Shown in pieces: positions 1 through 36,706 of a stretch of DNA of 36,706 nt. Within the stretch, counting starts at the first letter, position 1. Every line of letters begins with the position of its first letter. The notes beneath the pieces are model-generated. The model saw only the letters and a list, made by a program, of their open reading frames with translations. It searched no databases and was not told the DNA's origin. This DNA is from Alkalispirochaeta alkalica DSM 8900 (GTDB taxonomy: Bacteria; Spirochaetota; Spirochaetia; DSM-27196; Alkalispirochaetaceae), in assembly GCF_000373545.1 (NCBI RefSeq), contig NZ_KB891725.1:20521-57226 (forward strand). Reading direction: 5' to 3'. The position numbers were made by a program, and so were the translations under genes.

Positions 1-476
1 AAGAGCACCAGGGCTGCGCAGAACCAGGCAACCAGCAACGCCAGAAACCAGTCCATGATCCGGTCCGGGTGCTGCGTTGCCAGAAGAATCAGCGTGGCCA
101 TGGTGGAAGGACCGGCAATGAGGGGCACCGCCATGGGAACCACCAAAGGTTCCTCGGCGGACCGTCCCCCGGCGTCGCCCTTTCCCTCCGTAGCAGGAAC
201 TGCGTGGTGGGGAAAGATCATGCGCAGGGCGATCAGGAAGAGAATCACCCCCCCGCCGATGCTCAGGGCCGGCTGGGATATATGCATCCCCTGGAGAATA
301 TATTTCCCGAAAAAGAGAAAGGCCGAGAGAATCGCCAGGGCAATCACCATCTCGCGCAGAATGATTGCCTTTCTGCGGGCGGGGTCCACATTACTCAGAA
401 GCCCCAGAAAGATCGGAATATTGCCCAGGGGATCCACCACCAGAAAAAGCGTCATCGCCGCTGCGTAGATACTCAT
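1..476 (-). CDS. MarC-family inner-membrane protein, C-terminus beyond the window
   Basis: About 158 codons read leftwards from an ATG at 474-476 and run off the window edge. The protein begins MSIYAAAMTLFLVVDPLGNI and contains several hydrophobic membrane segments. Two features match the MarC/UPF0056 family: the early PLGNIP element, and a PLVVPMAVPLIAGPSTMATL-like stretch at about residues 110-130 where the family repeats its P-L-x-x-P/AGP motif. These are roughly 200-residue multi-spanning proteins of unresolved transport function. The link of E. coli MarC to antibiotic resistance was not upheld, so no substrate is claimed. It lies 92 bases downstream of aspS on the same strand and could be read from the same transcript. 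The family call is firm, but the function is unknown. Confidence 0.85.
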   Translation of the reverse strand, partial: MSIYAAAMTLFLVVDPLGNIPIFLGLLSNVDPARRKAIILREMVIALAILSAFLFFGKYILQGMHISQPALSIGGGVILFLIALRMIFPHHAVPATEGKGDAGGRSAEEPLVVPMAVPLIAGPSTMATLILLATQHPDRIMDWFLALLVAWFCAALVL

Positions 477-568
477 AGAAACACCAGCCTATCAGAAAAG
501 TCCGGCTCTCATGAACCCCGCAGGAACCCTGGGGGAAGCACCCTGGAAGAACCCCGCAGCGATACCCC

Positions 569-1840
569 TCAGGGCCGAAACCGCTTCCTGTCCCGGGGAA
601 AGAGCGAAGCCTCCTTCACGTTCTGCAGACCCAGTATCTTCTGGGTGAGCCGCTCCAGACCGATCGCAAAGCCCCCGTGGGGCGGGCAGCCGTAACGGAA
701 AACGGAACAGTAATCACCCAGCCCCTCCTCGGTGAGTCCGAACCGGGGAAGCGCCTCCAGAAGCTCCTGGTACTGGTGGATCCGCTGCCCCCCCGTGGTG
801 ATCTCCAGCCCGCGAAAGAGCAAATCGAAGCTCCGGGTTTTCATCCCCTCGGGAGAGGTATAGAAGGGCCTCTTCTTGCGGGGAAAGGCCGTGACAAAGA
901 CCGCCTCCACCCCCTTCTCGTCCAGCGCCCACAGGCAGAGTTCGCGCTCCCCCTCGGGGGTAATCTCGAAGACGCTCTTTCCCGTCCGATCCTTCAGGAT
1001 CTGTCGCGCCTCGTCGTAGGTCACCCGGGGAGTTTCCTGGAACTCCTCGGCCCGGGGAACCCGGGCTCCGTAGTCTTCCAGGGTTTTCCCCTGCCGCTCT
1101 TCCAGAGACTGGAACATCTCGCCCAGAATCTCCGTCTCCAGATCCATCAAATCCGAATCGGAATCGATAAAGGCCATCTCCACGTCCAGAGAGACATATT
1201 CGTTCAGGTGGCGGGCTGTATCGTGCTTCTCGGCCCGGTAGGCCGCACCGATCTCGAAAACCCGTTCCAGACCGCTCGCAACCATCGCCTGCTTGTAGAA
1301 CTGCGGACTCTGGGCAAGACAGAGGGTCTCGCCAAAATAATCCACCGGAAAGAGCCCCGTGCCGCCCTCGGTGCCGGACCCGATGAGCTTGCTCGACTTT
1401 ATCTCCGTAAACCCCCGTTTTCGCAGAGCCTCCGAAAAGGAGGCCAGCAGGTCCGACTGAACCTCAAAAATCCGCCGTATCCGGGGGTTCCGCAGGGAGA
1501 CGATCCGGTGGTCCAGAATCGCCTCCAGACCGACCTGGTCGAGTTCCTTATTCACGGGCAGGGGCAGCTCGGCCTGGGGAGCCCCCAGAACCTCCGTGGA
1601 TTCAGCCCTGATCTCGTACCCCCCCGGAGCTTTCTCGCTGGCACCAACGGTACCGCGAACCCGCAGCACCGCCTCCTGGCCAAAAGAAGGTTCCTCGTCG
1701 TAGACCAGCTGCACCATACCCGAACGGTCGCGCAGGAGCACGAAGGTGATCCCCCCGAGGTTCCGGATTCGGTGAACCCATCCGCACAATTCCACCGACT
1801 GGCCTTCGCGGCCCGGTATATCGCAGGCTAGTTGTCTCAT
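569..1840 (-). CDS. aspS: Archaeal-type, non-discriminating aspartyl-tRNA synthetase
   Basis: A class IIb aminoacyl-tRNA synthetase of 423 residues. It has an N-terminal OB-fold anticodon domain (about 15-95) and then the catalytic core. Motif 2 region reads ERVFEIGAAYRAEKHDTARH and motif 3 region reads GFAIGLERLTQKIL. It is short and lacks the GAD insertion of the usual bacterial AspRS, which identifies the archaeal/eukaryal type. His23 (GWVHRIRNLGG) and Pro72 (SEKAPGGYEI) align with the His28/Pro77 pair reported for the non-discriminating D. radiodurans AspRS2, with the same 49-residue spacing. Discriminating archaeal enzymes have Trp and Lys there. It should therefore make Asp-tRNA-Asp and also Asp-tRNA-Asn. 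Its position as last gene of the gatCAB operon fits that role. A GGAG ribosome site precedes the ATG. Specificity is inferred, not shown. Confidence 0.93.
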   Translation of the reverse strand: MRQLACDIPGREGQSVELCGWVHRIRNLGGITFVLLRDRSGMVQLVYDEEPSFGQEAVLRVRGTVGASEKAPGGYEIRAESTEVLGAPQAELPLPVNKELDQVGLEAILDHRIVSLRNPRIRRIFEVQSDLLASFSEALRKRGFTEIKSSKLIGSGTEGGTGLFPVDYFGETLCLAQSPQFYKQAMVASGLERVFEIGAAYRAEKHDTARHLNEYVSLDVEMAFIDSDSDLMDLETEILGEMFQSLEERQGKTLEDYGARVPRAEEFQETPRVTYDEARQILKDRTGKSVFEITPEGERELCLWALDEKGVEAVFVTAFPRKKRPFYTSPEGMKTRSFDLLFRGLEITTGGQRIHQYQELLEALPRFGLTEEGLGDYCSVFRYGCPPHGGFAIGLERLTQKILGLQNVKEASLFPRDRKRFRP

Positions 1841-1938
1841 GGTCTTCTCCTTTTCGCGATGCTCTTATTCTTGCGCTGCCACTATTTCTTGCGGTGCCAC
1901 CTGCCACCATGGTGACGACGTCACTATCTCCGCCTTCC
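1841..1938. other. gatB-aspS spacer with small palindromes
   Basis: The 98 bases between gatB and aspS contain a perfect 10-base palindrome CACCATGGTG, an adjacent GTGAC-gac-GTCAC dyad, and a doubled TCTTGCG(C/G)TGCCAC element. No convincing promoter or terminator is visible. The spacing permits co-transcription with gatB. Confidence 0.35.
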
Positions 1939-4383
1939 TCAGTCCTCCATCAACGCCAGAACACGCTCTCTCCAGGCATCCCGGGACCGGGCCTCGCCCT
2001 CGCAGAGGACCTCGACCTGGGCGGTCACCAGGCGGGTGAAGGCACTTTCCGTGGTGAGCCGTCCCATGGGAACCGCTCCCTCCCGCCAGAGGGCGTGAGC
2101 CGTAACGTAGCCGGAAAAGTCCACCACCCCCTCCTGCTGGGAAGTACAGAAAAAGAGAACGCCCCGTTCGCGGCCCTGTATCAGAGCGTTCCGAAGCGAG
2201 AAGGGCCCCTCCCGAAGGCTGGCCGTTCCCCTGTCAAAGATCTCCAGGACGAAACAGCGAATCCCTGCCTCCATGAGGGTCACCAGAATATCACCCCGCA
2301 TTCCAGGGTAGACCCGGACGATGCAGGTCTGCCCCAGAACCTCTTCGAGACAACGGGTCAGCTCCTCCTGCTCAACACCTCGCGCCACCGGTGCCAGGGA
2401 TGAGCCGCTCCGCAGGAGCTCCTCGGGATTCCAGGTACGGAAGGAATTGCCGCCCCCCGAATCGACCCGCTCGAACTTCAGGTTCAGGGGAAGAAAGTCA
2501 GTGTCTCCGTAGACCACGTGAATACCGGCGCTCCCGCTGGCAGCGCAGAGCACGGCCCTGCGCAGATTTTCCCCCGATTCTCCCCGGGAGCCCTCCCCGG
2601 GCGGGCCCTCGCCCGCTGTGAGCACGATCGGCACCGGTGTGTCGGCGAAGAACCAGTGAACCAGACTGGCCGTGTAGGCCAGGGTATCGGTACCGTGGGC
2701 GATCACAATCCCCTGGACACCTCCCTGGTCGAGAGTCCCGGCGATCCGGACCAGGAGCGTCGCCCAGTCAGCGGGGGTAATCTCCTCGCTCAGAAACCGT
2801 CCGAGCCGGAGCTCCTCAAAGAGAATCGAATCGGGCAGCTCCGGGTCGGCCTGAAAGAGTTCGGCCAGACTCACCAGATCTCCCGGTTCGATCATCCCGT
2901 CCTCCCGACGGGTACCGGCGATGGCCCCCCCGAAGGAGAGGACCTGAACCGACGACACCCTGCGGGGAGCTTCGATCAGCTCCTGCAGGAGGGTCCGGGC
3001 TGCGGCAGGCTCTGCCCTCCCGCCGGTGGCCTTCATCACCTTCCCCATAAGAAACCCCAGGGGTCGGGTCGCGCCCTGACGAAGCTCCTCCACTGGAAGG
3101 GGGTTCTCCTCCAGCACTCTCTCCAGCACGGGCAGGAGCTCTTCCCGCGACGAGAGCTGTTTCCACCCCCGCTCGTGGATGATCGCCGAAGGGTCCCGGT
3201 CTTCCAGAAAGACCTGCTCCAGCGTTTGCTTGGCAATTTTTCCGTGAATCCTTCCCCGGGCGAGGAGGTCCAGAAGCTCTGCAAGTCGTTGCGGCGTCAG
3301 GGGCGAGGTCAGCAGATCGCCGCCACTGCGCTTCAGGAGCTTGCGCACGTCTCCCGCAAGCCAGAACAACGCCTGATCGGGGGCTCCTCCGGCAGCCACC
3401 ACGGCCTCGAAGAAATCAGCCGTACTCTTCTGGTCGCAGAGAAAATCAACCTGACTCGCCGAGAAGCCCCACTGCTCGCGGAACCTGGCCCGCCGCGCCG
3501 CAGGAAGCTCCACCAGCCGTTCCTCGAGCCCCTCCAGAAAGGGCTGGTCGGCCCTGAACGGAGGCAGATCCGGTTCGGGAAAGTAGCGGTAATCGTGAGC
3601 ACGCTCTTTGCTGCGCATACTCTCGGTCTGATCGCGATTCTCGTTCCAGAGGCGCGTCTCCTGCGTCACCGTACCGCCGCGATCAAGGATCTCCTGGTGC
3701 CGGGCGATCTCCCAGGTCAGAGCCTTGCGGACAAACCTCGAGCTGTTGAGGTTCTTGATCTCCACCTTCTGCCCCAGCCCCTCCCCCCGGTGATTCACCG
3801 AGACGTTGGCATCGCAGCGGAGCGAACCCTCTTCCATATTGCCGTCGGAGACCTGAAGGTACTGCACGATCCTGCGCAGTTCCTGGAGCAAGAGCTCCGC
3901 CTCTTCTCCTATCTCCAGGTCCGGCTCGGTAACGATCTCCAGAAGGGGGGTTCCGGCCCGGTTATAATCGAGCAGCGACATATCACCGGCGTGGATCATC
4001 TTTCCCGCGTCCTCTTCCAGGTGAACCTGGTGTATGCGAACCCTTTTTTTCTTCTTTCGAAACTCCAGATCGATAAACCCATCTCTCCCCAGAGGTTGAT
4101 AGTACTGGGTAATCTGATAGTTCTTGGGGAGATCGGGGTAAAAGTAGTTTTTCCGGTCGAAAGAAGAAACCGGGGAAAGCCGGCAATTCAGAGCCCGGGC
4201 AAGCAGGTATCCCAGGGTGATCGCCTCTCCGTTCAGGGCGGGCAAAACACCGGGATAGCCCATACAAACGGGGCACACTCTGGTGTTCGGTTCGTCGCCA
4301 AAGGTAACGGGACAATCGCAGAACACCTTGGTCTTTGTCTGGAGCTGCACGTGGATCTCCAGACCGATAAAGGACTGATACAT
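1939..4383 (-). CDS. gatB: GatB amidotransferase subunit fused to a degenerate asparaginase/GatD-like domain
   Basis: The protein has 814 residues, against about 480 for an ordinary GatB. Residues 1 to about 471 form a complete GatB: the N-terminal cradle (FIGLEIHVQL, the CPVCMGYPGVLP zinc-type cysteines), the helical part, and the GatB/YqeY tail ending near FLMGKVMKATGG. After a linker of under ten residues, about 479-814 match type I L-asparaginase/GatD: SFGGAIAG, then AHGTDTLAYTAS, VPIVLTAGE and a C-terminal half. Thr565 and Asp566 (GTDT) are kept. The first nucleophilic Thr (GGT in the family) is Ala487, and the catalytic Lys position appears to be Arg639, so hydrolysis is doubtful. The chosen ATG at 4381-4383 overlaps the gatA stop (TGATG) and follows GGAGG. 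An ATG-less extension upstream is less likely. GatB binds and phosphorylates Asp/Glu-tRNA in GatCAB. The role of the extra domain is unknown. Confidence 0.93.
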   Translation of the reverse strand: MYQSFIGLEIHVQLQTKTKVFCDCPVTFGDEPNTRVCPVCMGYPGVLPALNGEAITLGYLLARALNCRLSPVSSFDRKNYFYPDLPKNYQITQYYQPLGRDGFIDLEFRKKKKRVRIHQVHLEEDAGKMIHAGDMSLLDYNRAGTPLLEIVTEPDLEIGEEAELLLQELRRIVQYLQVSDGNMEEGSLRCDANVSVNHRGEGLGQKVEIKNLNSSRFVRKALTWEIARHQEILDRGGTVTQETRLWNENRDQTESMRSKERAHDYRYFPEPDLPPFRADQPFLEGLEERLVELPAARRARFREQWGFSASQVDFLCDQKSTADFFEAVVAAGGAPDQALFWLAGDVRKLLKRSGGDLLTSPLTPQRLAELLDLLARGRIHGKIAKQTLEQVFLEDRDPSAIIHERGWKQLSSREELLPVLERVLEENPLPVEELRQGATRPLGFLMGKVMKATGGRAEPAAARTLLQELIEAPRRVSSVQVLSFGGAIAGTRREDGMIEPGDLVSLAELFQADPELPDSILFEELRLGRFLSEEITPADWATLLVRIAGTLDQGGVQGIVIAHGTDTLAYTASLVHWFFADTPVPIVLTAGEGPPGEGSRGESGENLRRAVLCAASGSAGIHVVYGDTDFLPLNLKFERVDSGGGNSFRTWNPEELLRSGSSLAPVARGVEQEELTRCLEEVLGQTCIVRVYPGMRGDILVTLMEAGIRCFVLEIFDRGTASLREGPFSLRNALIQGRERGVLFFCTSQQEGVVDFSGYVTAHALWREGAVPMGRLTTESAFTRLVTAQVEVLCEGEARSRDAWRERVLALMED

Positions 4384-5864
4384 CAGGAACCTCCCCGGGC
4401 CGCATCGGAGCCCTGGCGCCATTCAGAAAAGGAACGGGATGTCCCGGGAAACTGCAGCGGAAAAACGGCAGAAAGATCCCGTGCCACCCGACAGAGTCTC
4501 TCCTCGGAGAAAGCCGGCCCCATGAGCTGCATCCCCGCAGGAAGCCCATCCTGGACCCCCGCCGGAAAAGCCAGAGCGGGAAGACCCGCCAGATTTGCCG
4601 TACAGGTGAAGCGATCTGCCACCTTCTGCCGGAAGGAATCCATCCCCTCTTCCTGATCCCGGAGGAAGGCCTGACAGGGAAAGACCGGCATCAGCAGGGC
4701 CTGAACCCCCTGATACACCCGGTCGAGCTCCCCGGCGATCAGGGTGCGGATCTTCTGGGCCCGCAGATAAAACTGATCCTGGAACCCGCTGCGCAGCACG
4801 AAGGTCCCCAGGAGTATCCGCAGTTTTACCTCCTCGCCCAGGGCCTCGCTCCGGGCCGAACTCATCAGTTCCCCGGGGTTCTCGGCGAAAACCGGCCGGT
4901 GACCGTAGCGAATTCCGTTGTACCGCGCCAGATTTGCGCTTGCCTCGGCCGCAGCGATGGTATAGTAGGCGGGAACGGTGTAGTCCAGGGTGGTGAGAGT
5001 TACCGGCTCCAACCGGTAGCCAAGATCGGTCAGGGCCTCCTGCGTGGCCCGGTAGCTCTTCTCCATCCCGGGAGAAAGACCCAGTTCCCCCTGAAGCACA
5101 CCAATCGTTCCCGGGGGCGCATCATCGCGGGAGCCCTCCCCTTCGTCGTCCCCCCGGGGCCAGGCCCGCGAGGTCTGATCCCGGGCATCCTCACCCCGAA
5201 TCACCCGGAAGACCGCTTCCAGCTCATCCAGGCGCGATCCCAGAATCCCGATCGTCTCCAGGGAAGAGGCGTAGGCCGTCAGGCCAAAGCGGGAAACGGC
5301 ACCGTAGGTAGGCTTGAGGCCGTAGACACCGCAGAAGGCTGCCGGTTGGCGCACGGACCCTCCCGTATCGCTCCCCAGCGCCACGGGAACCAGCTGGTGC
5401 GCCACAGCAGCGGCGGATCCCCCGCTGGACCCCCCGGCGACCCGGGAATGGTCCCAGGGGTTCACCGTCGTACCCAGGGGCGTATTGGACGTGGAACTTC
5501 CCATGCCGAACTCGTCCATATTCGTCTTGCCCACCACCAGAGCCCCCGCCTCCACCAGTTTCTCCACAGCCGTGGCTGTGTAGGGTGCCTTCAGGGACTG
5601 GAGCATGGGTGAACCGCAGGTGAGGTGATACCCCTCGACGGCGATGTTATCCTTCACAGCCAGGGGGAGGTCGGTCAGGTGAGGGCCGTTTTCCCCGCTG
5701 CACTCACCCCGGGGAGGATCGTCCCCGGAAGCAGAACCGTTCCCCGGAGCGCAATCCCAGACCCCGGGGGCTCCTATCTCCAGAAAGGACCCTATCGCCC
5801 GATCCTGGTGCTCCAGAAACGACCGATACCTCTCGCGCGGAAGCGCTTTCGTCTTGTTGTTCAT
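4383..5864 (-). CDS. gatA: Aspartyl/glutamyl-tRNA amidotransferase subunit A
   Basis: A 493-residue amidase-signature enzyme that releases ammonia from glutamine or asparagine and channels it to GatB. The Ser-cisSer-Lys triad is intact: Lys71 in AVKDNIA, Ser146 in AGGSSGGS and Ser170 in DTGGSVRQP. The spacing (75 and 24 residues) is the same as in S. aureus GatA (79, 154, 178). A low-complexity acidic insert at about 40-62 (GNGSASGDDPPRGECSGENG) lengthens the N-terminal region. A second acidic/Gly-rich insert lies at about 230-250. The start ATG is 35 bases after the gatC stop, and its ribosome site is weak. Because GatA keeps full glutaminase equipment, the asparaginase-like domain on GatB is not needed as an ammonia source. 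Confidence 0.97.
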   Translation of the reverse strand: MNNKTKALPRERYRSFLEHQDRAIGSFLEIGAPGVWDCAPGNGSASGDDPPRGECSGENGPHLTDLPLAVKDNIAVEGYHLTCGSPMLQSLKAPYTATAVEKLVEAGALVVGKTNMDEFGMGSSTSNTPLGTTVNPWDHSRVAGGSSGGSAAAVAHQLVPVALGSDTGGSVRQPAAFCGVYGLKPTYGAVSRFGLTAYASSLETIGILGSRLDELEAVFRVIRGEDARDQTSRAWPRGDDEGEGSRDDAPPGTIGVLQGELGLSPGMEKSYRATQEALTDLGYRLEPVTLTTLDYTVPAYYTIAAAEASANLARYNGIRYGHRPVFAENPGELMSSARSEALGEEVKLRILLGTFVLRSGFQDQFYLRAQKIRTLIAGELDRVYQGVQALLMPVFPCQAFLRDQEEGMDSFRQKVADRFTCTANLAGLPALAFPAGVQDGLPAGMQLMGPAFSEERLCRVARDLSAVFPLQFPGTSRSFSEWRQGSDAARGGS

Positions 5865-5899
5865 GGCAATGTTCTCTGGGCCGGTACGGGGTACCTGGC

Positions 5900-6196
5900 C
5901 TACAATACGTTGGGAATAGCGATCAGGCGATCCTCGAGATCGGGCGCCTGTTCCAGCACAGCGTCAGCACGGGCAACGGTATTGGCGGGATTATTATTGT
6001 GCGCCCCCTCAGGGCGCAGGCGATTGGAAGCGGCGAGAATCTGCGTGGTGGGCTCCACATTTTTCACATCAATTGCCGCCATAGTGGTAAAATACTCGAG
6101 CATCTGGTCTACCGCACCGGCCAGCGCGGCAACCCCCGATTCATCCAGCTCAACCATGGCCATGGCGGCGGTTGTTTTGAGCTCTTGGGGATCCAT
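5900..6196 (-). CDS. gatC: Aspartyl/glutamyl-tRNA amidotransferase subunit C
   Basis: A 98-residue small subunit that clamps GatA to GatB. The N-terminal helical motif (AAMAMVELDESGVAALAGAV), the following DVKNVEPTTQ and the C-terminal EDRLIAIPNVL match GatC along its full length, so the Met codon at 6194-6196 is the natural start. There is no Shine-Dalgarno sequence before it. The bases just upstream are the -10 region and a T run, so the message is probably leaderless. It is the first gene of gatC-gatA-gatB-aspS. Confidence 0.93.
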   Translation of the reverse strand: MDPQELKTTAAMAMVELDESGVAALAGAVDQMLEYFTTMAAIDVKNVEPTTQILAASNRLRPEGAHNNNPANTVARADAVLEQAPDLEDRLIAIPNVL

Positions 6197-6203
6197 AGAA
6201 AAA

Positions 6204-6232
6204 ACTATGCCGGTGTGGTATAAGCGTGTCAA
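6204..6232 (-). promoter_or_regulatory. gatC operon promoter, predicted leaderless start
   Basis: On the minus strand a perfect -35 TTGACA (6227-6232) is followed by a 17-base spacer and a -10 CATAGT (6204-6209, four of six matches). Counting seven bases from the -10 puts transcription start at about 6196-6197, the A of the gatC ATG or one base before it. Confidence 0.7.
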
Positions 6233-6392
6233 GTAAATCGCAATCTTTTGTGGATATCCAGAGCGATTTGACGTATGATTCGGGATGCGATACGTTCTAC
6301 CCTTTCCTTTCGGGCAGTAGCTATATTTATATAGTCGAAGCATATGGTCAGGAAGTATCATCAGGAAATTTGTGTAATCGGGATATAACAGC
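6233..6392. promoter_or_regulatory. Intergenic region with three dyads upstream of the glycosidase gene
   Basis: This AT-richer gap contains a perfect palindrome TGGATATCCA (6251-6260), a spaced dyad ACGTAT-N13-ATACGT (6271-6276 and 6290-6295), and CTATAT-TT-ATATAG (6321-6334). A candidate plus-strand -35 TTGACG (6268-6273) has only a poor -10 at the right distance. The dyads look like operator half-sites, but no regulator gene is adjacent. Confidence 0.4.
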
Positions 6393-7826
6393 GTGGTCAA
6401 AAAAGAGTTTCCAACAGTACATTTTTACGATCAGGATTTTGTAGACCTCTACGAACAGACATGGGCCTGGGTGCGGGACTACTGGCGCGAACCCACCGAC
6501 GGAACCGGAGAGAACCCCTTCGGAGTCCGCTTTTTTGTGGATCCCCAGGAAACACGGATCAACCAGTTTGATGCGGTCTTCTCCACCTTTTTTCTGGTCT
6601 ACAGCAACCGCCTCTATCCGGTCTCGAACCAGCTGGACGGATTCTACAACCGCCAGGAAGAAAACGGAGCGATCCGCAGCGACTATAACCTGGAAACGGG
6701 GGAGCCCCTCTTCTCGCCGGAAAACCCCCAGGGAGTAGCACCGCCTCTCTTCGCCTGGGCAGAGTACAATCTCTACCACAAGGTGGGCAACAAAAAACGG
6801 ATCAAGGAAATCATGCCCGTTCTGGAACGCCACTATCAGTGGCTGGAGGAGACCTTCAAGGACGAAACAGGCCTGTACCACGTTCCCCTGGCCGCAACGG
6901 GCATGGTGAACGCCCCCCGGGAAGAAGCCTACTACCCCGTGGACTTCAACACCCAACAAGCCATGAACTCCTCCTTCATGGCCGAACTGGGCCACGTTCT
7001 GAACGACAAGGACATCGAATTCCGTTACCGCAGGCAGTACTTCTCCCTCAAGACCCGCATCAACCAGCACATGTGGGACGAAGAGAGCGGCTTTTACTAC
7101 GACCTTAACAAGGAGCAACAGCGGGTGGGCGTCAAGACCGCCGCCAGCTTCTGGACACTCCTCACGGACATTCCCAACGAGGTTCGTTCGAGCAGCATGA
7201 TCGAGCACCTGAAGGATCCTGCGGGGTTCGCCACGGAAAATCCCTTTCCCACGGTGGCCGTCTCGGAACCCTCCTTCTCGGAAAACGGCGAGGGCTATCG
7301 CGGCTCCGTCTTTCCTCCCTACACCTTCATGATCATCAAGGGGCTGGAAAAACAGCACCAGTGGGAGCTCGCCCGGGAGTACGCCATCCGCCACCTCTAC
7401 TGCATGCTGGACACCCTCCATCCCGAGGGGAACAAGCGGGGTAACGTCTACGAGGCCTACCGGCCGAACCGGGAGGGGAAAGCCTCCTGGACGGGCAACC
7501 CCGCCTTTCCCCGGGCCATGCATCTCCCCTCGGTGGGACTCTCCACAGTTGCCCTGATGATCGAGAACGTGATCGGTCTTTTGGTGAGTCTCCCCCGAAA
7601 AACCGTGCGCTGGGTCGTTCCCACCCTGGAGATCATGGGAATCGAAAACCTGAATCTCCGGCGCAACACCATCACCATCCTCAGCAAGAAGAGCGGCCGG
7701 GGGTGGGAGATCCGACACGAATCGGAAAAGCTCTATTATTTCACCCTGGATCTGCTCGATCAGGGCAAGGAAAAGACCCTTCCCATCCCTTCGGGGAAGT
7801 GTTCGATGCTGGTGGACAAGATGTAA
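6393..7826 (+). CDS. GH63/mannosylglycerate-hydrolase-like (six-hairpin) glycosidase
   Basis: A 477-residue protein resembling the (alpha/alpha)6 barrel glycosidases of the GH63/trehalase group, in particular the MGH1-like domain. Recognisable blocks are FSTFFLVYSNRLYPVSNQLDG, PPLFAWAEYNLYHK, YHVPLAATGMVNAPREEAYYPVDFN, FPPYTFMIIKGLE and GNVYEAYRPN. Glu354 in that last block is a candidate catalytic carboxylate. It has no signal peptide, so it should act in the cytoplasm on a small glycoside or oligosaccharide. The substrate cannot be read from sequence. The start is a GTG with a weak ribosome site. The gene faces gatC across a dyad-rich promoter region and runs against the replication direction. 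Family call good, exact activity open. Confidence 0.75.
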   Translation: MVKKEFPTVHFYDQDFVDLYEQTWAWVRDYWREPTDGTGENPFGVRFFVDPQETRINQFDAVFSTFFLVYSNRLYPVSNQLDGFYNRQEENGAIRSDYNLETGEPLFSPENPQGVAPPLFAWAEYNLYHKVGNKKRIKEIMPVLERHYQWLEETFKDETGLYHVPLAATGMVNAPREEAYYPVDFNTQQAMNSSFMAELGHVLNDKDIEFRYRRQYFSLKTRINQHMWDEESGFYYDLNKEQQRVGVKTAASFWTLLTDIPNEVRSSSMIEHLKDPAGFATENPFPTVAVSEPSFSENGEGYRGSVFPPYTFMIIKGLEKQHQWELAREYAIRHLYCMLDTLHPEGNKRGNVYEAYRPNREGKASWTGNPAFPRAMHLPSVGLSTVALMIENVIGLLVSLPRKTVRWVVPTLEIMGIENLNLRRNTITILSKKSGRGWEIRHESEKLYYFTLDLLDQGKEKTLPIPSGKCSMLVDKM

Positions 7827-7832
7827 GATTTC

Positions 7833-7853
7833 GGGGCGGCGCCCTGCCGCCCC
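7833..7853. terminator. Strong hairpin between convergent genes
   Basis: GGGGCGGC and GCCGCCCC form a perfect 8-bp stem around a 5-base loop, seven bases after the glycosidase stop and just beyond the iron-sulphur subunit stop. No U tract follows on either strand, so it is an intrinsic terminator only in a loose sense. It may act as a bidirectional barrier or as 3'-end protection. Confidence 0.5.
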
Positions 7854-7862
7854 CGGGGGCTG

Positions 7863-8663
7863 CTATTCCTGCCCGGATTCCTGCTTTGTCTTCTTGATCT
7901 TCTTCTGGAGCTGCACGATATGTTTGGCCGGGTAGACCCCCGTGGGACACACCTGGCTGCAGGCCAGATGGCGATCGCACCCCCAGACACCCCGATCAGA
8001 ATCAACCCGGGGAAGCAGTTCCCCCGATCGTTCGGGGTGTTTGGTAACCTCCCGGTTATAGGCAGCAAGCCCCGCAGGGCCCATAAAATCCCGCATTGTT
8101 ACCACGGGGCAGGAAGAAACGCACAGACCGCACTCGATACAGTTTTCAAACCGCTGATACCCCGTGATCTCCCCGGGAACCTCGCTCCCCTTGTTGGCCT
8201 CGCTGGGGCGCAGATAATCGGCATCGACGGGAAAATCCCGAAAGAGGCGGGCCGGATCTACCGCCAGATCACCCAGGTGATCCATGGTCTGGAGGGGACG
8301 AACCTCGATGGCAAAGGATTTTCGATCCTCTCCCGCTGCTTCGGCCTCCTCCACCAGGTCCATAACCCGGGTTGTACAAGCCAGCGCCTGTTTGTTGTTC
8401 ACAATCATGCCGCAGGTTCCGCAGGACCCGTGGTGGCAGGAGTGACGGAACATCAGGGTCAGATCGATGTTGCTCTTGATCCATTCCAGGGCATCCACCA
8501 GCGTGGTGTGGCCCTTCACGGGCACCACGTACTGCCCCCACTGTTCTTCCCGCTGGGGCCGGGCAATACGGAACCGCACCATTCGTACAGGTTCACCCGA
8601 AAGAGTCTGAAACTCCTGGGGCTGATCGTTATGTCGAGAATCGTTCTGCGGAGAATCGCTCAT
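7863..8663 (-). CDS. SdhB/FrdB-type iron-sulphur subunit partnered with GlpA
   Basis: 266 residues with the two-domain layout of succinate dehydrogenase/fumarate reductase iron-sulphur subunits. Cys76, 81, 84 and 96 (C-x4-C-x2-C-x11-C) form a plant-type [2Fe-2S] site. Cys175, 178, 181 and 185, and Cys229, 235 and 239, form the C-terminal cubane cluster motifs, with CP at 185-186 and 239-240. The ATG at 8661-8663 shares ATGA with the upstream glpA stop, and a GGAG site lies eight bases before it, so the two are translationally coupled. The likely role is to carry electrons from the GlpA flavin towards quinone. No SdhC/D-like anchor is nearby, and the protein has no membrane segment. An upstream in-frame extension was rejected because the coupled start is better. 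Confidence 0.85.
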   Translation of the reverse strand: MSDSPQNDSRHNDQPQEFQTLSGEPVRMVRFRIARPQREEQWGQYVVPVKGHTTLVDALEWIKSNIDLTLMFRHSCHHGSCGTCGMIVNNKQALACTTRVMDLVEEAEAAGEDRKSFAIEVRPLQTMDHLGDLAVDPARLFRDFPVDADYLRPSEANKGSEVPGEITGYQRFENCIECGLCVSSCPVVTMRDFMGPAGLAAYNREVTKHPERSGELLPRVDSDRGVWGCDRHLACSQVCPTGVYPAKHIVQLQKKIKKTKQESGQE

Positions 8664-9856
8664 GAGGCCGCTCCTTTCGTGACAAGATGGGGGTTGTAAA
8701 AAGCCCGGTGCTGCAAAAGAGGTGTCTCGGCGGTGCGGCAGGGTTCCTGCACACCAACAAGATCGCAAATCAGATCGACTGTTTTTTCTCCCATGGCGCG
8801 CAGTACCGTGGCCTTTCCGCCGATGATCGAGATAAACCCCTTCACCCCGTCGGAGCGACCGTGATCGATCGCGATAAAGTCCCGGGAGAGCTTTCGCCCG
8901 TCCTCAACGTTGCTGGAAGCTCCCGCCAGGGGCCTGCTCGCAGACCAGGCCGCATGAAAGGGCGTCTCCCCGAAAACCGGCATCAGTTCCGTAGCCCGGC
9001 GCGTCAGGTAGTCGATATCGGCCCGGGGAACCTCTACCGTGTCGGGATCGTCGGTCTTCCACTGGGTGGAACCGATGATGGAAAGTCCCCGCTGGGGTAC
9101 GATGATGTCACCATCACCGGCGGGATGAAGGTGGCTCACCACCATATTGTTCAGCCGTTTTTTTACCGCCACCATCGTCCCCGGCGCGGGCGTAACGGGG
9201 ATATGAATCCCCGCCAGGGCCGCAACCTTTTCGGCCCAGGCCCCGGTGGCGCTCACCACCAGATCGGCCGCTATGTCCGATTCTTCCTGGGTGGCGTGGT
9301 TCAGCACCCGCACTCCCGTGACCGCACCGGCCCTGCTGTGAATACCCACCACCTCTGTAAAGGTCCTGATATCGGCACCGGCAGCGCGGGCCGTGGCAAA
9401 GAAATGAAGGGGCAGACGCCAGGCATCGATGGTACCATCGGGAACCTGCAGGGCCATCTTGATCTCCGGGTTAAGGTGGGGCTCCATCCGAAAGGCCTGA
9501 TCCAGGGGAATCTCCCGGACGGGAATCGTCGCCTCGCGACAGGCCTGAATGAATTCGGGAGCAAAGGCCACATCCTCGTCGGTGAGCGCCACAAACAGCC
9601 CGTAGTTCATCTCCAGCGCCTGGGGTGCGATCGCCTGCAGTATACGCACCTCCTCCATACATTCCCGGGCAATTTCCCGGTCACCCACGGCGTACCGGGC
9701 ACCGGAGTGAAGCTGCCCGTGGTGCCTTCCCGTGGTGCCACTGGTGAGTTCTCCCCGCTCAACCAGGGTGGCGGTAAAACCCCGTTGTATCAAATCATGG
9801 ATAATCGCGGCACCCGTTCCACCGCCGCCGATAACCACTACGTGCCCGTGTGACAT
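8660..9856 (-). CDS. glpA: Glycerol-3-phosphate dehydrogenase subunit A (GlpA-like FAD protein)
   Basis: A 398-residue DAO-family flavoprotein. The FAD-binding VVVIGGGGTGAAIIHDLIQRG is at residues 6-26. GTTGRHHGQLHSGARYAV (about 40-57), VPDGTIDAWRL and the C-terminal GFISIIGGKATVLRAM align closely with E. coli GlpA. It should oxidise sn-glycerol-3-phosphate to dihydroxyacetone phosphate. E. coli GlpA is about 540 residues and has a C-terminal BFD-type [2Fe-2S] domain. That domain is absent here, and an SdhB-like protein is encoded immediately downstream. The ATG follows GGAGG by six bases, and a promoter lies directly upstream. Neighbouring nudC is on the same strand, but glpA probably has its own start of transcription. 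Confidence 0.88.
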   Translation of the reverse strand: MSHGHVVVIGGGGTGAAIIHDLIQRGFTATLVERGELTSGTTGRHHGQLHSGARYAVGDREIARECMEEVRILQAIAPQALEMNYGLFVALTDEDVAFAPEFIQACREATIPVREIPLDQAFRMEPHLNPEIKMALQVPDGTIDAWRLPLHFFATARAAGADIRTFTEVVGIHSRAGAVTGVRVLNHATQEESDIAADLVVSATGAWAEKVAALAGIHIPVTPAPGTMVAVKKRLNNMVVSHLHPAGDGDIIVPQRGLSIIGSTQWKTDDPDTVEVPRADIDYLTRRATELMPVFGETPFHAAWSASRPLAGASSNVEDGRKLSRDFIAIDHGRSDGVKGFISIIGGKATVLRAMGEKTVDLICDLVGVQEPCRTAETPLLQHRAFYNPHLVTKGAAS

Positions 9857-9886
9857 GCTGGCCCTCCTCGGAAAATCTCGGGAATA

Positions 9887-9915
9887 ATGATAACTCGACT
9901 TGTCAGCATTAGCAA
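9887..9915 (-). promoter_or_regulatory. glpA promoter
   Basis: On the minus strand, -35 TTGCTA (9910-9915) is followed by a 17-base spacer and -10 TATCAT (9887-9892, five of six matches). This gives a leader of about 25 bases containing the GGAGG site. Confidence 0.55.
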
Positions 9916-9936
9916 CTGTAAATTGTGACAGTTACA
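9914..9936. promoter_or_regulatory. Overlapping dyads at the upstream edge of the glpA promoter
   Basis: AACTGT-N8-ACAGTT (9914-9933) is a perfect dyad. TGTAA-N10-TTACA (9917-9936) is a second one on nearly the same centre. They touch the -35 hexamer, a usual place for an activator or repressor to bind. The TGTGA inside is weakly CRP-like. No regulator is identified. Confidence 0.45.
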
Positions 9937-9941
9937 TTTGT

Positions 9942-10829
9942 TCATCTGCTCAGAAGACGCTGGAGATCCTGGGGCGTCCCGTGGTCGCTCACAAAACGCT
10001 CTATCAACCGTCGGGCGATACTGTAGGCGTCGGGTATCTCCCGGGGCAGCTCCCCCGGTGCAAACCAGTCCGCCGAGACAATCTCCTCGTCCTGGAGGGC
10101 AATCTCCCCTCCGGCGTAGTCCGCCGTGAACGCCGCCATGAGGGCCGTGGGAAAGGGCCAGGGCTGGCTTGCCAGGTAACGCACATTTTTTATGGTGATC
10201 CCGCACTCCTCCTGGACCTCCCGGGCTGCGGCCTGCTCCAAGGTCTCTCCGGCCTCGACAAATCCGGCAAGGACGCTGTACATCTTTCCGCTGTGTCGGC
10301 GAGAATGAGCCAGAAGAAGCTTGCCCTGACGAACAACCGCCACAATCACGGCTGGCGATATCCGGGGGTAGCTCGTCGCGCCACAGGCGCTGCACTGCTT
10401 TGCCATCTCCCCGGAGATCATCTCCATGGGGGCCGCGCAGGTCCCGCAGAAGCGGGATGCCCGATCCCAGTAGGCGAGATGGAACACCCGGTTTGCCACG
10501 GTGCATTCTTCAGGGTCCATCGTATCCGGCGCGTTGCGCCGGCTGATCAGGAGAAACCGATCGCCCTCGCTGGTACGCAGGGGGCGGTCAACCAGGGGGG
10601 CAAGATACTGGCGGTCCACAAACGATGCCCTGCCCCTGAGGGAGGAACCTGAGGGAAACTCCAGGGCCGAATCGGGGGAAACGATACCCAGACTCCGAAG
10701 CTCCTCCTCCCGGGGAAGCTCGTGAAGAGGGTGTCGCGCTTGATCACGGGCAACCTCTTTTTTTTCCAGAACCAGAAGATTCCAGTTATCGGGAAAGAGC
10801 GCGAGGCGACGCTCTTCACGGGAGGTCAC
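9942..10829 (-). CDS. nudC: NAD(H) pyrophosphatase / NAD-RNA decapping Nudix hydrolase
   Basis: 295 residues. The zinc ribbon has Cys128, 131, 146 and 149. The Nudix box runs from Gly189 to Ile211 (GFVEAGETLEQAAAREVQEE with CGI after it) and fits GX5EX7REUXEEXGU exactly. The NudC-specific SQPWPFP follows it. The enzyme hydrolyses NADH or NAD to NMN(H) and AMP and removes NAD caps from RNA. The start is GTG at 10827-10829, overlapping the stop of the upstream membrane-protein gene as GTGA, with a GAGG ribosome site eight bases before it. The overlap indicates translational coupling to that gene. Confidence 0.93.
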   Translation of the reverse strand: MTSREERRLALFPDNWNLLVLEKKEVARDQARHPLHELPREEELRSLGIVSPDSALEFPSGSSLRGRASFVDRQYLAPLVDRPLRTSEGDRFLLISRRNAPDTMDPEECTVANRVFHLAYWDRASRFCGTCAAPMEMISGEMAKQCSACGATSYPRISPAVIVAVVRQGKLLLAHSRRHSGKMYSVLAGFVEAGETLEQAAAREVQEECGITIKNVRYLASQPWPFPTALMAAFTADYAGGEIALQDEEIVSADWFAPGELPREIPDAYSIARRLIERFVSDHGTPQDLQRLLSR

Positions 10830-11353
10830 CGGCGTGACCTCGATTTCGCCGTGGCCATCAGAAGCAGCAATTCCAGGATAAGGAAAACCAGCACAACCAT
10901 CACCAGCGCCGTATAGAGGGGCGGGCCGGGGATGAGCCAGAGACCGGTCAGATAGAGGGCACCACCGGCGCTCCAGGCCAGAGCCCAGAAGAAAACAAGC
11001 ACCAGCGGATGCCGAACCGTGGCAAGATACCGGTAGGCCACGGCCCGGCGCACGGCGAGAACCGTCACAACCCAGGACACTCCCGAGAGGCCCAGAAGCA
11101 CGCGGGGAACCCCGGAATCACCGATCCCGCCTCCCCGAAGGATGTACAAAACCACCAGGGCGCAGAGGAAGGAAAAGGCCCCCGTACTTACCTGAACGAT
11201 CAGGGCGTACCAGTGGCACCAGGGCCCCCGGCGACCATCGTAGACCCCGTGAACGGCACTGGTGGCCAGGGCACCGAGGGGAAGGAGGAGAAAGGGCACC
11301 AGCGCCCCCATACCAGAAGAATCGAGGGACGAAAAAATAGTATCGACGGTCAT
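10826..11353 (-). CDS. Unrecognised five-span integral membrane protein
   Basis: A 175-residue protein with five predicted hydrophobic helices, at about residues 12-35, 47-75, 82-105, 115-140 and 146-168, and a short basic tail (ATAKSRSRR). I do not recognise the family. It is coupled to nudC by a GTGA overlap and has its own promoter, so the two are co-expressed. The ATG at 11351-11353 is chosen because GGAAG sits seven bases upstream and the promoter lies just before it. Longer in-frame reading into the divergent EamA gene is implausible. Confidence 0.7.
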   Translation of the reverse strand: MTVDTIFSSLDSSGMGALVPFLLLPLGALATSAVHGVYDGRRGPWCHWYALIVQVSTGAFSFLCALVVLYILRGGGIGDSGVPRVLLGLSGVSWVVTVLAVRRAVAYRYLATVRHPLVLVFFWALAWSAGGALYLTGLWLIPGPPLYTALVMVVLVFLILELLLLMATAKSRSRR

Positions 11354-11366
11354 GGCTCTTCCGGGT

Positions 11367-11395
11367 ATTGTAAACGACTCTGAGAGGGCAGGCAA
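11367..11395 (-). promoter_or_regulatory. Promoter of the membrane protein-nudC pair
   Basis: Minus strand: -35 TTGCCT (11390-11395), 17-base spacer, -10 TACAAT (11367-11372, five of six). It lies in the 45-base gap shared with the divergent EamA gene. Confidence 0.5.
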
Positions 11396-11398
11396 CGG

Positions 11399-12316
11399 AT
11401 GAATGTACATATAATCGGTCAAACAGCAGCGCTCGCCACGGCCCTGTGCTGGGCAATTACCAGTCTCTCCTTCGAAGCCGCAGGAAAGCGCGTGGGCTCC
11501 CTCCAGGTCAACCTTCTGCGGCTGGCCTTTGCCCTCCCCGTTTTCACGGCCTATCTGGTCGCCCGCCAGGGGCAGATCTTCCCCGGCGACGCCGACTGGC
11601 ATATCTGGTTCTGGCTCTCATCCTCGGGGATCGTGGGGTTCTTTCTGGGAGATCTCTTTCTCTTTCAGGCCTTTGTCGACGTGGGAGCACGAATGGCCAT
11701 GCTCATCTACGCCTCGGTACCGCCCATGACAGCGCTCCTGGGATGGCTCATTCTGGGGGAAGCGCTCACACCGGGCCAGTTTGGCGCCATGGCGGTCACC
11801 ATGGCGGGAATTGTTCTGGTCACCACGGTACAACCTCCGGGTCCGCCAAAATCAGCGGCCCCGTCACCGGCAATTCACCACCCCGGCATTCGGGGTATCT
11901 GGTTTGCCCTGCTGGGGTCTCTGGGGCAAGCCCTCGGTCTTGTTCTGAGCCGGTTCGGCGCACCCGACTACGATCCCTTTGCAGCGACCCAGATCCGTGC
12001 CCTGGCCGGTTTCGTGGCCTTTTTGCTTTTCTTTCTGTTTACCGGCCGGCTCGGCCGGGCCCTGAAAGCGCTTCGGGATGCACCGGCCTGTCGTCACATC
12101 CTGCGGGGAGCCTTCTTCGGACCCTTTCTCGGCGTCTCTCTGGGCCTTCTGGCCGCGCAGAACACCTCCACGGCGATCGCCTCGACCATTATGGCCACGG
12201 TCCCGATTATTCTTATTCCCATCACCGTCTTTGGTTTTCGCCAGACCGTGACGCTCCGGGAACTGGCGGGAGCGCTCCTGGCGGTAGCCGGGGTGGCGCT
12301 GCTTTTTACGGGATAA
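11399..12316 (+). CDS. EamA/DMT-family inner-membrane transporter
   Basis: 305 residues, very hydrophobic, with about ten membrane helices arranged as two EamA repeats (about 5-140 and 158-300). The first repeat contains ALCWAITSLSFEAAGKRVG and ends LILGEALTPGQFGAMAVTMAGIVLV. The second ends LRELAGALLAVAGVALLF. Both match the repeat ends of drug/metabolite transporters. The substrate cannot be predicted. The ribosome site is weak (a GAGGG about ten bases upstream). The gene diverges from the membrane protein/nudC pair and converges on deoD. Confidence 0.85.
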   Translation: MNVHIIGQTAALATALCWAITSLSFEAAGKRVGSLQVNLLRLAFALPVFTAYLVARQGQIFPGDADWHIWFWLSSSGIVGFFLGDLFLFQAFVDVGARMAMLIYASVPPMTALLGWLILGEALTPGQFGAMAVTMAGIVLVTTVQPPGPPKSAAPSPAIHHPGIRGIWFALLGSLGQALGLVLSRFGAPDYDPFAATQIRALAGFVAFLLFFLFTGRLGRALKALRDAPACRHILRGAFFGPFLGVSLGLLAAQNTSTAIASTIMATVPIILIPITVFGFRQTVTLRELAGALLAVAGVALLFTG

Positions 12317-12329
12317 CCTCGGGAGGGGG

Positions 12330-13061
12330 TTACTCCCTCCCCGATACCTCCCCCTGGGCCCTGCGGGCGACTTCCAGAGCCACCTCCACCATCTGGTGAA
12401 AACCGGTCTGCCGGTCTTCGGCGCTCAACTCCTTTTCCTGCACCAGGCTGTCGCTTACCGTGAGAAGCGCCAGAGCTTCCCTTCCGTGACGCGCCGCCAG
12501 GGTATAGAGCTGATTTGCCTCCATCTCCACGGCAAGAACCCCGTGACGGGCCCAGACCTTCCACTGTGAGGGGTCATCATCGTAAAAGGTATCGCTCGAG
12601 AGGATACTCCCCGCGTGGAAGGGGATTCCCTGCTCTTCCACCACGGCCAGGGCCTTCCTGAAGAGACTCCAGCTGGCCGTGGCAGCGTAGTCCATTCCCC
12701 CGAAACGACTGCGGTTCATGGCAGAGTTGGTGGAGGCGCTTATGGCGAGGATAAGTTCCCGCAGAGCAATCTCGGATTGCATCGCCCCGCAGGACCCGAT
12801 GCGAATCAACCGCTGAACCCCGAAAAACCGCATCAGTTCCGTAGCATAGATAGCCATGGAGGGCATCCCCATGCCCGACCCCTGGACGGAGATCCGCTCT
12901 CCCTTCCAGAGCCCGGTAAAACCCAGCATCCCCCTGACGCTGTTGTACTGATGCACCTCAGAAAGCCAGTTTTCCGCGACAAAGGCGGCCCTCAGGGGAT
13001 CCCCCGGCATCAAAACCGTTTCTGCGATCTCTCCCGGTTGTGCCCCTATATGAATACTCAC
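12330..13061 (-). CDS. deoD: Purine-nucleoside phosphorylase, DeoD type
   Basis: 243 residues from a GTG at 13059-13061. This reading begins MSIHIGAQPGEIAETVLMPG, which lines up residue for residue with B. subtilis DeoD, and places GGAGG eight bases before the start. The ATG two codons earlier sits only two bases from that ribosome site and is less likely. Family marks are VLMPGDPLRA, GSGMGMPS, RIGSCGA, AVEMEAN and the catalytic Asp in LTVSDS. It is a hexameric cytoplasmic enzyme that cleaves purine (deoxy)nucleosides with phosphate to free base and (deoxy)ribose-1-phosphate. Adenosine deaminase on the other arm serves the same salvage pathway. Confidence 0.93.
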   Translation of the reverse strand: MSIHIGAQPGEIAETVLMPGDPLRAAFVAENWLSEVHQYNSVRGMLGFTGLWKGERISVQGSGMGMPSMAIYATELMRFFGVQRLIRIGSCGAMQSEIALRELILAISASTNSAMNRSRFGGMDYAATASWSLFRKALAVVEEQGIPFHAGSILSSDTFYDDDPSQWKVWARHGVLAVEMEANQLYTLAARHGREALALLTVSDSLVQEKELSAEDRQTGFHQMVEVALEVARRAQGEVSGRE

Positions 13062-13110
13062 GAACATTTCCTCCTTCTACCCGGGGATTCTGCCACCCCT
13101 TTTTTCTTTT

Positions 13111-13155
13111 GTTTCCCGATCTTCTGTTTCCCGATCTTCCGTTTCCTGATCTTGT
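13111..13155. repeat. Three tandem 15-base repeats between lplA and deoD
   Basis: GTTTCCCGATCTTCT, GTTTCCCGATCTTCC and GTTTCCTGATCTTGT follow each other without gaps. A looser copy (TTGATCTTCT) continues into the lplA stop region. The period is a multiple of three, but no gene is evident here. Probably replication slippage. Confidence 0.7.
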
Positions 13156-13169
13156 ATCTCTTGAGCGTT

Positions 13170-14132
13170 TTATCCCTTGATCTTCTGGTCTTCCTGACCG
13201 CTCATGATCTCGTCCCAGGGCATCCCCAGAAAGGCTTCCTTCCTGAAACGTCCGGGATCGCTGCAGTGTACCATGATATCCCGGATTCTGCCCTCGTCGA
13301 TCACCACCTCGGCCCGCCCCTGACCGTTCCCCGGGATATGGCCGCCCAGCTGCGCGAGAGGAACCTCCAGAACGAACTCCGGCGTGGCGCCGTATCGCCA
13401 TTCCCAGGACCGCATCTTCCGGTAGTAGTTCTCAACCTCGGGAAGGACGGCCAGATCCTCCTGGTGAAGGGTCTCCTCGCTACAGGCCCCACCGTAGAAG
13501 GCAGCAAAAGCCTCCCGCAGAGCCACTCCCAGGGAATCGTGAGAGATGGTTTTGCACAGATCCCCGAGATTTGCCACGGGAGACGAGACCGATCTGGTTC
13601 CCCTGGCCCGAAGAGGCCTCTCCGAGGGACGCAGGTATTCCTGGAGCCGATCCAGGTCTGCCCTGATCAGGAGCGTTCCATGGTGAAAGCACCGCTCCCG
13701 GGTATGCTTGAAGGCGTTTCCCGAGACTTTCCGTTTTCCCCCATCGGTGGAGACCAGAAGATCGTTCCGCTCCGACCGGTACGCCTGAAGGCCAAACCAG
13801 GCCAGGGCGTCCACGAGAATCCGGAAATTATGGTCCTGCTGGTAGGAATCAGCCGGAGAGATAAAGGTAAAATTGGTGTTTCCCCGGTCGTGATACACCG
13901 TCCCACCCCCGCTCTGGCGACGCACCAGGTGAACCCCCGCAGCATTCATGGCAGGAAGATTACATTCCACCCAGGGGTTCTGGTATCGGCCGATTACCAC
14001 GGAAGGATCGTTCCGCCACAGGAAAAGGGTCTGCCGTTCGGGTGGGTTTGTCCGGAAAATCCACTCTTCCAGGGCCAGATTAAACCAGGGATCACCCGAG
14101 GTTGAATGGAAGACACGCACATCAGGTCTCAT
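13170..14132 (-). CDS. lplA: Lipoate-protein ligase A
   Basis: 320 residues. The adenylate-forming core shows RRQSGGGTVYHDRGNTNFTF (about 71-90) and KVSGNAFKHTRERCFHHGTLL (about 133-153), which holds the catalytic Lys. A C-terminal accessory domain with W-x-W-R-YG near residue 260 follows, as in bifunctional LplA. It activates lipoate with ATP and attaches it to lysines of acceptor proteins such as GcvH, whose gene lies 6 kb away in this window. The ATG is 15 bases from the divergent pth start. The last codons run into a repeat-rich stretch. Confidence 0.92.
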   Translation of the reverse strand: MRPDVRVFHSTSGDPWFNLALEEWIFRTNPPERQTLFLWRNDPSVVIGRYQNPWVECNLPAMNAAGVHLVRRQSGGGTVYHDRGNTNFTFISPADSYQQDHNFRILVDALAWFGLQAYRSERNDLLVSTDGGKRKVSGNAFKHTRERCFHHGTLLIRADLDRLQEYLRPSERPLRARGTRSVSSPVANLGDLCKTISHDSLGVALREAFAAFYGGACSEETLHQEDLAVLPEVENYYRKMRSWEWRYGATPEFVLEVPLAQLGGHIPGNGQGRAEVVIDEGRIRDIMVHCSDPGRFRKEAFLGMPWDEIMSGQEDQKIKG

Positions 14133-14147
14133 GATACTCTACTTACT

Positions 14148-14729
14148 ATGAAGCAGAGATCTCTACAACCGCCTCTTCCACGACTGGTTGTTTTCCTGGG
14201 AAATCCCGGAAAACGCTACGCTCGCAGCCGCCACAACTTCGCCTGGATGGTGATGGAATCGCTCTTCACCATCCAGGGAGGACTCAGTCAGGAGGGGTGG
14301 AAGGAAAAGTTTCACGGCCTCTTTTTGCGCCGGGACAACCAGGTGTTCCTGCAACCCCAGACGTTCATGAACCACAGCGGCAAGAGCGTCGTGGCGGCTC
14401 TCCAATTTTTCGGGTGGTCCCTGGAGGAACTTCTGGTTGTCCACGACGATCTGGAGACACCCTTCGGGACGGTTCAGTCCAGCTTCGGGGGCGGGCACCG
14501 GGGAAACAACGGCCTGCGCTCCATCATTACCCTGAGCGGCGGGAGTGATTTCTGGCGCCTGCGTCTGGGCATCGGGCGCCCGCCCCGGGGAAGGGCTCCG
14601 GGCGACTGGGTCCTGGAGCGCTTTTCCCCCCACGAGGAGGCCTGCCTTGGGGAGATAACAGAAGGATCCGCTGCCTTCCTCCTGGAGCAGTGCAGAAAGG
14701 CCACGGAAAAGACCCTGGTTTTTACGTGA
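14148..14729 (+). CDS. pth: Peptidyl-tRNA hydrolase
   Basis: 193 residues from the ATG at 14148-14150. Active-site elements are all visible: the Asn of FLGNPGKRY, the catalytic His in SRHNFAW, Asn in FMNHSG, Asp in VVHDDLE, and GHRGNNGLRSI. The last of these has two extra residues relative to the usual GGHNGLKS. The enzyme cleaves peptidyl-tRNA released by stalled ribosomes. No ribosome site is evident before the start, and only 15 bases separate it from lplA, so the transcript must begin inside lplA or be leaderless. An in-frame upstream ATG at 14106 would overlap lplA and is less likely. Confidence 0.93.
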   Translation: MKQRSLQPPLPRLVVFLGNPGKRYARSRHNFAWMVMESLFTIQGGLSQEGWKEKFHGLFLRRDNQVFLQPQTFMNHSGKSVVAALQFFGWSLEELLVVHDDLETPFGTVQSSFGGGHRGNNGLRSIITLSGGSDFWRLRLGIGRPPRGRAPGDWVLERFSPHEEACLGEITEGSAAFLLEQCRKATEKTLVFT

Positions 14730-14769
14730 CAAAACCTTAAAATATGATATGCTTCGCAGACATTTTAAG
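14726..14769 (+). promoter_or_regulatory. Candidate promoter with dyad before the POTRA-barrel gene
   Basis: GTGACA (14726-14731) and TATGCT (14748-14753) lie 16 bases apart. The same stretch holds a perfect 8-base inverted repeat CTTAAAAT (14736-14743) / ATTTTAAG (14762-14769). The dyad spans the likely start point, so it could be an operator. The region overlaps the pth stop. Confidence 0.4.
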
Positions 14770-14810
14770 ATACGTTTCCGGAATTTCAATTGAAACCTGA
14801 CAGGTACACT

Positions 14811-16358
14811 ATGACGAAACACTTTTTTTCGCACTTCCTCCTGGCCTTCCCGGGAATCATCTTTCTCGTCGGAGTCATCCCTGGCCTCCCGGCGGAGGAA
14901 CGGGCGATCCCGGCCGTGGAGGCCCCACACACAGCGGAGAGGACGCTTCAGGGCCCCCTGGTAATCCACGAAGTATCCTGGACTCTCCAGGGGAGGACCC
15001 GACGCTGGGTTCTGGAGCAGCTGCTTGAGATAAAAGAAGGACTCGAGTTTCCCTCGGAGGAAGCCCTGGAGGAGTTTATCCGGGAACAGCAGCAGCTCCT
15101 TACCAACCAGCGGGAGCTCCAGAGCAGCTCCATCTCCTACGAGATCCTCCCCCCCGATGCTCCCGATACCCATGACCCTCTGGCCCCCCGGCTCCTCCAC
15201 GTAACGGTGGAAACCCAGGATACCTGGAACGTGATCGCCCTTCCCTATGTCCGCTACGACTCCAACGACGGATTGCTGTTGAGCTTCCGCATCAGGGACT
15301 ACAATTTTTTCGGCACCCTTCAGGATCTCCGGATCGACCTGGACTACGAGTTCACCGACGACGATGAGAACATCGTAACCCTCTCGTCGGAGTTCAAGCT
15401 TCCCTTCCAGGTTTTCCAGCGGGATTGGGCCCTTGTGATGGAACAGTCCCTCTCTCTGGAGGAAGACGAGTTCGATCTTGAACTCGGCATCGGTCTGGAG
15501 TATTACTTCTCCTGGCTCAGGCGGGACTGGACCCTGGGATTCATGCAGGAATACCGCTACCTCACCGACGACGACGAGGACGACAACGACTACTTTACCA
15601 ACTCCCTCACCCTGGGAACGGGGATCAATCTTCCCCTGCGGCTTCCCGGTTTCGGCCAGCTTCGTTACCTTCCCTCGGTGAAGGGTGAGGTAAAATACCG
15701 CCCTGGCGGGATCAGCGAGGAACGCAAGGGGACCACGGCGGGATTTGAACACGGTCTGCGAGCGGGCCGGGCAAACTGGGACGGGAACTACCGCCAGGGA
15801 CTCACCCTGGCCCTGGAAAACGAAAACACCTACAACATCACCACCGATTCCTGGGACCAGGAGATCACCACCCGCATCTCGGGATACCGGGCCTTCCTCC
15901 GGGGAGGGCGCGATGGGTGGCCCCGGCTCGGAATCAGCGGGAGCCTCTCCTCCTTTTACCTGATCAACGGCGCCGACGATGACCAGGACGATGCCGCGAA
16001 GGATGCCCGGGGTATCATGAACGACAAGATGAATGGAGACCTGGGGATTTTCCTGAACCTCGATGTGCTTTTTACAGTCTGGACCCTCAGGCCCATCTTC
16101 GAAATGCAGATCGGTCCCTTCTTTGATATCGCCTACGTGCGGGACACCCGGGGAGATTTCCACGAGTCCTCTTCCTTCGACCGCCACCGCGATATCCAGT
16201 ACAGCGCTGGCTTCTCCGTCATCGGCTTTCCCCTTTTTGCCCGCAGCCTCTTCCTCAGGGGAACCTACGGACTGGACCTGGAAGAGATTTACGACGGTAC
16301 CAGCCCGCTTGACGGGAACGCCCGAGTCATCTTCATCGGGCTGGGACACCACTACTGA
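14811..16358 (+). CDS. POTRA-domain outer-membrane beta-barrel (Omp85/TamA-like)
   Basis: 515 residues. A signal peptide covers about 1-30 (hydrophobic LLAFPGIIFLVGVIPGLPA). One POTRA-like unit follows at about 48-130 (VIHEVSWTLQGRTRRWVLEQ, KEGLEFPSEEALEEF, ending LHVTVETQD). The rest alternates polar and hydrophobic residues in amphipathic strands with Tyr/Trp/Phe girdles and ends IFIGLGHHY, an aromatic terminus typical of outer-membrane barrels. Very acidic loops occur (DDDENI, a DDDEDDND run, ADDDQDDA). BamA has five POTRAs, so this is not a standard BamA. It may be a minimal Omp85 relative or a surface-antigen-type barrel. A TTG start seven codons upstream is possible, but ATG fits the signal peptide better. 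It runs against replication. Confidence 0.7.
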   Translation: MTKHFFSHFLLAFPGIIFLVGVIPGLPAEERAIPAVEAPHTAERTLQGPLVIHEVSWTLQGRTRRWVLEQLLEIKEGLEFPSEEALEEFIREQQQLLTNQRELQSSSISYEILPPDAPDTHDPLAPRLLHVTVETQDTWNVIALPYVRYDSNDGLLLSFRIRDYNFFGTLQDLRIDLDYEFTDDDENIVTLSSEFKLPFQVFQRDWALVMEQSLSLEEDEFDLELGIGLEYYFSWLRRDWTLGFMQEYRYLTDDDEDDNDYFTNSLTLGTGINLPLRLPGFGQLRYLPSVKGEVKYRPGGISEERKGTTAGFEHGLRAGRANWDGNYRQGLTLALENENTYNITTDSWDQEITTRISGYRAFLRGGRDGWPRLGISGSLSSFYLINGADDDQDDAAKDARGIMNDKMNGDLGIFLNLDVLFTVWTLRPIFEMQIGPFFDIAYVRDTRGDFHESSSFDRHRDIQYSAGFSVIGFPLFARSLFLRGTYGLDLEEIYDGTSPLDGNARVIFIGLGHHY

Positions 16359-16366
16359 GAGATGGT

Positions 16367-16393
16367 CCTGCCGGGGCCTCTGGCCCTGGCAGG
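16367..16393. terminator. 12-bp hairpin between convergent genes
   Basis: CCTGCCGGGGCC and GGCCCTGGCAGG pair with a single G-U position around a TCT loop, between the barrel-protein stop and the metF stop. It is very stable but has no U tract, so it is a bidirectional barrier-type terminator candidate. Confidence 0.55.
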
Positions 16394-16411
16394 AGCGCCC
16401 CTACAACCGCT

Positions 16412-17302
16412 CTACAGCCGGTAGCTCTCGAGCCCCAGATTTCTGCAAATATGGATCGTTGACCAGGAATTGTTCAGCGTATAGAGGTGGACACCGGGGA
16501 CATCCCGGTTCAGCAGATCGGCCACCTGGGCCGTGGCCCAGTGGGTCCCAACGCGGTTCACTCCCTGGTCATCGTGGGTTCGCTCCACCGCCCGCAGAAG
16601 GGCAGCGGGGAAACGGGCTCCCGCTGCAAGCTCGGCCATGCGCTGCATTCCCTTTCTCGTTGTGACGGGCATGATTCCCGGAACAACGGGAAGGGTGATC
16701 CCGGCAAGAGCCAGCCGCTCCACGTAATCAAAGTAATCCCGGTTATCAAAAAAGAGCTGGGTTACAATGTAATCGGCCCCGGCATCCACCTTCCGGCGCA
16801 GGTACTCGATCTCCAGAAGCCGGTTCGGTGTATCGGGGTGCCCCTCGGGGAACCCGGCAACACCGATCGATGCCTCGGGCATATAATTTCGCACAAAGGA
16901 AACCAGCTCGGCAGCACAGGAAAAATCGCTCCTCCTGCTCTCTTCGCCCCCCTGGCGGGGAAGATCTCCCCGGAGCGCCAGGATATTGCAGACCCCGGCA
17001 GCCCGGTATTGATCGAGAATTCCGGCGATCTCGGCCCGGCTGGAGCCGACGCAGGTCAGATGGGCCACCACGGTGAGGTTAAACTCGCTCTGTATCCGCG
17101 TGACCAGGCGGTGCGTGTACTCCCGGGTTGATCCGCCCGCCCCGTAGGTAACGCTCACGTAGGCCGGTTCCAGAGGTAGAAGGTCCGTCCCTATGCTGTG
17201 AAAAAGTCTGTTCCAGCCCTGCTCGGTTCGGGGCGGAAAAAACTCGAAACTGAAGAGCGTCTTTCCCCGACCCAGAAGGTCCGATACCCGTTCAATTGCC
17301 AC
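16412..17302 (-). CDS. metF: Methylenetetrahydrofolate reductase
   Basis: 296 residues. FSFEFFPPRT near residue 17 carries the catalytic Glu. VSVTYGAGGS, AHLTCVG, NILALRGD, ADYIVTQLFFD and VPGIMPVTT are the family's FAD and folate blocks. It reduces 5,10-methylene-THF to 5-methyl-THF, the methyl donor for methionine synthesis. The start is a GTG at 17300-17302, 11 bases after the metK stop, with AGGGG upstream. It is the third gene of ahcY-metK-metF. Confidence 0.95.
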   Translation of the reverse strand: MAIERVSDLLGRGKTLFSFEFFPPRTEQGWNRLFHSIGTDLLPLEPAYVSVTYGAGGSTREYTHRLVTRIQSEFNLTVVAHLTCVGSSRAEIAGILDQYRAAGVCNILALRGDLPRQGGEESRRSDFSCAAELVSFVRNYMPEASIGVAGFPEGHPDTPNRLLEIEYLRRKVDAGADYIVTQLFFDNRDYFDYVERLALAGITLPVVPGIMPVTTRKGMQRMAELAAGARFPAALLRAVERTHDDQGVNRVGTHWATAQVADLLNRDVPGVHLYTLNNSWSTIHICRNLGLESYRL

Positions 17303-17313
17303 GACGGGAACCC

Positions 17314-18501
17314 CTAGCCAACTGCCCGCTGAAGATCGTTCACGCGATCTGTCTGCTCCCAGGAAAACTCAGGGCGCCCAAAGTGACCGTAGGCGGCGGT
17401 TTGCGCGTATATGGGCTTCAGCAGATCCAGCGTTGCAATAATTCCCCCGGGTGTGAGATCGAAGGTCTTTTCCACAGCCCCCTCGATGACACTCTCGGGA
17501 GCAACCGCCGTGCCAAAGGTTTCAACCATAACACTCACGGGAAAGGGAACCCCGATCGCGTAGGAAAGCTGCACCTCGCACCGGTCAGCCAGACCGGCGG
17601 CAACAATATGCTTCGCCACATATCTCGCCATATAGGCTGCGCTCCGGTCAACCTTGCTGGGATCCTTGCCGCTGAAAGCGCCTCCACCGTGACGGCCCAT
17701 ACCCCCGTAGGTATCGACGATAATCTTTCTGCCCGTGAGACCCGAGTCTCCGTGGGGGCCACCAATGACAAAACGCCCCGTGGGATTCACCAGATAACGG
17801 GTCTTTCCGTCCAGCAATCCGGCAGGTTCCAGAACCGGTTTGATCACCTGCTCCACCAGAGTCCGGGTAATCTCCTCGTGGGAAACCTCGGGATCGTGCT
17901 GATGGCTCACCACAACGGTGTCTATTCTCCTGGGCTTCATTCCCTCGTATTCAACGGTAACCTGACTCTTGGAATCGGGCCTCATCCAGGGAATGACCCC
18001 GCCCTTTCTCAACTCTGCAGCCTTCTGAAGAATCTGATGGGAGAACATGATCGGTGCCGGCATGAACTCCGGTGTTTCCCGGCACGCATAGCCGAACATC
18101 ATGCCCTGATCACCGGCACCCTGCTGCCCCTGATACTCTTTCAGCCCCGCTCCGCTCACCCCCTGGGAGATATCGGGACTCTGGGAATGGATCGCGTTCA
18201 GGACGCTCATGGATTCATAATCAAGACCGTAGGAAGGGTTGGTGTATCCAATGGACCTGGCTACTTCCCGGGCAACCTGCTGCACATCGACATAGGTCGA
18301 AGTTGTGATCTCCCCCCCCACCAGAACCAGTCCCGTGGTGGTAAAGGTCTCGCAGGCGACACGACTTCGGGGGTCATCGGCAAGACAGGCATCCAGAATT
18401 GCATCGGAAATCTGGTCCGCGAGCTTGTCGGGGTGCCCCTCGCTCACAGACTCCGAGGTAAAAAGGTACCGGCTCCTGGCCGGCACACTCTGTGGGTTCA
18501 T
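17314..18501 (-). CDS. metK: S-adenosylmethionine synthase
   Basis: 395 residues, the usual length. [17 protein letters not shown] (N-terminus), [16 protein letters not shown] and [19 protein letters not shown] are the diagnostic blocks, holding the ATP, Mg2+ and K+ sites. It forms SAM from methionine and ATP. The ATG is 18 bases after the ahcY stop, with GGAG nine bases before it. Co-transcription with ahcY and metF is expected, so the ahcY leader could influence all three at the RNA level. Confidence 0.97.
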
Positions 18502-18519
18502 CTCTTTTTGCTCCTTCGA

Positions 18520-20043
18520 TCAGTACCGGTAGGCCTCGGGCTTGAAGGGCCCCGTAGGGGAAACACCGATGTACTCAGCCTGTTCCGGCGTCAGTCTGGT
18601 GAGTTCAACACCCAGCTTGTCCAGGTGTAACCGGGCAACCTCCTCATCGAGAAGTTTGTCAAGAACTCGGACACCGGGCTTGTAGTCCTCCCGGTGGTTC
18701 CACAGGTCGAGCTGCGCCAGAACCTGGTTGGTAAAACTGTTGCTCATGACAAAACTCGGGTGTCCCGTGGCGTTCCCCAAATTCACCAGCCGCCCCTCGC
18801 TCAGAAGATAGATCGAATGGGCCTTGATGGTGTTTCCCGCATCGTCCTGACCGTCTTCCCAGGTGTATTTGTCGACCTGGGGCTTGATATTTTCCCGGAC
18901 CACACCGCTCGAGGCGTTCAGGCGTTCCACCTGAATCTCGTTATCGAAGTGCCCGATATTCGCTACAATAGCCTGGTCTTTCATTCCCTGCAGGTGCTCC
19001 AGGGTTATGATGTCCCGGTTTCCCGTGGTGGTTACAAAAATATCCCCCCGGGAAAGAACCGTCTCCAGCCGTTTTACCTCGTAGCCTTCCATGGAGGCCT
19101 GGAGTGCACAAATAGGATCGATCTCCGTTACGATCACCCGGGCTCCCTGATTCCGGAGACTCTGGGCGCAACCCTTGCCCACATCACCGTAACCACAGAC
19201 CACAGCAACCTTTCCGGCGATCATCACATCGGTTCCCCGCTTGATTCCGTCGATCAGGCTCTCGCGGCATCCATAGAGGTTGTCAAACTTGCTCTTGGTA
19301 ACGCTGTCGTTTACGTTGATCGCCGGAACCAGGAGCGTTCCTTCCTGGGCCATCCGGTATAACCGGTGGACCCCGGTGGTTGTCTCCTCGCTCACTCCGC
19401 ACCACTGGGAAACCAGACGGCGGAAAAAACCGGAATCTTCCTGGTGAACCCGCTTGAGAAGGGCCTTGATCACGCCCTCCTCGTGGCTCTCCGCCGGACC
19501 CTCGACCCAGGCATCACCCGCTTCCATCTGCACACCCTTGTGAAGCAAAAGCGTGGCATCGCCTCCGTCGTCGACGATAAGCTGCGGGCCTCTGGCCGGG
19601 GAAGCGCTCCCCTCTCCGGTATCACCCTCCCCGGGAAAGGAAAGCGCCTTCAGGGTCATCTCCCAATACTCCTCCAGCGTCTCGCCCTTGAAGGCAAACA
19701 CGGGAACGCCCCGGGGCTCGTCGGGGGATCCTCCCGCCTGGGGAGGTCCCACCACAACGGCTGCAGCGGCGTGATCCTGGGTGGAAAAGATATTACAACT
19801 GGCCCATCGAAGATCGGCGCCGAGCTCCGCCAGGGTCTCCACGAGAACCGCTGTCTGCACCGTCATATGGAGGGACCCCGTGATCCGAACACCTGCAAGA
19901 GGTTTCAGGGGGCCGTACTTTTCCCGGGTAGCCATGAGTCCGGGCATCTCGTGTTCGGCGATGGTGAGCTCTTTTCGCCCCCATTCGGCCAGAGAGAGAT
20001 CGCGGACATGATAATCCGCCGGGGAAAGGGGTGACCTTTTCAT
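18520..20043 (-). CDS. ahcY: S-adenosylhomocysteine hydrolase
   Basis: 507 residues. [23 protein letters not shown] and the downstream [12 protein letters not shown] form the NAD-binding Rossmann motif. [17 protein letters not shown] holds the catalytic Lys and Asp. The C-terminus KPEAYRY is the conserved tail that reaches a neighbouring subunit's NAD. It hydrolyses SAH to adenosine and homocysteine, relieving methyltransferase inhibition. An acidic Gly/Ser-rich insert near 145-160 is extra relative to most homologues. The start ATG is preceded by AAGGAG, which lies inside one arm of a long inverted repeat described separately. Confidence 0.96.
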
Positions 20044-20147
20044 ATAGTCTCCTTGTTCGATACAGAAGAAGCGTAAAACAATACCCTCCTGCAGTCAACC
20101 GAACAAGGATGTGCCCGCTCACAGAGTCAGGAGGGTCTGGGGAAAGA
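20044..20147 (-). promoter_or_regulatory. Predicted pseudoknot leader of ahcY that sequesters the ribosome site
   Basis: Two perfect inverted repeats interleave between gcvH and ahcY. In transcript order they are arm A (20136-20128, ACCCTCCTG), arm B (20109-20100, TCCTTGTTCG), A' (20091-20083) and B' (20059-20050). A pairs with A' over 9 bp and B pairs with B' over 10 bp. The order A-B-A'-B' is an H-type pseudoknot. The A-B loop contains a small UGUG/CACA hairpin (20110-20123), the B-A' junction is 8 bases and the A'-B' loop is 23 bases. B' contains AAGGA of the ahcY Shine-Dalgarno, so formation should block translation. It does not read like the SAH riboswitch or SAM-II as I know them. A weak promoter (TTGACT, 17 bases, TACGCT) lies in the same stretch and is a rival explanation for part of it. 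Confidence 0.65.
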
Positions 20148-20537
20148 CTAGTCCTTCAAACCCTCGGTATAGTTCTTGTAGGCTACACTGTCCATGAGCG
20201 CTTCCATCTCAGCGGGATCATCGAGTTTCACCGTAATGATCCAGCCTGCGCCAAAAGGATCCTGGTTGATCGTTTCGGGAGCATCCTTCAGCGCCTCATT
20301 GCAGGATACCACGGTACCGCTTACGGGCATGTACAGGTCGCTCGCTGCCTTCACGCTCTCCACGACCCCCAGAGGCTGCCCCTTCTTGAGGGAAGTTCCC
20401 GCTTCGGGAAGCTCAACAAAGACCACATCCCCCAGTTCATCCTGGGCATAATCGGAAATGCCGATCCGTGCTGTCTCTCCCTCGGACCGAACCCATTCGT
20501 GGCTGTCCTGGTACCGTACCGTCTCGTCGAAGGTCAT
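20148..20537 (-). CDS. gcvH: Glycine cleavage system H protein
   Basis: 129 residues, full length. The lipoylation site is Lys63 in GVVESVKAASDLYMPV, and the N-terminal HEWVRSEG and the GDVVFVELPEAGT block are typical. It shuttles the aminomethyl group of glycine between the P, T and L proteins, yielding methylene-THF. The other gcv genes are not in this window. The ATG follows AGGAG by seven bases. It is the first gene of gcvH-ahcY-metK-metF, which links one-carbon supply with the methyl cycle. It also provides a substrate for the nearby lplA product. Confidence 0.96.
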   Translation of the reverse strand: MTFDETVRYQDSHEWVRSEGETARIGISDYAQDELGDVVFVELPEAGTSLKKGQPLGVVESVKAASDLYMPVSGTVVSCNEALKDAPETINQDPFGAGWIITVKLDDPAEMEALMDSVAYKNYTEGLKD

Positions 20538-20756
20538 GTAGGTCTCCTATCGTTTTCCACAACTTATCCACATTCCGTGGACAAATAACTCCTCCCCCGG
20601 GGGGGGAGAATACATCAAAATATCACAAATATTTCGCTGATTTTTCTATTCTTGCAGAAATTGTGGGGCCCTTTTGCGCCTTCTTCAGGGATATCCGTGA
20701 AGGTATCCAAAAGTTATCCACAACAATTCCACAATAATTGCTTTTGCGTGAAAACC
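20538..20756. promoter_or_regulatory. gcvH-jag gap with a DnaA-box cluster
   Basis: Perfect TTATCCACA boxes lie at 20564-20572 and 20714-20722. Variants are TTTTCCACA (20553-20561) and CGTGGACAA (20576-20584, reverse). The middle is AT-rich. A GC-rich 7-bp hairpin (20592-20598 with 20602-20608) lies between them. The pair closest to gcvH sits within about 40 bases of its ATG, where DnaA binding could affect transcription. No clear -35/-10 was found. Confidence 0.6.
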
Positions 20757-21476
20757 CTACTTGCTCCCTCGATAGAAAATTCGGACCTGCTTGTAGAGCC
20801 CTTCACCTTCGCTTTCGGTACCAATATCGGCAATATCGTTCAACGTGGTGTGTATCAAGCGACGTTCAAAGGGATTCATCGGTTCGAGTAGTTTGCTTCC
20901 GCGCGTCCGCTTTACCTGGTCCCCCACCTTGTGGGCAAGCTGGATCAACTGCTCTTCCCGGCGTCCCCGATACCCTTCGGTATCAAGAATAACCTTTATC
21001 TCGGAATCAACAAACCGCCCGGAAAGAACATTTGCCAAAAGCTGCAGGGCATCCAGATTTTTTCCCTTGCGTCCGATCAAAATGTTCGTATGCTCCGACT
21101 CGAGCCGGATTCCAAGTTTTTGCGGTTCCCGAAAGGAAATCGAAACCTTTGAGGGAAATCCCATTTTTTCCGTAACGGTGGTAACAAAATCAACCACGGC
21201 GTGCTCAAAATCAGTCTCGGGGTGCAGCGCCTCTCCTGTGGCACGGGTACTACCGGCTGCCCGCTGCCGGGGAGCATCGCTTTTCTTTTCCGTCTCCCGT
21301 GAGTCTTCCGTGCCGGCGTAGTGCACAGCAATACGAACTGCCTTGTTTCGTCCAAAGAGTCCGCCGCTCCGGGTCGAGACGATCTCCACCTCAAACTCGT
21401 GCGCCTCGAGGCCAAGCGCCTCCACAGCAGCGTCGATCGCGTCCTGCTCGGTGCGCCCTTCAAATTCTTGTACCAT
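20757..21476 (-). CDS. jag: Jag/KhpB RNA-binding protein
   Basis: 239 residues. The Jag N-terminal domain (about 1-52) ends in STRSGGLFGRNKAV. A basic/polar linker follows, then a KH domain with GRKGKNLDALQLLANVL (about 133-149) and an R3H domain with PMNPFERRLIHTTL near 205, containing the R-x3-H. It binds RNA, often in complex with KhpA, and has been linked to cell-envelope control. It directly follows yidC, three bases after its stop, the standard arrangement. Confidence 0.93.
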   Translation of the reverse strand: MVQEFEGRTEQDAIDAAVEALGLEAHEFEVEIVSTRSGGLFGRNKAVRIAVHYAGTEDSRETEKKSDAPRQRAAGSTRATGEALHPETDFEHAVVDFVTTVTEKMGFPSKVSISFREPQKLGIRLESEHTNILIGRKGKNLDALQLLANVLSGRFVDSEIKVILDTEGYRGRREEQLIQLAHKVGDQVKRTRGSKLLEPMNPFERRLIHTTLNDIADIGTESEGEGLYKQVRIFYRGSK

Positions 21477-21479
21477 TAT

Positions 21480-23267
21480 CTACTCCGTTGCCTGGTGTTT
21501 TCGCTTCCTTGTGATGTACGCCTGCTGCCCTACCGTGAGAACGTTCGAAAAAATCCAGTAGACCAGCAACCCGCTCGGCATATTGTAGAGGATGAAAAAG
21601 AACATCAGCGGTAAACCGTACTGCATCATTTTCATCTGACTGTTACTGGTTCCCGCAGCGGGGTTCTGCATTAGTTTACTCGATAACAGCTGACTTGCAA
21701 CAAATAATATCGGCAACAAACGCAAATCGTTCCAGCCCAGAAGAGGGAGAACAAAATCCCCAAAATTCCAGATCGATTCAGGCGCCGAGAGATCGGTGAT
21801 CCACCCCGCAATGAAGGTGGCTCCACGCAGATCGAAGTGGTTGTTGAAGACACCGAACATGGCGATGAAAAAGGGAAACTGCACCAGCATCGGCAGACAT
21901 CCCCCAAGAGGATTTACACCCTCCTTTTTGTAGAGCTCGCCCATGGCCTGGTTCATTTTCTGGGGATTATCTTTGTGCTTTTCCCGTAACTCCTGAATCT
22001 TCGGATTCAGAAGCTGCATCTTGCTGGTGCTCTCGAAGCTTTTGTGCGTAAGGGGAAAGAGGAGAATTTTCACGATAATAGTGAGAATAATGATGGCAGC
22101 GCCGTAATTGGGAACAAACCGGTAGATGACCTGCATGGCAAACTTCAGGATATTCTCCAACCAGCCGAAAAGAAGACGCCGATCCTCGATGCGGCCGAAG
22201 TTCATGTTCTGCAGACCCAGGGCGTTACTGTCCGATCGGTCGTAACGATTCAGGATACTCGTAACTTTTGGCCCCACATAAAATCTCTGCACATCGCGGT
22301 TTGCAGAACTTCTGAAAAGAGGCCGGGAAAGATACATGGCCGCCCCGTCGTCAAGACCACGTGGTGTCTCGTTGGAGAAGGTCCAGGTGTAGTTGGCAGA
22401 TCCGGGAACAGCGATAACAGCGAAATACTTGCCCGCGATCGAGGCCCAGTGGAGGCGCTCCTCTTTCTGGCTTCGATCCTCGGTGCGCAACCGTAATTCG
22501 CGCCGTCTTCCCCCGTCGTAGTAGAAAAATTTCCGGTATTCGTTCCTTCCGTCCAGTTCGGCGTAGGAAGGACCAATTTGGGGACCAAAGGAGATGGTGT
22601 AGGAAGACCCGGCGTAATCCAGGGGAATTACCTGGTTTACGGAGTTTGTTATCTCCACGGCTGTTTCGATTACATATTCCCCGGGGTAAAACCGGAAGGT
22701 TCGTTTCACTTCGAAGGGCTGACCGGGAGTTCCCTCGATATAAAAATCCCGACGAAACACCAGGGTATGCTGATCATCGGAGGGAACTTTCTCAAAGAGA
22801 GTCCTCACGGGGGGAGCTGTCTCGTTCCCAAAGTGAAACTCCAGGGCACCCCGATCGGTTCCGCCCCGCTTGATCATCTCCACCGGCCCCTCACCGTCGG
22901 TGTAGGAAAGAAGCTGGAGAGAAATAATTCGTGCTCCTGCGGGATCAAAGACTACACGCATGGTCTCGTTTTGGTAGGTTACGGGATCGCCCGAAATTCC
23001 CTCCCTGGGAACTTCTCGTACAGGATTGCCCGGAACGGGGCGTTCCGAGGGAGCAACCCCTTCCCGTGGCAGCTGTTCCTGCCCGCTTTCACCTTCCGGT
23101 CGCGACGGCGACTCGGCATCCCGGGAATCGATTCGTTCTGCGGTTCCTGCATCTGTGGTCTCTGCAAGTGATACGGGTTCCGGCGGGTACAGAATGTTCT
23201 GTACCGTGAAACCAATCGTGATAACTATGACCGACAGAACAACCGCAAGAAGGGTGTTCTTTTCCAT
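21480..23267 (-). CDS. yidC: Membrane protein insertase YidC
   Basis: 595 residues, Gram-negative type. TM1 is at about 6-27, followed by a large periplasmic domain up to about 370, then the conserved insertase core. NYGAAIIILTIIVKILLFPLT is TM2. A cytoplasmic helical hairpin with KMQLLNPKIQELREKH, the NPLGGCLPMLVQFPFFIAMF segment, and two further spans ending in GLLVYWIFSNVLTVGQQ follow. The groove position that is Arg366 in E. coli appears to be Lys. The linker after TM1 is rich in Glu, Pro and Gly. The ATG lies nine bases after the rnpA stop, with AAGGA as its ribosome site. Confidence 0.96.
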   Translation of the reverse strand: MEKNTLLAVVLSVIVITIGFTVQNILYPPEPVSLAETTDAGTAERIDSRDAESPSRPEGESGQEQLPREGVAPSERPVPGNPVREVPREGISGDPVTYQNETMRVVFDPAGARIISLQLLSYTDGEGPVEMIKRGGTDRGALEFHFGNETAPPVRTLFEKVPSDDQHTLVFRRDFYIEGTPGQPFEVKRTFRFYPGEYVIETAVEITNSVNQVIPLDYAGSSYTISFGPQIGPSYAELDGRNEYRKFFYYDGGRRRELRLRTEDRSQKEERLHWASIAGKYFAVIAVPGSANYTWTFSNETPRGLDDGAAMYLSRPLFRSSANRDVQRFYVGPKVTSILNRYDRSDSNALGLQNMNFGRIEDRRLLFGWLENILKFAMQVIYRFVPNYGAAIIILTIIVKILLFPLTHKSFESTSKMQLLNPKIQELREKHKDNPQKMNQAMGELYKKEGVNPLGGCLPMLVQFPFFIAMFGVFNNHFDLRGATFIAGWITDLSAPESIWNFGDFVLPLLGWNDLRLLPILFVASQLLSSKLMQNPAAGTSNSQMKMMQYGLPLMFFFILYNMPSGLLVYWIFSNVLTVGQQAYITRKRKHQATE

Positions 23268-23276
23268 TATTGTTCC

Positions 23277-23624
23277 TTAGCTCTGAGGAATCGCTTCCGC
23301 CCGGTGAAGCAGGGATTCTACCTGCGAAAACCGGTCGGAAAACTCATACAATCCGGGATACAGGACAAAGACCATATCGTAATGGCCCCGTAACTGCCCT
23401 TTTATCAGCCGGTATGCTTCGCGTACATGTCGCCGTGCCCGATTTCGGGCTACCGCTCCCCGGAACATCCGGGGCGTAGTGAATAAAACACGGCTCCATC
23501 CCAGATCATTTTCGACAATCCGAAGATGGAGCCCCTGCGTGCGATACACGACCTTACTGGCAAAAACAATTGAAATCTCCGGTTTTTTCCGAAGAATTTC
23601 CGCCTTAGTAAGGTTTTTTCTCAT
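23277..23624 (-). CDS. rnpA: Ribonuclease P protein component
   Basis: 115 residues from the ATG at 23622-23624. The RNR signature is [19 protein letters not shown], followed by [10 protein letters not shown]. It assists the catalytic RNA in trimming tRNA 5' ends. Its start lies inside rpmH and overlaps its last 20 bases in another frame, so translation is probably coupled. A reading starting further upstream, entirely inside rpmH, is unlikely. Confidence 0.93.
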
Positions 23625-23760
23625 CTGCAACCGAAAGTTTCTTTCGTCCCTTGGCACGCCGCCGCTTGAGGACAAGCCGTCCTGCAGCGGTCTTCATGCG
23701 GGCCCGGAAGCCGAATTTTCGGTTACGTTTGACGCGACTCGGTTGATAGGTTCGCTTCAT
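23605..23760 (-). CDS. rpmH: 50S ribosomal protein L34
   Basis: 51 residues: [20 protein letters not shown] at the start, then a basic core ending KGRKKLSV and a seven-residue tail ADEKKPY. Most L34 proteins stop near 44-46. The tail resembles spirochaetal L34. A GAGGAG ribosome site and a strong promoter precede it. The last 20 bases also encode the rnpA start. Confidence 0.97.
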
Positions 23761-23795
23761 GGGGTATTCTCCTCGTCAGTTCGTAACAGGCGCGC

Positions 23796-23825
23796 AGTAT
23801 AACGGCCGTGATCGCCCCATGTCAA
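23796..23825 (-). promoter_or_regulatory. rpmH promoter
   Basis: Minus strand: perfect TTGACA (23820-23825), 18-base spacer, TATACT (23796-23801, five of six). The -35 overlaps the dciA stop codon. It should drive rpmH-rnpA-yidC-jag. Confidence 0.75.
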
Positions 23826-24313
23826 CGCGAATCGTCCCGTTTCCGCAAGGCCTCTTCAAGTCCCCTGAGATGACTCATGAAATCATGATCATTTTGGGCA
23901 CTACCCAGCCCTTCCTGGTTCGTTTCCCCAGTCTCTTCCGGCCGAATCTCTTCCGGGGAAGATCTCTGGCCCGATTCTTTCGGGGGGGAAAAATCTGTTA
24001 CCTCGCCCTCCAGGGACGACACAATCGTAAAATGGAGAGTCTTCACCCCGAGATCGGGAAATTTCCGTTGAATTGACGCAACAATTTTTCTTTGCTCCAT
24101 GTGCATCCGCTGGAGCCACCCGGGGTGATCAACGCCGATACGGACAGATCCGTTCCGCACATCGAGAACGCGGGAATGGGCAGCGAAGTCGGTCCCTGCT
24201 ATCCGGGGCCAGGCTGCAACGAAGGGAACTATTCCCTTCTCGTCCTTCGCTCCCAGGGAATTCACCAGCCGAAGAACCAGCTCGCGAGCGCTACTCTCGT
24301 TGAAACCTTCCAT
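23822..24313 (-). CDS. dciA: DciA-like DUF721 protein (replicative helicase loader/operator)
   Basis: 163 residues. The N-terminal KH-like DciA domain (about 8-110) has VAAWPRIAGTDFAAHSRVLD, then SVRIGVDHPGWLQRMHMEQR and VKTLHFTIV, the pattern of DUF721. A polar, probably disordered Glu/Ser/Pro-rich tail follows. DciA is the ancestral partner of DnaB in bacteria lacking DnaC/DnaI. The ATG at 24311-24313 overlaps the end of recF by 23 bases, and no separate ribosome site is evident, so coupling to recF is likely. Confidence 0.8.
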   Translation of the reverse strand: MEGFNESSARELVLRLVNSLGAKDEKGIVPFVAAWPRIAGTDFAAHSRVLDVRNGSVRIGVDHPGWLQRMHMEQRKIVASIQRKFPDLGVKTLHFTIVSSLEGEVTDFSPPKESGQRSSPEEIRPEETGETNQEGLGSAQNDHDFMSHLRGLEEALRKRDDSR

Positions 24314-25370
24314 CGGCGATAGTATATACCATCGTCTCATCGGTACGGTAGTCCTGAAGGCTATTCCCGGGGAGGAAGGTAAAGATCCTCTGCTCCGCAG
24401 GAGGAAGCCTGGAAACAAACCGCTCACGCCGAAGAGGATCCAGCTCCAGCAGAACATCATCGAGAAGCAAAAGAGGCTTGCGTCCTGTTTCTTTCAAAAA
24501 AAACTTCGCCTGGGCAACACGAAGAATAAGCGAAACAAGTCGTATTTGCCCTGTAGAGGCGAGGGACAAAAAATCCCGGGAACCGTAGCGAAATAAAAAC
24601 TTGTCCCGATGGGGGCCACTCGTCGTTGTACGAAGAGCTCTTTCGCGATACTGGTTTTTTTCCAGACAGGCAAGAACAGCTTCCGTTGTCTCACACCCCG
24701 TCCAGCTTTCCTGATATTCCAGGGTAAGATCCTCGGGAAGATCCGCAATGTAGCGAAATTCCTGGGAAAAAACATCGTTGAAGGAGTGTAAAACTTCAGC
24801 TCGTCGGCGTTGAAGGGAAAGTCCCGCCTCAGCGAGATGATGGTTATATACAGGAATAATATCGTATTTTTGGTCTTTTAGAAGCTGATTTCTGTTTTTC
24901 AGTATTTTTCGGTATCTTCGAAGATCATCGATATAGAGGGGATAGTTCATACTCAGGGTCTGATCTATGAACCATCGCTGTTTTTCGGGAGATCCCTTGA
25001 CAAAGACCATATCATCGTGACGAAAGAGAACCGTCGGGATCAGGGAAACCATGTCTCTCCGATCCTGTATCGCCTTTCCATCGCGATAAATTGTTTTCCG
25101 CTGTTCCTCGTAACGAACCTCTATGCGAAAACGATCCTCCCGGGAGGTAAAGGAGCCGCCCAGGGACATTTCTTCCTCCCCGTGACGACATACCTCCTGG
25201 TCATAGCGAGTACGAAAACTTCCCCCATAACTCAAATAATACAGGGTCTCAAGAAAATTGCTCTTTCCTTGACCATTTTCACCTCTCAGAAATACCTGAG
25301 GAGCGGAAATATCGATCGTTCCATCGTGCAAGTTCCGAAAATGAAACAATCGAACCCATTCAAACCCCAC
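24291..25370 (-). CDS. recF: DNA replication and repair protein RecF
   Basis: 359 residues. Walker A is LRGENGQGKSNFLE (Lys36), the ABC signature region is LASTGQIRLVSLILR, and Walker B is PLLLLDDVLLELD. It is an SMC-like ATPase that helps load RecA at gaps. The start is a GTG at 25368-25370 giving MGFEWVRLFHFRNL, which fits the family's N-terminus. It begins 16 bases after the dnaN stop. Confidence 0.95.
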   Translation of the reverse strand: MGFEWVRLFHFRNLHDGTIDISAPQVFLRGENGQGKSNFLETLYYLSYGGSFRTRYDQEVCRHGEEEMSLGGSFTSREDRFRIEVRYEEQRKTIYRDGKAIQDRRDMVSLIPTVLFRHDDMVFVKGSPEKQRWFIDQTLSMNYPLYIDDLRRYRKILKNRNQLLKDQKYDIIPVYNHHLAEAGLSLQRRRAEVLHSFNDVFSQEFRYIADLPEDLTLEYQESWTGCETTEAVLACLEKNQYRERALRTTTSGPHRDKFLFRYGSRDFLSLASTGQIRLVSLILRVAQAKFFLKETGRKPLLLLDDVLLELDPLRRERFVSRLPPAEQRIFTFLPGNSLQDYRTDETMVYTIADGRFQRE

Positions 25371-25386
25371 AATCGTTTATAGTCCC

Positions 25387-26499
25387 TTACTGGAGCTGCA
25401 TGGGCATTACAATGTGATAATACCGGTCAAGGGGTTCCGAGTAAATTGTGAGCGCCTTGTTGGGTTCTGTGAAATGAATCGATATGGTATCGGTGTTGAT
25501 CACACGAAGAGGATCCACGAGATACATATAATTCAGGGCAATCGTGGTATCGGGTCCCTCAAAATCAACAGCGACGCTTTCGCGCGCTACGCCGACCTCG
25601 CTCTCTTCGCTGCGAATCTGAATTTGACCCGCCGAAATATCAAGATAGATTCTTCTCGATTTTTCTACCATCAGGGCAACCCTTTTGAGTGCCTCGGAAA
25701 AAACAGCTTTTTCCAGCTGGATGCTGTAGTGCTGCGTTTCGGGGATAACACGGCGATAATTTGGAAACTGCCCCTCAATGAGGGAAGAGGAGATATAATG
25801 GTTTTCAAAGGCAAAAAAGATGTGCTTGTCGGCAATTGCCATCTGAAGGGTTCCCTCGCCTGTTGAAAGCCGACGAACAAGATTGAGAACCTTAGGAGGA
25901 ATGATAACGCCTTCGAAGTGTTCGAGACCTTCGGGTATCTCGTGAGATATGAGAGATAACCGGCGACCATCGGTGGCGACCATGATCAGCTTGTCCTCGG
26001 CAGTTTCCAGATAAACCCCGTTCATGAAAAACCTGGTTTCATCGTCAGAAACAGCAAAGGCTGTTTGGGTAACCATTTCAGCAAAATCTGCCTGGGGAAA
26101 ATCAAAATACCCCGAATCGATATGGGTCTGGAGTTCGGGAAACTTGTCTGCAGGAATACTGCGAAGACGAAAATCGATCTCCTTGAACTTCGGGCGAATA
26201 ACAAAATTTTCCCCCGTGGCGGCCGACCCCTGCTCGAACTCTATTTCGCCCTCCGGAAGGGAGCGCAAAATACCCTGAAGCTTGTCACAGAATACCGTGG
26301 TTATACCCGGTTCCGTGACAACCACGGGTATTCGTGTCTCAAAACTGACCTTGAGGTCAGTGGCGCGAACGATAAGTTCTCCCTCGGCTGCGTGCAACAG
26401 AACGTTGGAGAGAATTGACATGTTTGAGCGGGATGCAATGATCTCCTGCGCGATCTGTACCTCGCGAAGGATCAGGTCTTTTTCTACGGTGAACTTCAC
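25387..26499 (-). CDS. dnaN: DNA polymerase III beta clamp
   Basis: 370 residues from a GTG at 26497-26499 (MKFTVEKDLILREVQIAQEI), nine bases after a GGAG site. An upstream in-frame extension of 34 codons has no family match and runs through the promoter/DnaA-box region, so it was rejected. Three clamp domains are evident. SFETRIPV, ATDGRRLSLI, LIEGQFPNYRRVIP and the C-terminal YYHIVMPMQL are typical. It is the ring that tethers polymerase to DNA. Confidence 0.96.
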   Translation of the reverse strand: MKFTVEKDLILREVQIAQEIIASRSNMSILSNVLLHAAEGELIVRATDLKVSFETRIPVVVTEPGITTVFCDKLQGILRSLPEGEIEFEQGSAATGENFVIRPKFKEIDFRLRSIPADKFPELQTHIDSGYFDFPQADFAEMVTQTAFAVSDDETRFFMNGVYLETAEDKLIMVATDGRRLSLISHEIPEGLEHFEGVIIPPKVLNLVRRLSTGEGTLQMAIADKHIFFAFENHYISSSLIEGQFPNYRRVIPETQHYSIQLEKAVFSEALKRVALMVEKSRRIYLDISAGQIQIRSEESEVGVARESVAVDFEGPDTTIALNYMYLVDPLRVINTDTISIHFTEPNKALTIYSEPLDRYYHIVMPMQLQ

Positions 26500-26707
26500 T
26501 TTCCAGAACTCCTTTCCCCATGGGGAGTATATATATATAACAGTAGTAGTAATAGCAGAGACTGTGGATTTGTGGAAAACCCCCTCAATCTCATACACCA
26601 CCTGTTCTTAAGAGGGGGATAACCCGGTCATGGTTATCCCGGGTTTATCCCCTTTTCCACAGCGGGTGAGGTTTTCCCCCGGTTATCCCGAGGAAACTCC
26701 CCGGTTA
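26500..26707. promoter_or_regulatory. dnaA-dnaN gap with TTATCCC repeats, DnaA-like boxes and a TA tract
   Basis: GGTTATCCC occurs at 26632-26640 and 26681-26689, with related GGTTTATCCC at 26642-26651. It also occurs inverted at 26616-26624, giving a perfect 9-bp hairpin with 26632-26640. DnaA-like sites are TTTTCCACA (26653-26661), TGTGGAAAA (26571-26579) and TGTGGATTT (26563-26571). An alternating TA tract near 26528-26539 lies just before the dnaN ribosome site and may supply its -10. It could be part of a bipartite origin. Confidence 0.55.
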
Positions 26708-28111
26708 TCAGGCCCGACTGCCCTCCTCTTTTATCTTCCGGATCAGGGTTTGGATGATATCTTCGATGGTGGGGTCCGTTCTCATGCGACTGCTAATTCG
26801 CTGACAGGCGTGCATCACCGTTGTGTGGTCCCGCCCTCCAAATTCGAGCCCCACATCGGTCATGGAAGCTTCGGTTATCTCCCGGGTGATGTACATGGCC
26901 ATTTGCCGGGGAAAGGCCACCTGGCGTGTCCGTTTCTTTCCCTTCAGCTCGTTGGAGGAGAGATTGAAATAATCGGCCACAACCCGCTGTATGATGTCTA
27001 CGGTAATGTTGTTTTGGGTGGGGCTCGAGAAAAAATCCTTGAGCTGCCGCTGGGCAACCTCCAGAGAGACTTCCTTATTCACCAGTTCTGCGTAGGCGAT
27101 GATCCGTGTAAGAGCAGCTTCCAGATCGCGAACGTTGGTGGTTATTTTCTGGCAGATCAGGTTGATTACATCGTTCGCCACATAGACGCCCTGTTTCTCG
27201 GCCTTCTTTTTCAGAATAGCCACGGCTGTTTCCATTTGGGGAGGCTGAAGATCAACGGTCAGACCCCGGGTGAAACGATTCTGAAGTCGTTCGGTAATAT
27301 CCTTGATTTCACTCACGGGACGGTCCGAGGTGAAGATCATCTGCTTTTTCGCATCGAAGAGCGCGTTAAAGGTATGGAAGAGTTCTTCCTGGGTTTCGTG
27401 TTTCTTCTGAAGAAAGTGAATGTCGTCGATGAGGAGAACATCTGCCTTGCGGTATTTGTTCTTGAAGAGGTGAGTCTTGTTTTCCTGGATCGATCGTATG
27501 AACTCGTTGGTAAAATCCTCGGCTGTTACATAGACGATCTTTGCCTCGTCTTTCTCCTGCCAGACGGCGTTTCCGATCGACTGGAGGAGATGAGTTTTTC
27601 CCAGACCTACACCGCCGTAGATAAGGCAGGGGTTATAGGTTGTTCCGGGGTTTTTTGCGATTGCAATCGCTGCATTCGCAGCGAAGCGATTATTGTCGCC
27701 TACAACAAAGTTTGTAAAAGTATATTCTTCGTTCAGCCCCGGGGCGGGAAGGGTATTCCCCGGTTTTTTTTCCCTTTCTCTCGCTGAGGGTCCTCCGGGT
27801 GTTTCCGGAAGGTCTTCCGATGAGTCCTGACGGGATTTTTCCTGAACAAGTTCGGTCTTTGTAATACTGAAATGAATCTGAAACGATCGCCCCGAGAGTT
27901 CTCTCAGGGTCTTCATGATAAGATCGAGATACCGCTGTTTCACCTGGTCCCGGTAAAATGATGAAGGAACGGTGACGGTTATGGAATCTTCATCGGATTC
28001 GGTATATTCAATTTGCTGGAACCACATTACGTATTCCTGTTCGGAAATCTGCTGTTGTATTATTTTCAGCGCTTCGTCCCAGAATACTCTGTTACCTTGC
28101 CATTCGCTCAT
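26708..28111 (-). CDS. dnaA: Chromosomal replication initiator DnaA
   Basis: 467 residues in four domains: I (about 1-85), a short disordered II (about 90-125), the AAA+ ATPase III and the DNA-binding IV. Walker A is GGVGLGKTHLL (166-176), Walker B is VLLIDDIHFL, and the DnaA signature GGRDHTTVMHAC lies in domain IV. It binds TTATCCACA boxes and opens the origin. The boxes upstream of its own gene suggest autoregulation. The ATG at 28109-28111 has only a weak GGGG ribosome site. Confidence 0.98.
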   Translation of the reverse strand: MSEWQGNRVFWDEALKIIQQQISEQEYVMWFQQIEYTESDEDSITVTVPSSFYRDQVKQRYLDLIMKTLRELSGRSFQIHFSITKTELVQEKSRQDSSEDLPETPGGPSAREREKKPGNTLPAPGLNEEYTFTNFVVGDNNRFAANAAIAIAKNPGTTYNPCLIYGGVGLGKTHLLQSIGNAVWQEKDEAKIVYVTAEDFTNEFIRSIQENKTHLFKNKYRKADVLLIDDIHFLQKKHETQEELFHTFNALFDAKKQMIFTSDRPVSEIKDITERLQNRFTRGLTVDLQPPQMETAVAILKKKAEKQGVYVANDVINLICQKITTNVRDLEAALTRIIAYAELVNKEVSLEVAQRQLKDFFSSPTQNNITVDIIQRVVADYFNLSSNELKGKKRTRQVAFPRQMAMYITREITEASMTDVGLEFGGRDHTTVMHACQRISSRMRTDPTIEDIIQTLIRKIKEEGSRA

Positions 28112-28178
28112 GCTAACCCCAAATTATCCACATATTATCCACATATTGGTACACTATTTATCCCCAATGATGAAGCCC

Positions 28179-28206
28179 ATAATACCATAGGGAGAGAACG
28201 TTTCCA
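28179..28206 (-). promoter_or_regulatory. Candidate dnaA promoter
   Basis: Minus strand: TGGAAA (28201-28206), 16-base spacer, TATTAT (28179-28184). Three DnaA boxes lie between it and the ATG, fitting autorepression. A second candidate has a perfect -10 TATAAT at 28263-28268 and a TTGTGG -35 (28287-28292) that overlaps a DnaA-like box. Confidence 0.45.
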
Positions 28207-28349
28207 GTGGGTTGGACGGGGTTTTTCCCGGATTTTACCCTACAACTGTGGTATTTGAAGGTATTATAAAAAAGAGTCGGCTTTTTCCACAATGAGATCC
28301 ACAAATTATCCACATCTTGTCCACTTCCCGGTGTATGGATTGTGGATAA

Positions 28350-30332
<1,983 letters not shown>

Positions 30333-30346
30333 ACAGGAGTACAAGG

Positions 30347-32884
30347 GTGTCTGATAAACAGGCGGCTGCGCGGATTATACCCGTTGCGATTGAGGATGAA
30401 GTAAAAGAGTCGTATCTCAATTACGCCATGTCCGTTATTGTGAGCCGGGCTCTTCCGGACGTGCGGGACGGTTTGAAGCCGGTACACCGCCGGATTCTCT
30501 ACGGCATGCATTCCATGGGGCTTCGTTCTGACCGGCCATTCAAGAAAGCCGCGCGTATCGTGGGAGACGTCCTGGGAAAGTTTCATCCCCACGGTGATCA
30601 GAGTGTCTACGATGCGCTGGTGCGGCTTGCCCAGACCTTTTCGCTGCGGTATCCCGTTGTAAACGGGCAGGGTAACTTCGGGTCTGTCGACGGGGACCCG
30701 CCGGCGGCGATGCGGTATACCGAGGCCAAGCTTCACAAGGTTGCCGAAGAAATTCTTCGCGATATAAATAAAGAAACAGTAGATTTTGGCCCTAATTACG
30801 ATGATTCCGATGAGGAACCGCTGGTATTGCCCGGGGCTTTTCCCTTTCTCCTGGCAAACGGAGCGTCGGGGATCGCTGTGGGAATGGCCACAAATATTCC
30901 TCCCCATAACCTGCGGGAGATTGCCCACGCCGTGGGAGCAATGCTGGACGATCCCGATATCTCCGGTGAAAAACTCTGTGAACACATAAAAGGGCCTGAT
31001 TTCCCCACGGGAGGTACCATCTACGGGTACCGGGGAATCCGGTCGGCCTATCTCACCGGTAAGGGGAGGGTGGTTGTCCGGGCCTGTTTCACCATCGAGG
31101 AGAGCAAGCGGGGCCGCGATGTGATCGTGGTGAACGAGATTCCCTATATGGTGAACAAGGCGAACCTGATCACCCGAATCGCCGATCTGGTGAGAGACCG
31201 AAAGATCGACGGTATTGCCGATTTACGCGACGAGTCTGACCGGAACGGCATGCGGATCGTGATAGAGCTGAAGCGGGATTCCAATGTAAAGGTTATTCTG
31301 AACCAGCTTTTCACTCATACCCAGATGCAGGTTAACTTCAACGTGAACTCCCTGGCCCTCGTTGAGGGACGTCCCCAGGTTCTTACCCTGCGCGACATGG
31401 TCCGCCACTTCATTGCGCACCGCCACGAGGTGGTGGTGCGGCGTACCAGGTTCGATCTTCGCAAGGCCGAGGAGCGGGAACACATCCTGCTGGGTCTCAA
31501 GATCGCTCTGGACAATATCGATGAGGTTATCCGGATTATTCGGGAGGCTGCCGATGTGGAGACGGCCCGAACCTCCCTGATGGCGACCTTTGAACTCTCG
31601 GAGCGGCAGGCCCAGGCGATTCTCGATATGCGGCTGCAAAAGCTCACCAGTCTCGAAACAAAGAAGATCGTCGATGAGCTCGAAGAGGTTCGTGCCCTGA
31701 TCAGGGATCTTCGGGAATTGCTCGGGAGCGAACTCAAGATTCGGGAGCTCATCAAGCGCGAAACCTACGAAATCGCGGAAAAGTTCGGCGACGAACGGCG
31801 AACCAGGATAGAGCCCCACGAGATCGAAGCGATCGATATCGAAGATCTGATTCAAAAGGAGACCATGGTGGTTCTCTTGAGTCACCGCGGGTTTATCAAG
31901 CGTCTGCCCTACAGTTCGTACAAGACCCAGGGCAGGGGGGGCCGGGGGCTCAACTCTTCGAGCAACCTTCGGGACGACGATTTCATCGAGCACGTGTTTC
32001 TTGGGTCGACCCACGATCACGTTCTGTTCTTCACCAGCGTGGGCAAGGCCTATTATCTCAAGGTTCACGAGATTCCCGAGGCCTCGCGCCACGCCAAGGG
32101 AACCCACGTGAAGGGGCTTCTGGAGATATCGGCCGACGAGGATATCGCCTCGGTTCTTCCCTTGCGGGATTTTGACCCCACAATCCATCTCTTTTTTGCC
32201 ACAGCCCGGGGGCAGGTGGTCAAGATAAAGGCAAACGCCTTCATCAACGCCCGTCGGCGGGGCATTCGGGCGGTAAAGCTGGACGACGGAAATCGGCTGG
32301 TGAGTGTGCTGATCACCTCGGGCAACGATACGATTCTTCTGGTGAGCCGTCAGGGCAGAGGGCTTCGTCTGAGCGAGACCGATGTTCGGCCCATGGGACG
32401 TAACACCGGGGGTGTTCGCGGATTGAAGCTTCTTCCCCAGGATGAGATAGCCGGTGCCTGCGCTGCTCCCGACGACGGACAGGTCCTTTTGCTCACCGAG
32501 TACGGTGCGGGCAAGAGGACGGCCTGTTCCGAATTTACTCTCCATGGCCGCGGTGGTCAGGGCATGAAGGCTTTTACGGTTGTACCCGGAGGGAGCGATA
32601 CCCCGGGAACGGGGGAAGTGGTTGCTGTGTTGCCCGTCTCGGAGGGGAACGAGTTTATCGCCGTCTCTTCTCAGGGTCTCACGGTACGGCTTCGGGCAGA
32701 GGATGTCTCCGTTCAGGGACGCACCGCCAGGGGCGTGAGTGTGATGAATGTGGAGCCGCCCGATTACGTGGTGGGTGTCGCCACGATCGATGCCGATGCC
32801 GAAGAGGGAGGGGATCAGCCCCAGAATCCTGACGAGCGTGCTTCTGCAGAGTCCGGGACGGTCACGGGCGAGGGTGAAGCCTAG
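30347..32884 (+). CDS. gyrA: DNA gyrase subunit A
   Basis: 845 residues from a GTG at 30347, 14 bases after gyrB and with GGAG eight bases upstream. The catalytic Tyr is Tyr124 ([10 protein letters not shown]). In the quinolone-determining region the sequence is [13 protein letters not shown]. The position of E. coli Ser83 is Gln85, and Asp87 is kept as Asp89. The C-terminal wrapping domain has a GyrA box QGRGGRG, which separates it from ParC. The last 25 residues are an acidic, low-complexity tail. Confidence 0.98.
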
Positions 32885-32905
32885 GGTTTCTTTGGGGGAG
32901 CATCC

Positions 32906-33508
32906 ATGGATATTCCCGTTTTTCCGGTCCGGTCGGAAACCGAGGTACGGCGGTCCCGTTTTATTACCGATCTTGAGGGTGTGGCCGATCGTTCCCGGGC
33001 GGAGGAGCTGATACGATTCCGTCGGGAACAACACCCCGGAGCAACCCACGTGGTCTACGCCTTTATTGTGGGACCCGAAGGGAGTCAGCTCTGGGGCATG
33101 AGCGATGATGGTGAGCCCAAGGGAACGGCGGGGCGTCCGGTTCTGGAGATTCTCAAGGGAAGCGGTCTCACAAACCTTCTTGTCACGGTGGTTCGGTACT
33201 ACGGCGGGATAAAGCTCGGTACGGGAGGGCTCGTTCGTGCCTACGGCGATGCCCTTCGCCAGGGGTTAGCCCTGGTTGAACGCCAACCCCTCCGGTTTCT
33301 CTCCTGCCGGGATATTACCTGTTCCTACGAGTTACAAAATCCTGTTCGAATGGTTCTGGCCCGTTTTGGGGCTGAAATCAGGCAGGAAGATTTTTCCGAG
33401 ACCGTTCGTTTTCGCGTGGCGGTTGACCAGGAGAAACTGGATGCGCTGTGCGGGGAACTTCGGGATGTTTCACGTGGAACAATTTTGATCGAAGACTCCG
33501 ACCGATGA
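32906..33508 (+). CDS. YigZ/IMPACT family protein
   Basis: 200 residues. The conserved IMPACT block ATHVVYAFIVG, DDGEPKGTAGRPVLEIL and VTVVRYYGGIKLGTGGLVRAYG (about 48-115) is followed by the C-terminal DUF1949-like ferredoxin fold. The biochemical role is unsettled. Related proteins in eukaryotes modulate Gcn2. GGGAG sits just before the ATG, 21 bases after gyrA. The 3' end of the gene contains a one-mismatch parS site, so its last codons carry a second function. Confidence 0.9.
   Translation: MDIPVFPVRSETEVRRSRFITDLEGVADRSRAEELIRFRREQHPGATHVVYAFIVGPEGSQLWGMSDDGEPKGTAGRPVLEILKGSGLTNLLVTVVRYYGGIKLGTGGLVRAYGDALRQGLALVERQPLRFLSCRDITCSYELQNPVRMVLARFGAEIRQEDFSETVRFRVAVDQEKLDALCGELRDVSRGTILIEDSDR
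33466..33481. other. parS: parS site, one mismatch, inside the YigZ gene
   Basis: TGTTTCACGTGGAACA differs from the 16-base parS consensus at one base. It lies in the codons just before the end of the YigZ gene, about 1.3 kb upstream of parA. Confidence 0.8.
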
Positions 33509-33538
33509 AGGGCCACACCACGAGGGCGCACCCCCCTT

Positions 33539-33554
33539 TGTTTCACGTGAAACA
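33539..33554. other. parS: Perfect parS site
   Basis: TGTTTCACGTGAAACA matches the ParB-binding consensus exactly and is a perfect palindrome. It lies between the YigZ and add genes, 73 bases from the other site. Confidence 0.95.
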
Positions 33555-33570
33555 GTTCTGATCGAAAAGA

Positions 33571-34632
33571 CTAGAGGTTGTGCGCCGTGCGGAAGGCCGT
33601 AACCGCCCGAAGATACCGCTGCTTGAGCTCGCTCTTTTCTGTGTCGGGAAGAAAGGTTCCATCCAGGGCGTTCATGTTGAGCGTTACCAGATCGTCTACG
33701 GTAAGGTCAAAGTAGGTGCAGGCCTTCACATAATCGTCGGTGAGGTCCGTATCCTGGATTGTGGGGTCATCGGAGTTGATCGTGACGGGAACTCCCGCCC
33801 TGAAGAGCCTTCCCAGGGGGTGGTTTTTCTCGTCCGCCCAGGAACCGGTCTGATAGTTTGAGGTGATGCACTGTTCCAGAACCACCCCTTCCTCGATGAG
33901 ACGTTTTTGTAACAGGGGATCGTCGATTGTGGAGGTTCCGTGGCCGATGCGCGCTGCGTGGAGAAGCTCGATCGCGTCCCAGACCTGTTGAGCTGGGGAT
34001 ACTTCCCCGGCATGGATGGTAGCCCCGTAGACACCGTCGTCGCGGACAACCTGAAAGAACTCGGTGAACTGCTGAGGCGGAAAGTTTGTCTCGTCCCCCG
34101 CCAGGTCTATGCCCACGATCTCGGGGATCTGCAAGCCCCTGAGTTCCCGATAGAGGGAGATCATCTCGTACTGGTTCTGTTTTGCCCGGTTGAAGGTAAT
34201 GAGATAGCGGATCAGGACACCCGTTTCTGCTGCAGCCTCATTGGCAGCATCCACGATGAGCTTCGTTACCTCGAGACGGTCGAAATTATTGTGGAAGGCG
34301 AAGTGTTCGGGGGAAAAGCGAAGTTCGATGAAAAAGAGCCCGTCCTCGGCAAAGGAGAGGACCGAGTCCCGGACGATGTCGCGTATATCCTGGTGAGACC
34401 GATACCAGTCATTTTTGAATTTTGAGAGAAAAAGGAGAAAGTCTGGTTCGGCATCGCGGGGGAACTGAACCTCTTTCTGGAACCGGGCAAAATCCTCGGG
34501 ATAGGGCAGCCCGTTTCTGAGCGCGATACGATGAAGCGTGGGTAACGCAAAGGTTCCCTCTAAATGCCGATGCAACTCCACCTTCGGAAACCTTCGCAAC
34601 GCAGCGCCGTCAGTTATCACCTTGTTTGCCAT
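33571..34632 (-). CDS. add: Adenosine deaminase
   Basis: 353 residues from the ATG at 34630-34632. The metal and catalytic motifs are complete: VELHRHLEGT (HxH), IHAGE (zinc His and catalytic Glu), RIGHGTS and NSDDPTI. It converts adenosine to inosine. Adenosine is a product of AhcY, whose gene is also in this window, and inosine is a substrate for DeoD. It is the only right-arm gene read towards the origin. Its stop codon abuts the parS-bearing repeat. A longer in-frame start 12 codons upstream is possible but has no support. Confidence 0.93.
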   Translation of the reverse strand: MANKVITDGAALRRFPKVELHRHLEGTFALPTLHRIALRNGLPYPEDFARFQKEVQFPRDAEPDFLLFLSKFKNDWYRSHQDIRDIVRDSVLSFAEDGLFFIELRFSPEHFAFHNNFDRLEVTKLIVDAANEAAAETGVLIRYLITFNRAKQNQYEMISLYRELRGLQIPEIVGIDLAGDETNFPPQQFTEFFQVVRDDGVYGATIHAGEVSPAQQVWDAIELLHAARIGHGTSTIDDPLLQKRLIEEGVVLEQCITSNYQTGSWADEKNHPLGRLFRAGVPVTINSDDPTIQDTDLTDDYVKACTYFDLTVDDLVTLNMNALDGTFLPDTEKSELKQRYLRAVTAFRTAHNL

Positions 34633-34812
34633 CGTCCTAACTCTATGGTAAAAAATTGGGATACGCAAATTTTCCCGTTTATCAACTCCTGCTGTCCTTA
34701 GACTATCGGCAGGAAAGCCTTATTTTTTTACAGGGTAAATGAAAAAAGAAATATACCTGTAGATATACCATGACAACTCCGACAGACTTGGGGTATACTG
34801 GGGCCCACGATC
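34633..34812. promoter_or_regulatory. add-parA divergent region with parA promoter
   Basis: For parA, ATGACA (34770-34775), an 18-base spacer and TATACT (34794-34799) give a start near 34806, only about 7 bases before the ATG. For add, TTGATA with a weak -10 is possible on the minus strand. ATATACC occurs twice (34751-34757 and 34763-34769). A T run near 34730 has no good hairpin. Confidence 0.5.
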
Positions 34813-35586
34813 ATGGGAACAGTTATCACCTTTGCAAACCAGAAAGGCGGTGTGGGAAAGACCACCACCGCCGTTAACCTCGGGGCTGCGATTTCGGCAA
34901 TGGGGAAAAAGGTCCTCCTGATTGATTTTGATTCCCAGGGGAACCTCTCCAGCAGTGTCGGCGCTGACCGATCCCGCCCCGGGATATATCAGGTGATCAG
35001 CGGCTCCTCTTCTCCCGCCGAGGCTGTTCAGGAGACGCCCCAGGCGGGGCTTTTTATTATTGCTGGCGGGGGTGAGCTCACCGGGGCAAGCGTGGAGCTG
35101 GTGAACCAGGAACGGCGGGAGTTTTTCCTCCGCGACGCCCTGGAACCCCTGCGTCAGGACTACGACTACATTTTTGTCGATAGCCCTCCCAGTCTGGGTC
35201 TTCTCACCCTGAACGCGCTGGTGGCAGCGCAGAACGTGATTATTCCTCTCCAGTGCGAGTATTTTGCCCTGGAAGGGCTCACCCAGCTTCTCCAGAACAT
35301 CAAGCGCGTCCAGGGCGGTTTCAATCAGGAGCTGGAGCTCTTTGGTATCCTCTTTACCATGTACGATTCCCGAACCCGTCTCGCCAACGATGTGGTTCAG
35401 GAAGTGATCGGCTATTTCGGAAAACGGGTCTTCCGCACCATCATTCCTCGCAATATTCGTCTCTCCGAAGCCCCCTCTCACGGGATTCCCGTTAATCTCT
35501 ACGATCCCGCCTGCGTGGGATCCCGGAGCTATCAGAAGCTCGCCGAGGAGGTTGAACAACGTGTCAACGCAGCGACGACTCGGTAA
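34813..35586 (+). CDS. parA: Chromosome partitioning ATPase ParA/Soj
   Basis: 257 residues. The deviant Walker A KGGVGKTT is at 11-18, with LLIDFDSQGNLSS following (switch I) and YIFVDSPPSLGLLT as Walker B. IPRNIRLSEAPSHGIPV is a late block typical of chromosomal Soj. It binds DNA non-specifically as an ATP dimer and drives segregation of ParB-parS complexes. The leader appears very short, without a Shine-Dalgarno sequence. It overlaps parB by 26 bases. Confidence 0.96.
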   Translation: MGTVITFANQKGGVGKTTTAVNLGAAISAMGKKVLLIDFDSQGNLSSSVGADRSRPGIYQVISGSSSPAEAVQETPQAGLFIIAGGGELTGASVELVNQERREFFLRDALEPLRQDYDYIFVDSPPSLGLLTLNALVAAQNVIIPLQCEYFALEGLTQLLQNIKRVQGGFNQELELFGILFTMYDSRTRLANDVVQEVIGYFGKRVFRTIIPRNIRLSEAPSHGIPVNLYDPACVGSRSYQKLAEEVEQRVNAATTR

Positions 35587-36601
35587 GGGCATAGAGGCGC
35601 TCCTCCAGAACAACGATCTCTCCCGGGATATGCCCGAGTCCACGGCGATGGTCACGGTGCCCCTGGACCGGATACACCCCAACCCCGATCAGCCCAGAAA
35701 GACCTTTCGGCACGAGGCGTTGCAGGAACTTGCCCAATCGATCAGGGAGCGGGGGGTTATCCAGCCGATTCTGGCAGAACAGCGGGAAGACGGCGATTAT
35801 GTGATTATTGCGGGAGAACGGCGGTGGAGGGCGGCTCGCCTGGCGGGCCTCGAGGAGATTCCCCTCCTGCCTGGCGTCTTTAGTTTAGAAGAAAAACTTG
35901 AAATAGCATTAATAGAAAATATCCAGCGGCAGGATCTCTCGCCCCTGGAAGAGGCTCAGGCCTACGCCGACCTTATGGAGCGAACGGGGATCAGTCAGGA
36001 TCTCCTGGCCCGTCGGCTGGGAAAGAGCCGTCCGGCGATCGCCAACAGTCTGCGGCTCCTGAAATTGCCGCCCTCTGTCCAGGAGCGTGTTTCTGCGGGG
36101 GATCTCTCGGCTGGTCACGCCAGGACGCTTTTGGCTCTCTCCGGAGATCTTTCCGTGACGATCGAGGAGGCGGCCGAGAGCGCCCTGGAAGCGGGGTTTT
36201 CCGTGCGAGACCTGGAGCGCTTTGTGGGTCTTCTGAACCGGGGGATCTCCCTGAAGGAGGCGCACCGCGAGGTGACCGGGGGAGGCGGGGTCTCCGCGAC
36301 CGCTGAAGAAAGGGCTTCCCGGGAGCTGGATCGGGGTGGCGAGCCTTCAGGGACGTGGTCTGCTTCGCCCCGGGACGCTTCTGCCCCCGGGGGCGCGGTA
36401 GCGGGGTCCTCCGCGTCGGGAAGGGCGCGCAAGTCCGTGGAGATGAGTCAGCTCGAGGAAAAACTCATTCAGGTTCTGGGTACGCGGGTTCTCCTGTCGG
36501 GTTCGGAACATCGGGGAAAGATCGAGATATCCTACCTTTCCATGGATGATCTGGAACGGATAGCCGAGATTATCCTCGGGGAAGGGTCCTTGCCGGGATG
36601 A
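35561..36601 (+). CDS. parB: Chromosome partitioning protein ParB/Spo0J
   Basis: 346 residues from a GTG at 35561, nine bases after GAGGAGG. An in-frame TTG at 35552 touches that ribosome site and was rejected. The N-terminal ParB/Srx CTPase domain has GERRWRA (85-91) and ENIQR (119-123). An HTH at about 143-168 reads the parS sites. A Gly/Ala/Ser-rich linker (about 240-290) leads to the C-terminal dimerisation domain. The two parS sites about 2 kb upstream are its expected targets. Confidence 0.95.
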   Translation: MSTQRRLGKGIEALLQNNDLSRDMPESTAMVTVPLDRIHPNPDQPRKTFRHEALQELAQSIRERGVIQPILAEQREDGDYVIIAGERRWRAARLAGLEEIPLLPGVFSLEEKLEIALIENIQRQDLSPLEEAQAYADLMERTGISQDLLARRLGKSRPAIANSLRLLKLPPSVQERVSAGDLSAGHARTLLALSGDLSVTIEEAAESALEAGFSVRDLERFVGLLNRGISLKEAHREVTGGGGVSATAEERASRELDRGGEPSGTWSASPRDASAPGGAVAGSSASGRARKSVEMSQLEEKLIQVLGTRVLLSGSEHRGKIEISYLSMDDLERIAEIILGEGSLPG

Positions 36602-36706
36602 TTCTCTGTGGTACCGATCCCGTTTACCCTGTCAGCTCCTTTGGTATTGATGTGCCTATTACCGGTTCCAACGCCGGGAGGACGCTGAAAGCGCTTCTGG
36701 CTCAGG
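36598..36706 (+). CDS. Start of an unidentified gene coupled to parB
   Basis: The ATG at 36598-36600 shares ATGA with the parB stop. Thirty-six codons are visible, beginning MILCGTDPVYPVSSFGIDVP, and the reading frame stays open to the window end. I do not recognise the family from this fragment. The start faintly resembles bacterial histone-deacetylase-like proteins, but that is not enough for a call. Confidence 0.6.
   Translation, partial: MILCGTDPVYPVSSFGIDVPITGSNAGRTLKALLAQ

Follow-up and report, generated by a model that had tools for sequence, protein, structure and literature searches.

The short gap between gcvH and ahcY in Alkalispirochaeta alkalica DSM 8900 (G000) carries two interleaved inverted repeats, and this raises the question of whether the leader of ahcY is a riboswitch-like pseudoknot, as the initial annotation had proposed, or has another role. 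The window, that is, the whole stretch of 36,706 nt that was analyzed, belongs to a draft genome of 3.36 Mb. On its minus strand, the genes follow the order yidC, jag/eloR, gcvH, ahcY, metK, and metF. The glycine cleavage H protein gene, gcvH (20148..20537; TIGR00527, 169 bits), is co-directional with and upstream of the adenosylhomocysteinase gene, ahcY (18520..20043; TIGR00936, 583.6 bits), which is the first gene of ahcY-metK-metF. The identities of metK (17314..18501) and metF (16412..17302) were also confirmed. From the gcvH stop (20148) to the ahcY ATG (20043), the gap is 104 nt (20147 to 20044, minus strand). Two same-genus relatives, G002 and G006, have a second full-length ahcY (loci L019 and L020) whose product is 67-68% identical to AhcY of the window; its directly adjoining upstream neighbor is a gene end resembling a PfkB-type sugar or adenosine kinase.

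A repeat search of the gap returned exactly two perfect inverted repeats of at least 7 bp, in the order A-B-A'-B' on the minus strand, and confirmed that repeats of 9 and 10 bp interleave within 104 bases. Arm A (ACCCTCCTG, 20128..20136) forms the 9-bp repeat with A' (CAGGAGGGT, 20083..20091). Arm B (TCCTTGTTCG, 20100..20109) forms the 10-bp repeat with B' (CGAACAAGGA, 20050..20059), and the pairing reaches 12 pairs if GT is added (to 20098). The ahcY Shine-Dalgarno (SD) sequence, AAGGAG, is located at 20054-20049, and B' covers AAGGA of it; the last arm overlaps most of the SD, and B is the anti-SD arm. Among 20,000 dinucleotide shuffles, an inverted repeat of at least 9 bp occurred in 196 and one of at least 10 bp in 32, and the interleaved 9/10 pair occurred in none. 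We also used a calibration sample of 421 upstream regions, obtained by simple gene calling in 40 stretches totaling 800 kb of G000. Inverted repeats of at least 9 and at least 10 bp were present in 30 and 16 of these regions, respectively, and SD-zone repeats of at least 8 bp in about 4% of G000 upstream regions. Interleaved repeats of at least 8 bp gave four rows at three places, a count from which the ahcY leader is absent because a spurious ORF shortened it there. The small chance claimed for both repeats therefore stands against shuffled sequence but is weakened by the genome's own upstream regions: the pair before ahcY is rare, not unique in kind. Arm A is also complementary to the 3' end of gcvH (last codons, 20165-20157), and A' also pairs locally inside the B/B' loop. 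Elsewhere in G000, a further pair of interleaved inverted repeats (AAGTCAAGA / CAAAAGGA arms) overlaps the TTGACT promoter of the divergent intergenic region C1:87050-90058.

The SAH riboswitch (RF01057) is a pseudoknot-based element immediately in front of ahcY that can mask the SD. The element in the window is similar in leader position, pseudoknot arrangement, and SD coverage, but unlike the riboswitch it gave no covariance-model match. An Rfam search of the leader with 4227 models returned no match. At relaxed thresholds, the best hit was L31-Firmicutes, with 14.4 bits (gathering 33.3) and outside the leader, and RF01057 did not match the ahcY leader at either threshold. The same search found the SAH riboswitch with 46-58 bits in Xanthomonadaceae ahcY leaders (Pseudoxanthomonas, Xanthomonas, and Lysobacter; loci L046, L055, and L065), and in a scan of genome contigs at distant ahcY loci this control was the only find. 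The covariance-model search that the initial annotation had recommended thus matched no known SAM or SAH class, even at relaxed thresholds, in line with the stated absence of the SAH core. When a covariance model of the element itself (R1) was applied to 46 genomes of the order, G000 and the nearest relative compared, G005 of the same genus, matched well. A match in G028 (19 bits) was set aside, its surroundings looking protein-coding and having no link to ahcY. A widespread new RNA class was rejected, as no third convincing example appeared among the 46 genomes. The ahcY leaders of five further genomes of the genus (G001, G002, G003, G004, and G006) have no core in common with the G000 element. 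A novel riboswitch would show a conserved core and compensatory changes in several species; of the compensatory changes sought in relatives, we found one two-sided change in B/B' (in G005) and none in A/A'. A leader peptide starting from the SD-like AGGAGG in A' (TTG TTT TAC ... TGA, 13 codons, ending on the ahcY ATG) was considered and dropped because the frame in G005 ends after 5 codons.

Interleaved inverted repeats before a gene call for a promoter check before a riboswitch is named. Between B and B' lies TTGACT-GCAGGAGGGTATTGTTT-TACGCT. The -35 element (TTGACT, 20093..20098) and the -10 element (TACGCT, 20070..20075, ending 26 nt before the ATG) are separated by 17 nt, a spacer in which arm A' lies. 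The site has the sigma70-type form, with TTGACA/TATAAT-like boxes, a spacing within the usual 16-18 nt, and enrichment upstream of genes. It has 8 of 12 consensus bases, under the 9/12 rule of the promoter finder, with 3 of 6 in the -10 element. Scored alone within its own leader it was not significant (p about 0.14), so the genome-wide distribution of spacers was needed. In the 421 upstream regions, the 17-nt spacer accounted for 19 occurrences of TTGAC...TA...T and the 18-nt spacer for 6, compared with 0-4 at each other spacer from 12 to 24 nt (0-2 on the sense strand). Its rate was 0.25/kb in upstream regions and about 60 times lower, 0.004/kb, within coding sequence. These 19 occurrences, of which about one would be expected by chance, include the ahcY site, and short leaders of 6-30 nt are present among them. 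Two G000 genes have a promoter motif whose end lies just 6 and 8 nt ahead of the start codon. Since the motif peaks sharply at the 17-nt spacer in 800 kb of G000, TTGACT-N17-TACGCT is very probably ahcY's own promoter.

Promoters of like form precede ahcY in G005 (TTGACT-N17-TACGTT, with an identical -35 element), G002 (TTGACG-N17-TACCTT), and G009 and G022 (TTGACT-N18-TACCTT), and related forms with 17-nt spacers were found before ahcY in other clades, two of them directly before the ATG. Between G000 and G005, 14 of the 17 spacer positions are conserved, which is unusually high, and a plain promoter needs no such conservation. From promoter geometry, the ahcY transcription start is predicted 6-8 nt past the -10 element, at 20061..20063 on the minus strand. 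An mRNA starting there would lack A, B, and A', the situation that the initial annotation had itself named as contrary to its proposal. In G011 and G018 (loci L120 and L124), TTGTAG-N17-TATATT-AGGCCG-ATG stands before ahcY without an SD, about 35 nt before the gene, which suggests that these ahcY mRNAs are leaderless.

The comparison with G005 bears on whether the repeats are maintained. Fourfold-site identity between the two genomes is 0.52 in ahcY and 0.48 in gcvH. The final 78 nt of the leader, into the ATG region, are 81% identical (blastn), and the conserved block begins at arm B. A blastn search over 41 genomes found a homologous ahcY leader in G005 only. In the consensus fold of the two sequences, a long imperfect hairpin has B/B' at its base and A' paired with the -10 region inside. 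B/B' keeps 11 of its 12 pairs in G005, three changes being one-sided, and the inner nested stem (A' with 20075-20066) keeps 9 of 9, counts that come from two sequences only and have no statistical weight alone (shuffle controls at 244-258 of 500). The SD-zone duplex exceeded shuffles in G000 (p 0.002), G005 (0.0027), G002 (0.0022), and G032 (0.008), and the whole-leader fold z-scores were -2.1, -3.0, -3.0, and -2.1 in the same order. The sequences of the SD and anti-SD arms differ between lineages: in G002, the SD is covered by a helix of 15 pairs with a single bulge (CTCCTTGGCCGGTCA/TGGCCGGACCAAGGAG), and the distant G032 has an SD-zone helix (CCTTGAACCGAC/GTCGGTTCAAGG) unlike the sequence of the window. 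In each case with a helix, the start of a promoter-like motif (TTGAAC-N17-TATGTT in G032) falls within the upstream arm or downstream of it. In G000, predicted SD accessibility was 0.14 with the upstream arm and 0.41 without it, and in G002 it was 0.003 and 0.51, respectively; in G005 it did not change (0.34 both ways).

As own-genome background, 5 of 150 SD-bearing upstream regions of G000 reached p <= 0.01 against 1.5 expected. A general overuse of SD sequestration in G000 was rejected, the excess being slight; given this background, the 4 of 33 ahcY leaders with such pairing are only a moderate excess. B/B' does look selected, given that G005, G002, and the distant G032 each have an SD/anti-SD helix of differing sequence. 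Translational control of ahcY, which the initial annotation had inferred, is plausible since the nearest relative retains an SD-occluding helix and two further genomes have one built from other sequences, but the riboswitch, or functional pseudoknot, through which it was thought to act is unsupported.

The A/A' pairing behaves differently from B/B'. Arm A falls in a leader region barely alignable with G005, where its CCCTCC core is retained and 8 of 9 pairs are kept, two as G-U. A/A' is thus weakly kept, as read from the alignment, competes for A' with the better-kept nested stem, and is probably either incidental or a poor terminator of gcvH. Its hairpin (-24.1 kcal/mol, 9-bp stem, 36-nt loop) is followed directly by ATTGTTTT, and this large-loop candidate is the only one between gcvH and ahcY in the window, where no canonical terminator was found. 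The G005 counterpart has one broken stem pair and ATCGTTGT as its T-tract, and the rule used for G000 finds no terminator there. Canonical terminators without an SD helix were found after gcvH in G006 and G003 and 174 nt before ahcY in G004, whereas G000, G005, and G002 have the SD helix without a canonical short-loop terminator. G001 has only a weak terminator-like match, neither terminator nor helix being clear, and G007, a family-level relative, has a longer hairpin followed by CTTTGTTT. Within the genus, the SD helix seems to replace an ordinary terminator. This pattern, in few genomes, fits insulation from gcvH transcription by either means; the contrast is blurred by A/A' with ATTGTTTT as a possible poor terminator in G000.

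The reading we favor, with a probability of roughly 0.55, is that the segment is the promoter of ahcY-metK-metF embedded in an SD-sequestering hairpin. From the repeats, motif statistics, and conservation described above, we infer the transcription start, read-through, and reduced translation as follows. The sigma70-type TTGACT-N17-TACGCT, for which the sequence evidence is strong, would start the ahcY mRNA about 20 nt before the ATG, and this mRNA would carry B' and a free SD without A, B, and A'. In RNA coming from gcvH, as the comparison supports, B would pair with B' and thereby cover the SD, and the promoter sequence would form a loop containing the nested imperfect stem. Read-through RNA from gcvH would then be poorly translated for ahcY, so that ahcY-metK-metF would be insulated from gcvH transcription and its control left to the internal promoter. 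No ligand would be required, and A/A' would be incidental or a weak gcvH terminator forming before B/B'. If A/A' with ATTGTTTT does terminate gcvH RNA, little read-through would be left, which counts against this reading.

A similar arrangement has been described in phage T4, where long transcripts that begin at upstream promoters form a hairpin that hides the ribosome-binding site of I-TevI, I-TevII, I-TevIII, segB, soc, and e (lysozyme), while short transcripts made from a promoter immediately 5' of the gene lack the 5' arm and can be translated (PMC2988022). As in T4, the 3' arm of the helix covers the ahcY SD, and the promoter motif is placed so that the predicted transcript loses the 5' arm. 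Unlike T4, this is a metabolic operon on a spirochaete chromosome with a sigma70-type promoter in place of a phage late promoter, and the mechanism here is predicted. A literature search with narrow terms found no chromosomal precedent, which is not evidence of absence. If the reading is true, the locus would exemplify, on a chromosome, a device known chiefly from T4, in which one stretch of DNA is both promoter and RNA hairpin loop and a gene ignores transcription from its neighbor.

Alternatively, ahcY could have a plain promoter and a short leader, with B/B' and A/A' as chance complementarities without a role. The genome-wide 17-nt spacer peak and the frequency of repeats in the genome's own upstream regions, both for inverted repeats of at least 10 bp and in the SD zone, suit this explanation. 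Its difficulty is that B, which lies upstream of the -35 element, is conserved against a neutral background of 50%, and that G002 and G032 also pair the SD, using other sequences. The site resembles an ordinary sigma70-type promoter with a short leader in its motif and genome-wide spacer; it differs in that a conserved imperfect hairpin, which also takes in the SD, surrounds it. We consider this explanation doubtful. Control at the DNA level, by a repressor or activator on the conserved block (-43 to +20), possibly via a TTGTTCG/CGAACAA dyad and responsive to SAH or SAM, is unlikely. SahR, an ArsR-family SAH-responsive repressor of ahcY/metK/metF in Proteobacteria, binds a 20-bp palindromic operator (PMC4239095). 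The target genes are the same, but no such operator or linked regulator is established in G000. In favor of this reading, the genome encodes ArsR-type HTH proteins, SahR's family. Conservation between G000 and G005 that runs contiguously across the promoter spacer would suit a bound protein, and so would the short dyads that G003 and G004 carry close to the start of ahcY, whose half-sites are similar. None of the HTH_5 matches was linked to ahcY, however, a 40-bp separation is unexpected at a dimer site, and the repeat always includes the SD, its sequence varying between species while complementarity stays, as for RNA. The dyads themselves, TGTTCAGAAAATGAACA in G003 (L015) and TTGTTCACCGTTTGAACAA in G004 (L017), lie beside the ahcY SD and may be an operator or a small hairpin.

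A/A' could also be an intrinsic gcvH terminator that forms before B/B' and leaves B/B' as a second barrier on escaping RNA. The stable hairpin with ATTGTTTT directly after it and the terminators upstream of ahcY in relatives speak for this; we nevertheless judge it distinctly improbable, given the 36-nt loop, the broken stem and lack of a detected terminator in G005, and the competing pairing of A with the gcvH 3' end. It is very improbable that the leader is an RNA switch confined to this lineage, in which RNA initiated at gcvH would fold into either A/A' (gcvH termination) or B/B' (SD sequestration) depending on a metabolite or protein, and the internal promoter would supply basal expression only. 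The least credence goes to a switch for SAH, SAM, or adenosine that would use the A-B-A'-B' pseudoknot on RNA started at an unseen promoter lying 5' of A. In its favor, the two repeats match perfectly and interleave, the CCCTCC core of A is kept in G005, and ahcY is the right gene for an SAH switch. Against this, Rfam gave no match despite a working positive control, the other same-genus leaders have no conserved core, and the element occurs in only one other species. In addition, A/A' is the weaker of the two pairings, A' being better kept in the local nested stem (9/9 vs 8/9 pairs), and the internal promoter would bypass the pseudoknot.

The window also contains dnaA (26708-28111, minus strand), dnaN, recF, and gyrB/gyrA (from 28356, plus strand), and GC skew changes sign near 26-27 kb; a replication origin likely lies within the window. 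Between dnaA and gyrB (28112-28355) lies a cluster of DnaA boxes (TTATCCACA, 0-1 mismatch). A second, smaller cluster lies upstream of gcvH (20538-20756), with boxes at 20553, 20564, and 20714, and the two clusters may form a two-part origin. Just upstream of gcvH, the segment 20538-20585 (ATTTGTCCACG.AATGTGGATAAGTTGTGGAAAACGATAGGAG), which includes DnaA-box-like sites, is almost identical in G005, with fourfold sites only about 50% identical.
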